A DNA stretch of 46,535 nt from a virus: the IMG/VR virus record IMGVR_UViG_3300021197_001925, positions 1-46,535 of that record. One strand, written 5' to 3'. Below the pieces are notes generated by a model. That model saw only the letters and a list, made by a program, of their open reading frames with translations, was not told the DNA's origin and made no database searches. Shown here piece by piece: positions 1 through 46,535 of the stretch; the stretch's first letter is position 1; the number at the start of each line of letters is the position of its first letter. Made by a program: the position numbers and the translations under genes.

Positions 1-108
1 ATTGCTGACAGGTACTTAAGGAGTACTAATGCGGCAAAGCCAGCAAATAAAAAGAAGGTGTTCAGGTCACTGTTTCAGCGACTCAGTCCTCCCTCTTCTC
101 GCGGATAG
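1..108 (+). CDS. C-terminal end of an upstream protein (possibly terminase large subunit), 5' truncated by the window
   Basis: Frame 1 is open from the first base to a TAG at 106-108 and encodes 35 residues ending in a basic, serine/proline-rich tail (about K-K-K-V-F-R-S-L-F-Q-R-L-S-P-P-S-S-R-G). It lies directly upstream of the portal gene, where the large terminase subunit normally sits in this type of phage. No ATPase or nuclease motif falls inside the window, so the identity rests on position only. A competing frame from ATG 29 is open for over 40 codons but would have to start inside this one. Confidence 0.4.
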   Translation: MADRYLRSTNAAKPANKKKVFRSLFQRLSPPSSRG

Positions 109-110
109 TG

Positions 111-146
111 TCCAGTATTGGAGACGATGCCCCTTTGTTGTATTTG
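111..146 (+). promoter_or_regulatory. Candidate phage late promoter, copy 1 (upstream of portal)
   Basis: TCCAGTATTG at 111-120 is followed by TGTATTTG at 139-146. The same pair recurs at 6199/6226 and 19209/19236. Each copy begins within 5 nt after a stop codon and lies 111-115 bp before the next start codon. If the GTATTG part is a -35-like box and TGTATT a -10-like box, the spacer here is 18 bp. The sequence does not match the ordinary sigma-70 boxes well, so a phage-specific or alternative-sigma promoter is inferred. Confidence 0.4.
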
Positions 147-221
147 ATGTGCGTTCTCAATCATTCAGACTCTGAGCCAATCTTTCGTTGAACTAGCGAA
201 CAGCATCGGCACAGGGTCTTG

Positions 222-2315
222 ATGAGCATCGAATCAGCAACTACTGAAGCAATAGTGGGGGTGCAGTACTCGCACCTTTCACCAGGAAATCCTGAGCCCA
301 GCAGTGCGCCCAAAGCTCATAAGAAACGAAAGTGGCACTGGGGCAAGCATAGCCTGAATGCGTCATATGACTCTGCAGCAACAACGCGAAACGATCACCG
401 TCATTGGCGATTCGTTGATCAGAACTCAGCTGATGCATCGGCAACGCCTGATGTACGAAAGAAAATTCGTTCTCGAGCAAGGTATGAAGTTTTAGAGAAC
501 AATCCGATTGGCCTAGGTATCGTATTGACCTTGGCAAATGACACAATCGGAACTGGGCCTCGTCTTCACATGGGCCTTGCGTCTGAAAAGCAGAATACAG
601 CTATTCAGTCAGCTTGGAAGCAGTGGTCTCACGCAATCAACCTAGCCGACAAACTTCACACGATGAAGATTGCAAAGGTGGTTGACGGGGAGGCGGTTGC
701 TAAGATTTCCGTAAACCCCTATCTAGAAACTCCTGTCACGCTTGACCTGAAGACAATTGAGTGCGATAGGCTAGAGGCTCCAGTTGGAACAACCGACCTT
801 CGAGAAGATTATGTTGATGGCATTCACCTCGATGCATACGACAATGCAATCGGCTATGACATACTAAAGCATCACCCAGGCTCTGATTACTACTTTGCAT
901 CGAACATTGAATATTCGACATACGACAGTCGGAATATCATTCACTGGTTTAGGCAAGACAGACCTGAGCAGCATCGCGGTGTAAGTGAATGCCAGTCAGC
1001 CCTAGCTCTCTTCGCTCTTCTTCGTCGCTTCACTCTTGCGACATGCTCCGCTGCCGAACAGGCGGCGAACCTGGCCCTTGTGCTTCACACCGATAATCCT
1101 ATTGGCGACGAGTACGAAGAAGAGGCCGAAAGCCTGATGCACGATTTCTGGATGGACTCAGTTGAACTTGACAGAAACAGTGCGACTATCCTTCCTAACG
1201 GATGGGACATTCGCCAAATAAACTCGCAGCATCCAACCACTACTTACAGTATGTTCAAGCACGAACTGATTGCTGAAATAAGTAGATGCTTAAGCATGCC
1301 GTATAACATTGCAGCGGCAAACTCAGCTGATCATAACTATGCCTCTGGACGATTGGATCACCAGACCTATCATCACGCCATCAGAGTCGAGCGTGATCGG
1401 ATTAACAGGCTTGTGCTCGACAGACTGTTTGTCGAATGGCTCTATGAAGCTGCCTTGCATGGCAATGTGCTTCCGAAGCCAGTCTCTAAACGCATCATTG
1501 AAGTTGCTACGAAACAGGGGAGCAACGACCTAGCCAGAGCGTTTAAGCACACTTGGCACTGGGACGGCTTCGCTCACAGTGACCCAGTCAAGGAAGCACA
1601 GGCACAGAGTCTAAGGATCAAGACTGGAACAACTCACCGCGCTCTAGAGTACGCGAGAGAAGGTCGAGACATAGACGTAGAAGATAGGATGGCTTCAGAG
1701 AAGTCAGGCTTGACGCTCGAGGAGTACCGCAACGCCATCGCTGTTCAAGCGTTCTTCAATGGCAACGGTTTTTCAGGAACACAGGCTGGTGTTATTGACA
1801 GAGAAACCACGACCGAGACAAGCAAAGGCGAAGACACTGCTCTGTCCAACGAGCCCCCTCAGCTTCGGCAAGCGAACGAGACGAAGCGTCAGCAGGATGA
1901 GCTTGAAGAGACTCTGCAAGCTGCGAAGAACTTAGTGAAAGGGCTTGAACAACGGATCGAGGCTTCCTTGCCTGGTGACTGCGATTGCGATCCAGATGAC
2001 GAATGTGAATGCCTAGGTTACTCAGAGGAAGTTACAGCAGCAACTGCGAAGAAGCAGAAGAAGAAGCTGAACAAGCCATTCCGAACACCCAACGGCCCGA
2101 AGAAGTTTGGAGTCTACGTCAAGAACGACAAGGACAATGTGGTCTTAGTTAGATTCGGTGATCCAAACATGGAAATAAAAAGAGACGACCCAGGCCGAAG
2201 GAAGAATTTCAGAGCTCGTCATAAGTGTGACACAGACCCAGGTCCAAAGTGGAAAGCTAGGTATTGGTCCTGTCGCATGTGGGACAACAATCAATCAGTT
2301 TCAGATCTGACATGA
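222..2315 (+). CDS. Phage portal protein (lambda/PF05136-like) with C-terminal RHxC...YWxC tail
   Basis: 697 residues; the portal ring forms the DNA gateway at the capsid vertex and docks terminase and the tail. Family hallmarks are 'RARYEVLENNPIGLGIVLTL' near residue 90, the 'HRGVSECQSALALFALLRRF' helix region near residue 250, and the 'ISRCLSMPYN' segment near 355. After about residue 560 come a coiled-coil stretch, an acidic Cys cluster (CDCDPDDECEC, about 587-597), and a basic module with RHKC and YWSC motifs, which I recall from marine phage head proteins. Lambda-type portals are usually 500-550 residues, so this tail is an extension, perhaps a zinc-binding one. ATG 222 is preferred to the TTG one codon upstream. 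Confidence 0.9.
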   Translation: MSIESATTEAIVGVQYSHLSPGNPEPSSAPKAHKKRKWHWGKHSLNASYDSAATTRNDHRHWRFVDQNSADASATPDVRKKIRSRARYEVLENNPIGLGIVLTLANDTIGTGPRLHMGLASEKQNTAIQSAWKQWSHAINLADKLHTMKIAKVVDGEAVAKISVNPYLETPVTLDLKTIECDRLEAPVGTTDLREDYVDGIHLDAYDNAIGYDILKHHPGSDYYFASNIEYSTYDSRNIIHWFRQDRPEQHRGVSECQSALALFALLRRFTLATCSAAEQAANLALVLHTDNPIGDEYEEEAESLMHDFWMDSVELDRNSATILPNGWDIRQINSQHPTTTYSMFKHELIAEISRCLSMPYNIAAANSADHNYASGRLDHQTYHHAIRVERDRINRLVLDRLFVEWLYEAALHGNVLPKPVSKRIIEVATKQGSNDLARAFKHTWHWDGFAHSDPVKEAQAQSLRIKTGTTHRALEYAREGRDIDVEDRMASEKSGLTLEEYRNAIAVQAFFNGNGFSGTQAGVIDRETTTETSKGEDTALSNEPPQLRQANETKRQQDELEETLQAAKNLVKGLEQRIEASLPGDCDCDPDDECECLGYSEEVTAATAKKQKKKLNKPFRTPNGPKKFGVYVKNDKDNVVLVRFGDPNMEIKRDDPGRRKNFRARHKCDTDPGPKWKARYWSCRMWDNNQSVSDLT

Positions 2316-2387
2316 CGTATTTTGTTTCAGAGCAAACTGTGGTTTTGGCATTCTACGGAATAGCCTCGAAAGAGAAAGGAACATCCA

Positions 2388-2618
2388 ATGAAGATCGGTG
2401 ATCAAGTTAAGTACCTTCGATACGACAATTGCGAGATTGTCGCGATGTCTGATTCTGTTTGTGCAATTCGGTTGCCAGGCGGCATTGTGGTCAATGCGGC
2501 TAAAAGTTCTTTGGCAGATCCTGCTCCGAAGCCTTCTCCTTTGCCTGCGCCCGCAAAGTCCAAGCCGGATTTTCCAAAAGCGGTCGAAGTAAAAAAGAAG
2601 TCGAAGAAGGGCATCTAA
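2388..2618 (+). CDS. Small SH3-like protein between portal and capsid genes
   Basis: 76 residues. The N-terminal 40 residues (MKIGDQVKYLRYDNCEIVAM ... CAIRLPGGIVV) look like a small beta-barrel, with alternating strands and the G-D-x-V-x-Y opening of SH3-like folds. The rest is a Pro/Ala/Lys-rich tail ending KKKSKKGI. An AAAGGA ribosome site precedes ATG 2388, and the stop is 3 nt before the next start, so it is co-transcribed with the head genes. A scaffold or head-accessory role is possible, but I do not recognise the family. Confidence 0.7.
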   Translation: MKIGDQVKYLRYDNCEIVAMSDSVCAIRLPGGIVVNAAKSSLADPAPKPSPLPAPAKSKPDFPKAVEVKKKSKKGI

Positions 2619-2621
2619 TCG

Positions 2622-5333
2622 ATGAGCGAAGAAGACTTCGAACCGCATCTGATGTATGACCCAGAAACGGGCGAGGGTGTCATGGCCGACACTTTCGAAA
2701 AACATCTTAGGCTGAAAGATCTTGGTTACACACACAAAGTGTCTGCTCAGGACGAGCACCCCTATGTCGATGCTGACATAGAAGCCGCTGAGATATCCGA
2801 CACGGTAAAGAAAAGTCTTCAGGGTAAAGTTGATAAACATAACGAGTCTGTTTCGTCCGACTCGAAGAGAGCGACATTGCGTTCGCTTGTGTCAGTATTC
2901 AAGAGAGGCGTTGGGGCATACCACACCAACCCAGGTTCAGTCAGGCCCAGCGTCAAAAGCCCAGATCAGTGGGCTCATGCAAGAGTGAATTCTTTTTTGG
3001 ATGCCCTTAAGAAGGGGAAGTTCAGAGGAGGAAAGCATGACACAGATTTGTTCCCGAAGGGACATCCCCTTTCCAGCAAAGGTAAGAAGATGGCTGCATC
3101 GTACAAACCAGAAGACATCGTTTTTTTATCGGACTCGTTTGAGATAAAGGCTTACCAAGAAGAGCCGAGTTCGGAAGATCCGGCGGTTGATCCAGAAGAG
3201 GTAAAGAGCTTTGACATCACTGCTTACAACGGTGGTTCACTGTCGCTTCCTAACTTCCCAGAAGCTGCATACATCGATATCAGCAGTGCATATATTCACG
3301 GCAGCGAAGGGCAACAGCCTATTCTGAAAGATCACGACACGAGAAAGATTGTCGGACATGGTACGCCAGTGATCGAAGGCTCAATGATGCGAGTCGATAG
3401 CGGTGTCATGAGCCATGACAATGAAGACACAAGAGAAATAATTGCTGCCGCAAAGAAGGGGTTTAAATGGCAAGCCTCTGTCGGTGGAAAAATGACACAA
3501 CGTCCACTTCTTCTAAAAGAAGGCGTGACGAAGTTAGTAAATGGCCGGAATGTTTCCGGTCCCGCAGTTGTGGTTCGCGGTTTTATGTGGCGTGAAACCA
3601 GCATCTGTGGAATTGGTTGTGATGACGAGCGAGCTTCGGCTCGCGTAGCAGCTTCTCAAGGAGCAATTACGATGGAATTTGAACAGTGGCTTGAGGACGC
3701 AGGCTTCGCGGCTGACGACCTCAACGATACACAGATTGATTCGCTGAAAGCAGCGTTTGAAAAACAGAACACCGAAGCTCAGGAAGAGCCTCAAGTGGTT
3801 GAGATCGAAGCTTCGGCTTCTTCTGAGCCAAGTAGTGAGTCGGTCTCACAGCCTCGGTTCGATCCCGAAGTTGCAGCATCGGAAGATACTCGAAAGTATC
3901 TTGACAGCGTTCGCGCTGCTCGTCGCAAAGAAGATGCTCGAGTTCAAGAGCTCGAGACAGTTCACGCCGAGTACAACAACAGCGTACCCAAGACGATTCT
4001 TGCTGAGTTGTTCGACAGCGCAATTGCTGGCGATTTGGATCGTAACAAATTTGAGCTCGAGTGCATCAAGGCTGCTCGCCAGCCTCGTCAAGCAACTGCT
4101 CCTCGCGGATATGCTCGACGACAGTTTGATCAGGATGTCATCGAAGCCTCGTTGCTCCGCACTGGCGGAATGAGCGAAGACGGTGTTGCTGATTCTGTCA
4201 AACGTGCCGTTGGTTCAGGTCGCCAAGAAGAGGTGATGAACAAAGCTTACGAGCGAGAGATGCAAGGATTCGGTCTTCAGGACTTGGTCTACGCTGCACT
4301 GGAAAGCACCGGAGAAGAAATCCCTTCTCGTCGATGCAACGGCCAGACTATCGAAGCTGCTATGCGAGCATCGAAAGAGATTCGTGCATCGAGTGCGAAC
4401 AGCAGCATCAGCTTGCCTGGCGTACTTTCCAACATTGCTAATAAGCAGATGTTGCAAAGCTACGAAGACAACAAAGGCATCTGGGACAAGATCTCTTCGA
4501 CTACTGACACTAGCGACTTCAAGGCATTCGACTCATATCGTTTGACTGAGGCTGGTGTTCTTGAGCAGATCGGTCCTTCTGGCGAGATCAAGCATGCTTC
4601 TCTTGGCGAAGATTCGTTCAGCAATCGCGTGATCAATCACGCTCGCCTGATCGGACTCACTGAAGAGATGTTGATGAACGATGACTTGGGCGCATTCCAG
4701 CGTCTCGCTCGTCACTTCGGACGCATGTCTGCTCATGCCATCGAGCAAAGCGTCATCCAGACTCTTGCTGGTGCTTCGGTATCAACTGGAGCAGGATCGT
4801 CCAGCGACTTCTTCCGAGGTGCTGCACTTGGCAACACGCAGCCTAACTACTTCGAGGGTGCGTCATCTGCATTGAGCATTGACAGCCTTGGAAGCGCATG
4901 GCAAATGTTTGCTGATCAAACTGACCGCGAAGGCAAGCCTATCATGCTTGACCCCGCTGTTCTTTTGACCACGACCGGCAACGCAATTCTTGCGAAGAAC
5001 TTGTACAACAGTACTGAAGTTCGGATTGCTGGAAGCAGTGACCGTACTCGCGCTGTCAACAATGCTTGGGCTGGAATGTTTGAGCCTGTGATGTCGCAGT
5101 ACTTGAGTCAGTCTGCATACGGCGGGTCCGCTACCGAGTGGTACTTGGTTAGCCGAGTCAGCGATGACTTTGCTCCTATCCAAGTTGCTTTCCTCAACGG
5201 TCAGCGTACTCCACAGATTGAGCGATTCGATTACGATCCGAACATGCTCGGCGTGACTTTCCGCGCCAAGCTACCATTCGGCGTAGCACTTCAGGATCCT
5301 CGTTGCATCGTGAAGAGCAAAGGCGCAGCATAA
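2622..5333 (+). CDS. Fused prohead protease, scaffold and major capsid protein
   Basis: 903 residues in one frame. Residues about 83-150 contain an R-G-x-G-A-Y ... QWAHARVNSFL ... HDTDLFPKGHP module that I recall from marine-phage head proteins. Residues about 195-345 look like a prohead serine protease: candidate catalytic His238 in LKDHDTRKIVG and Ser286 in WQASVGG. Residues 350-520 are charged, Glu/Ser-rich and coiled, as expected of an internal scaffold. From about 525 the chain resembles an HK97-fold major capsid protein, with a conserved C-terminal half (MFADQTDREGKPIMLDPAVL, then FDYDPNMLGVTFRAKLPFGV). The protease presumably cleaves itself and the scaffold away during maturation. Separate genes are more usual. 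A strong terminator follows. Confidence 0.85.
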   Translation: MSEEDFEPHLMYDPETGEGVMADTFEKHLRLKDLGYTHKVSAQDEHPYVDADIEAAEISDTVKKSLQGKVDKHNESVSSDSKRATLRSLVSVFKRGVGAYHTNPGSVRPSVKSPDQWAHARVNSFLDALKKGKFRGGKHDTDLFPKGHPLSSKGKKMAASYKPEDIVFLSDSFEIKAYQEEPSSEDPAVDPEEVKSFDITAYNGGSLSLPNFPEAAYIDISSAYIHGSEGQQPILKDHDTRKIVGHGTPVIEGSMMRVDSGVMSHDNEDTREIIAAAKKGFKWQASVGGKMTQRPLLLKEGVTKLVNGRNVSGPAVVVRGFMWRETSICGIGCDDERASARVAASQGAITMEFEQWLEDAGFAADDLNDTQIDSLKAAFEKQNTEAQEEPQVVEIEASASSEPSSESVSQPRFDPEVAASEDTRKYLDSVRAARRKEDARVQELETVHAEYNNSVPKTILAELFDSAIAGDLDRNKFELECIKAARQPRQATAPRGYARRQFDQDVIEASLLRTGGMSEDGVADSVKRAVGSGRQEEVMNKAYEREMQGFGLQDLVYAALESTGEEIPSRRCNGQTIEAAMRASKEIRASSANSSISLPGVLSNIANKQMLQSYEDNKGIWDKISSTTDTSDFKAFDSYRLTEAGVLEQIGPSGEIKHASLGEDSFSNRVINHARLIGLTEEMLMNDDLGAFQRLARHFGRMSAHAIEQSVIQTLAGASVSTGAGSSSDFFRGAALGNTQPNYFEGASSALSIDSLGSAWQMFADQTDREGKPIMLDPAVLLTTTGNAILAKNLYNSTEVRIAGSSDRTRAVNNAWAGMFEPVMSQYLSQSAYGGSATEWYLVSRVSDDFAPIQVAFLNGQRTPQIERFDYDPNMLGVTFRAKLPFGVALQDPRCIVKSKGAA

Positions 5334-5357
5334 GCCCCGCCTTGGCTTGTAGAATTT

Positions 5358-5395
5358 GAGGCTGGGGCGTCAGGCCCCAGCCTCCTTCTTTTTTT
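5358..5395 (+). terminator. Rho-independent terminator after the capsid gene
   Basis: A perfect 11-bp stem (GAGGCTGGGGC at 5358-5368 pairing with GCCCCAGCCTC at 5374-5384), a 5-nt loop, then CTTCTTTTTTT. It lies 22 bp after the capsid stop codon and would end or reduce read-through from the most highly expressed gene. Confidence 0.92.
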
Positions 5396-5410
5396 GTTAC
5401 TGGTAAACAA

Positions 5411-5635
5411 ATGACTGCACCAGACCCAACAACGCTCGGCCTTTTAGTAACAGCAATCACAGGGATGTCGGGAGCTATCGGTGTTCTTTGGCGACAGACC
5501 ATGAAGCACTTGTCTGTCACAGAGTCTCGCTTGCAACAGGCTGAGTCACGCGCGGACTCATGCGATAAGGACAGGCTCGAAATTTGGAAAGCATTGGCTA
5601 ACATCCAGTCTCATGAATCAAAAAACAATGAGTGA
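5411..5635 (+). CDS. Small single-pass membrane protein with coiled-coil C-terminus
   Basis: 74 residues. Residues about 8-27 (TLGLLVTAITGMSGAIGVLW) form one membrane helix; the rest is a charged amphipathic helix with the pattern C-D-K-D-R-L-E-I-W-x-A-L-A. Short proteins of this shape in phages include XhlA/hemolysin-like and spanin- or holin-accessory proteins. It sits alone between two intrinsic terminators (5358-5395 and 5696-5736), so it has its own short transcription window between head and tail genes. The role is not established from sequence. Confidence 0.65.
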   Translation: MTAPDPTTLGLLVTAITGMSGAIGVLWRQTMKHLSVTESRLQQAESRADSCDKDRLEIWKALANIQSHESKNNE

Positions 5636-5695
5636 TGATTGACTCAGTCAATCTTTTTCCATAAAGAATCAGCTTGGCGTATGACGCTAAGTGCG

Positions 5696-5736
5696 CCGCT
5701 GGGGTTTAGGGCTTGCCCCCAGCGGTGTTTTTTTTT
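5696..5736 (+). terminator. Rho-independent terminator
   Basis: A 9-bp stem, CCGCTGGGG at 5696-5704 pairing with CCCCAGCGG at 5717-5725, followed by TG and about ten T's. It lies 60 bp after the stop of the small membrane protein. Confidence 0.9.
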
Positions 5737-5814
5737 GGTCTTTTCAATGAGTCTGTCTCATCTAAAATTCAGTGCGTAGAGTGGAAGACAACCAAGCCCA
5801 ATTCTGAGTCCTAT

Positions 5815-6000
5815 ATGACCAACTACAAATTAACAGCAGATGAGTCAAAGAGAATCCAGTCCATCATTGAAGCCAACGATGAGCACGAAGGGTTCGTCAA
5901 TGGTAATGATGTCGCGTTACTGGCTAAAGTGGTTCAGAAGGCGTTCGGGTTGAAGCCGGTCGATAAAAAGAAATCTACAGCAAACAAAGAGTCGGAGTGA
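5815..6000 (+). CDS. Hypothetical small protein
   Basis: 61 residues from ATG 5815 (MTNYKLTADESKRIQSIIEA...). The frame extends upstream to 5713, but that part overlaps the terminator and its T-run, so the inner ATG is preferred. The protein is helical and charged with a lysine-rich end. Its stop at 5998-6000 is immediately followed by the next gene's start region, indicating coupling. No recognised domain. Confidence 0.5.
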   Translation: MTNYKLTADESKRIQSIIEANDEHEGFVNGNDVALLAKVVQKAFGLKPVDKKKSTANKESE

Positions 6001-6002
6001 GC

Positions 6003-6194
6003 ATGATACCTAAAAGGATGTCTCGTACTGACTATTTGGAAGCAAGGAGAAGCGAAAGCAGGAAGCGGAATAAGAGTGAAGACACCAAACATACCAAAGG
6101 TCTTACACCGTTCCGGCGACCGCTTGATGCTAGCGGAAACAAATTGAAAGGCGAGGCGTATCGGGAGTGGCTTGATAAACAAAAGCCCTGCTAG
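6003..6194 (+). CDS. Hypothetical small basic protein
   Basis: 63 residues, very rich in Lys/Arg/Ser (MIPKRMSRTDYLEARRSESR...). ATG 6003 has GGAG at 5994-5997 at good spacing; a GTG at 5997 overlapping the previous stop is the alternative start. It is the last gene before the second candidate late promoter, which begins 5 nt after its TAG. The function is unknown; its composition suits a nucleic-acid-binding or internal virion peptide. Confidence 0.5.
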   Translation: MIPKRMSRTDYLEARRSESRKRNKSEDTKHTKGLTPFRRPLDASGNKLKGEAYREWLDKQKPC

Positions 6195-6198
6195 CGTA

Positions 6199-6233
6199 TC
6201 CAGTATTGCCAATGAGCTCATGCTCTGTATTTG
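6199..6233 (+). promoter_or_regulatory. Candidate phage late promoter, copy 2 (upstream of decoration protein)
   Basis: TCCAGTATTG at 6199-6208 and TGTATTTG at 6226-6233, giving a 17-bp spacer between GTATTG and TGTATT. The element starts 5 nt after a stop codon and 114 bp before ATG 6313. It matches copy 1 at every base of both boxes. Confidence 0.42.
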
Positions 6234-6312
6234 TTTTTTCTCCTGTAGAGTTAAGAATTGTCCTTGTTGAAATCAAGTCGATTTCGTGAATCTCAAATTC
6301 AAAGGACAAATC

Positions 6313-6666
6313 ATGCCTGCTGAACTTCATCAATCTGGCGTTCACTTGGATTACACTCCCGCTGGCGCAGTTTCTGCTGGCGCAGTCGTAAATCTGGGTG
6401 GAGCATCCAGCCCTCTCGTTGGTATCGTCAACAACGACATCGCAGCAAACCAAAAAGGTTCTGTATGCATCGCTGGTGTGTACAAGCTTGATAAAAAAAG
6501 TGCCACCGCAATGGCAATTGGTGACACTGTTGCATACGACATTTCCGCTGACGAGGTTGTTCCTGACGGTGACGCAGGCGACGACTTTGATATCGGAAAA
6601 GTTGCTTACGCCGCTGGTGCTAGCGATGCTTCGGTTTATGTGTTGATCAACGGATCTGCCATCTAA
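6313..6666 (+). CDS. Capsid decoration-like protein (DUF2190-type)
   Basis: 117 residues from ATG 6313, which has an AAAGGA site 6 nt upstream; the frame's earlier start at 6286 lacks one. The pattern (PAGAVSAGAVVNLGGASSPL, then G-V-Y-K-L-D-K, then a D/G-rich loop and a final IGKVAYAAGASDASVYVLI) fits the small beta-rich DUF2190 capsid proteins that bind the outside of HK97-fold shells as stabilisers. Its place just after the capsid gene supports this. It has a private long leader, suggesting strong, separately set expression. Confidence 0.75.
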   Translation: MPAELHQSGVHLDYTPAGAVSAGAVVNLGGASSPLVGIVNNDIAANQKGSVCIAGVYKLDKKSATAMAIGDTVAYDISADEVVPDGDAGDDFDIGKVAYAAGASDASVYVLINGSAI

Positions 6667-6693
6667 TTCTCCTTGTAACACAGCGATACCGCC

Positions 6694-7074
6694 ATGCCTA
6701 GAAACTTACTCAAGCGAGCAGCTGAGTACCTTCAGGACAAAGCTGAATACCACATGTCAGAGACAGTTGTGTATATCAGGCCTGGAGTTGGTTCAGTCAC
6801 GGTTCAAGCTGTTGTTGGAGAAACAGAGTACAAGCTAGACAACGGGGAAGACTTCATTGATCGAATAATCAGGTATGACTATACGATCAGAAGGAAAGCC
6901 TTAGTGATTGATGGATCATTAGTCACTCCTGAGAGGAATGACGTTGTTCAGCACACTCTTGACGATGGCACTGTTTACACGGGTCGTGTGCTTGGAGAAG
7001 GCGGTGTACCGCATTTTCAAGATGCGGACGGTCACGGGGTTGCACTGAGAATTCACACGAAGAGAGACGACTGA
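6694..7074 (+). CDS. Head-tail connector / head completion protein
   Basis: 126 residues. A short N-terminal helix (MPRNLLKRAAEYLQDKAEYH) precedes beta strands built around ETVVYIRPGVGSVTVQAVVG and a 'LVTPERNDVV...DDGTVYTGRVLGE' unit, which matches the general form of small connector proteins that extend the portal ring. It sits between the decoration and tail-terminator genes, the normal connector position. The stop overlaps the next start (TGATG at 7074). Confidence 0.6.
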   Translation: MPRNLLKRAAEYLQDKAEYHMSETVVYIRPGVGSVTVQAVVGETEYKLDNGEDFIDRIIRYDYTIRRKALVIDGSLVTPERNDVVQHTLDDGTVYTGRVLGEGGVPHFQDADGHGVALRIHTKRDD

Positions 7075-7520
7075 TGTCAAGCGATGTAAGCATTGCAAAT
7101 AACTTGGCTGCAGCAATTGGAGGCCAGTCGTTCTCTAAAAGTTTCGCCGTGGATTTTACTTTCGATCAGTATATCGAAAACGATAAAGTTGATTCAATCT
7201 TGCTTAGAGTGGGCATTGAGTCTGAGCAGCGTCAGAGACAAAGTCGTGGATCTTGGGTAAAGGATTGTCAGCTTTCAGTCGTAATGATTGCTCCACAGCA
7301 GGTCAATACAACGACAGCTGTCAATGCTGAATCAGAGATAACGAACCTTTTGACGTTTTGGGATGAGGTCGTGGACTTTATTCAAGACTATAAACCGCTA
7401 GGTCACATGGCCTCGACTATTGATAGTTTTGGTAGCACTCGGTTTGATCGCGAGAAGCTGCATGAAGACCGAAGGTTTCGGGCTGGTGTGGCTATCACTT
7501 ACAAAATAATTTCCAACTAA
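7074..7520 (+). CDS. Probable tail terminator / neck protein
   Basis: 148 residues with alternating helices and strands (FAVDFTFDQYIENDKVDSIL, VVMIAPQQ, a C-terminal RAGVAITYKIISN strand). Proteins of this size directly upstream of the major tail protein are usually tail terminators, capping the tail tube where it meets the head. Assignment is from position and overall form. The start is coupled to the preceding stop by a 1-nt overlap. Confidence 0.5.
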   Translation: MSSDVSIANNLAAAIGGQSFSKSFAVDFTFDQYIENDKVDSILLRVGIESEQRQRQSRGSWVKDCQLSVVMIAPQQVNTTTAVNAESEITNLLTFWDEVVDFIQDYKPLGHMASTIDSFGSTRFDREKLHEDRRFRAGVAITYKIISN

Positions 7521-7533
7521 AAGGAATACCACA

Positions 7534-7989
7534 ATGGCTGTTCTCGGTCTAAATGCAAAGACTTACTTGGCTGGCACAATCGCGTCTCCAGTCTTCACTA
7601 ACGAAGTTGGCCCGATTCGTGAGGAAACTGTAAACCTCGAGCGAAGCTTGACTGACGTTACGGATCGTCGTGCTAACGGATGGCGTCTTCAGGTCGGTAC
7701 TCTCATCGAGGGTACTGTTGACCTTCAGATGATCTATGAGCCAGGCGATCCAGACTTCGACTCATTCGAAGATGCCTTCTTCGACGGAGATCAACTCGTC
7801 CTCGCTTTCATGGATGGTAATGTTGCCCAAAGTGGGACTTACTACGGCTTGCTTGGAGCTTTCGTTGTGACTTCTTTCTCGCAGCCTCGCCAGCTTGAGG
7901 AAGCTATCATCGTTGATGTCACCTTGACGCCTGTCTTGGAAGACGTAACGGACACACCCCCTACTTGGCACACGGCTACCACGCTGTAG
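7534..7989 (+). CDS. Major tail (tube) protein
   Basis: 151 residues. The opening 'MAVLGLNAKTYL', the 'DVTDRRANGWRLQVGTL' turn, and the closing 'IIVDVTLTPVLEDVTDTPPTW' follow the beta-sandwich tail-tube pattern, with the usual V-x-L-T-P-V-x end. It would stack as rings around the tape measure. An AAAGGAAT site precedes ATG 7534. A long hairpin sits just downstream (8021-8064), which would let this gene be expressed well above the following chaperone genes. Confidence 0.72.
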   Translation: MAVLGLNAKTYLAGTIASPVFTNEVGPIREETVNLERSLTDVTDRRANGWRLQVGTLIEGTVDLQMIYEPGDPDFDSFEDAFFDGDQLVLAFMDGNVAQSGTYYGLLGAFVVTSFSQPRQLEEAIIVDVTLTPVLEDVTDTPPTWHTATTL

Positions 7990-8020
7990 TTTTTGCCTTG
8001 CAACATGAGTCCGACTCACT

Positions 8021-8064
8021 TAGATTGACCCTTTCCCCTGTTTGTCGGGGGGAGGGTCAATCTA
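8021..8064 (+). promoter_or_regulatory. 18-bp RNA hairpin between tail tube and tail chaperone genes
   Basis: Arm 8021-8038 (begins TAGATTGACCC) pairs with 8047-8064 (ends GGGTCAATCTA) over 18 bp, with two G-U pairs and an 8-nt loop. No T-run follows, so it is not a classical terminator. It ends 11 nt before ATG 8076 with GGAG in between. Likely roles are 3'-end protection of the tail-tube mRNA, partial termination, or limiting translation of the next gene. Confidence 0.75.
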
Positions 8065-8075
8065 CGGAGATAAGC

Positions 8076-8402
8076 ATGCCTAATCTGATTTCACAAAGAG
8101 TTCACGAAAAACTGATCAAGTCGGTCGAGATCGCTATTGAAGCGAACAAGGACTCTATGGCTTCTGCTGTTGTTCCAGTGAATATTGTTATCGCGAAGGA
8201 ACTTGGCTTGCCTCTCAGGAAAGAGGCAGAGGATGCATTGGTAAACTTCTCGGCCAAACAGCAAGTAAACGACAACTTCCGTCTAACTGATTATGCGGAA
8301 GCTCTTATGAGCTACACACCTGGTGAGTACTCGATCCAGAAGAAAGAAAAACGAGATTCAAAACCTAGCCCCGTTTCCAAGAGTGGAGATGACAGCGAAT
8401 GA
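8076..8402 (+). CDS. Tail assembly accessory protein (hypothetical)
   Basis: 108 residues from ATG 8076 (MPNLISQRVHEKLIKSVEIA...), with GGAG at 8066-8069. The frame's earlier start at 7965 lies inside the tail-tube gene and is unlikely. The N-terminal two thirds are helical; the last 25 residues are Lys/Ser-rich and probably disordered. Position between the tail-tube and tape-measure genes suggests a tail chaperone role. The stop overlaps the next gene's ATG by 4 nt. Confidence 0.6.
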   Translation: MPNLISQRVHEKLIKSVEIAIEANKDSMASAVVPVNIVIAKELGLPLRKEAEDALVNFSAKQQVNDNFRLTDYAEALMSYTPGEYSIQKKEKRDSKPSPVSKSGDDSE

Positions 8403-8851
8403 GTAGTGCAAGCAAGCCCTTAAAGAAGTCGTTGACTTTGAAAAACAACAGCCCTGTTTCTCTCGCCCTGACAACGGGACGATTGATTATGGCAAAGTCA
8501 AAAGACTTTGATATTGCAGATGCTGACAACGGAATAATGGGAAAGATGTTTGTTGATCCCATCGCTCTGGCGGAAGGAATTTGGAAGATCTACGGCGACC
8601 GGATCAATGACTCTGGAATCGAGACCGAGGCCGAGTTCTTTGACTTGCTTGACGAGAAAGCAAATCGCGAACTCGATCAAGCGTTCAAGAATGCGGTGAG
8701 TGATTTTTTTACATGGGGGAAAGCCTATGTAACTCAAATCCAAGACTTGATCGACACGACAGAGGAAAGGGTGAAGGAAGCAGTGAGTCAGTCCGAAACC
8801 CCTGCCCAAGAGATGTCTGGAAATCAATCTGGGAATCAGCAGGAGTCTTAG
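8399..8851 (+). CDS. Tail assembly chaperone, first (gpG-like) part
   Basis: 150 residues. The central part (IMGKMFVDPIALAEGIWKIY ... EAEFFDLLDEKANRELDQAF) is a compact helical domain like the first tail chaperone of siphophages, which coats the tape measure during tail assembly. The C-terminal tail is Glu/Gln/Ser-rich. The run of seven T's at 8704-8710 falls in frame as T-TTT-TTT at codons 103-104, and the -1 frame is open from there to 9123 and carries a second chaperone domain. A frameshifted product of about 241 residues is therefore likely, in the manner of lambda G/GT. Confidence 0.6.
   Translation: MSSASKPLKKSLTLKNNSPVSLALTTGRLIMAKSKDFDIADADNGIMGKMFVDPIALAEGIWKIYGDRINDSGIETEAEFFDLLDEKANRELDQAFKNAVSDFFTWGKAYVTQIQDLIDTTEERVKEAVSQSETPAQEMSGNQSGNQQES
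8704..8710 (+). other. Candidate -1 ribosomal frameshift site (T TTT TTT)
   Basis: Seven consecutive T's read as ga-T TTT TTT in the upstream frame, a classical slippery heptamer. In the -1 frame there is a TGA at 8701-8703 immediately before the run and no stop after it until 9121-9123, so the -1 frame opens exactly at the slip site. I saw no other in-frame X-XXY-YYZ heptamer between here and the upstream stop at 8851. Confidence 0.45.
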
Positions 8852-9123
8852 GCATTGACCCCAGTCCGTTTACCTACGGGGAGTTGGCTCAGATGGCCGC
8901 TGCCCGTAGGGACTACGAGTGGGATCACACAAGCCTCGTTGTCGCAACATTGTGCAATGCAAATAGAACAAAAGGCAAGCCCATAAAGCCAGAAGACATT
9001 CATCCAACGCGAACAGGCAATACGTCAAAAGGGGATCACTCGGTGAAACTCACTCGAGACAACATCAACGTCCTGAAAGCGTTTGCGACGAACACCGTCA
9101 AGGAGGACGGTAGGAATGGTTAG
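8713..9123 (+). CDS. Tail assembly chaperone, second (T-like) part, probably made by -1 frameshift
   Basis: Open frame whose clear domain begins about 8815: 'VWKSIWESAGVLGIDPSPFT', 'YGELAQMAAARRDYEWDHTS', 'VVATLCNANRTKGKP', 'PEDIHP'. This G-x-D-P-x-P-F-T ... L ... M-A-x-x-R-x-x-x-W ... N pattern is the familiar small tail-chaperone domain that lies just before tape-measure genes. ATG 8713 has no ribosome site, and the first 30 or so codons read like an out-of-frame translation of the overlapping gene, so independent initiation is unlikely. Production by frameshift at 8704-8710 fits better; the exact amino terminus is uncertain. Confidence 0.55.
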   Translation: MGESLCNSNPRLDRHDRGKGEGSSESVRNPCPRDVWKSIWESAGVLGIDPSPFTYGELAQMAAARRDYEWDHTSLVVATLCNANRTKGKPIKPEDIHPTRTGNTSKGDHSVKLTRDNINVLKAFATNTVKEDGRNG

Positions 9124-9718
9124 GGTAAAGCCACAAGTTCATGTCAAGATGAAGGCCAAGGATGTGCTCAGTAAGACTGATCGCATCCGAGGCGCATGGC
9201 TCGACAGCGTTGGGAAGATGACAGTTAAGATCGCTCAACGCAGCATGAAGCCTGCACCCAAGTCTTCGAAGGCCCCTGAATACGACACGGTAGTAAACAC
9301 AAGATTCAAGTCTGGTAAACGCAAGGGGCAGAAAAGAACCTTCACTCGTCGGGGCAAATACTCTCGACCAGGCGAGCCACCTCGCGTTCGCAGCCAAGGC
9401 ATCAACCTAAAGTCCATGGGCTATGCGAAGGTTCAGTTTGACGAAATAGTCATCGGCCCAGTCTATCACCCAACCAGAGGGAACTCACGCTCGAGCTTCC
9501 CTGTGCCAGGCATTCACGAACACGGTAGAAGAGTCAAGCGAAGCCGGAAGTTCCCTGCTCGCCCTGCTGGATTCTTCAATTCCGCTTCACCGGCTATTGG
9601 TCCAAAGACCGTATCCGAAACAGTCAATTATCCAAAGCGTCCTTACATGGCTCCAGCCTTGGGAAAAGCAATGGAATACCTGAAACGACATGGCGAGAGA
9701 ATCGCTAGGAGAGCGTAA
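9116..9718 (+). CDS. Tail completion / HK97 gp10-like protein
   Basis: 200 residues from ATG 9116 with AGGAGG at 9101-9106; an upstream start at 9083 lacks a site. Basic overall. The motif 'KYSRPGEPPRVRSQGINLKS' followed by 'IVIGPVYHP' and the closing 'YPKRPYMAPALGKAMEYLKR' match the R-P-G-x-P-P ... L-x-x-S ... V-x-I-G-P and R-P-(Y/F)-M-x-P-A-L signatures of HK97 gp10-type tail-completion proteins. These usually lie before the tail-tube gene, so the position between chaperone and tape measure is slightly unusual. Confidence 0.6.
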   Translation: MVRVKPQVHVKMKAKDVLSKTDRIRGAWLDSVGKMTVKIAQRSMKPAPKSSKAPEYDTVVNTRFKSGKRKGQKRTFTRRGKYSRPGEPPRVRSQGINLKSMGYAKVQFDEIVIGPVYHPTRGNSRSSFPVPGIHEHGRRVKRSRKFPARPAGFFNSASPAIGPKTVSETVNYPKRPYMAPALGKAMEYLKRHGERIARRA

Positions 9719-12700
9719 TGGCTATCGCTGGAAAGATAACAGCAGCAAAAGCAGAAGTCAGATTCTCAGCCGACACCGGAGCGGTCAAGGTTGGTATTCG
9801 CCAAGTTGAGCGAGAGCTTAAAGGGCTTCAGTCTAGAAGCTCAAAGATGGCGAACCTTGGTGCGCAGGTTCGTGGACTTGGCGAAGGCGTAACAAGATTC
9901 GGTCGTCGCATGTCGATGGCTGGTGTAGCTGCTGCCGCGCCATTTGCTTTAGCGGCCAAGGCGGTAGGAGACTTCGACCGTGAGTTCTCGTCGATGAAGG
10001 TTAACTTCGGCAAGGATCTCGGAAACTCTGCAACCAAGCAAATAGCGGGTCAACTGCGTGGCGTAACAGACCAAGCAAAAAGAGCGCAGATGCAGCTTGG
10101 TCAGGTCAAGAAGATGCTGGGTGGTTTCAGAAACCAAACTCTTGACATCGCAACTGAGCTTCCCGTCACGCCGAAACAAGTTGCAAAGATGGCGTCTTCT
10201 CTTGCGAGAGCAGGCGTAAAGTCATCCACGGTTTTTGATAAGTCGAAAACCGGAGGGTCTGTCATAAAGGCGTTCGCGCAAGCAGCTTCTGTTGATTTGT
10301 CTGGAGCCGATCCGCAAGAGGTAACCGAGGGCTTGCTGTCGGTCATGAAAGCATTAGGAAAGCTTGATGACAAAGCTGGAAAAGGATTTAGTGCTGATGC
10401 GATAATTAATGATGTTGCAACGCTGGCGGCAGCAACGACAAAAGCAAATGTTTCTGTCATGGAGCTTACGGAAGCACTGAAGTTTCCAGGTGGCGTACTC
10501 TCCAACAACATACAGCTTGATCCAAAGCAGTTTAAAGAGTTAGTGGCGGTAGCTTCTCTTCTTAAAGAAGGCTTGGCTTCATCGTCTATTGCTGGAACGT
10601 CACTCAGGGGAATGACACTTAAGCTTAGGTCAGCGCAGGAGGGCGATGAAACCGACAAGCAGTTGAAGAGGTTCGGCCTCGACTTCAAAAGCTTCCGAAC
10701 AGATGACGGAAAAGGATTCCTGTCTCTCACCGAGACAATACGGAAGCTTGAAGATAGCCGGAAGATGTTCACCAGTGATGCAGAGTTCGACTCTGCAATT
10801 GGTGGTCTCTTCGACACAAGGCAAGTTTCTGCTGCTATTAAGTTGTTGACGGTGGGAGCAGACAAAATAGAAAAGAAGATGGACAGTATTACGTTTTCCG
10901 ATGGGGAAGCGGTACAGTTCTTGCAGGACTTCACCGATGAGATGAACAACAATCTCGCCGGTTCTATAACCAGAACAATATCGTCGCTTCAAAAGCTAGG
11001 TATCAAGTTAGGTGATACGTTTAAGGTCGAAGCGATGGGTGCGATGCAAGGCATCATCAACGCTATCAGTATGCTTACAGACAAAGGAAAGTCAGGCACT
11101 TCCTTTCTGCAGGAACAAGCACAAAACATAAAGAGAATCATTCTAGGGGTAGGTGCAGTCGTCGCTCTTGGTGCAGCTATATCTGCTGTTGGAGTTGCTC
11201 TTTCCACTGTCTCTCTGCCTATCATCGCCTTCGGCTTGTTGATGCCTCAGATCGCCAAGTCTGGCGCATTACTGAAAATCGTTTGGTCTGGCATAGGCAC
11301 TGCATTAAAAGGACTTGTCGTACCTCTCCGCAATGCGGCCAAAGAGTTTCGTGCTCTTAACGCTGCTGCGACTCAAGACATCTTTCGCAAAGCAGAGATG
11401 GGAAGAACTGCGAGAGCAACTCAACTGCCTGTTGTCGGCAGGAATGTTGGCTTTGATAACGCCATGGATCCTAGGCAGCGAGCGGCGACCTCTGGCTTCG
11501 CTGATCTTCAGAAGCGAAGGAAGGCCGCGAATGCAGCATTGTCCGCTGCTAACCTAGACGGCAATACGGTATTCAAGAAAAACAAAGTAGCCGAAACAGA
11601 ATCAAGGAAGCAGCTGGCTCGAGCAAGAAAGGTAGCGAAAGATAAGTCGAGATTGATGTCTCCTGTGCCAAATGCACAGTCTGCAACGAGAAAGAGAAGC
11701 AAGGCAGAGCAAGCACAGTTGAGGCGAGCCAAGAAAGCTGTCAAGGCATTCAAGGCAGAGAACGCAGCCAAGTCTGTCTCAGTGGTAACCACTAAAAAGG
11801 CGGCAGAGACCGGCAAGAAGCTTGCAGCGTCAAACAAGAAAGTTTCCAAGTCTGCAGCCAAGGCGGCTAAGGCTAATGCGAACGTATCTGTGGCGACGAA
11901 AAAAGCAAGCAAAGCGACAAGGAAAGCAGCTAAAGGCGTTGGCCTGACAGGTGCAGTACAATCTGTCGCAAAGAACAAAAAGGCTCAGGCGGAAGCAGCA
12001 AAAGCCGCTAAGAAAGCAGCTAGCAAAGCATCGGAGAAGGCAGCAGCTGCTGCCGCCGCTGCTGCTCTCCCAGTCGAGTCAGCAACGGAAGATCTTCGAA
12101 AGGCAAGGGCCGCGCACAACAAGGCTAACGCAGGCTTAAGAAGGAACCTTAAGTCGCTTGGCGCATCCTCCGCATTAATTGGTGGAGCTCCCAAAGATGC
12201 TGCAAGTTTGAAGCGGGTAAAGGTAGCAGAGGCTAACCTGCGAGAGGCGAAGAGGCAGGCAAAGAGATTGCTCAATGCAGGCAAGACCGACCTCGACATT
12301 CTGAGAGCGAAGAAGAAGACTCTCAAGTCAATGAACTCCGGTCTCAAATCTTTGAACCAAGGAATGGGGCCTGTGCTTACCCCAGGCTTCGGGGCTTTGA
12401 GCAAGTCAGAAAAGCTTTCGGCTGCGAATCACAGATTCTCACAGAGCATGCCTGTGCTCAATCGTCGAGCGATGGGTGGCGTGATCGATATCGCCCAGAT
12501 GAAAAAAGAATCGAAGTTTTTGAAGGACAAGCCGAAGAGAATCGCAGCTGCAAACAAAGAGTTCGCTAAGACGATGCCTATTCTCAATCGTCGAGCGATG
12601 GGTGGCGTGATCGATATCGCTCAGATGAAAAAAGAAGCAGCGAGATTGTCGTCAGAACGAGCTAAGTTAGCTGTTGGCGAGAGGGCAAAGCAGCAGGCAA

Positions 12701-15700
12701 AGCTGCTTATGGCGAACCAAGCACTCGGAAGGCTGAATAATGGACGGGGTGCTGTACTCAATAAGCGAGTAGGACTTGGAGGTGTCATAGAGCAGCGGAA
12801 GATGGAGCAGCAGGCTGAGAAAATAAACAAAGCGCAACTCAAGAGAGACGCTGCTCAGGCTAGGTCCTTCAAGGCACAAGAGATCGCGAATAGAAAAGCC
12901 TCTGGTGCTGCTGCAGCTAGGGGATCAAGCTTAGTCCCAGGCGTGTTCGGAAAAGACGGCGAGCGAATAAGAGACAAGAAGCAGCGGACCTTTAGAGAGA
13001 AGATGGCAGTCCGAAGAAAGGCGATTGCTCGAAAGTTCCTTGAGCGTCGAACTGGGATGGCGACAGGGGCTAACCTTGGCTCATCGCTAAGTAGGCTAAA
13101 GCCTTTCCCCACGGCAGCGGCTGGAGTGACCGGAAAAGTATTGTCAACAGGACTGAAGACAGTAACAAAGTTTGCGTTTGGGTTCGCTGCTGGCCTCGCC
13201 ATGCTGGGTTTTCAATTCGCCGTAGCGGCAGCAGCATTGTCCTCGGTGGTTCTAGCTTCAGGACTTCTGGGTAATCTGTTCACTGCATTCAAGGAAGGCA
13301 CGAAGACAATCCAGTCCAACTTCTTGCCTGTGCTTGATTTGATTATCGCCTCGCTCGGCGCAATGAAGTTTGCGAAAGATGACTTCAAGGTTACAGACTT
13401 CCTTAAGGATATTCAGACAGGGGCAAAGATCCTTCTGCTTTCACTTGCTAAGGATTTACCTGGTTTATTAGTGAGCTTGGTCAAAGCGATCTTCACGACT
13501 TTGGTTAGCTCCGTCAAGGCATTCTTCCCGATGCTCGGTAGGATTGTTGGTGTAGGTGGAGACTCATCTCTCGAAGCTGAGATAGCCGCACTGACAGCGG
13601 GTCTTGGTTCGCGGATAAAGTTGTTGGCAGACAAGACCGCAACTGGAAAAGCCAAAGAAGATGCAAGGCTGGCTCGGATCACTGGAATCGATGGCGACCC
13701 TGAAGCAGCGAGGAAAGCATTTGCGGAGATGGAAGAGTTCGCGAAAGCGAATAAAGATCTTGGAGGACCGAAGTCTCTCGAGAGCCGTAACGATTTCCTG
13801 CGAGCTAAGGGAGCCAAGCAGCTTTCTGAACTCAAGGAAGCGGCTGGCGAATTGACTGAACGCTTTAAGTCTGCTTCTGACGTATTCCTAGACAAGTCTG
13901 CAGACTTGGCAATGATGACTGCCATAGGTTCGCTCAAACCTTCCGTGGCTGGCAAGGCGGCATCTGAATTATTCCAAGACTTCCAGGCAAATGACCCGAA
14001 GGCACAAAAGCAAATCAAGTTGCAAGAGGCTCAGGCTGAATACACCAACTCGTTGATTCAGCAAGCCAAGCAGTTGAAGGCCTCGATGTTTCCACAGATA
14101 CAGCTTAATGAAGCAGTGTCCCAGTACAAGGAGATGCTGAAGCGTGGCTTTATAAGCCAAGGTACATATAACGAAGCTGTTGCCATTGCGACGAGAGATG
14201 CCAATCAAGCGGAGACGAACAGGCTTAATACTCTCGATGAGATAAACAACACGAAGGCAAGCGGGTCTTCAAGTGTAGGACAGGGAGCTTTCTTCTCTAA
14301 GTTCAATGCTAACTTCTCGTCGAGCCAAGGAACGGAACAAGATAAGTTCAGGGCGAATCTCGAGGCTGAAGAAAAGGTAACTATCAAGTGGGGGGAGATT
14401 GGCAAGCAGATACAGGGCAAACTGCCATTGGCTTTGACCGCCCTGCAGGAAGTAGCAACTAGGATAATTACCCCACTCAACGGGTTGCAATTTCAAGTAC
14501 TGAAGACTTCGTTAAAAGGTCTGCCTAACGCTGCCGAGCTTGCTACGTCAGCACTTGGGGACTTTGGCGATGCGGTCAAGGCACTTTTAAGCGAAGACTT
14601 CATGAGTGGGAAGCTCGCATCGTCATCTGCTGAAGAGACACGAAAAATAGCTGACAAAATCCCTGATCCTCCTAAGCCAGCACCAGAGCCACCTCGCCCA
14701 GCTTCGGTTGATCAGCCTAGGTCAAGTTCTATACAGGCAATGATCGACAAGGAGTCAAGAGGTTTCTTTGCCGCATTCTTCATGAGTGCCTCAACTAACG
14801 AGAACAGGACTGGCCTTAAAGAAAATGATGATCCAGTTAGCCCGTACACTTCTGTTGGAGTCGGGATGGGCGCAGGCAGTCACGGGCCTGGACACCGAGC
14901 AAACGGCGGCCCCGTCAAGGCAGGCGGCTCTTACGTTGTTGGCGAGCAGGGGCCTGAGCTATTCTTCCCAACGAAGACGGGTCACATTCTTAGCAACGGA
15001 CTATCGAAGAAGGTCGATGGGATGTTTGCTGACGGGACAAATGACTTGATGTTTATAGACGCATTTAGGCAGATGGACGAAGACCTTACCGCTTGGTTGA
15101 AGCCGATTGCTAACGCATTTGAGCGATCTGGTACTTTTGCGGCAGCGGGTAAGCAAGATGAGACTATGAAGAAGGACTTGGAATTTCAGAATTGGAAAGC
15201 TTCAATAGCCAAGGCCGGAAACAAACACAAAACATCTCCTGAGCAAAAGGCTGAGGCGGCTGCTGCATACGCCGCCCAGAAGCCCAAGGCCTTCGACATC
15301 ATGGACTACAAGAAAAATCAAAGCAGGAAGTTTCAAGAAAGGGGCGGCATACCAAACAGGGACCCAGAGACTGGCGATCTTAGTGGTGGGTATGACTTGT
15401 CTGGCGTATCCGATGCGGACCTACATGCCATGAGCATCGGTGGTGTATCCGGCATCCAGCCTAACGACATGTCTCTTCAGGGAGAGTTGATAAAAAGAAG
15501 TCGGAAAGATTTCAGAAAGGATCTGCGAAAGAGGAGGGAGGAGTCTGCTCCATCAAATCCTGTAGACAATTTCGAGAAAATGCAGAAGAAAAGCCACAAT
15601 CTTTTTGAGAAGAAGAACAAATTCATAGACGCTGGCGGGCGACTGTCTCAGCTTGAGGGTCTTTCGGATTCGAAGCAAAACAATTTGATTTCCAAGTTCC

Positions 15701-16347
15701 TTAAGAAGGAAAACAATCGAGTCAAAAATAGAGAGCTTCCTGAGTCTCCCATGCCCAGTGCTTCGGACCTACAACCTTCAGTAGCAACTTCAGCAAGACT
15801 AGCTTCTGACGACATGGCAGCAAAAGCTCGCGAGCGACAGCGAGCTCAGATGCGTGACAGAAACGGCAGGATGGAAGAAGCTAAACAGAAAAAGGAAGAG
15901 AGAGAAGCGGAACTCAATGCTCGAATGCCAAACCCTGAAGAAAGACTTGCAAAACAGGGATTCATCGGACAGAACACAAACGCAAACAGAAAGAAGCATC
16001 GACTCGCTCAGATCAGGGCAAGGCTCGCTGAAGAAAGACTTGCAAAACAGGGATTCATCGGACAGAACACAAGCGCAAACAGAAAGAAGCATCGACTCGC
16101 TCAGATCAGGGCAAGGCTCGCTGGTCATTCTCCGCAGCCCGCGATGAACGATGTAGTGCCAGACGCACCAGCTATACCTAATGTAGATCAAGGAGCAGCC
16201 GCGAAGAGGGCTGGTCAAAACGCAGTCAACAGCGTGGGTGCAGTGAAGCAGCTTGAGATGATGAACACCGCACTCGGTGAGCAGACGCAGCTATTGTCGA
16301 AGATCGAAGGTAACACCAAAAAGAACGGAGGATTGATCACAAGCTGA
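9718..16347 (+). CDS. Tape measure protein
   Basis: 2209 residues; sets tail length and spans the tail lumen. ATG overlaps the preceding stop (TAATG). Residues 1-110 are coiled with Gly/Ala-rich 'AQVRGLGEGVTRFGRRMSMA'; about 130-370 match the TP901-type tape-measure core ('VTPKQVAKMASSLARAGVKS'). Hydrophobic clusters lie at about 475-525 and 1130-1190, typical of segments inserted in the host membrane during DNA entry. Between about 620 and 880 is a Lys/Ala-rich low-complexity stretch. Near 1727 is the 'GGPVKAGGSYVVGEQGPELF' motif common in tape-measure C-termini. Two internal repeat sets are listed separately. If tail length scales at about 1.5 angstroms per residue, the tail would be roughly 330 nm. 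Confidence 0.93.
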   Translation: MAIAGKITAAKAEVRFSADTGAVKVGIRQVERELKGLQSRSSKMANLGAQVRGLGEGVTRFGRRMSMAGVAAAAPFALAAKAVGDFDREFSSMKVNFGKDLGNSATKQIAGQLRGVTDQAKRAQMQLGQVKKMLGGFRNQTLDIATELPVTPKQVAKMASSLARAGVKSSTVFDKSKTGGSVIKAFAQAASVDLSGADPQEVTEGLLSVMKALGKLDDKAGKGFSADAIINDVATLAAATTKANVSVMELTEALKFPGGVLSNNIQLDPKQFKELVAVASLLKEGLASSSIAGTSLRGMTLKLRSAQEGDETDKQLKRFGLDFKSFRTDDGKGFLSLTETIRKLEDSRKMFTSDAEFDSAIGGLFDTRQVSAAIKLLTVGADKIEKKMDSITFSDGEAVQFLQDFTDEMNNNLAGSITRTISSLQKLGIKLGDTFKVEAMGAMQGIINAISMLTDKGKSGTSFLQEQAQNIKRIILGVGAVVALGAAISAVGVALSTVSLPIIAFGLLMPQIAKSGALLKIVWSGIGTALKGLVVPLRNAAKEFRALNAAATQDIFRKAEMGRTARATQLPVVGRNVGFDNAMDPRQRAATSGFADLQKRRKAANAALSAANLDGNTVFKKNKVAETESRKQLARARKVAKDKSRLMSPVPNAQSATRKRSKAEQAQLRRAKKAVKAFKAENAAKSVSVVTTKKAAETGKKLAASNKKVSKSAAKAAKANANVSVATKKASKATRKAAKGVGLTGAVQSVAKNKKAQAEAAKAAKKAASKASEKAAAAAAAAALPVESATEDLRKARAAHNKANAGLRRNLKSLGASSALIGGAPKDAASLKRVKVAEANLREAKRQAKRLLNAGKTDLDILRAKKKTLKSMNSGLKSLNQGMGPVLTPGFGALSKSEKLSAANHRFSQSMPVLNRRAMGGVIDIAQMKKESKFLKDKPKRIAAANKEFAKTMPILNRRAMGGVIDIAQMKKEAARLSSERAKLAVGERAKQQAKLLMANQALGRLNNGRGAVLNKRVGLGGVIEQRKMEQQAEKINKAQLKRDAAQARSFKAQEIANRKASGAAAARGSSLVPGVFGKDGERIRDKKQRTFREKMAVRRKAIARKFLERRTGMATGANLGSSLSRLKPFPTAAAGVTGKVLSTGLKTVTKFAFGFAAGLAMLGFQFAVAAAALSSVVLASGLLGNLFTAFKEGTKTIQSNFLPVLDLIIASLGAMKFAKDDFKVTDFLKDIQTGAKILLLSLAKDLPGLLVSLVKAIFTTLVSSVKAFFPMLGRIVGVGGDSSLEAEIAALTAGLGSRIKLLADKTATGKAKEDARLARITGIDGDPEAARKAFAEMEEFAKANKDLGGPKSLESRNDFLRAKGAKQLSELKEAAGELTERFKSASDVFLDKSADLAMMTAIGSLKPSVAGKAASELFQDFQANDPKAQKQIKLQEAQAEYTNSLIQQAKQLKASMFPQIQLNEAVSQYKEMLKRGFISQGTYNEAVAIATRDANQAETNRLNTLDEINNTKASGSSSVGQGAFFSKFNANFSSSQGTEQDKFRANLEAEEKVTIKWGEIGKQIQGKLPLALTALQEVATRIITPLNGLQFQVLKTSLKGLPNAAELATSALGDFGDAVKALLSEDFMSGKLASSSAEETRKIADKIPDPPKPAPEPPRPASVDQPRSSSIQAMIDKESRGFFAAFFMSASTNENRTGLKENDDPVSPYTSVGVGMGAGSHGPGHRANGGPVKAGGSYVVGEQGPELFFPTKTGHILSNGLSKKVDGMFADGTNDLMFIDAFRQMDEDLTAWLKPIANAFERSGTFAAAGKQDETMKKDLEFQNWKASIAKAGNKHKTSPEQKAEAAAAYAAQKPKAFDIMDYKKNQSRKFQERGGIPNRDPETGDLSGGYDLSGVSDADLHAMSIGGVSGIQPNDMSLQGELIKRSRKDFRKDLRKRREESAPSNPVDNFEKMQKKSHNLFEKKNKFIDAGGRLSQLEGLSDSKQNNLISKFLKKENNRVKNRELPESPMPSASDLQPSVATSARLASDDMAAKARERQRAQMRDRNGRMEEAKQKKEEREAELNARMPNPEERLAKQGFIGQNTNANRKKHRLAQIRARLAEERLAKQGFIGQNTSANRKKHRLAQIRARLAGHSPQPAMNDVVPDAPAIPNVDQGAAAKRAGQNAVNSVGAVKQLEMMNTALGEQTQLLSKIEGNTKKNGGLITS
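12448..12636 (+). repeat. Two-copy repeat in the tape measure gene (126-bp period)
   Basis: Near-identical 63-bp segments start at 12448 and 12574; both encode M-P-(V/I)-L-N-R-R-A-M-G-G-V-I-D-I-A-Q-M-K-K. A weaker third copy (G-A-V-L-N-K-R-V-G-L-G-G-V-I) is encoded near 12747-12795. The 42-residue spacing fits helical repeat expansion. Confidence 0.85.
15935..16120 (+). repeat. Tandem 93-bp direct repeat in the tape measure gene
   Basis: Units 15935-16027 and 16028-16120 differ at one base (AAC versus AGC, so Asn versus Ser). Each encodes 31 residues beginning E-E-R-L-A-K-Q-G-F-I-G-Q-N-T and ending in the Arg-rich R-L-A-Q-I-R-A-R-L-A. The near-identity indicates a recent duplication, or assembly-sensitive sequence where copy number may vary. 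Confidence 0.95.
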
Positions 16348-16356
16348 TCAACAGGT

Positions 16357-17253
16357 ATGGCTATTGAATTTCATCTTCAGATGGACGAGGGACCAATAAG
16401 TATTGGTTCTGAGTCTAAAGATTACAGTCAAGAGTTGCGGTACTTTGCTCATGTCGATGACGGCGAAAGCAAAGCCGATGTCATCGCAGCAGCGAAGACG
16501 GGGACTCCGAGTGTCGCCAATGGTTTAGTTCGTTCTCGCATATCTGTTCCGAGGCGAATTACCTTTGACACCATCTTTGAGTGTATTGTTGAGTATGTTC
16601 ATCCCGAACAAAACTCGAGAATGCCACCGACTCAAGTTGATGAGTTCAGGTTGACAGTGCGTTCGGACTATTCCACATCGCAGCGAATGGAGTTCAGTCT
16701 CGAGGCCAAAAGGTATGGGCCAACGGGTGAAGATTCTCTAAGTCAGGTTCATGAGAGAGCTATCGGTGTAAGTGAAAGTGGATCGATAGAAGGAGCATAT
16801 GTATCTTCAGCATCGGCATCGGTAGTTGTTGAAACAGTTAAGTCAGGTCAATTTATAAGCTCGAGGTATCTTCTTAATTGCGCACTGGCCCAAGGTAAGG
16901 TAAACGGATTTCCGTACAAAGGATTCCCAAAAGGAACAATGCTGCTGACTAACTTTGACGCCACAGAACAGACTCAAGCTGGTGAAACAGTTTCCGCTGG
17001 ATATGTTCCAAACTGGAACCTCACGTTTTCGTTCTCTTTCATTCCCAACTCAATTTCCACTGTCCAGCTTGCGACCGGCCCTGTTCGTGTTCCTGTCGAA
17101 GGTCACCAGCTTTTGGATATTTATAAGGTAGATAAACAAATCGAGTTCCAAGTAAACGGCGATGACGTTAATTACCCTTGGCCTGAAGCGAGGTGGGCTA
17201 CTGTTCATCGCGTTCGAGAGTACGAAGACTTCGAAACTCTACTGGGGATATAA
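16357..17253 (+). CDS. Tail protein downstream of the tape measure (probable distal-tail protein)
   Basis: 298 residues, mostly beta, with strands such as 'GPVRVPVEGHQLLDIYKVDK' and a closing 'WPEARWATVHRVREYEDFET'. The gene immediately after the tape measure usually encodes the distal tail protein joining tube to tip, so that role is likely, though I cannot assign a family from sequence. The next gene starts 1 nt after its stop. Confidence 0.5.
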   Translation: MAIEFHLQMDEGPISIGSESKDYSQELRYFAHVDDGESKADVIAAAKTGTPSVANGLVRSRISVPRRITFDTIFECIVEYVHPEQNSRMPPTQVDEFRLTVRSDYSTSQRMEFSLEAKRYGPTGEDSLSQVHERAIGVSESGSIEGAYVSSASASVVVETVKSGQFISSRYLLNCALAQGKVNGFPYKGFPKGTMLLTNFDATEQTQAGETVSAGYVPNWNLTFSFSFIPNSISTVQLATGPVRVPVEGHQLLDIYKVDKQIEFQVNGDDVNYPWPEARWATVHRVREYEDFETLLGI

Positions 17254-18000
17254 ATGTCTATCTTGAAGAAACCCACCCCAGGTGGCAGTGACGACTTCAT
17301 CAGATCTGCAAGCACTTGGTCGGCTGTCATTGACGTTGTTAATGCATATCACTCGGGAGCCTTTGAGATTCCAAGTCCTCGCAAGGATCTTGTCCATCGA
17401 CTTAGGGGCTCATCTCACAAAGGCTTGTCTGTTGGCGATGTTGTGTGTGTGGATGATTCAGAATCGTTCAGCACATTCAGCGTAAAGAATCCTGTAGTAA
17501 AGCTGAAGGATCCAGAATGGACTTCCTCGATTTCTTCTTTGCTGATAGTAGGTTCACCGGCAGCAGGAAAGCAAACTTCTGTGGACCTACTCCAGTCTCA
17601 GTGGTCAGTCTGCGAACTCGCGACTTCTGTAAGCGAGTCTGATCGAGACAAGAAGAGGTATGTGATGCTCAACCCTGATTCTTCTGAACCTAACAAGCTA
17701 AAGGCAGCGGCGTCAGGAATCTATCGGATATTGACATACTCTCCTGATGGATCCAAAGCGTTGATCGATACCACGGTCTCTCAGAATCTCTGGAGATACA
17801 AACTCGAGGATGAGTTTGAGGACAAGAAAGCCAAGGCACAACTCTTAGATATTAATGGAGATGCCTTTACTTCATCTGGACAGAGTATTGATCTTCGGGA
17901 CGAGCTCGGATTTATGGATGATCAAGAAAAGGATGACGAAGGGGTGTGCATAAACACCGGCAACGACTTCCATGCAATACAGGCTGTATGTAATGAGTAG
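17254..18000 (+). CDS. Hypothetical tail-tip protein
   Basis: 248 residues. The middle contains SH3-like stretches: 'LRGSSHKGLSVGDVVCVDDS', a 'SLLIVGSPAAGKQTSVDLLQ' segment, and 'GIYRILTYSPDGSKALIDTT'. The 'GSPAAGK' looks like part of a P-loop but lacks the final T/S-bearing context and any Walker B, so I do not call an ATPase. Position in the tail operon supports a minor virion protein. The last bases overlap the next start. Confidence 0.5.
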   Translation: MSILKKPTPGGSDDFIRSASTWSAVIDVVNAYHSGAFEIPSPRKDLVHRLRGSSHKGLSVGDVVCVDDSESFSTFSVKNPVVKLKDPEWTSSISSLLIVGSPAAGKQTSVDLLQSQWSVCELATSVSESDRDKKRYVMLNPDSSEPNKLKAAASGIYRILTYSPDGSKALIDTTVSQNLWRYKLEDEFEDKKAKAQLLDINGDAFTSSGQSIDLRDELGFMDDQEKDDEGVCINTGNDFHAIQAVCNE

Positions 18001-18841
18001 GCGAGGATGTGGATGTTGTGGAAGGTGTGATTTCTGTGATTGCTTTTGCAACCCAGATAATCCAAACCTAAGAGACGGCGAGGTTTGCTCGGAGCATGGG
18101 CTCGACCCACAGCCAAGCGAATCAGAGAGAAGTGCTCTGTTTGACCTCTACGATTTCGCAATGCTTATTTGCAACTCAAATGCAGCGAAGGACGACGAGT
18201 TTGAAATAAAGCTCAATGGATACGATTTTGGAAATGTAAGCGAACTTGGCGAAGATATTTGCAAGGGGAAATTTTTTACTACAAACGAAGACATGCTCGA
18301 GCGGATTCGTAAGGATGTCTTCAATGACAACAGCCCAAGCGTTGACTTGGATGCAGACCTGTACTGCGAACACACTCCTCTCTGCTGCATGAGAAACACA
18401 TTCGATCTTTCAGAGTACAAGAGCGTTGATCGGCAAGCGTTCAACTTCTGTGGTGACAATCCGATTCAGTTCAAAAGAACAAAAGCAAACTTTAATGGTA
18501 ACTTTGGGCGGATACTTATTTACCGAATGGGTCCTTCGGAATCACATATAGACCATTACTCTTCCCTCTTTAGCCCAGACCAGCATTGCGAAACTTCAGA
18601 AAGAGAAGACAGTGACGGGAACGTGCAGAAGTATGTCAAGAAGAGCACTAAGATTTGCACCGTCCATGCAGGCACTTACATTATACCTTCTAGGTATGAT
18701 TACATTGATAGCGCAGGAGGACGCGAGCTAGACCCTGAGTCAGGCGTTGGGCAGATTTACACTCCAACTGTTTCGCAGAGGTGTTGCTTCTGCAATCATC
18801 ATGTCAGAGACACGATTTTAGATTACAGGTATGGTGGTTGA
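17993..18841 (+). CDS. Cysteine-rich tail-region protein
   Basis: 282 residues from ATG 17993, which overlaps the previous TAG; an earlier ATG at 17972 has no advantage. Seven cysteines fall in the first 19 residues (C-G-C-C-G-R-C-D-F-C-D-C-F-C region), with further pairs mid-protein (CCM) and near the end (CCFCNHH), about 19 in all. The grouping suggests metal binding or disulphide-stabilised loops in a virion protein at the tail tip. No catalytic motif seen; family not recognised. Confidence 0.6.
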   Translation: MSRRGCGCCGRCDFCDCFCNPDNPNLRDGEVCSEHGLDPQPSESERSALFDLYDFAMLICNSNAAKDDEFEIKLNGYDFGNVSELGEDICKGKFFTTNEDMLERIRKDVFNDNSPSVDLDADLYCEHTPLCCMRNTFDLSEYKSVDRQAFNFCGDNPIQFKRTKANFNGNFGRILIYRMGPSESHIDHYSSLFSPDQHCETSEREDSDGNVQKYVKKSTKICTVHAGTYIIPSRYDYIDSAGGRELDPESGVGQIYTPTVSQRCCFCNHHVRDTILDYRYGG

Positions 18842-19208
18842 TATGAAGTGCAGCCAATGCCCAGCTGACATGGTGGACATACAAGGCTCTGCCTATGTTT
18901 GCGATTCATGTGGTTACACACATATTGTGGATCGCCTGTCTATAAAACGCATGGGGGTCGGCACGCGACTCGCTGAGAAGATTCCTTCGTGGATGCCCAA
19001 GCCCCGTGGGTGTAACTGCTCGGGACAGGCATCTTGGATCAACGACCTTGGCGTGTCTGGCGCAGAAGAAAAGTTCGACTTGATTGTCGATCACTTGGTG
19101 TCCCAGTCGTCCAAAACATGGATGAGACATTCGCCAGAATCGCTTCGAAGAAAGACAGCAGCAAAGTGGCTGCGAGAAGCAATAGACGAAGAGCGAGCTA
19201 ACCAATAG
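18831..19208 (+). CDS. Zinc-ribbon protein of the tail operon
   Basis: 125 residues, or 121 if ATG 18843 is used (GGTGG 4 nt upstream). The N-terminal 30 residues hold C-x2-C ... C-x2-C (CSQC ... CDSC), a zinc ribbon. The middle 'GCNCSGQASWINDLG' followed by a helical 'LIVDHLV' is a second conserved-looking unit of a kind I recall from planctomycete phage tail operons. It ends the second structural gene run; a candidate late promoter begins directly after its TAG. Confidence 0.6.
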   Translation: MVVDMKCSQCPADMVDIQGSAYVCDSCGYTHIVDRLSIKRMGVGTRLAEKIPSWMPKPRGCNCSGQASWINDLGVSGAEEKFDLIVDHLVSQSSKTWMRHSPESLRRKTAAKWLREAIDEERANQ

Positions 19209-19243
19209 TCCAGCATTGGACCTATGCTAGTCGTCTGCATTCT
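19209..19243 (+). promoter_or_regulatory. Candidate phage late promoter, copy 3
   Basis: TCCAGCATTG at 19209-19218 begins immediately after a TAG, and TGCATTCT lies at 19236-19243 with a 17-bp spacer between GCATTG and TGCATT. The distance to the GTG start at 19324 is 115 bp, matching the two other copies (111 and 114). The first box here is a near palindrome, GTCCA-GCAT-TGGAC. Confidence 0.38.
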
Positions 19244-19323
19244 TATCAAGCACCCCTTCTTGTAAGTTACCAATCGGTAAGCCTTTAGGCTTTGGCTAGC
19301 TATACTACCGAAGGATTAGAATC

Positions 19324-19731
19324 GTGGCATACAAAATTGCAGACACAGTGTTTGACCAAGCACTGAACTACTTGAAAAGCAACTGCGACACAGTGGTTGT
19401 TCTCTCTGGCGACCCCGCCAACTTTACTGAAGCTGTGACTAACAATGGTGGCAACAATAAAAAGATTGCCACAGTCTCTGTCACCTCAAGCAGCTTCACG
19501 CTTGCCGATGGAGCGGCAGATGGACGGAAGCTTACTGTTGCGGCTCAGAACGATGTAGCAGTGGTCGCTGGCGGTGACGCCTCGCATGTGGCGTGGCTGG
19601 ACACATCTGGCTCTGGCACGGTCTTGTTCGTGACTCAACTCACGACCAACCGAACTGGACTAACAGTATCTGACACGCTCGATATTCCAGCACACTTTGC
19701 TGCATTCCGAGACGCTGTAGTAGCCAGCTAG
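19324..19731 (+). CDS. Virion-associated protein of the tail-fibre region
   Basis: 135 residues from GTG 19324 (AAGGATT upstream). The form 'MAYKIADTVFDQALNYLKSN' plus repeated short strands ('KKIATVSVTSSSFTLADGAA', 'GGDASHVAWLDTSGSGTVLF') and a closing 'GLTVSDTLDIPAH' is one I recall from many marine and alphaproteobacterial phages as a small beta-rich protein of unknown role. It starts a new transcription unit after the third late-promoter candidate. Confidence 0.6.
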   Translation: MAYKIADTVFDQALNYLKSNCDTVVVLSGDPANFTEAVTNNGGNNKKIATVSVTSSSFTLADGAADGRKLTVAAQNDVAVVAGGDASHVAWLDTSGSGTVLFVTQLTTNRTGLTVSDTLDIPAHFAAFRDAVVAS

Positions 19732-19756
19732 CCTAGACAGCCTCGGTGGTGACAAG

Positions 19757-20653
19757 GTGAGGTTACTAGCAACTCCGAGTAGTCCAAAGTACTCCTTTGT
19801 TCTGATCGATGTATCTGACGGATCCGTAAAAAAGATCCCGTCAGATCCTAGGGAAAAAGACCTGGGTGCTAGTAGCTCGCGTCCTCCACATAGACCGTTT
19901 GGTTTCACATGGGACTCTGACTGGATCTATGTGGCTAACAGAAGAAACCTTTGCGTCTATGACAAAAGTCTTTCTTTTGTAGATAAAGTCGAGGGTGTGC
20001 TTGATGACAACACTCATCAGATAGCTATGTATGGGGACCTCATCGTAGCGACCATGACAAGCAATGATGCGATTTGTTTTTACAGCAAGTCTACCCAAAG
20101 ATGTTTCTACTTCAGCTTGAGTCTTTTTGACTTCGTCAAGACGGTTCCTTCTGTTAAAAACGAGAGGCATCACGTTAATTGCGTTGTTGTTCAGGGGTGC
20201 TTCGTTTACGTCAATCTTCACAACAGAGGCCAAAGGAAAAGCCAAGTGTTAGTGTTAGACATGAAGTCTAAAAAGATGGTCGATGTCATTGAACACCAAG
20301 CATACTCCAGCCATGGTCTTGGGGTCGAGCCAGGTATCTACACAACTGTCGATACAGGCAGGACGCAGGACTTGGTTTCTCAAGGAACCAGACTCGCCTT
20401 CTGCCCTAATCCTAAGAGCTTCTGTCGCGGATTGGCTGGCGGCGTAGGCAACTTTTTCGCCAGTCATTTCCGCCCTGCTGTCAGGCGATTCAGAGGTGTC
20501 GGGGATTCAACAATCGAAGTCATTAAGGATTGGTCTTGGATCCCGTCGATGGCTATCACGCTTGATGGTGTCGGGTCAATCAACGACTTGCGGATCATAG
20601 ACGGATTTGATTCTTGTCACCACAATTCAGTGGAGTGTCCTCTATGCTTTTAG
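19757..20653 (+). CDS. Beta-propeller-like protein in the tail-fibre cluster
   Basis: 298 residues from GTG 19757. Repeated blades of about 40-45 residues are visible as a W/Y-x-V-x-N/D turn followed by a strand pair: 'FGFTWDSDWIYVANRRNLCV', 'HQIAMYGDLIVATMTSNDAI', 'HHVNCVVVQGCFVYVNLHNR', 'SSHGLGVEPGIYTTVDTGRT', 'RGLAGGVGNFFASHF'. The H-x-(I/V/L) at blade starts suits the six-bladed NHL/SMP-30/DUF4915-like propellers. Placed among fibre genes it could be a receptor-binding or glycan-modifying virion part; an enzymatic role is not ruled out. Confidence 0.55.
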   Translation: MRLLATPSSPKYSFVLIDVSDGSVKKIPSDPREKDLGASSSRPPHRPFGFTWDSDWIYVANRRNLCVYDKSLSFVDKVEGVLDDNTHQIAMYGDLIVATMTSNDAICFYSKSTQRCFYFSLSLFDFVKTVPSVKNERHHVNCVVVQGCFVYVNLHNRGQRKSQVLVLDMKSKKMVDVIEHQAYSSHGLGVEPGIYTTVDTGRTQDLVSQGTRLAFCPNPKSFCRGLAGGVGNFFASHFRPAVRRFRGVGDSTIEVIKDWSWIPSMAITLDGVGSINDLRIIDGFDSCHHNSVECPLCF

Positions 20654-21255
20654 AAACAAAGGTCATTCATTCTCCAGCCTTGGAGGATGAGCTCAACAAG
20701 GTTCTAGAGCTAAGAAATAAAAATGACGGGGAGTTCGTAAACTCGGAACGTCTTAAGTTCGTAGTGGACGAGCACTACGTTAGGAACAGGTGTAGCACTC
20801 AGACCCTGATGGAGATAATCAAAACAGAGCGCAATAGAGACAGGGCTCTTGGAGACAGTTCGAAATGCATGTTTCGAATGAGACACCTAAGAAAGCGATT
20901 GACTGAAGTCGCAAGGCAGGAGTTCATCAATAACAGACTGATGGACTCAGAGCACTCGATAAGCATCTCGGGAAATGGATGGTATCCCAAAGACAGCTAC
21001 ATGGGTTGGCACACTAACCGATGTACGCCTGGGCTAAGAGTCTATTGCAACTGGGCAGAAGAGCCAGGCAAGAGCGGCCTCTACTATTACTACGAAGGTC
21101 ACGACACCGAGCGTCGAGTCATGATCGACGACAAAGGGTGGAACTTTCGAGTTTTTTCCACAAGCGGAAAGTTTCCGTTTTGGCATTCAGTGTTTTCACA
21201 CACTGATCGCGTATCGGTAGGCTTTAGACTCTTTAAGGAGAAGCCCAATGTATGA
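20644..21255 (+). CDS. 2OG-Fe(II) oxygenase-like (cupin-fold) protein
   Basis: 203 residues from ATG 20644, overlapping the previous stop; the frame opens at 20614. The C-terminal half has 'YMGWHTNRCTPGLRVYCNWA', 'GLYYYYEG', 'WNFRVFST' and 'FWHSVFSHTDRVSVGFRL', which fits a double-stranded beta-helix fold of a marine-phage family I recall. The expected metal triad His-x-(Asp/Glu)...His would be His-x-Asn here (HTN), so catalysis is doubtful. It may modify or bind a fibre protein, or act as a structural relative of the oxygenases. Confidence 0.45.
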   Translation: MLLETKVIHSPALEDELNKVLELRNKNDGEFVNSERLKFVVDEHYVRNRCSTQTLMEIIKTERNRDRALGDSSKCMFRMRHLRKRLTEVARQEFINNRLMDSEHSISISGNGWYPKDSYMGWHTNRCTPGLRVYCNWAEEPGKSGLYYYYEGHDTERRVMIDDKGWNFRVFSTSGKFPFWHSVFSHTDRVSVGFRLFKEKPNV

Positions 21256-22303
21256 TGATACATATACAGACGACACGCCGATGATGGATGACCCAGGCGG
21301 CGGCGGCAGTGGCAGTGGATACAACTATCAGTTGTATGTCAGCAGTTCGGTATCTGCCACATCAGTAAGCAGCTTCTCGGTGTCAGGAACTAATCAGGTC
21401 GCAGTTAACAACTCGAAAGTTAGATCGCAGTGCGAGCAAGTTAACGTAGTTTCTGACACTCCATCCTTCTCTGTAACAGTTGGATCTGGTTCAAACACTT
21501 ATGGATCTGGCAACAAATTTTATATCGATACTGCAGTCGTTCCGTCACTGAGGGACATCGTAACTGACTCGGCAACATATAGGTTTGATCAGTCACATGC
21601 TAGTAACGCTGGTCACCCTATAGCTTTCTCAACGACACCAGATGGAGTTCACGAAACTGGGTCAGAGTACACCAGCGGTGTAACTTCTGTTGGAACACCA
21701 GGAACATCTGGTGCATACACCGAGGTCACTATTACCCAGAACTCCACTCCGTTCCTTTACTACTATTGCCAAAACCATTCTGGAATGGGTAGCGATCCTT
21801 GGTCGAGTGAGGGCTTTACTGGCGAACTAAATGCGACACCAGTTTCATCTATCTATGGATGGACGGCAGGAAGCTTGTCTTCGCCAAGTATTTATTATTC
21901 TCGACTTGGTGTTTTCAATACAGTAGCGGATCCATCCACCACTTGGGCTCAGTTGTCGATTCCGTCTGACGGTCACCTGGCCTTCAATTACAACGCTGAC
22001 TCGTCAGACGAAAGAGTCTACGTTTACAAAAACGGATTGCTTCAGCAAACGCTTACTTACAACGGTGACTTGGAATCAGAGACAGCGGGGCCGCAAGGTT
22101 CATTTGCTTTAGCAGTAGCCGAAGGCGATGTGATTAAGTGGGCATTCGAGTCAATTTACTACACTGCATGGATCGATGACATTAGCCTTTCGCTCGCTGG
22201 CGTCTTCAGCATTTCTGTCGCGAGCTCCCAAGTGATTTCTGAGGCATTGTCTCCGATGATCTATCTGACTCGGAAAGTTACTCGAACTGCAAATTTCTGG
22301 TGA
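21248..22303 (+). CDS. Tail protein with cupredoxin-like (type 1 copper) domain
   Basis: 351 residues. After an acidic, Gly-rich N-terminus, residues about 95-180 form a cupredoxin-like unit: 'SATYRFDQSHASNAGHPIAF', then 'EYTSGVTSVGTPGTSGAYTE', then 'FLYYYCQNHSGMG'. The upstream His plus Cys-x2-His-x2-Met is the type 1 copper ligand set. I recall this domain in cyanophage and other marine virion proteins. The remainder is a beta-sandwich resembling a carbohydrate-binding module. It also contains the serine-rich S-x-x-S-Q-C repeat seen in the next gene, so the two probably form one fibre assembly. Confidence 0.7.
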   Translation: MYDDTYTDDTPMMDDPGGGGSGSGYNYQLYVSSSVSATSVSSFSVSGTNQVAVNNSKVRSQCEQVNVVSDTPSFSVTVGSGSNTYGSGNKFYIDTAVVPSLRDIVTDSATYRFDQSHASNAGHPIAFSTTPDGVHETGSEYTSGVTSVGTPGTSGAYTEVTITQNSTPFLYYYCQNHSGMGSDPWSSEGFTGELNATPVSSIYGWTAGSLSSPSIYYSRLGVFNTVADPSTTWAQLSIPSDGHLAFNYNADSSDERVYVYKNGLLQQTLTYNGDLESETAGPQGSFALAVAEGDVIKWAFESIYYTAWIDDISLSLAGVFSISVASSQVISEALSPMIYLTRKVTRTANFW

Positions 22304-22314
22304 GGTAAGGTTGA

Positions 22315-25300
22315 ATGGCTATAGAAAAAATACAGGTTTCGGACTTTGGGTTTTCTGACTTAGGTCCTTACCAAGTACAGCCAGATGTTTTCCATCTTGC
22401 AGCCAGTGGGGGAAGCAATGACCCAAAGTATGCCGCTAGGATCTTGTTGAGCAATTACACTGGAGTGAACGGTCCAGTGCGAGAGGTGGGAATTGCAAGG
22501 TACTTCGTGGGCTCAGGTTTTCAGGACATACCGAACGACTATTACGACATACAACTAAACATCAGAACTGGCAGCGACAATCCGAGTCAAAGGATGATAA
22601 TCGCTGGGGTAAAAGGTAATAACCCCTCGTTGCTAACCAACGGTTATGTTTTCAAGACTAGCTTCCTTGCTCGTCAGACATCGTTTCAAGTTGAATCTCT
22701 CGCGTCAAACGGAGTTTTTTCTGTCGGAGTAAAAGACATTGTTGACGAGCTAGTGGACTCTCAACAGGAGTCTGGTGAAGAAGATTCTTATTTGGATTTC
22801 GCGTTCTATTTGTTTGACCCTCAAACATCTGGCTTGGGTCCTGATCGTGAGGCAGTGTGGTTTACCGAATCAAGCGTTTCTCCGGTTGACACGAACGACC
22901 TGTTCAGCCTCGACTTCTACAGATCAGTGAACTACCCGCTTTATTTAGATAACTCGGAATCCTCTTCTGAATCCACTGCTAACAACATCGTAGGACTGGG
23001 CGACGAGGTGTCTTGGCATACACCAGAGACTCAAGTACTCGCTCTTAAAAACACCTTGCTTCAGCCTAATCATGTTTCACTGAGGCATAAGCGTGCGTAC
23101 ATAAGTGATGTCCAGAACCTGCCATACAATGCCTTGGACTTCTGGAACGAAGACGGCTCGCTTCGTTTTGGGGAAGGGTCAACGTCTGAGGGACCTGCTC
23201 ACGCTAGGTATCTTTCTTTCTTGTCAGGACTCGACCTTGATTTTGACTTAGAGAAAGAATCTGAAGTAACAGTTTCTTTCTGGTTTCAATTGACACATGA
23301 GAGCAGGGGGAAACACCTTCCTATCCTTGGGAATGTAGGACCTAACCGATCAACAGGAATGTGGTTTAGTGTTACGCCTTACACTAATGCTGATATCGTT
23401 ATTCTGAGATGGTACTTAGGGTATGGGTCAGGTAGCCAAATCATGGACTATCCGATTTCTATACATCTCCCTGACAGCGGTGAGGTATCTAGTTTTTACC
23501 ATGTTTGCGCGAGGACAAAGTTATTCGACCCTGACGGCAATGTCTACACACAAACAAACCCACCGATGGGTATGTACAGGTTCTTTCAAGTCGTTAGAGA
23601 AGATGGCGAAGTTGTTTACGAAGTAAGTGAGGACACATTCAGTAGTAGATACGATGTCGTGCCAAACATAGGCGGTCCATCTCAGAGGGTTTCGTTGCCG
23701 AGTGCATATTGGGAATCTGGCAATGGAGTGAACAACTATACTGATAACTACATAGGCTACATATCGGGATACGATAATCGTGGCATTGCTCCTAGAGAAA
23801 ATGCTTTCGAAGGTAGCCTTAAGGACATCAGGATGTACAGTAGATGCATCTCGCCTAGAGAGGTTGATAGGCTTTCAAGTGAGGCGGGGACGCAGGGTGG
23901 CATCAAGCAGACGGATACAGATTCAGCCGAATCTCGATCTAATGCTTCTGAAGTTCAGCTGAATTTCGGTAACTTCCCCGCCGAAAGTTGCGAATCTTCT
24001 TCTCACGCAAAGTCGTTTTCTCTTTCAAGAGACAGTCAGGTAATACTGTCGGGATCAGAGTCTTCAGCAGAAGCCAAGGCATTCCTTATCAAGGCCAAGA
24101 TCCTTGCAAGTCCAATTGCTTCAGCTTCGCAGTGCTCGATCTTGGGGCCGGTTTCTCGCGAGAGCCTCCTGCCTCTTGACTCCAGCCAGACTGCTCCTCA
24201 CTGTCAATCTTTTTCGCTTGCAATAAGCGGGGCTGCAAACACCGATGACTTGGTTTCATTATCAATTGCTAGCCAAGTAAACTTAGATGCTCATGTTTAC
24301 CTAGATGGCCTTGATGAGTCTCTTTGGTACTGTCCTTCACTTGACGATGTAAACGAAGGGGGTCCCCAGTTGGAGGACTTCTCTTCCAGCGACAACCGAG
24401 CTTTTCTAGAGAAGATTCTCGGCGGTTCCGAAAGCGACATGTGGCAACTCCTTGACGGCAATGGTGGATCCCGTTCGCTTCAGGTGGGGTCAAGGTCACA
24501 CTGCACTATTCCAAGCCCAGTGTTTAGCGAATCAACGACTTCTGCGTCAGTGTCGATTCACTGGAAAGACACCAGTCAGTATGGAGGTGACGCTTTTCTT
24601 TACAACAAGGATTCTGTTTACCTTGCAGTTCAAGTCCAGCCAAACACAAACCAGATAACGGTTTCTACAAGCATAGCATCAGTATCAGGAAACGTGTCTT
24701 CTGTCGAGGATATGAATCATGTCGTAATGACTTACCAAGACAACGGAGAGATTAGTCTTTACATTGACGGCGATCTAGTTGCGTCTGCTCCTCATGTTGG
24801 AAGCAACCATAGTCGCAACGGCGATAGCTTAAGGCGGTTAATCGGAGGCGGTAGCTCGCCCAGCGGCCAGTTCGATGATTTAAGACTGTATGACAATAGG
24901 GTGCTAACTCCACATGAGGTCAAGTGGCTTTACGATGGGCAGGACCGAGGCGGACGAGGCGTCACAGGACCTGCCCCACTGGAAGCAGTTAGTTTAGAAG
25001 CAGGGACGCTGTGTGAAGAAGTAAATATCGTCCCTGATCTTACAGTCGATCCAGCCCAGACTGGAAGCCAGGTAACTGAACCAGGTTTATCAATCCTATT
25101 CCCTTTACTAGCGGACGATTTGCAATCCTCGTCTACCTGCTCTGAGACAGACATCATAGTTCGGAACTTTGACTTTGACAGAGACCCGCTCATCATCGGG
25201 GACAGGATGAGTAACTCGTTGGAGAGAGCGGTCCTTGAGTTTTCTATACAGGGCGTGACAACAAGGTTGCCGGTCTATTTGCACATGGGAGTTGAAGATG

Positions 25301-27714
25301 TGAACTTGACCTTCCTCGCAGAAGTAGGTCGATGGACATCGGATTTTCCGACCAGCTACACAGAACTTCAGTCGGGAACTATTGCAGAAGAAGGGAGGGC
25401 ATCTTTCTCTCCAGAGGTCGGTGATGTTGTTTTAGATGTCACAGAGATAGTTTCAGCAGTCAAGTTATCAGGCAGCGACACGTTAATCCTATGCTTAATT
25501 GAACAGGCGAACTTTAGCAACAAGTATTACCAAGTTGACAACTCGCCTACTGGAAAGCCTTATCTTTCATTTAGCGTAACGACTGACATACTGGTAGATA
25601 GTGTGCAATCACATCCTCAGTGCGAGTCCGTTTTCATTGATGTCAATTTGAGTGTTGACTCTTCGCAGTCCTCCTCGCATCTGCAAGATGTTTCACTTGG
25701 TCTCAATTCATCTTCAATGCTACTGGACTCGGCAGAGTCTGCGGGCAATGCAAACTACGTCGATGGCACTGGAGTCAGGACTGGCTTGTCGTTGTTATCA
25801 GCACAGTCAGTTCCCCAGTGTTCACTGGCTTTTGTCCAGATGGATTACATTACCTTTGGATACCACAAAGACTTCAGGGGTTACGAACCATCTCCTGCTG
25901 AAGACATGAAGCCGTTCAGGGGAGACAACTGGTATTACTACAAGTCAGATCTACCAGGCTCTGGAGTGAGAAACAACGGCGACGACACGCCTCTGTCTGT
26001 TAAAGTCAAGATACACAGGGCTGGCTTGCTGAATACGCTCTGGAATTTCATGGGGAAATCTTCTGCCTCCCCTGATGCAGGGTATCAAGTTCATGTGGAA
26101 GTCTTTGAAGAAGGTTCTTCAGACCGACTTCGAACATTGACGTATCAGAACGACAGCAATCTCTATTACCAGATCCCTGCTGGGACCTACGAGCTTGTGT
26201 TTTCTCCAGAGGTGATGGCTGGCTCTGTGTTCGGTCAGTTGACCAGTATTTACTTAGAGCATGTTGAGCTACAGCGAATTCCAGCAATCGTGATCGATTC
26301 TCGCAGTGTGAAATCTCCTTCTCAGTGTTCAAGTGTAATACTGGGAACGAACGGTCTGCTTGTTTCAGCACCTAGCGCAGAGAGCAGTTCGCTTGCATCT
26401 AATGTGAATGTCGGAGTTCCTGCTACGGCAGACAGTGCTCAGTCTACTGCTCAGTGCAGTAATCCGTCGATATCAAGGGAAGCTGACGCTCCTGCATCTG
26501 ACGTTGAATCACTTAGCGAAGTTAGTGAGGTATTGCTCTCGGGTGAAAGCTTGCTTGAGATCGAATCCGCTGAGTCAATCACTGAACTGCATAGCTTCAG
26601 GATACCTTCTGATATTGCGACAGACCCGAACGACATTCAGTCTCTATCGCAGTCGCACTCTATTGGGTTGGGTTTAACGGTAGGTATTTCTTCCGACAGT
26701 TTGCAAAGTTTTTCGGAGGCTGAAGATGTGACGGCTTCTGGAAAGAGTGTTCTTTCATCAGATTCAGCGGAGTCAGTAACAGAATGCAGTGCAGTGTCGG
26801 TAAGCTCGTCAAAGCTGCTTGGAGTTGACTCTATTCAATCTGCATCTCAAGCTTCTAGATCTTCAGTCTCTCAATCAATTATGTTTGACGAGGACAGCGT
26901 TGGTGTCTGTACTCCAGAGGGCAACGACGAATCAGTGTTCACGACCGAGGCTGGTGAGCGAATCAATAAAGGAGACTTGGTTACTATTTACTCAGATGGA
27001 CTTGCGTACCTGTCAGACTCAGAAACTCAGTGGAGATCTGTCTACAGTGGATTCGCTTTAACGTCTGCCAATACAGGAGAGATTGTAGTGGTCGTGGAGG
27101 CTGGTGATCTCAAGGTGGGAGATGGAAAACTTTCCCCTAATCAGCTTTACATTGTGTCGCCTCGAAGAGGACGGATTCGACATGCTGATCAATTGTCTCC
27201 AGGAGATTACATGTCGATTGTTGGAATCGCCATGTCATCGGGAGTCATTAGAATAGGAACCAACTTTGTTTCAACAGAACTGGACGCTACATCTGACAAT
27301 CCCCCCACTGATGCATTTGCGAGCATCGATGCTGATGCTTTGCGAATGGACGACAATGTCATTTCGCCAACAGTCACTTCTGGAGTCGTTGCAGAGCCAA
27401 TCGTTATTGGAGACGCAGTGACTCGAGGTCTTTTGAAGGCAGGAGCCACCTCTCAAGAGCTCAGTGCTTTTGGAGGTATCGCGATCTCCGATGCACTTGA
27501 CGGGTGTACGGTTGCCGTGTGCAGGATCGGTGATATCTACTGTGGCTCAGGAGTATTGGTGAAGAACAGGGTCTATGCATTGTCCAGAACAACCGGCAAG
27601 CTGATGCTTGCGTCAGACCTGCAGGCTGGTGACTACGCAACGCTAGTTGGACTCGCGATCACATCGAGCACACTTCGGGTTTCTGATGTCGCGAAGGGTA
27701 CGCTTGCCTTATAA
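22315..27714 (+). CDS. Giant tail fibre / adhesin with two LamG-like domains and degenerate repeats
   Basis: 1799 residues; GAGGTAAGG precedes ATG 22315. Domains, approximate: an N-terminal beta region; LamG/concanavalin-like fold 305-528 ('SEVTVSFWFQLT' to 'DIRMYSRCISPREV'); a second one 722-882 ('MNHVVMTYQDNGEISLYIDG' to 'DDLRLYDNRVLTPHEVKWLY'); a DNRLRE-like sandwich 950-1095; a jelly-roll-like unit 1180-1320; degenerate Ser/Cys repeats around 1090-1175 and 1325-1520; and a C-terminal pair of decoration-type domains 1540-1799 ('GERINKGDLVTIYSDGLAYL', 'IGDAVTRGLLKAGATSQELS'). LamG-like folds bind sugars, so host surface recognition is the likely role. Its end overlaps the convergent PhoH gene by 6 bp. 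Confidence 0.82.
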   Translation: MAIEKIQVSDFGFSDLGPYQVQPDVFHLAASGGSNDPKYAARILLSNYTGVNGPVREVGIARYFVGSGFQDIPNDYYDIQLNIRTGSDNPSQRMIIAGVKGNNPSLLTNGYVFKTSFLARQTSFQVESLASNGVFSVGVKDIVDELVDSQQESGEEDSYLDFAFYLFDPQTSGLGPDREAVWFTESSVSPVDTNDLFSLDFYRSVNYPLYLDNSESSSESTANNIVGLGDEVSWHTPETQVLALKNTLLQPNHVSLRHKRAYISDVQNLPYNALDFWNEDGSLRFGEGSTSEGPAHARYLSFLSGLDLDFDLEKESEVTVSFWFQLTHESRGKHLPILGNVGPNRSTGMWFSVTPYTNADIVILRWYLGYGSGSQIMDYPISIHLPDSGEVSSFYHVCARTKLFDPDGNVYTQTNPPMGMYRFFQVVREDGEVVYEVSEDTFSSRYDVVPNIGGPSQRVSLPSAYWESGNGVNNYTDNYIGYISGYDNRGIAPRENAFEGSLKDIRMYSRCISPREVDRLSSEAGTQGGIKQTDTDSAESRSNASEVQLNFGNFPAESCESSSHAKSFSLSRDSQVILSGSESSAEAKAFLIKAKILASPIASASQCSILGPVSRESLLPLDSSQTAPHCQSFSLAISGAANTDDLVSLSIASQVNLDAHVYLDGLDESLWYCPSLDDVNEGGPQLEDFSSSDNRAFLEKILGGSESDMWQLLDGNGGSRSLQVGSRSHCTIPSPVFSESTTSASVSIHWKDTSQYGGDAFLYNKDSVYLAVQVQPNTNQITVSTSIASVSGNVSSVEDMNHVVMTYQDNGEISLYIDGDLVASAPHVGSNHSRNGDSLRRLIGGGSSPSGQFDDLRLYDNRVLTPHEVKWLYDGQDRGGRGVTGPAPLEAVSLEAGTLCEEVNIVPDLTVDPAQTGSQVTEPGLSILFPLLADDLQSSSTCSETDIIVRNFDFDRDPLIIGDRMSNSLERAVLEFSIQGVTTRLPVYLHMGVEDVNLTFLAEVGRWTSDFPTSYTELQSGTIAEEGRASFSPEVGDVVLDVTEIVSAVKLSGSDTLILCLIEQANFSNKYYQVDNSPTGKPYLSFSVTTDILVDSVQSHPQCESVFIDVNLSVDSSQSSSHLQDVSLGLNSSSMLLDSAESAGNANYVDGTGVRTGLSLLSAQSVPQCSLAFVQMDYITFGYHKDFRGYEPSPAEDMKPFRGDNWYYYKSDLPGSGVRNNGDDTPLSVKVKIHRAGLLNTLWNFMGKSSASPDAGYQVHVEVFEEGSSDRLRTLTYQNDSNLYYQIPAGTYELVFSPEVMAGSVFGQLTSIYLEHVELQRIPAIVIDSRSVKSPSQCSSVILGTNGLLVSAPSAESSSLASNVNVGVPATADSAQSTAQCSNPSISREADAPASDVESLSEVSEVLLSGESLLEIESAESITELHSFRIPSDIATDPNDIQSLSQSHSIGLGLTVGISSDSLQSFSEAEDVTASGKSVLSSDSAESVTECSAVSVSSSKLLGVDSIQSASQASRSSVSQSIMFDEDSVGVCTPEGNDESVFTTEAGERINKGDLVTIYSDGLAYLSDSETQWRSVYSGFALTSANTGEIVVVVEAGDLKVGDGKLSPNQLYIVSPRRGRIRHADQLSPGDYMSIVGIAMSSGVIRIGTNFVSTELDATSDNPPTDAFASIDADALRMDDNVISPTVTSGVVAEPIVIGDAVTRGLLKAGATSQELSAFGGIAISDALDGCTVAVCRIGDIYCGSGVLVKNRVYALSRTTGKLMLASDLQAGDYATLVGLAITSSTLRVSDVAKGTLAL
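25570..26900 (+). repeat. Degenerate 20-25-residue Ser/Cys repeats in the fibre gene
   Basis: At least ten copies of a pattern like D-S-x-(Q/E)-S-x-x-(Q/E)-(C/A)-S-x-V-x-(L/V), for example D-S-V-Q-S-H-P-Q-C-E-S-V-F-I, D-S-A-Q-S-T-A-Q-C-S, D-S-A-E-S-V-T-E-C-S-A-V-S-V and D-S-I-Q-S-A-S-Q-A-S. The copies differ in DNA but keep the Ser and often the Cys. More copies occur near 23925-24250, and the pattern also appears in the preceding gene. Confidence 0.75.
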
Positions 27715-28377
27715 CTCTAAGGCATCGAGCACTCTGGCGATGATGCCGTTTCGCTGGATGTCCTCGCGAGTCAGGCGGCTGATCGACACTCCCTCGATAG
27801 AAGCGAGCTTGTCAGACACTGCCGTTAGTCCGGTGCTTCGCAAGTCGGTTTGCTTGGTGTCTCCATTCACAAGAACCTTTGAGTTCTTCCCCATCCTAGT
27901 GATGAACATTTTGATCTGCTCTTCTGTGCAGTTCTGAGCCTCATCAAGTATCATCCAAGACTCGTCGAAGGTAGATCCCCTCATTACTTCCAACGGCTGA
28001 TAGCAGAGCCTCCTGTAGTTGATCGCGTTTCCGTACTCTGCGTTACCAAGGAAATGCCGGAAGTGCTCCATCATAGGCGACAGGTAGGGAGATATCTTTT
28101 CCATTACATCACCAGGAAGATGACCAAGCCCTTTGCCAGTGCAGATCAAAGGTCGAGTTACCACGACTCGATCTACCCTGCCTGCCAGCAAAGCTTTCGA
28201 AGCTAGTCCCGCCGCAATGTATGACTTGCCAGATCCAGAAGGACCCGTGCATACCACAATCTCGCTTTGCTTTATTGAGCGAATGTACTCGCTTTGGTTA
28301 TCAGTCTTTCCTTCTATCGGCGGCGGCTTAAATTCGCTAACACGTTTTCTTTCTTTTCGCTTAGTCAATGAAGTCAC
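27709..28377 (-). CDS. phoH: PhoH-like ATPase
   Basis: 222 residues from a GTG start. Walker A is GPSGSGKS at 45-52, Walker B MILDEAQN at 142-149, with the family signature 'VVTRPLICTGKGLGHLPGDV' between and 'VNGDTKQTDLR' after. PhoH proteins are ATPases common in marine phages; their role is unsettled, with nucleic acid binding or RNA processing proposed. The N-terminal arm is short and basic. It is the last gene of a leftward cluster and meets the fibre gene tail-to-tail. Confidence 0.9.
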   Translation of the reverse strand: MTSLTKRKERKRVSEFKPPPIEGKTDNQSEYIRSIKQSEIVVCTGPSGSGKSYIAAGLASKALLAGRVDRVVVTRPLICTGKGLGHLPGDVMEKISPYLSPMMEHFRHFLGNAEYGNAINYRRLCYQPLEVMRGSTFDESWMILDEAQNCTEEQIKMFITRMGKNSKVLVNGDTKQTDLRSTGLTAVSDKLASIEGVSISRLTREDIQRNGIIARVLDALEL

Positions 28378-28399
28378 TCAGTGTTGCAGGCTCGCTGAA

Positions 28400-28744
28400 T
28401 TACGGACGGATCATCTTGCTCCTAAAATCTAGGAGAGATGAATTGGAGTTCAAGCCTCTGCTTTTTAATAACTTGGTTCCCCTGAAAAGATAGACAGCAG
28501 GGATCCTGTCGGGTTTGAATTGACCTGCTTTTAGCCTGTCGTAATCTCTGACATAGACCTTGTATCCAAGGCTTTTGAGTTTTGCGAGCACCGGCTTCAG
28601 CCTCCTGCAAGGAGCGCACCAAGATGCACTGTAGACAACTACTGCATCTGCCTTGATGTCGGGCTCTGCGGTGGCTCTCCTGCCAGCAAGAATCCCGAAG
28701 CAGGCAATAGAAATAAGAAAAGCAAAAAAAACCTTTGTAGTCAT
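28400..28744 (-). CDS. Secreted thioredoxin-like protein
   Basis: 114 residues with AAGGAG before ATG 28744. A signal peptide (residues 1-26) ends in an A-x-A site (ATA). The mature part has 'VVVYSASWCAPCRRLKPVLA', with Cys43 and Cys46 in W-C-A-P-C, and a cis-Pro-like 'RIPAVYLFRGTKLL'. It should act outside the inner membrane, perhaps reducing or forming disulphides in the envelope or in the peptidase encoded nearby. Confidence 0.82.
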   Translation of the reverse strand: MTTKVFFAFLISIACFGILAGRRATAEPDIKADAVVVYSASWCAPCRRLKPVLAKLKSLGYKVYVRDYDRLKAGQFKPDRIPAVYLFRGTKLLKSRGLNSNSSLLDFRSKMIRP

Positions 28745-28768
28745 AGCCCACTCCTTGGCTGATGGTGA

Positions 28769-29059
28769 CTATCTCCTGAAGAATCTCTGGAAAAATCTTC
28801 TTCGCCTAGTCGGTTGGCAATTCTGTGAGGTTGAAGAAGGGACGCATGTTCCACCTTCGCAAACTTCTGGTTCGATCACTAAGGGCATGTCCTCAATAAC
28901 CAAGGGCAGTTGGTCAAGCGGTGGTGTCGGTGGTGAATACGGTTGCACTTCACCTTCGCTGGAAGAGACCTCTCCTTCACCTGAGAAGAGTGCCAGTGCC
29001 GCAAGAGACAGAAAGGATATTGCCGTTACTTTCAACAGGCCGATTAGTTTTGAATTCAT
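28769..29059 (-). CDS. Small exported or membrane-anchored protein
   Basis: 96 residues. A hydrophobic segment at about 6-25 (IGLLKVTAISFLSLAALALF) could be a signal peptide or anchor. Then comes an acidic, Pro-rich linker with two V-I-E repeats, a Cys pair (C-E-G-G-T-C) and a strongly basic end (R-R-R-R-F-F-Q-R-F-F-R-R). The basic aromatic tail could contact membrane or nucleic acid. No family recognised. It lies directly downstream of the peptidase gene, 5 bp apart. Confidence 0.6.
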   Translation of the reverse strand: MNSKLIGLLKVTAISFLSLAALALFSGEGEVSSSEGEVQPYSPPTPPLDQLPLVIEDMPLVIEPEVCEGGTCVPSSTSQNCQPTRRRRFFQRFFRR

Positions 29060-29064
29060 TGCGA

Positions 29065-29820
29065 TTATTCTTTTGTGGGTTTTACGGCTTCAACACGAAT
29101 TGATTCGAACGGTACTGCTTTGGAGCCCCATAGTGTTCCGTATCCTTTGGATCCCCAGTTAGGTCCCCATGAGTTCACGAAATCGAGCCCCCACTCGATG
29201 CTCCTTCCTGAGCCTCTATAGTTCCCGCTAAGTCCCGCTACCAAATGCCTCCAGTGACTGAAAGCTAAAGTGGTGGGGCGAGCGTCAGGAGCTATGAGGC
29301 TACTCATGACAGCATCAAAATCATCTCGCGGAAGTTCGTTGAACTTGAACAGCTTGTGCTTCTTGCAAGAGGCGATAACCTTGGGATCTTTCTCTAGCGA
29401 GCGATCCATCGAGTGACCAGGCCAGTACTTGTATTCACTCACCCCGTATTTTTCGACATAACGAGTTGCCTCAATCGCAAAACCACCTTGGTTTCGGTAT
29501 CGCTTCCCCATCGCTGCTGTTGAGTGGGGGTTGAGGTCGGGGTATGGATCCCCGATTCCTGACATCGAGTATGCGGTGATCATCGAGGACACAAGGCCGT
29601 AGCACCAGCAGAAACCTAGCCTCCCCTGGGAAAGCACCCTTTGTCCTTTCCCAACGTGCCAGTCCATGGGTCTTGTCTTGTTCTTTCTGCCTAGCTCGAT
29701 TAGCTCTCGCCAGTCGGATCGAGGGTATATCTTTCCCTCGTACATAGAGTGCTGACAGCCCTCGGGAAAGACCTCGTAATCTCGCAGGACGTAACCCTTC
29801 TCACCGTAGTCCCAGTCCAT
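29065..29820 (-). CDS. Papain-like (C1A) cysteine peptidase
   Basis: 251 residues. The papain active site is complete: Gln65 (SQGRLG), Cys71 in 'GFCWCYGLVSSM', His192 in 'HWRHLVAGLSG' and Asn216 in 'FVNSWGPNWGSKGYG', in the correct order and spacing. No signal peptide is seen, so it is cytosolic or needs a helper to cross the membrane. The ATG overlaps the upstream stop (TGATG), which couples it to the membrane-protein genes. A lysis or host-protein-cleavage role is inferred from the neighbours; the substrate is unknown. Confidence 0.87.
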   Translation of the reverse strand: MDWDYGEKGYVLRDYEVFPEGCQHSMYEGKIYPRSDWRELIELGRKNKTRPMDWHVGKGQRVLSQGRLGFCWCYGLVSSMITAYSMSGIGDPYPDLNPHSTAAMGKRYRNQGGFAIEATRYVEKYGVSEYKYWPGHSMDRSLEKDPKVIASCKKHKLFKFNELPRDDFDAVMSSLIAPDARPTTLAFSHWRHLVAGLSGNYRGSGRSIEWGLDFVNSWGPNWGSKGYGTLWGSKAVPFESIRVEAVKPTKE

Positions 29821-30269
29821 CAGATGCGCTCCTGAATCTCTTGGATCGTTGCATCAATCCCGTCTGGGATTGGAACACAGTCGAGTTTCCCTGACGTAGA
29901 CCTGAAGACGAGGCAGGGTGCTTGACCGTATCCGATCTCAACCATGTCCTTAAGCCACGGGTCCGAGCCAGATACATCTTGCCCCACCACTAGCACTCTT
30001 CTTTCAACACCGGCATCGCTACAGTACTCGTCAACTTTCAGGCTCGATACCGCAGCATCCTGTTTGTCTGACATCGACTCGTCGATGACGAACAAGACTT
30101 GCGAGTACGTTTCTTTCTGGATGATCTGATCTGGAATGAATTGATCAAGGTATCCTCCTTTCCACGCAAACCATGCAACAGCTGCCGCTAGAAAAAAAGC
30201 CATCCATGGCGGCTGAGTTCCATCCGTTGGTTTCGGTTTTTGTTTAATAAGATCCTTGCGGTCAATCAC
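29820..30269 (-). CDS. Single-pass membrane protein with thioredoxin-fold-like domain
   Basis: 149 residues from a GTG that overlaps the preceding TAG by one base. A membrane helix lies at about 22-40 (WMAFFLAAAVAWFAWKGGYL). The soluble part has strand-helix-strand order ('SQVLFVIDESM', 'ERRVLVVGQDV', 'QAPCLVFRSTSGKLDCVPIP') with a Pro at the cis-Pro position, resembling a thioredoxin-like fold without the C-x-x-C. It is co-translated with the peptidase downstream. Function is not established. Confidence 0.65.
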   Translation of the reverse strand: MIDRKDLIKQKPKPTDGTQPPWMAFFLAAAVAWFAWKGGYLDQFIPDQIIQKETYSQVLFVIDESMSDKQDAAVSSLKVDEYCSDAGVERRVLVVGQDVSGSDPWLKDMVEIGYGQAPCLVFRSTSGKLDCVPIPDGIDATIQEIQERI

Positions 30270-30664
30270 TATTTCTTTTCCTCAACCTTGATTTCAATCG
30301 AGCGAATTCGCTCGTCTAGCTTGTTGAGCGTGTCAATCAAAGCATCGACATCTACCTTCTCTTCGACTACGTCCGCAACTTTATTTATTCTCGGCATCCG
30401 CTCGCGAACGTAGTCCACGAATTTTTCTGCTGGTCCCTGCAATCCACCTATCAACATCAGAGATACAATACCGACAAGCTGAACGGCATTCACTGCTGCC
30501 GTGAGGACCAGCGGCAGGAATGATAGCCCGTTCTCAAATCCCTCTGATTGCTCTTTGAAGAATATCGAGAAGGCTCCTAGAGAATGCAGTTTCCAGATAA
30601 GGAATAACGTGAAGCATCCAACGAGGAACTGCCATGAGCGATTGTTAGATAGCGATGAATTCAT
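30269..30664 (-). CDS. Two-pass membrane protein, holin-like candidate
   Basis: 131 residues. Two hydrophobic helices, about 11-33 (WQFLVGCFTLFLIWKLHSLG ...) and 46-70 (LSFLPLVLTAAVNAVQLVGI ...), are followed by a charged amphipathic C-terminus with a leucine heptad. Size and shape fit class II holins or spanin partners. The ATG overlaps the preceding stop by 4 nt. Without homology evidence the holin role stays a hypothesis. Confidence 0.55.
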   Translation of the reverse strand: MNSSLSNNRSWQFLVGCFTLFLIWKLHSLGAFSIFFKEQSEGFENGLSFLPLVLTAAVNAVQLVGIVSLMLIGGLQGPAEKFVDYVRERMPRINKVADVVEEKVDVDALIDTLNKLDERIRSIEIKVEEKK

Positions 30665-31020
30665 TTTTTATTATCAGTAGGCTCGAGAAAACCAGGTTCA
30701 TCTTCTTGGTAGATGAGTCCAACGGAATTGAAAAGATGTTTGTCGATCCAATCTTCAATCAGTGCCGTTGCCAACTTGACTACCACAGCTGTGATTAAGA
30801 TCGAGAAGATAGATTTAAACTCCTTGCTTTCTTTGTACTTCCTTGAAAAGGAGAGCAACGAGTCTTTTTTAATGTCACCAGCAACACTCTTCGGGTCACT
30901 GTGCCTCGCAACCTCTTCGTTGAAAGACTCTCTTGCAATTCGCCTGACTTGACACCGAAGACCATAAGGCAAAAGTCGAAAGACACTGGAGCCTTTTGTT
31001 GTGTTTCGTTTTGATTTCAT
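30661..31020 (-). CDS. Small membrane protein
   Basis: 119 residues. The basic N-terminus (MKSKRNTTKGSSVF, R-R-I-A-R) is followed by a charged helix, then a hydrophobic segment at about 69-90 (FKSIFSILITAVVVKLATAL), and a short acidic end. The orientation would keep the basic arm in the cytosol. It is the first gene of the tightly coupled membrane-protein/peptidase set; only 52 bp separate it from the Band-7 gene. Confidence 0.6.
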   Translation of the reverse strand: MKSKRNTTKGSSVFRLLPYGLRCQVRRIARESFNEEVARHSDPKSVAGDIKKDSLLSFSRKYKESKEFKSIFSILITAVVVKLATALIEDWIDKHLFNSVGLIYQEDEPGFLEPTDNKK

Positions 31021-31072
31021 AGCTTGGATTTTCGCACTGTTACTGAAAAAGGGAATACAAAAAACAAGCTAT

Positions 31073-31642
31073 CTATCCCGTTGGACTGGTGAAGGTTGAG
31101 TTCGTTACCGAGACTCCGAAGTGTCTTAGGTTTCTCGTCAAGCAGCAGTCTTCGATGCAAAAATAAGTAAGGCTAAGTCCGTACTCTTTGAGCAAGCTAT
31201 CTATGTTGCCCTTGGTATGAATCATCTCCTCGCTGTCTGTAGAAACACAGGACAACTCCTCGAAGGAATTCCTACCTACAAGCTCTCTGACCTCGCCTCG
31301 CGTGATCATGACAGCCTTGATGACATAGTTCTCGGCAACCATGCTGCGGGTCTTTAGCGGGTCACAGATGCGGTACGAGAAGCCTGTGTCTACAGTGACG
31401 CTCTCTCCTTCCGAGGTGGTAAGTGATTGCATCTCAGTGTTCACCGGCTCTTCGTTGCGAGGCCAGTACTCCACACTATCAAAGACGGGAACGTACAGGA
31501 CTGGTCTGTTTCTGCAGATCATCGGTCCCCTCAAGAAAGCATCAACCACTAGCCATTCTGTAGAATCAGGTCGTCGTGCAAATCTCGGGATGAGCTCAAC
31601 AAAAATACCGAGGAACTGACCCAGAATTTCAAGGAGATTCAT
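31073..31642 (-). CDS. Band-7/SPFH domain protein
   Basis: 189 residues from ATG 31642, overlapping the metallophosphoesterase stop by 14 bp; a TTG three codons upstream is possible. The hydrophobic opening is followed by 'RGPMICRNRPVLYVPVFDSV' and 'EMQSLTTSEGESVTVDTGFS', the usual start of a stomatin/prohibitin-type domain in which a G-x-x-x-x-x-P-x-x-D/E-x-V ... T-x-D pattern recurs. Such proteins scaffold membrane complexes. The C-terminal coiled coil of the full family is short here. Confidence 0.72.
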   Translation of the reverse strand: MNLLEILGQFLGIFVELIPRFARRPDSTEWLVVDAFLRGPMICRNRPVLYVPVFDSVEYWPRNEEPVNTEMQSLTTSEGESVTVDTGFSYRICDPLKTRSMVAENYVIKAVMITRGEVRELVGRNSFEELSCVSTDSEEMIHTKGNIDSLLKEYGLSLTYFCIEDCCLTRNLRHFGVSVTNSTFTSPTG

Positions 31643-32852
31643 CCTTTTCAAGCTCCTTCAGGCTAACCGTTAACCTCTCGTCCTCGCCGTAATCTCTGTG
31701 GAAAACAATGCACTTCATGTCCCTCGCGGACCTGTATCCTTTCCCGTGATGCCAGCTATCTTTGGAGGCTAAGGTTCGAAAGCTTTCGACAGTGCAGATC
31801 CTGTTCTCTTTGACTTGGGTGTGATGGATGTGTCCGGTCATCCAGTACCGATACTCAGTGCTGCTGATCATCTCAGGTGCATCAGCTACCATGATCTCGC
31901 CCAGTGCTTCGGGCTTGACTGTGTGGCCGTGGCAAAACCCAAAAGCGTTTGACCCAAACCTCCTGTAGAAGTAAGGACCAGGGCTGTCATCAATGCTTAG
32001 TCGAGGCTCGTTTGCGTATGCAGTTTTGATCGCGACTCCCAGCCAGTATCCAGTGATATCATCATGATTGCCTGGCACGTTGACGACATGCACTTCCTGA
32101 TGTTTCTTGAGAGCCATGTCGATGATAGATCGGTACACACTGAGTCCGACCTGAGCGATCCTTTGGTAGCGAGTGTCAACGTCCAGTGGATGCCCTGATC
32201 TCTTGGTAGCGTTGCTGTCGTCGTCTGTGTGTAGCAAGTCGCCAAGTTGTGCGATGATGCAGTACTCACTGTCAGGGCTTCTGCTGAATAGCTTTTCGAA
32301 TGCACGAACGATGAGCCGAGCAGCGATGTCCGAGTCGTAGTCGCTCCCAGTTTCCTTTGCCCAGCTATACATGCCTAAGTGCAAGTCGCTCAGTACATAC
32401 ATCGAGAGCAAATCTGAGTCGGGATCAATCATCGGATCCGTCCACGGTCCCGATATGGCTGGCAGGGGGTCCCTATCCTTGAAGAAAGCTTCCGCTGCTG
32501 CTTTCGCAACCTGTTTTAGCTTGCCAGCGTCCGAGACACTCTTGACCCATTGCCCTGCAGCCTTCCCATCCGAGTCGTAATATGTCGATACACCTTTTAC
32601 CACAAACGGATCAGGGACTGGGTGATCAAGGTCATGATCCGGCGAGTAGCCCTTAGTGGATGCCTTGAGCTTTACTCTTGCCACTATGTCGTGAACAGTT
32701 GACTTAGGTATTCCGACAGCTGCAGCTGCCTTTCTCTCTGATCCCTCTGATCCTAATGCTCGGATCACTGCCTTTTCTTTTTCCGTGTCAGCGTAAGACA
32801 GTAGGTGCGATACTTTCAGGGAGTAGTCGCTTTGCTCGGTGTCACTCGCCAT
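31629..32852 (-). CDS. Metallophosphoesterase with N-terminal helix-turn-helix
   Basis: 407 residues. Residues about 25-62 form a helix-turn-helix ('ERKAAAAVGIPKSTVHDIVA'). From 150 on is a complete calcineurin-like core: D156-x-H158 in DLHLG, GDLLHTDD from 204, GNHD at 261-264, GHTVK at 309-313 and GHIHH at 340-344. Phosphatase or nuclease activity on nucleic acids is likely, guided by the DNA-binding arm. This fusion is common in marine and environmental phages. The ATG overlaps the preceding gene's stop by 11 bp. Confidence 0.87.
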   Translation of the reverse strand: MASDTEQSDYSLKVSHLLSYADTEKEKAVIRALGSEGSERKAAAAVGIPKSTVHDIVARVKLKASTKGYSPDHDLDHPVPDPFVVKGVSTYYDSDGKAAGQWVKSVSDAGKLKQVAKAAAEAFFKDRDPLPAISGPWTDPMIDPDSDLLSMYVLSDLHLGMYSWAKETGSDYDSDIAARLIVRAFEKLFSRSPDSEYCIIAQLGDLLHTDDDSNATKRSGHPLDVDTRYQRIAQVGLSVYRSIIDMALKKHQEVHVVNVPGNHDDITGYWLGVAIKTAYANEPRLSIDDSPGPYFYRRFGSNAFGFCHGHTVKPEALGEIMVADAPEMISSTEYRYWMTGHIHHTQVKENRICTVESFRTLASKDSWHHGKGYRSARDMKCIVFHRDYGEDERLTVSLKELEKDESP

Positions 32853-33120
32853 CAGCTTTTCGCTCGTTAAGTAACTTGCGACACTGAGCTCGTATCTGCT
32901 CAGGTGTCGGAAGATATTTGATCCTCGACTGCGGCACTGGGGGGCTTCTGATGAACTCGCTTTGATTCAAACAAGCGATCTCGCAAGCTCTCTCAAGCGG
33001 ATATCCATGAAGTCTCATAAGAGCCTCCACCTCTGCCTTCTTTTGTTTTGTACTGCAAATCCAGAGATATTCACCCCCGAATTCTGAATCTGACTCAGTT
33101 TTTAAGGTATTGAAATGCAT
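32842..33120 (-). CDS. Small protein bracketed by a 28-bp inverted repeat
   Basis: 92 residues. The middle (VEALMRLHGYPLERACEIAC) looks like a helix-turn-helix or short helical bundle, and the end (PTPEQIRAQCRKLLNERKAD) is helical. It heads the leftward cluster. Codons for about residues 45-54 form one arm of a perfect 28-bp inverted repeat whose other arm lies 16-43 bp upstream of the start codon (see repeat 32959-33163). A regulatory role at the head of the cluster is plausible; no family recognised. Confidence 0.6.
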   Translation of the reverse strand: MHFNTLKTESDSEFGGEYLWICSTKQKKAEVEALMRLHGYPLERACEIACLNQSEFIRSPPVPQSRIKYLPTPEQIRAQCRKLLNERKADGE

Positions 33121-33163
33121 TCAAATCTTCCGTAATTGCGAGATCGCTTGTTTGAATCAAAGC
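32959..33163. repeat. Perfect 28-bp inverted repeat flanking the 5' part of a gene
   Basis: 32959-32986 (starts GCTTTGATTC) is the exact reverse complement of 33136-33163 (ends GAATCAAAGC). The 149 bp between contain the start codon at 33120 and the first 44 codons. In a leftward transcript starting upstream of 33163 the two arms would pair. As DNA, recombination between them would invert the segment. Confidence 0.97.
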
Positions 33164-33169
33164 TGTACA

Positions 33170-33211
33170 GTTCAGATACAAAGCGGTACTTTCCTTATAA
33201 GATATCTGAAC
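33170..33211. promoter_or_regulatory. Candidate operator: 9-bp inverted repeat in the divergent gap
   Basis: GTTCAGATA at 33170-33178 and its exact reverse complement TATCTGAAC at 33203-33211, with centres 33 bp apart (three helical turns). It lies in the gap between the leftward cluster and the rightward small HTH-like gene, as expected for a switch operator. No CI/Cro-type gene is recognised with certainty nearby. Confidence 0.45.
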
Positions 33212-33347
33212 TTAAATTATCACATAGAGGCGAAAGCTATTGCCCCAACGCCTGGCTGTAGCTAGCCTGTGTTACGCCCCAGCGACCTTGTAAATATCCA
33301 GGTAAGTAGAAAAGTGAGCTCCTGTCATTAACAGAGGGTATAAGACG

Positions 33348-33662
33348 ATGCCAAGAAAAGAGATAGTCTGTCAGTTTGGGGTTCAGGACCTAGCGGATGT
33401 TTGCGGCTGCAGCAAAAGCGCAGTGTTTCATCACATACGAAAGGGAAGTCTGGATATGAATGACTTGGTCTCGGTAGTAAAGTTTATTGCAAGCAAAGGA
33501 TCGGACGACATTCGCTTGGAGATTGGACAAGCGTATGGTCGCATTGGATCCTACGGACCTCCTGTCAAAGCCGACAGCAAAAAAGGCGAGCTTCAGAGAA
33601 AGGTCGCCGCTGCAAGCAAGAAGCAAGAAACAGTGAAAAAAATTGCTAGGTTGCAAGGATAG
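33348..33662 (+). CDS. Small helix-turn-helix protein
   Basis: 104 residues with AGAGGG before ATG 33348. The opening 'FGVQDLADVCGCSKSAVFHH' is a good helix-turn-helix with the recognition helix at 'SKSAVFHHIRKG'. The C-terminus is Lys/Ala-rich. It is transcribed away from the leftward cluster, so it may control the divergent gap, perhaps as the lysogeny regulator. Its end overlaps the convergent gene 33646-33894 by 17 bp. Confidence 0.6.
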   Translation: MPRKEIVCQFGVQDLADVCGCSKSAVFHHIRKGSLDMNDLVSVVKFIASKGSDDIRLEIGQAYGRIGSYGPPVKADSKKGELQRKVAAASKKQETVKKIARLQG

Positions 33663-33894
33663 CGGAATCCACTGCTTGAATTAACCTCTCTACTAGATCC
33701 TGATCGGATCTATCTCTCTCTGTGCGTTGACCGTCTTCTGCCGCTCCCCACTGTCCGCAGGTGCAGTCCTCAAAATTCTCACGAAGAGCAGCGAGGGCTT
33801 CTTTCCTTCTTGGTTCTGTCGAGAATGTCTTCTTGCTAGCCCTAGCCAATACTTCTGAAATAATCTGCGTGTCTAATGTCTCGCCTCGCTGCAT
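33646..33894 (-). CDS. Hypothetical small protein
   Basis: 82 residues (MQRGETLDTQIISEVLARAS...), mostly helical and charged, with a C-x-C pair mid-protein (CTCGQW) and a final hydrophobic helix (VERLIQAVDSAILAT). The reading frame is well used but no family is recognised. It runs toward the small HTH gene and lies between it and the attachment region. It could be a lysogeny accessory gene; support is limited to frame length and position. Confidence 0.45.
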   Translation of the reverse strand: MQRGETLDTQIISEVLARASKKTFSTEPRRKEALAALRENFEDCTCGQWGAAEDGQRTERDRSDQDLVERLIQAVDSAILAT

Positions 33895-34160
33895 TTCTCG
33901 CCCCTGTGTGCCTACTAGATTGAATGAGTATGCACATTACTTAACCCCGTGGACACGGCTGGTCAGACACTACATAAACAAAAATAAGTTAGTCCGCTTC
34001 ACTTTCAATTTTACATGCAATCGGATCGCAGGAAAGGGAGGGACAAATAGCAGTGCGTAAAGCAAGGTGCAATTGCCTAGGCAGAAACCAGAATTCCTCA
34101 CATGATTTTTCATAGCACTCATTCAAAAAAAATGAACCGAAGCTCACGGTATTTTGAACG
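33895..34160. other. Non-coding stretch before the attachment site
   Basis: I see no convincing gene here; open frames on both strands are short and lack ribosome sites. It includes an A-rich run near 34124-34131 (AAAAAAAA). It may hold the promoter of the leftward small gene and part of the P arm for integration. Confidence 0.5.
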
Positions 34161-34477
34161 GGTGTAGCGGGTGTATATCGGGTGTACAGTACACCCTGTA
34201 CATTACCCTAAAGGGTTGTTAGCGGGTGTAAATTGCGTTACCATCATCAATGAACCCAAGATGGTTTGGCCCCGCAAAAAGCGGCAAAACAATCCCTTTC
34301 CAAGTCTCGCTCGGTGACCGGCTACTCCGGTCTACGGAACCGAAGGTTACAAGTTCGAATCTTGTGGGGTGTACTCTTTTTGCGGTGTTTCAGCCACTTG
34401 TCACGCTAGCCTTTACACCCGATGGTGTAGTCACGGGTGTAGCAAAGGTGTAGTGAACAAGGTGTAGCCGAGGTGTA
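34161..34477. repeat. Cluster of twelve GGTGTA hexamers around attP
   Basis: GGTGTA on the plus strand begins at 34161, 34170, 34181, 34225, 34368, 34424, 34436, 34447, 34461 and 34472; on the minus strand it occupies 34190-34195 and 34414-34419. Right-side spacings are 12, 11, 14 and 11 bp, close to one helical turn. 34180-34196 is a perfect 17-nt palindrome (GGGTGTACAGTACACCC). One copy coincides with the tRNA acceptor end. The pattern fits integrase arm-type sites; the last copy ends 2 bp before the integrase start. Confidence 0.85.
34328..34373 (+). other. attP: Phage attachment site (attP core): 3' half of a tRNA-Arg(ACG) gene
   Basis: This segment folds exactly as tRNA positions 28-73: a 4-bp anticodon stem, loop CTACGGA with anticodon ACG, a 5-nt variable loop AAGGTT-type, T stem ACAAG/CTTGT with loop TTCGAAT, acceptor GGGGTGT and discriminator A. 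The pair at 27/43 fails and no D arm or 5' acceptor is found upstream, so identity with the host tRNA begins around position 28. No CCA is encoded. Phages commonly carry such tRNA 3' ends to restore the gene on integration, and the integrase starts 106 bp downstream. Confidence 0.85.
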
Positions 34478-34479
34478 CC

Positions 34480-35592
34480 GTGAAGCAGAAAAAACAAAAG
34501 CCAGACAAGCCGTACCCCGAATTCCCTCTATTCGCCCACGCTTGTGGGAAGTGGGGAAAAAAGATTGCTGGAAAGATCGAGTACTTCGGTCGCTGGGAAG
34601 ATCCAACTGGAGCCCTCGCTGAATACAAGCGTCTCTACGCTGATGAGGTCGGAACGCTCTCCGTAAAAACCTACCTGTCCCTGTACGATGGACTCAATGA
34701 GTTCCTTGTCGCCAAGGAGGACTCCAAGATTGCGGGGTCTCTCTCCGAAATATCGTTTCGAGATTACAAGCAAACATGCAAGTCTCTGATTAGACACTTT
34801 GGCGAAGAGGCCGATGTAAGCAAGCTTGGACCCAGCGATTTCGTTCGCTACAAGCGAGAGCGTTCCAAGCAATTGAACCTAGTATCCATGGGGAATGAGA
34901 TACAGCGGATTCGTACTGCTTTCAAATGGCTTCGCCAGTCGAAGTTGATTCTTGATGAACCCGAATACGGACCAGATTTCCGCAAGCCGACAGCGTTGCA
35001 AGTGCGAAAACATAGGCGGAATCTTGGAAGCAAGTGTTACACTCCCGAACAGATCCAGCGATTGCTTGATGAGTGCGGTGTGCATTTGAAAGCTATGTGC
35101 TACCTAGGGTTGAACTGTGCCTACGGACCAACTGATATCGCTCGGTTAGAGCTCAGTCTTTATGAGCGAGCGAGAGAGCCTACTTTCCTCGAGTATCCAC
35201 GCCGCAAGACAGAGATCGCTCGCTGTTCGTGGCTGTGGCCTGAGACGATTGAGGCGATAGACAAATCTATTGAGAGACGAACAGAGCCGATTCGGGAAGC
35301 AAAAGAGTTGCTCTTCACTTACCGAGATGGAGGCTCATGGGAGCGCAATTCAGTTCCAATCAGCAAGCGTTTCGCTGACGCAAGGAAGTGGGCGGGAATG
35401 CGGAAGGGGGATTTCTACTGGCTTCGCCACACTTTTGAGACCATCAGCGGCTCGGCAAAGGACCAGGTGGCTACAGACCTAGTCATGGGGCATGTCGATC
35501 CCAGCATGGGAGACAACTACCGACATCACATTGACGATTCAAGAATCAAGGCTGTCTGCCAGCATGTTCGTAGCTGGTTGCTTGAATCGTGA
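34480..35592 (+). CDS. int: Tyrosine integrase
   Basis: 370 residues from a GTG start. The N-terminal 180 residues form arm- and core-binding helices. Catalytic residues seen are Arg316 and His317 in 'FYWLRHTFETISG', His338 in 'VMGHVDPSMGDNY' and nucleophile Tyr347. The first catalytic arginine, normally G-x-R in box I, is not at its place: the region reads 'LGLNCAYGPTDIARLELS'. This variant is one I associate with planctomycete phage integrases. The upstream GGTGTA repeats reach its start, suggesting self-regulation. The start lies 106 bp from the tRNA end. Confidence 0.92.
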   Translation: MKQKKQKPDKPYPEFPLFAHACGKWGKKIAGKIEYFGRWEDPTGALAEYKRLYADEVGTLSVKTYLSLYDGLNEFLVAKEDSKIAGSLSEISFRDYKQTCKSLIRHFGEEADVSKLGPSDFVRYKRERSKQLNLVSMGNEIQRIRTAFKWLRQSKLILDEPEYGPDFRKPTALQVRKHRRNLGSKCYTPEQIQRLLDECGVHLKAMCYLGLNCAYGPTDIARLELSLYERAREPTFLEYPRRKTEIARCSWLWPETIEAIDKSIERRTEPIREAKELLFTYRDGGSWERNSVPISKRFADARKWAGMRKGDFYWLRHTFETISGSAKDQVATDLVMGHVDPSMGDNYRHHIDDSRIKAVCQHVRSWLLES

Positions 35593-35827
35593 AGTCGCCT
35601 ATGCCTTTGTCTAGTGCTTCAGCGTGACGCCTCATGTCATCGATGCACTCGAAGTGTATTACGTTTTGATGCCCCAACCAGATCGCCAGCTGAGAACTCT
35701 CCTCTACAACTTGGTTGCACTCTAAGCATCGCACTGGGTGCGGGTAGTAGCCAAGATAGAGAATAAGCGTGTAGAGACCCAGAAAGAAACCTGCTGTAAA
35801 CGACAGCCATTGAGTTTTATTTTGCAT
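35546..35827 (-). CDS. Small membrane protein with zinc-binding-like Cys pair
   Basis: 93 residues from ATG 35827, which overlaps the preceding gene's end; the frame opens at 35869. A membrane helix (SFTAGFFLGLYTLILYLGYY) comes first, followed by C-L-E-C (a knuckle-like Cys pair) and H-F-E-C. It overlaps the end of the integrase gene by 47 bp tail-to-tail. It is the terminal gene of the early operon. Function unknown. Confidence 0.5.
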   Translation of the reverse strand: MQNKTQWLSFTAGFFLGLYTLILYLGYYPHPVRCLECNQVVEESSQLAIWLGHQNVIHFECIDDMRRHAEALDKGIGDFTIQATSYEHAGRQP

Positions 35828-36233
35828 CAAACTCTTCCATTCGGAAAAGTTGTTCAGCAGTGCTTGCAAGGGAATGAACTGAGTACAGATCTGGGGAGAC
35901 TGAGTAGAAACTCATTCCCTGATCGAGAACGACAGGCGAATCCAGCAGGGAAGCTGGGGTCGCGACAGCACACTCGTCTTTCCAAACAACAAGCTGAACA
36001 ACACTAACAACCCGATGCCCCCTCATTAATGGGTATCCCATCGGGTTGAGATACCTCGAGTCGATTAGCAGGTTGTTAGTGAGCTTGTGTTTGGAATCGT
36101 GAACGAAGGCGTGGTATGTAAATTCGCCCTCGGTGAAAACTAGATGCACCGATCTTCTGCCGTAAGGCATTGTCTTGCATCTCTTTTCTTGCAACCACTT
36201 TGCTACCGCATTAATGGTTTCAGTTTTTGCCAA
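35817..36233 (-). CDS. Hypothetical early protein
   Basis: 138 residues from TTG 36233 with AGGAAG upstream. It contains 'WLQEKRCKTMPYGRRSVHLV' and beta strands around 'GEFTYHAFVHDSKHKLTNNL' and 'MRGHRVVSVVQLVVWKDECA'. The end (EQLFRMEEFDAK) overlaps the next gene's ATG. No catalytic motif seen. The coupling and position put it among accessory early genes that modify the host or control replication. Confidence 0.55.
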   Translation of the reverse strand: MAKTETINAVAKWLQEKRCKTMPYGRRSVHLVFTEGEFTYHAFVHDSKHKLTNNLLIDSRYLNPMGYPLMRGHRVVSVVQLVVWKDECAVATPASLLDSPVVLDQGMSFYSVSPDLYSVHSLASTAEQLFRMEEFDAK

Positions 36234-36474
36234 CCTGCTTCCTTATCATATCGGTTAATTCGTCGCATCCAATATCAGAAATCTTTTGCAATAAAAGAGC
36301 ATGGATAGCCTGCATTACTTTCTCGTTATTCGTGTAACATTCCCCCTCAAAAAAATCATTATTAAGATCGACGATAGCCTGCTCAACGGATTCTTTGTTA
36401 CTCGACTTGGATATCACGCCCCACATCCACTGAGCATTCTTGCTGGATGAAAGTATGCTGCTTGGTGGTATCAT
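36220..36474 (-). CDS. Hypothetical early protein
   Basis: 84 residues from ATG 36474, whose A is shared with the preceding stop (TGATG). It is helical and begins MIPPSSILSSSKNAQWMWGV, with an acidic loop 'NNDFFEGECYTNN'. The longer frame from 36543 reads through the small membrane gene and is unlikely. No family recognised. Confidence 0.5.
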   Translation of the reverse strand: MIPPSSILSSSKNAQWMWGVISKSSNKESVEQAIVDLNNDFFEGECYTNNEKVMQAIHALLLQKISDIGCDELTDMIRKQVGKN

Positions 36475-36554
36475 CACCAGCCTCTCCTTGAGACAAGCAA
36501 TGTTCCTAGCACAATCATCATGCACCCTATGACTAGCATCCAAAATTCAATCAT
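36474..36554 (-). CDS. 26-residue membrane peptide
   Basis: Starts at ATG 36554 overlapping the preceding stop (GATGATTGA) and ends TGA 36474 sharing a base with the next ATG. Encodes MIEFWMLVIGCMMIVLGTLL plus six residues (V-S-R-R-G-W): one membrane helix with a basic end. The double overlap argues that it is a real gene. Such peptides can regulate membrane proteins. Confidence 0.5.
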   Translation of the reverse strand: MIEFWMLVIGCMMIVLGTLLVSRRGW

Positions 36555-36840
36555 CGCCCACCTCCTTTTCGATTGCTGCGACAAGCGTAGTAGGCATCGA
36601 GTGGGAGTAGACCACGGCCTTCTCCAGCAACTCACGAAGTCGCCGGTTCTCATCGACAAGTTCGTCAATCGCCTTACGATCTTCCTTGCCTGCCTCAACC
36701 AACTCGCGAAGTCGCTCGTTCTCTTTACGCAGGTCGTTTATGATCTCGTCCTGAACCTCGATAGTGTGTCGCGAAAAATCTCGCTGACGTTCGGCGTCTT
36801 TTAGTGTTCGTAACATCTTTTCAAATTGTGACTCACTCAT
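36547..36840 (-). CDS. Coiled-coil protein
   Basis: 97 residues from ATG 36840, coupled to the nuclease stop and with GAGG upstream; the frame opens at 36861. About residues 20-75 are a leucine-heptad coiled coil with repeated E-N-x-R-L-R-E-L-(L/V) units ('ENERLRELVEAGKEDRKAID', 'ENRRLRELLEKAVVY'), implying a dimer or trimer. The end is mixed helix. No DNA-binding or enzyme motif seen. Confidence 0.6.
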   Translation of the reverse strand: MSESQFEKMLRTLKDAERQRDFSRHTIEVQDEIINDLRKENERLRELVEAGKEDRKAIDELVDENRRLRELLEKAVVYSHSMPTTLVAAIEKEVGDD

Positions 36841-37384
36841 TACCACCCTCTTTTCTGACATGACCTTGTTCCCTCATCCATCTTGCGACTGATGTCAGAC
36901 TTCCCTCGCTTTGCACGAACAGTCTCGCGAGGACTCGCCCGTAGACATCTCGTTCGTTTGATTCAAGCTGGACAAGCATTGAGCCAGAGGAGAGCAATTT
37001 ATTTAGTGCAATGGTTGCTGATTTACCCATCACAACCTCGTCGTCTGTAACAGTGACAGACCTGCGTCTCTTGCTCGCCTCCCAGGCGTCATAGTCTGAG
37101 CAGCGAATAGTTTCAGATCTTAAGGTGATGTTCATTGGGAAGTTGATGTCAGCCTCGAGCGTGTCGCCATCAATCACTCTGACGTTCGTGAGCTCGTAGT
37201 AGGAAACAGCGGGCCAGTCAGGGCTTGCCATGAATGCTGGCGATGTGTCTTGAGCAACTGCAACGTGTTGAACGAAGCCCACCCAGTGAAGCCACCCCGC
37301 GACCCATACAGCAGCTAGAGTAACTCCGAAAACAAAAGCACCGATTGAAGAGCGAGGACGTAGGTCCCACGACTTTTGCCTCAT
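36833..37384 (-). CDS. Membrane-anchored staphylococcal-nuclease-like protein
   Basis: 183 residues. An N-terminal hydrophobic stretch (about 13-39) acts as signal or anchor. The nuclease core shows 'VRVIDGDTLEADINFPMNIT' (IDGDT at 71-75), Arg94 and Asp97/Asp99 in 'TIRCSDYDAWEAS', Glu103, and Arg150 in 'RDVYGRVLARLFV', matching the Arg-Glu-Arg catalytic set. It would cut DNA or RNA at the outer face of the inner membrane, perhaps excluding competitors or salvaging nucleotides. The ATG overlaps the preceding TGA (ATGA). Confidence 0.82.
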   Translation of the reverse strand: MRQKSWDLRPRSSIGAFVFGVTLAAVWVAGWLHWVGFVQHVAVAQDTSPAFMASPDWPAVSYYELTNVRVIDGDTLEADINFPMNITLRSETIRCSDYDAWEASKRRRSVTVTDDEVVMGKSATIALNKLLSSGSMLVQLESNERDVYGRVLARLFVQSEGSLTSVARWMREQGHVRKEGGNE

Positions 37385-37650
37385 GACCCCTCTCCTTTTG
37401 CTCTATCAAGCTGCTGCTGTATCGTTTTAGCTGTATGAGCAAGTATGTTTCTCACATTTCTATCTACTTCGCCCGTCATTAATTCGTCTAGATAGACTTT
37501 GCAAGTTGCCCTGTAACACGAACTAAGTCTGCTTGAGTGATGAACTCGAGTGATGACGACCAAGTCGTTTGACTTTCCTTCCTCAGTTTTGATCTCGATT
37601 TTTTCTTCAGGTGCTAGCTTTTTGATCTCATCGATCAATGCATCAATCAT
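37381..37650 (-). CDS. Hypothetical early protein
   Basis: 89 residues from ATG 37650, coupled to the HD gene's stop; the frame opens at 37749. A helical start (MIDALIDEIKKLAPEEKIEI) is followed by a beta section with a possible Cys pair (SSCYRATCKVYL) and a long charged helix (VRNILAHTAKTIQQQLDRAK). No family recognised. It lies between the nuclease and HD genes, so nucleotide metabolism is possible. Confidence 0.5.
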   Translation of the reverse strand: MIDALIDEIKKLAPEEKIEIKTEEGKSNDLVVITRVHHSSRLSSCYRATCKVYLDELMTGEVDRNVRNILAHTAKTIQQQLDRAKGEGS

Positions 37651-38245
37651 TTTGTTTCCGTTTAAAAAAGTGGTACGAATGCCAAAAAAGGTTTGCGGCT
37701 TTTTCTGGTGGTAGGTTTCGAGGCCCTGACCATTCCGAACGATAGCCATTGAGAGTTGAGTCGAAGCTTTCCTCGACCAAGCTGTAAGATTCGGGGCGGA
37801 ATGCTTCGAACTCTGCGAGACAAATAGCGTTGTCTGATATTTCTATTTCTTTGAAGTGTTCTTCGAAATCTATTTCAAACGCCTCACCTATTACCATTTC
37901 CACTCGCCGTTCAAGGCAGTGGAAACTAGCACCAAGTAGATACCGTAGCGGCCTGCTGACATCACCGATGTACGCCTCTGCTGAATCGTGCATCAGGCAT
38001 GCGATGCAGGCATCTATACTGCAGCCTCGAGACAGTGCATCGTGAGCGACAGCGACTGAGTGTTCGGCTACTGAATAAAAAGAATTCAGCTGACCGTTGA
38101 ACCTGCATATCTTGCTCAAGGATCTACAGATGTCATCGAAGTCAATCGATTCAGGGCGAGGATTTCGGAGGTTGATAGTCCCTCCGCTACCGAGCGTGAT
38201 CGAGAAAGGATCTCCATCTATATTCCCAACGAAAGAGTGACTCAT
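37643..38245 (-). CDS. HD-domain phosphohydrolase (nucleotidase-like)
   Basis: 200 residues. The HD pattern is complete: His62 in 'YSVAEHSVAVA', His86-Asp87 in 'LMHDSAEAYIGDVSRPLR', and Asp138 in 'ISDNAICLAE'. 'H-D-S-A-E-A-Y-I-G-D' followed by 'P-L-R' is the usual YfbR/5'-deoxynucleotidase-type signature, so dNMP or dNTP turnover during phage replication is likely. The ATG overlaps the next upstream gene's stop by 4 nt. Confidence 0.8.
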   Translation of the reverse strand: MSHSFVGNIDGDPFSITLGSGGTINLRNPRPESIDFDDICRSLSKICRFNGQLNSFYSVAEHSVAVAHDALSRGCSIDACIACLMHDSAEAYIGDVSRPLRYLLGASFHCLERRVEMVIGEAFEIDFEEHFKEIEISDNAICLAEFEAFRPESYSLVEESFDSTLNGYRSEWSGPRNLPPEKAANLFWHSYHFFKRKQND

Positions 38246-38562
38246 TTCAGCACCTCCGCGAAAGCGTCAGTGATCTGCTCAAAGTTTCTAGATTTCGCTT
38301 TGTCTGCAAGCAGTTTTGAATGCAGCTTGCGGAGTGTTTTCTTTGCTTCTTTCATCGTCTCCGAAACTTCGAGATCATTTTCTGCATTCTTCTGGTGCGA
38401 CAGCGACTGCCTGAACAATCGCTCTCGCTTGCCGATGTCGGACTCTGAGGTCGCCCTTTCTTCCGCTTTCTTGGCAAGCCTCTTTGCTTTGTTTCCCCAG
38501 CGACTGTACATCGCTTGGACTTTGGTCAAGCGAGTAACCAACTCATCTATTTCGCTATGCAT
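38242..38562 (-). CDS. Coiled-coil early protein
   Basis: 106 residues, strongly charged and helical throughout (MHSEIDELVTRLTKVQAMYS..., ...LRKLHSKLLADKAKSRNFEQ), with regular hydrophobic positions indicating coiled coils. The ATG overlaps the oxygenase stop (GATGCATAG). No catalytic residues are apparent. It may be a partner of the neighbouring oxygenase or HD protein. Confidence 0.6.
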   Translation of the reverse strand: MHSEIDELVTRLTKVQAMYSRWGNKAKRLAKKAEERATSESDIGKRERLFRQSLSHQKNAENDLEVSETMKEAKKTLRKLHSKLLADKAKSRNFEQITDAFAEVLK

Positions 38563-39061
38563 CTAGGCCTCCGAGCCAGCTTGCGAGCACATATCGCTCG
38601 CCTGCCAAGACTTCCGTTACTTCGTGGTAACTGTCGTCGGTGTTTTTCCAAATCACAGCAGATCCCTTTGCTGCGTAAAACGATAAACCGTCATCAAACT
38701 TAAGCACCCCACCGTGATACCCCTCATTCAAGAAGTAGATCAGCGTGAAGTCTTTTTTCGCAGCATCGCGATGCCGCATAAACCAGTCGCCAACTGAATA
38801 CCGAACTAACTCACTGTTGAGTCGCGGAATCGACATGGACATGGGGATGCTCTTCCCCATAAGTTTCTCCGCGAGCCGCAGGTTAAGTTGTTGCAACCAG
38901 TCTTCCGTTTCAAATGACGACGACTTCGCACATCGACCAGGCGACACATGTTGCTTGTGACCTTCGCCAACAACAGCAGGTTGCAAGCGACTCTGATGTT
39001 GCGATATGAGCCTGTCGCACATCTCGTCACTCAAGACGCCAGCAAAGCACTGGATTTTCAT
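38555..39061 (-). CDS. 2OG-Fe(II) oxygenase (prolyl-hydroxylase-like)
   Basis: 168 residues. The iron triad is His97-x-Asp99 ('FMRHRDAAKK') and His146 ('DDSYHEVTEV'), and Arg156 ('AGERYVLASWL') is the 2-oxoglutarate anchor. 'GGVLKFDDGLSFYAAKGSAV' is the typical turn between. The family hydroxylates protein or nucleic-acid substrates; many marine phages carry one. The ATG overlaps the previous stop (TGATG). Confidence 0.85.
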   Translation of the reverse strand: MKIQCFAGVLSDEMCDRLISQHQSRLQPAVVGEGHKQHVSPGRCAKSSSFETEDWLQQLNLRLAEKLMGKSIPMSMSIPRLNSELVRYSVGDWFMRHRDAAKKDFTLIYFLNEGYHGGVLKFDDGLSFYAAKGSAVIWKNTDDSYHEVTEVLAGERYVLASWLGGLDA

Positions 39062-39294
39062 CAGAGAATTTTCCTTGTTCGCTCGTTTGCTCGACGCCTT
39101 CTGCGTTCAGACATTTGCGTATTTGATCTCGCATCTAAAAACTCAGCGAGATTGAGCTCACTAACCCGCCACAGCGGTGCTCTGCTCGGACTCGGACTCA
39201 CATTGACTGCCTTGAGTTGAGCACTGTCGATCCACTCAGTAACAGTCGCCATCGAGACTCCCAGTCGTTTTGATATTTGCGTTCGCGTAAGCAT
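39061..39294 (-). CDS. Small HTH (MerR/excisionase-like) protein
   Basis: 77 residues. 'MLTRTQISKRLGVSMATVTE' is a winged or MerR-type helix-turn-helix start, followed by 'PLWRVSELNLAEFLDA', which is the usual wing and helix of excisionase-like DNA-binding proteins. The end is Arg-rich (RRRRRANERTRKIL). It lies in the early operon between the oxygenase and the ribbon-helix-helix gene, not next to the integrase, so a direct excisionase role is uncertain. Confidence 0.65.
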   Translation of the reverse strand: MLTRTQISKRLGVSMATVTEWIDSAQLKAVNVSPSPSRAPLWRVSELNLAEFLDARSNTQMSERRRRRANERTRKIL

Positions 39295-39470
39295 TACTTC
39301 GTCGTCTCTGGGAATTCTTTCTCTAGTACTTCGGTGATCATCCGAGTCGCATTGCGTTGCCTCGTTGGATCAAATCGTTCAGCGGCAGCTTGGATGCGGT
39401 CGTGCAAGCTCGCAGGGAGCCGCAGGAAAAGGACCTTTACTTTTTTTTCTTCGTTGAGTTCGTGGTTCAT
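39294..39470 (-). CDS. Ribbon-helix-helix (Arc-like) protein
   Basis: 58 residues from ATG 39470, overlapping the RusA stop by 4 nt. 'KKVKVLFLRLPASLHDRIQA' is the beta strand and first helix of an Arc/MetJ-type fold, and 'NATRMITEVLEKEF' the second helix. It probably binds DNA as a dimer of dimers and regulates early genes. Confidence 0.65.
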   Translation of the reverse strand: MNHELNEEKKVKVLFLRLPASLHDRIQAAAERFDPTRQRNATRMITEVLEKEFPETTK

Positions 39471-39922
39471 AGCCAATCCATTTCAAATAGTTTTTCAATC
39501 GCATCGAGCTCCATCTCGCTAGGCTGCAAAAGAGTGATTCGAACATGCGGGTCCTCCGCACACTTGTAACGCTTGGGTGGTAGGTAAATAAGCTCGTCGT
39601 CGTCCTCGATGCATCCGCTCGATGTGATGCCATCGATGGCTGACTTAAGGGCAGCGATGATGTTGTCTGGATCAAGCACTCGCCTTGTCTTGTTTGCGTA
39701 CTCGATCTTGACAACAGCTACCGAGCAGCACTCGTCAGTGTTCCATTGCAACGCTTCATGCAACGCCATCGCTCGGTACGACTGCACAGCTTTTGCTTTC
39801 GCTCGCCAGTGAGGGCGAGCGTTTGGCTGGAGTTCCTTCGGAGGAAGCGGCAACTTGATATCGCAAATGGTTTTCATTTCGGTATTATCGTGAGTCTGAC
39901 TCATCAATCTAGCCAAAATCAT
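39467..39922 (-). CDS. RusA-like Holliday-junction resolvase
   Basis: 151 residues. The RusA signature is seen: Asn34 and 'RPHWRAKAKA', Asp84-Pro-Asp86-Asn in 'VLDPDNIIAALKSAIDGITS', and the acidic 'IEDDDE' at 105-110. These acidic residues bind the catalytic metal. It cuts branched DNA before packaging. ATG 39922 overlaps the primase stop; later Met codons (M7, M16) are alternative starts. Confidence 0.87.
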   Translation of the reverse strand: MILARLMSQTHDNTEMKTICDIKLPLPPKELQPNARPHWRAKAKAVQSYRAMALHEALQWNTDECCSVAVVKIEYANKTRRVLDPDNIIAALKSAIDGITSSGCIEDDDELIYLPPKRYKCAEDPHVRITLLQPSEMELDAIEKLFEMDWL

Positions 39923-42420
39923 TCGCCGTTCTCCAGCTTTTCGATGCCGTCCTGCGTGATGGAAAAAGCTAGGCCGCCGCCCTGCGATTGTGATTGGTTT
40001 GCGACCAAGTAGCCTTGGATTTGCATGAGCTCAAGCAATTGCTTATCACGATTGGCAGCTTTGAGTTTCTTGAGAGGGTTGACCCTGTAGATATCGCTTG
40101 ACCGAACGCTGTCTTTACTTCCCTGTTTCTTAGCAATCACCGTCAGTAGCTCGACGACATCAGCATCAGCAGTTGAATCATGTACCTGAGTCTTGATCGA
40201 CTTGATCAGCCGCCTCGCCAAGAAGTTTGAGAGCTTGACTGCTCTGTCCATGTCGGCCAGCGTGATGACTGGCGGCGAGGACGTTTCCTCCATGGCCCAA
40301 CGACTCATCGCGTAGAGCAGGGCTAACTTCGCAGTCTTCTCGTTGGCGCGACTCCACACAGAAGTCTCGACATCCTGCATCTGCTCTTCATGATCGATGT
40401 TCTTGAGCCGGATTTTTAAATCATGGTCACGAAACCGTTCCTTCGCTTCTTTGGATCGGCTGACCACATTCCAGATGACTCGCTCATCCATCTCGTCGTC
40501 GTCGGACTCGCCGGTCTCCGGTGAAGCAGTGAATGCTGCGAGCATCTTGTTGTTCGGTGACTCATGCATTTTCACTCGACGCCACGACTCGAGCAGTGCA
40601 TGACTTGGAGGAATGAATTGCATGTCATCCTCTTTGGCAAATGCTGCAATCACATCTGCTTTTGTGATGCTCGCATACAGCATCGTGAATCGACCAATCA
40701 ATCCGTCAGTGATCTTGTCTGCGGACATCGAGCTAAAGAATTTGCTCGGCGTAGTTGACCCCCAGAAGTTTAGGTGGGGATAGGAGACTCCCTCGATCTC
40801 ATCAGCGACTCGACAGCTGCCTTGCCAATGACCGCTGCTTGATGCGGTGTAAAGGATCTTGAGCGACTGTGAGATCGATGCTGTATACTCAGCTGCTCGA
40901 GGCGAACACATTTGCTCGATCAGATCGCCAACTTCATCCGGCATCGCACCTACTGTTTTGTTTTGTGCGACAGTCCAGTCGAGGCCTGGGCCGCTGCTGA
41001 GTTTGTCGGGGCCGCAGAGGTGCTGATACCCAGCCTCCTCCAAGAATACTTTCGCGCACTTGCGGGGCATCTCCTTTCCAGATCCCGTTGGTGCAACTGA
41101 AAGCAAATACATGTTAGCGGCGGTCTGATGGTTGCTGTCATCTCGCCAGACCCTTGCGCAACCCAAGCCAATCAGATGAATCGCAGTAGCAAATGCTAGT
41201 TCGGGTAGCTCAATTGTTTGATTGGCTAAAACCCATCTGACGGTTTGCCCAATCCAGCAACCATCGTCCATCAGTTCCATGGGGATTGGGTCAATGTTGT
41301 CGCTTCCGACTTTCGCTATCGCAACAGCAGGTCGAGGCTGCTCCTGAACCGGAGTCACGAAGGATGCATTCGCAATGAGCTTGTCCACTCCGATCTCAAC
41401 TTGATCAACGGACTCGCCGGTCTCACCAAATCCCTCGTCGTACAGTGCAGAAGCTGCTCGAGACAGGTCGCTGCCATGGCAGAGATCAGCGTATGCTTGA
41501 AATACAGTGATGCTTTCATTGGCTGGGAATGGAGTGTTTGGAGTCCAGCTAATCAGCTGATGATTTCCCGCCGAACTGACCTCGCCACCGATCTTGCCGT
41601 TGAAGGTCTTATGCATAGAACCAGGTCGATTGAATCTCCAAGATCCGTCAGCCACTTGCCATACTTTGTAACCCAGCCTGTCCATGATACCTGCGAGAAT
41701 GCGAGGGGACTCAGGGCTTTTCATGAATTCGGAACCAGATGATTCGCAGTAGTCGATGTGCATTGGTGCATCGAATCTAGCTGGCTCATCGACCTCGAGA
41801 GTCAATTCATCCAGCGTGTACCTCGCATCCTCATTGTGCCACGCAATACTAACAGCCTCGCCAGACTCGCGGGTTGTACCAACAGGCCTGAGCATCCTCG
41901 CCAAGTCAGAGGTGGCATCAAGCTTTCCGTACTTTTCGCGGAGCCGGTTCTCCCATGCTTTGCTAATAGCAGCAAGGGAATCTCGTTGGTGCTTGCTGTC
42001 GATTCGCACAGGCTCCGATAGTATCCAGTATGCATGGAATCCACCGGACTCGCCGTTGGTGTTGACCAGCATGCTTGGTGGTCGAGGCATCGCGTTGAGT
42101 GCGTCAATCGCCTCGTCGCGAGATCCAAATCCATCCTTGTTCGCGTCAACGTCAAGCTGGATCGCGACGACTGTTTTGACAGCATCGTTTCCTCCGACAC
42201 CACCGTCCGCGATCTTGCCTGAATCAAGCAACGCTACCTTGATGTAGCTCGGATTGGACTCATCAATCCATGCAGCAGCATCATGCAACTCAGACGCAGT
42301 AAACACCGCATCGATTCGGTACGGATTCTTGAGTAACGCGATGACACCGTCAGTGTTGCTACACTGTGAGTACAAAGCGTTAAGGTAGTCGTATGTCTCT
42401 CTTGCTTTTATTTCGATCAT
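39919..42420 (-). CDS. Primase-helicase (AEP-like primase fused to DUF3987-type ATPase)
   Basis: 833 residues; AAGGAAG precedes ATG 42420. Residues 1-200 resemble archaeo-eukaryotic primases: 'VVAIQLDVDA' (Asp90, Asp92), 'GESGGFHAYW' (His129) and 'ARMLRPVGTTR' at 174-184. From about 380 comes a DUF3987-like ATPase with Walker A APTGSGKE at 443-450, and a C-terminal winged-helix-like tail. Combining priming and unwinding in one protein is typical of phages and plasmids that replicate independently. It is the core of the replication module. Confidence 0.82.
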   Translation of the reverse strand: MIEIKARETYDYLNALYSQCSNTDGVIALLKNPYRIDAVFTASELHDAAAWIDESNPSYIKVALLDSGKIADGGVGGNDAVKTVVAIQLDVDANKDGFGSRDEAIDALNAMPRPPSMLVNTNGESGGFHAYWILSEPVRIDSKHQRDSLAAISKAWENRLREKYGKLDATSDLARMLRPVGTTRESGEAVSIAWHNEDARYTLDELTLEVDEPARFDAPMHIDYCESSGSEFMKSPESPRILAGIMDRLGYKVWQVADGSWRFNRPGSMHKTFNGKIGGEVSSAGNHQLISWTPNTPFPANESITVFQAYADLCHGSDLSRAASALYDEGFGETGESVDQVEIGVDKLIANASFVTPVQEQPRPAVAIAKVGSDNIDPIPMELMDDGCWIGQTVRWVLANQTIELPELAFATAIHLIGLGCARVWRDDSNHQTAANMYLLSVAPTGSGKEMPRKCAKVFLEEAGYQHLCGPDKLSSGPGLDWTVAQNKTVGAMPDEVGDLIEQMCSPRAAEYTASISQSLKILYTASSSGHWQGSCRVADEIEGVSYPHLNFWGSTTPSKFFSSMSADKITDGLIGRFTMLYASITKADVIAAFAKEDDMQFIPPSHALLESWRRVKMHESPNNKMLAAFTASPETGESDDDEMDERVIWNVVSRSKEAKERFRDHDLKIRLKNIDHEEQMQDVETSVWSRANEKTAKLALLYAMSRWAMEETSSPPVITLADMDRAVKLSNFLARRLIKSIKTQVHDSTADADVVELLTVIAKKQGSKDSVRSSDIYRVNPLKKLKAANRDKQLLELMQIQGYLVANQSQSQGGGLAFSITQDGIEKLENGE

Positions 42421-42437
42421 GGGCTTTCTTCCTTGCT

Positions 42438-44150
42438 TTAAAATGGAAGAACCTCCTGTTCCTCATCTCCTTTAGTTGCGTCAGGTATCGTTTTGATCCG
42501 AGCGTTCACAACTTTGTCGTAGCTACCATCGCGTTTGATTTCAATTTCAAACGGCGATGCCAGCAGGCCTTGGTTTGCAATGTCAATTGCTTCTTCAATC
42601 TTTTCAGGGGCGGCGACATTGCATCGCTTGATCCACCACCTGACTGCGTTCTGCCTCGCCCATCCTTGATGCTCCAAGCAAATCCACTCGGAGTGTTTCT
42701 CGATCCCGATATCAGCTACACCATCGGTTGATTTCCTGCACAGATAATCAACTCGGAGCGTCCGAGGATCGGTGTCGCTTGCACCTTTCTTTTTGTGGAT
42801 CGCGTACTGGACTCGCTCGACAGTGAGCATTCTCGGCAGCGGCTTGGTCACACACTCAAGAGCAACGCTGACTGCATCAGCACGATCATCGTGGTTCGGC
42901 TCTCGCTCGATCACCAACTCAGCACCGCAGTGAATGCAGATAGTGTCGCCTTTCATCACAGGTCGCTTGCAGGAAGGACACTCACGAACCGAATCAGGAT
43001 CTTCCTCGCCAGCAATCTCAGCCGCTTGCTGCTTCGTTGACAGACGACCGTACTTCTTGGAGTCGAGGGCTCCATGTCGCTTCAGATTCCCCCCAAAGTC
43101 GAGAAGGATGGCATAGTCCTTTCCTTCAGCAGTTCGGAAAGCGCGACCCACGATTTGGTAGAATAGACCAGGCGACATTGTGGATCTAAGGACGCTGACG
43201 CAATCTACGATTGGCGCATCGAAGCCGGTGGTCAGTACGTCACAGTTTACTAACCAGCGCAGAGACCCTGACTTAAACCTGTCGAGCATTGACTTGCGTA
43301 GCAGTGATGGCGTCTCGCCGCTAACCATACCTACTTCTTCGCCGCTGATGTCTCGGATAGCAGCAGCGATCATTTCGCAGTGGTCGATAGTGCATCCGAA
43401 AACAAGGCAGCTTTTTCTTTCATGCTTATTTGCAGCGGCAACGGTTTCAGCCGCAGCCCTTGCCACATCAGTCTTATATGCAGCCTCCATTGTCCGCATG
43501 TCGAAGTCGCCACGGACTATCCTCACGTTGCTGACATCGACCTCGCTGACTGACACCGCTTTGATAGCGGAAAGGTATCCCTTCTCAAGCAACTCGGGTA
43601 TCGATGTCTGATGACACAGTGCATCGAACGGAAGTTTCTTATTCCTCCCGTAGATTAATCCTGAATCTAGCCGATACTCAGTCGCAGTCAGTCCAATCAC
43701 ACGAAGCTTTGGATTGATAACCCGAAGATCTCGGATCATCTTGTTGAACATTCCATCGTCGCCAGGCCGGATCAGATGTGCTTCGTCAACAATGATGCAG
43801 TGCCGGAACCCTAAGTCAGTTGCATTCTTGTAGCAGGACTGGATTGTTCCGAACACAAAGTCAGCTTCAGACTCTTTGCGATTGAGCCCCGCACAATAAA
43901 CCCCTGACTTCTCGGCTCCGCAAATAGCCTCAAACTTCTCAAGATTTTGCGCAACCAACTCTCGCTTCGGGGCGAGGACGACTGCCCTTCTCCCAACTTT
44001 CATGAGGTCTTCGCATGAGAATGCTATGACCAGAGACTTACCGCCGCCGGTAGGGATGTTGATTAGTGGATCGCCATCACACCCTGTGAGAAACGCCCAC
44101 AGGTCTCGCCTAGCTTTCGCCTGATGTTCCCTTGGTTTGTAGACTACCAA
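42438..44150 (-). CDS. SF2 DEAH-box helicase with zinc ribbon
   Basis: 570 residues from TTG 44150, overlapping the preceding stop. Motif I is PTGGGKS at 33-39, motif II DEAH at 122-125, motif III 'GLTATEYR', and motif VI 'QIVGRAFRTAEGK'. After the helicase core are a zinc ribbon C-P-S-C ... C-I-H-C-G and a C-terminal region with strands around 'GWARQNAVRWWIKRCNVAAP'. It would unwind DNA or remodel forks together with the primase-helicase downstream. Confidence 0.88.
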   Translation of the reverse strand: MVVYKPREHQAKARRDLWAFLTGCDGDPLINIPTGGGKSLVIAFSCEDLMKVGRRAVVLAPKRELVAQNLEKFEAICGAEKSGVYCAGLNRKESEADFVFGTIQSCYKNATDLGFRHCIIVDEAHLIRPGDDGMFNKMIRDLRVINPKLRVIGLTATEYRLDSGLIYGRNKKLPFDALCHQTSIPELLEKGYLSAIKAVSVSEVDVSNVRIVRGDFDMRTMEAAYKTDVARAAAETVAAANKHERKSCLVFGCTIDHCEMIAAAIRDISGEEVGMVSGETPSLLRKSMLDRFKSGSLRWLVNCDVLTTGFDAPIVDCVSVLRSTMSPGLFYQIVGRAFRTAEGKDYAILLDFGGNLKRHGALDSKKYGRLSTKQQAAEIAGEEDPDSVRECPSCKRPVMKGDTICIHCGAELVIEREPNHDDRADAVSVALECVTKPLPRMLTVERVQYAIHKKKGASDTDPRTLRVDYLCRKSTDGVADIGIEKHSEWICLEHQGWARQNAVRWWIKRCNVAAPEKIEEAIDIANQGLLASPFEIEIKRDGSYDKVVNARIKTIPDATKGDEEQEVLPF

Positions 44151-44608
44151 GTGTCCGCCCCCGATTGCTGATCGGAATCTTGGACCTTGGCAACCGCCTC
44201 TTGAGCAGTCACATATTTACTAAACTTTTTGACATCGTTATGCATGGAATCTTTCCATGACTTGACGACGACATGAGCTTGCAGTTTCTTCCCAATGAGA
44301 TGCTCGGAGTCTTCGCAGCGAGTGATTCCGATAGCATTGTAAAGCTGCCGAAGCTGCCGCATGCCAGCATGCCTAGCCTTGTCGTTGTGGCTGTGCAGTG
44401 TGACGCGACAGAAGATCTCCCGCCCCCTGTACTTGCCTTGTTCAAGCTGCAATCGAACGAGCAAGTAACTCCCCTCTGTGGGGATGTTGTTCGCAGCCTT
44501 AGTGCATCGGACTTCGGCTCCAACAATCTCGCAGTTATACCAGTCCTCTGGCACAGCTGTTTTTAAACTTGGTAACTTCAAGGCCTCTCCCCTCCATGCA
44601 ACATCCAT
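44144..44608 (-). CDS. DUF669-like protein (ssDNA-binding/recombination accessory)
   Basis: 154 residues with 'GSYLLVRLQLEQGKYRGREI', 'FCRVTLHSHNDKARHAGMRQ' and 'LIGKKLQAHVVVKSW', the usual DUF669 pattern found beside phage replication and recombination genes. An intrinsic terminator lies just upstream of the start (44619-44653), so its expression would be set lower than the SSB-like gene before it. Confidence 0.75.
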   Translation of the reverse strand: MDVAWRGEALKLPSLKTAVPEDWYNCEIVGAEVRCTKAANNIPTEGSYLLVRLQLEQGKYRGREIFCRVTLHSHNDKARHAGMRQLRQLYNAIGITRCEDSEHLIGKKLQAHVVVKSWKDSMHNDVKKFSKYVTAQEAVAKVQDSDQQSGADTW

Positions 44609-44618
44609 TGTGAAAAAT

Positions 44619-44653
44619 AGACGGGACCAGCGGCCTGCTTGCTGGCCCCGTCT
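44619..44653 (-). terminator. Intrinsic terminator between SSB-like and DUF669 genes (minus strand)
   Basis: A 13-bp stem with one G-U pair: on the minus strand AGACGGGGCCAGC pairs with GCTGGTCCCGTCT around a 9-nt loop, followed by ATTTTT. The tail ends about 5 nt before the DUF669 ATG, so this also acts inside its leader. A second inverted pair, CTAGTTAG/CTAACTAG at 44658-44685, overlaps the upstream stop codon. Confidence 0.82.
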
Positions 44654-44681
44654 GATCCTAGTTAGAAAAGCAAAAAACTAA

Positions 44682-45257
44682 CTAGAATGGTGTTGCATCC
44701 GACCCAGCACCAGCAGTTGCACCAAGCCCTGCAAACTCAGGGGATTGAGCGATACGCTCTTGCATCCACTCAGGGAGTGACTGGTACAACTCAGGCTTGA
44801 ATTCGCCACTCAAGTCGAGGAACTGCTTGGCTGTCTTGCCTTCGGGGGCTTGCGCTCCCTTTGGCATTGCCATGATCGATGTGATCACAGCACGACCGTT
44901 CGAGTTATGCTCAACGCTGATCAAGCAACCAACTCCGATCAGGTTTTCCACATCGAACGAACCCTCGGGACCGAAATCACTGTCGTCAAAGGGCTTTCCC
45001 CGCCAAGCTTGCAGGTGTTTGCGAAAGGTACTACGCTCGCTGCTGCTGAACGTATACTCGCGACCAATCACGAACGGTTCCCCGTCACTCTTAAGCTCAG
45101 AGGGGACTTCAAATCCCAGCCAGATCTTTGGCTTCACCGTGACCTTGCCCTCGTAGGTGTCCTCCTGCGTTCCAAAGTCAAGCACTTGGAAACAGACAGC
45201 TGAGTGAGTGCCAGCGTCGAGGGGGGCGTAGTTCGCGGTCAGTGAAGGTAACTTCAT
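44682..45257 (-). CDS. Phage ssDNA-binding-like protein
   Basis: 191 residues. It opens with 'YAPLDAGTHSAVCFQVLDFG', followed by beta strands 'KPKIWLGFEVPSEL', 'FVIGREYTFSSSERSTFRKH' and 'NLIGVGCLISVEHNSNGRAV', consistent with an OB-like fold, and an acidic/Pro-Phe end (SDATPF) reminiscent of SSB C-terminal tips. The next gene is DUF669 and helicases follow, which fits an SSB role. The family assignment is from memory of similar phage genes. Confidence 0.6.
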   Translation of the reverse strand: MKLPSLTANYAPLDAGTHSAVCFQVLDFGTQEDTYEGKVTVKPKIWLGFEVPSELKSDGEPFVIGREYTFSSSERSTFRKHLQAWRGKPFDDSDFGPEGSFDVENLIGVGCLISVEHNSNGRAVITSIMAMPKGAQAPEGKTAKQFLDLSGEFKPELYQSLPEWMQERIAQSPEFAGLGATAGAGSDATPF

Positions 45258-45343
45258 AACATTCTCATATCGTTAACAAAAAACAAAACTCAAGCGAATG
45301 AACGTCACTCGCTAACAACTAGACTTCCTAACATGATTCCGAC

Positions 45344-45727
45344 TCATCTTTCGTCGGATAAAAAACGGGCATCCTTGCCACGTTTCATGAACTCAAAAAT
45401 GCTTGCATCCCACAGGGACTTGATCAGCTTCGCGCTGATCAATGCATCTTCTCGATCTTCGTAAATTCCTGAGCAGATTTCCAACAGACGCTGGTCCGCT
45501 ACTCTCCGTCCTCCTCCGAGTAAAATCTCACCCGAGTGGAGCCCCCAACTAGTCATCACTATCTCGCCCCCATCAGTGTCGATCATTCCAATCAAGCACA
45601 ACTGATGCAGTGCGTACAGCACCTGAGCTATGTCGAGGTCTGCCTCATCCATTGCGTCAAGTTTCTGCAACGAATGAGCAAGCTGCTCGTCTGGCGACAA
45701 TTCCGTTTCATCATCCCGCTCATCCAT
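45344..45727 (-). CDS. Hypothetical early protein
   Basis: 127 residues. It has an acidic N-terminus (MDERDDETELSPDEQLAHSL...), then 'LDIAQVLYALHQLCLIGMID' and a Trp-containing helix near the end (LIKSLWDASIFEFMKRGKDA). No motif recognised. The leader in front contains a sigma-70-like promoter candidate (45761-45788), so this gene may start the replication transcript. Confidence 0.5.
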   Translation of the reverse strand: MDERDDETELSPDEQLAHSLQKLDAMDEADLDIAQVLYALHQLCLIGMIDTDGGEIVMTSWGLHSGEILLGGGRRVADQRLLEICSGIYEDREDALISAKLIKSLWDASIFEFMKRGKDARFLSDER

Positions 45728-45754
45728 GATTCGGACTCACCTTTCGAACAACCC

Positions 45755-45790
45755 AAGTATTAGATAGCGTATTGACACGTTAGGTCAAGC
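45755..45790 (-). promoter_or_regulatory. Candidate sigma-70-type promoter
   Basis: On the minus strand TTGACC (45788-45783), a 16-bp spacer and TATCTA (45766-45761) lie about 34 bp before the ATG at 45727. The -35 box matches the consensus at five of six bases. An internal TTGAC-like overlap with the upstream stop does not affect it. Confidence 0.4.
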
Positions 45791-46138
45791 CTCTGCATCC
45801 CAGATAATTTTTAATCCGACGACAGTCTTGTCCTCAGTTAGCTCGTAAACTTCTCGCTCAAACAGGAGAGCGTTGGACTTTACGTCATGAGCCAGCAGGT
45901 ACTCGCTTTGATCAAGCCGAACTGCATCGACATCTCCCTCGCAGAGAACCAAGCCTCCGCGAGCAGCCAGGACTTCGAAATCATTTCGATCAACGACGAT
46001 CCACTCGCTGTCGCTTTCCGAGAAGAGAACAAACGTGCTTGGAACCTCGGGACCAGGCGAGAACGTGACGAAGACATTGCTACTGCTTGCATAGTTCAGT
46101 TCCTGCACAAGCGACAGGATCTCTTGTTCAGTACTCAT
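45785..46138 (-). CDS. Hypothetical early protein
   Basis: 117 residues from ATG 46138, chosen for its GGAGG at 6 nt; ATG 46141 immediately before is the alternative. It begins MSTEQEILSLVQELNYASSS and has beta strands 'FVLFSESDSEWIVVDRNDFE' and 'LLAHDVKSNALLFEREVYEL', alternating with acidic turns. It overlaps the upstream gene's end. No family recognised; it lies upstream of the replication genes. Confidence 0.5.
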   Translation of the reverse strand: MSTEQEILSLVQELNYASSSNVFVTFSPGPEVPSTFVLFSESDSEWIVVDRNDFEVLAARGGLVLCEGDVDAVRLDQSEYLLAHDVKSNALLFEREVYELTEDKTVVGLKIIWDAEA

Positions 46139-46535
46139 CATCGTCCTCCACGGGGCGACCGAAGTCTCGATCAACAAAGTATTCAGGATTCACAGGAGCG
46201 CGGAACGTGGGTCGGTCAGGCCTGTCAGCAGCAGCATACAACCGCTCGTCTGATTGACCAGTGTCAAAGTAGATTAATCCGCTCGGCCAATTAGCTGCTT
46301 GTCTAGCAAGCCTCCCCCCGTGAACGCTAACCAAGATGGAGAAAACGGAAGTCACGATGTCATTAGGCTTGATCTTTCGTTTGCTTACAATTGGACCGAG
46401 CAATCCTGACAACGTGTTCGGGGGGTCCTTGCGAAACGTACCAACATTTGCCCATACATACCCAGGCCTGATGTCATCGATGTCTGACTTCTGAAGGTCA
46501 GGTAGGGATTCAAGCACTTGGTTTTCCAGAGCGTT
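46128..46535 (-). CDS. Hypothetical protein, 5' end beyond the window
   Basis: The frame is open to the last base, and codons upstream of GTG 46517 (N-A-L-E-N-Q) are still coding, so the true start probably lies outside. The visible 135 residues have 'DIRPGYVWANVGTFRKDPPN' and 'DIVTSVFSILVSVHGGRLAR', and end in a run of acidic residues (E-D-D-D-E-Y). No family recognised. It is coupled to the next gene by overlap. Confidence 0.5.
   Translation of the reverse strand, partial: NALENQVLESLPDLQKSDIDDIRPGYVWANVGTFRKDPPNTLSGLLGPIVSKRKIKPNDIVTSVFSILVSVHGGRLARQAANWPSGLIYFDTGQSDERLYAAADRPDRPTFRAPVNPEYFVDRDFGRPVEDDDEY

Follow-up and report, generated by a model that had tools for sequence, protein, structure and literature searches.

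Phased GGTGTA repeats around a tRNA-derived phage attP as probable arm-type sites of an integrase family with a changing arm word

The GGTGTA repeats that lie, phased, around the attP of virus record IMGVR_UViG_3300021197_001925 are very probably arm-type sites of the tyrosine integrase encoded beside them. We regard them as candidate integrase arm sites because the same layout recurs in related integrases with differing words, and because a residue of the integrase N-terminal domain, Lys28, tracks the word. This kind of attP is already known, and its family-wide variant is new. The assignment was made by comparing sequences of related loci and by modelling the integrase.

Results

The GGTGTA cluster

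The window, by which we mean the whole stretch of DNA that was analysed, comprises positions 1-46,535 of the record. There are no terminal repeats in this 46.5-kb virus record, which is probably incomplete because no terminase large subunit was noticed among its listed open reading frames. The record encodes a portal (219-2315) and a protease fused to the major head protein (2622-5333). A sequence-only reading of this DNA had reported twelve copies of GGTGTA within about 320 bp, right-arm spacings of 12, 11, 14 and 11 bp, and clustering beyond chance, and all three statements hold. An exact-match scan of both strands finds exactly 12 copies in 34161-34477, ten of them forward (starting at 34161, 34170, 34181, 34225, 34368, 34424, 34436, 34447, 34461, and 34472) and two reverse (34190 and 34414), and the right-arm spacings are as reported. 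Over the whole window GGTGTA occurs 30 times against 8.97 expected, a number reached in 0 of 100 shuffles. When the 317-bp stretch itself is shuffled 1000 times with dinucleotides preserved, GGTGTA occurs 0.49 times on average and 3 times at most, and the commonest hexamer of any kind in these shuffles has a mean count of 2.94 and a maximum of 6, so that the cluster lies far over both the global and the local expectation. The runner-up among independent clustered hexamers in the window reaches 7, and none is comparable to GGTGTA. The arm word is really 7-8 bp long, CGGGTGTA, with all eight bases matched in six copies, and one of the reverse copies takes part in a near-perfect palindrome, GGTGTACAGTACACC, at 34181-34195. 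The features of the region, together with an excisionase-like gene considered below, are as follows.

34161-34166, plus strand: left-arm (P) site 1, GGTGTA (exact match)
34170-34175, plus strand: left-arm site 2, GGTGTA (exact match)
34181-34195, no strand assigned: left-arm inverted pair GGTGTA-CAG-TACACC, sites 3 and 4 (exact match)
34225-34230, plus strand: left-arm site 5, GGTGTA (exact match)
34327-34373, plus strand: attP core, tRNA-Arg(ACG)-like 3' fragment from anticodon stem to acceptor end, 47 bp (sequence; parallel fragment in L010)
34332-34338, plus strand: anticodon loop CTACGGA, putative 7-bp overlap (crossover) region (from comparison with relatives)
34368-34373, plus strand: acceptor-end GGTGTA of the tRNA fragment, probably a coincidence (exact match; comparison of loci)
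34414-34419, minus strand: right-arm (P') site, reverse GGTGTA (exact match)
34424-34477, plus strand: right-arm direct array of five GGTGTA (34424, 34436, 34447, 34461, 34472)
34480-35592, plus strand: tyrosine integrase, 370 aa, GTG start (phrog_1, E=5e-22; AlphaFold2; Foldseek)
39064-39294, minus strand: HTH_17 excisionase-like protein, a likely candidate for the recombination directionality factor (excisionase family match)

The integrase

Among phage integrase families the protein matches phrog_1 (E=5e-22), its AlphaFold2 model has a mean pLDDT of 91.5, and the best PDB matches of that model in Foldseek are full-length lambda integrase structures (1z1b/1z1g); all three analyses identify the core-binding plus catalytic fold of a tyrosine recombinase. 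An N-terminal arm-binding domain (about residues 12-55) precedes the core-binding and catalytic domains and is modelled as a small beta-sheet domain with strands at 24-29 and 32-38 and a helix at 42-53. The family profile aligns with lambda Int from lambda residue 16. Within the catalytic RKHRH-Y set, K243, R316, H338, and Y347 are conserved, the first Arg aligns with Gly (G216), and the first His aligns with Tyr313; exceptions to this set are known (PMC8138268). The replacement extends through the integrase family (the window and L010-L061), where Gly stands for the first catalytic Arg and mostly Tyr for the first His. An invariant arginine, R241, lies two residues before the catalytic lysine and might stand in for the first catalytic Arg.

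A recurrent attP layout with differing words

Searches with the single integrase sequence at default limits returned nothing from viral contigs, genome contigs, phages, or plasmids, and at E<=10 gave only weak partial matches among phages and plasmids. The family was entered through a degenerate DNA motif for the conserved catalytic C-terminal end, which yielded eight loci, and profile scans then recovered several dozen integrase relatives from viral contigs. Arm words were read from the DNA upstream of each int and could be assigned in 28 relatives, making 29 loci with the window; in roughly a dozen others no word could be read. L015 has a weak word, CGAGCA, that was not used in the statistics, and L087 was left out because its GGCGCA repeats are one-sided and lack a right-arm pair. 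The words found are GGTGTA, GGTGTC, GGTGTG, GGAGTA, GTTGTA, GTTGTC, and GTTGTG, and further GGGACA, AGTGTG, ACTGTA, TACGTCA, AGCGT, and GGTAGTA. The word thus varies from integrase to integrase, and int is the gene recovered in all loci.

The layout is common to these differing words. An inverted pair of the 6-8 bp word occupies the far arm, a direct pair lies next to int, and the tRNA-derived core, where present, is found between them. The window is one of 16 loci, out of 29, that have the head-to-head pair, its gap being mostly 1-4 bp, and the direct pairs are spaced by a median of 11.5 bp, with 11 or 12 bp in 30 of 42 cases. L154, for example, combines GGTGTCG-TA-CGACACC with a direct pair of period 12. 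This arrangement recurs in relatives of roughly 25-47% identity, and a strict scan for one 6-mer in both kinds of pair finds it upstream of int in 11 of 40 loci as against 1 of 40 inside int. Two integrases, L027 (from 3815 on) and L043 (from 3995 on), carry a tandem-duplicated N-terminal arm-binding domain, and at both loci several sites are arrayed on one side only. The viral contig of L018 also encodes a second, broken integrase (L122), whose arm-binding domain runs into unrelated sequence.

The recurrence of the layout bears on the idea that a phage repressor, for instance the small HTH-like protein encoded at 33348-33662, uses the repeats as operators, in which case they would scarcely be concerned with recombination. 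The palindromic GGTGTACAGTACACC does resemble a dimer operator and the repeats adjoin the start of int, but the small HTH-like protein is without a relative in the 33 related loci compared, while the repeat layout recurs, and the repeats surround a tRNA-derived core. We consider repressor operators extremely improbable here.

The tRNA-derived core and the shared hexamer

In the window, five GGTGTA copies lie to the left of the tRNA fragment and six to the right. From 34327 the fragment consists of the anticodon stem CCGGT, the loop CTACGGA, and the stem ACCGA, followed by a T arm (ACAAG-TTCGAAT-CTTGT) and the acceptor GGGGTGTA. Neither ARAGORN nor Rfam calls a tRNA here, as expected for a fragment; an Rfam match to PYLIS_3 (E=0.25) was far under the cut-off and was ignored. 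Phage DNA lies on both sides of the fragment and the site is therefore an attP, an attL or attR junction being ruled out on the same ground. A perfect 10-bp inverted repeat, CCGCAAAAAG / CTTTTTGCGG, at 34272-34281 and 34376-34385 also flanks the fragment. A 21-base exact scan of genome_contigs and viral_contigs found no host copy of the tRNA end; the host may be one of the Planctomycetota, to judge from the type of integrase.

The crossover point is suggested by the relatives. L018, L022, L023, L027, and L154 carry a 5' half of a tRNA, the window, L010, and L012 carry a 3' half, and the anticodon arm is the part common to the two. Because both kinds of half include the anticodon arm, we infer a crossover in the anticodon loop, and strands are probably exchanged in that arm instead of the acceptor end.

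The last six bases of the fragment, 34368-34373, are one of the twelve GGTGTA copies, so the sequence-only reading was right that one copy is the tRNA acceptor end itself. From this it had suggested an integrase whose arm sites and core share a hexamer, such that the integrase or its arm domain would also read the tRNA acceptor end. The match is shared by the window and its sister L010, each with a tRNA-Arg 3' half and GGTGTA arms, and a permutation test gives p=0.04 when these two are treated as independent; they count as one event, however, because they form one supported clade (96). Of the 18 loci in which a tRNA-derived core is present and the word could be assigned, just 2 contain their own word in the tRNA part, this one sister pair, against 0.42 expected for random hexamers, and the other 16 have no such match. 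L013 and L043 have GGTGTA arms and tRNA parts without GGTGTA, and GGTGTA is also the word of L052, L053, and L061, where no tRNA part is seen. Furthermore, 30 bp separate the acceptor end from the putative crossover loop, and the core half-sites in the anticodon stem (ACCGA/ACCGG) are unlike GGTGTA. A hexamer shared on purpose is thus very unlikely, and the match at the tRNA end is probably a coincidence; what stands of the earlier suggestion is the assignment of arm sites to the integrase, supported by the layout and the N-terminal covariation, and what falls is sharing by design. It is likewise highly doubtful that the acceptor-end GGTGTA serves the lineage comprising the window and L010 as an additional functional arm site, one found also in the bacterial attB. 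If it were, the integrase arm domain would also hold the host target.

Covariation of the arm word with the N-terminal domain

We scanned 351 integrase columns across the 29 loci for association with the arm word. The most associated column is Lys28 of the N-terminal domain, for which z is 4.3 overall and rises to 8.1 for word position 3. K28 is paired with G at position 3 in 22 of 22 loci, and residues other than K28 (R, T, or F) go with A or T at this position in 6 of 7; Fisher's test for the pairing gives 1.5e-5 with the relatives treated as independent, and on the tree the traits change 4-7 times each. Two further pairings are R24 with C at word position 8 (5 of 5) and C/V26 with T at position 4 (4 of 6). 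All three residue-base pairings were first spotted by eye in the same data, and the unbiased scan gave K28 alone. Residues 24, 26, and 28 alternate along the predicted beta-strand 24-29 of the AlphaFold2 model, and the pattern is what direct reading of the word by the beta-sheet domain would produce. Exceptions are L072 (R28 with G) and two loci, L030 and L042, that have C at position 8 but lack R24, and in L154, the one clear new locus, the residue pairing is broken and the strand has an insertion. Mean association is 0.98 for N-terminal columns as against 0.3-0.4 for the other domains, a modest excess, and a tree-aware sign test had 2 supported pairs and was underpowered.

Another candidate for binding the repeats is the excisionase-like HTH_17 protein, which in that case would bend attP, attL, and attR and perhaps repress int. 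In phage lambda the Xis sites are clustered at one place in attP, whereas the repeats here occupy both arms right up to int, and the strongest word-protein association in the 29-locus scan is with a residue of the integrase. On the other hand, an HTH_17 protein of this kind, matching excisionase families, is present in 11 of the 12 related records examined, directionality factors are able to bind beside int and repress it (PMC2951348), and across the 22 loci that have both genes the association statistic does not separate the integrase from the HTH_17 protein. Overall, we judge it unlikely that the HTH_17 protein is what the repeats bind.

Possible autorepression of int

The cluster ends 2 bp before the GTG start of the integrase gene (34480), and the last GGTGTA copy overlaps its ribosome-binding sequence, GAGG (34470-34473). 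With the right array extending this far, integrase bound to it probably represses int. Self-repression had been proposed for this region from the position of the copies, and the position is as described; a sigma-70-like scan recognised no int-strand promoter in the region, although that consensus may not be the host's. Integrase promoters that overlap att are common and several such genes are autoregulated (PMC2951348). Repression by the integrase of its own gene is plausible but ordinary.

Discussion

We propose the following mechanism for the window. The stretch would be the attP of a temperate phage, with a core that derives from a truncated tRNA-Arg gene and would be cut by the catalytic part of the integrase, the anticodon loop being the likeliest position. 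Apart from the copy at the acceptor end, all GGTGTA copies (five to the left and six to the right, 11 in total) would be held by the small N-terminal beta-sheet domain. A single integrase could thereby bridge arm and core DNA and build a recombination complex as in phage lambda, and the arm spacings of near one helical turn would align adjacent subunits along the same DNA face.

This proposal agrees in its essentials with lambda, whose attP layout has been described and where a two-domain reader of DNA likewise has arm sites flanking the core and an N-terminal beta-sheet domain (PMC4880445). Lambda differs in having five arm sites and no tRNA core, whereas the sites of the window number 11, are short and include a tightly spaced inverted pair. 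A tRNA core with multiple arm repeats is also found in the attP of the mycobacteriophages L5, CrimD, and Pixie (cluster K), the arm repeats of CrimD being paired and 11 bp long (PMC3203893). In cluster K, moreover, arm words differ between related integrases, N-terminal residues 17 and 19 have been proposed as the reason, and this change is a precedent in miniature for the variation of word and residue described here (PMC3203893). In cluster K the two members of a pair are in direct orientation, or inverted with the core between them, unlike the far-arm head-to-head pair with its gap of 1-4 bp, and the integrase family of the window differs from that of L5, CrimD, and Pixie.

In E. coli the integrase gene of KplE1, IntS (argW-intS), also lies beside a tRNA-Arg core, and its promoter and att sites overlap with negative autoregulation (PMC2951348); autoregulation was measured in KplE1 and is inferred in the window. 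With regard to catalysis, the first catalytic arginine is absent from its usual place in the IntDes and IntCTnDOT subgroups as well, and IntDes, described from Desulfovibrio only, also has a tyrosine as its first histidine, a likeness in catalytic residues alone (PMC8138268).

The interest of these findings rests on the change of arm word and on a candidate pairing of residues with bases, and not on the hexamer at the tRNA end. The layout offers a simple route to attP sites in metagenomic phages. The family appears to keep one attP layout while the arm word changes, accompanied by corresponding substitutions in a single strand of the domain that reads the DNA. Exchanging a few residues or bases would thereby be a direct test of how integrases acquire a new arm specificity.
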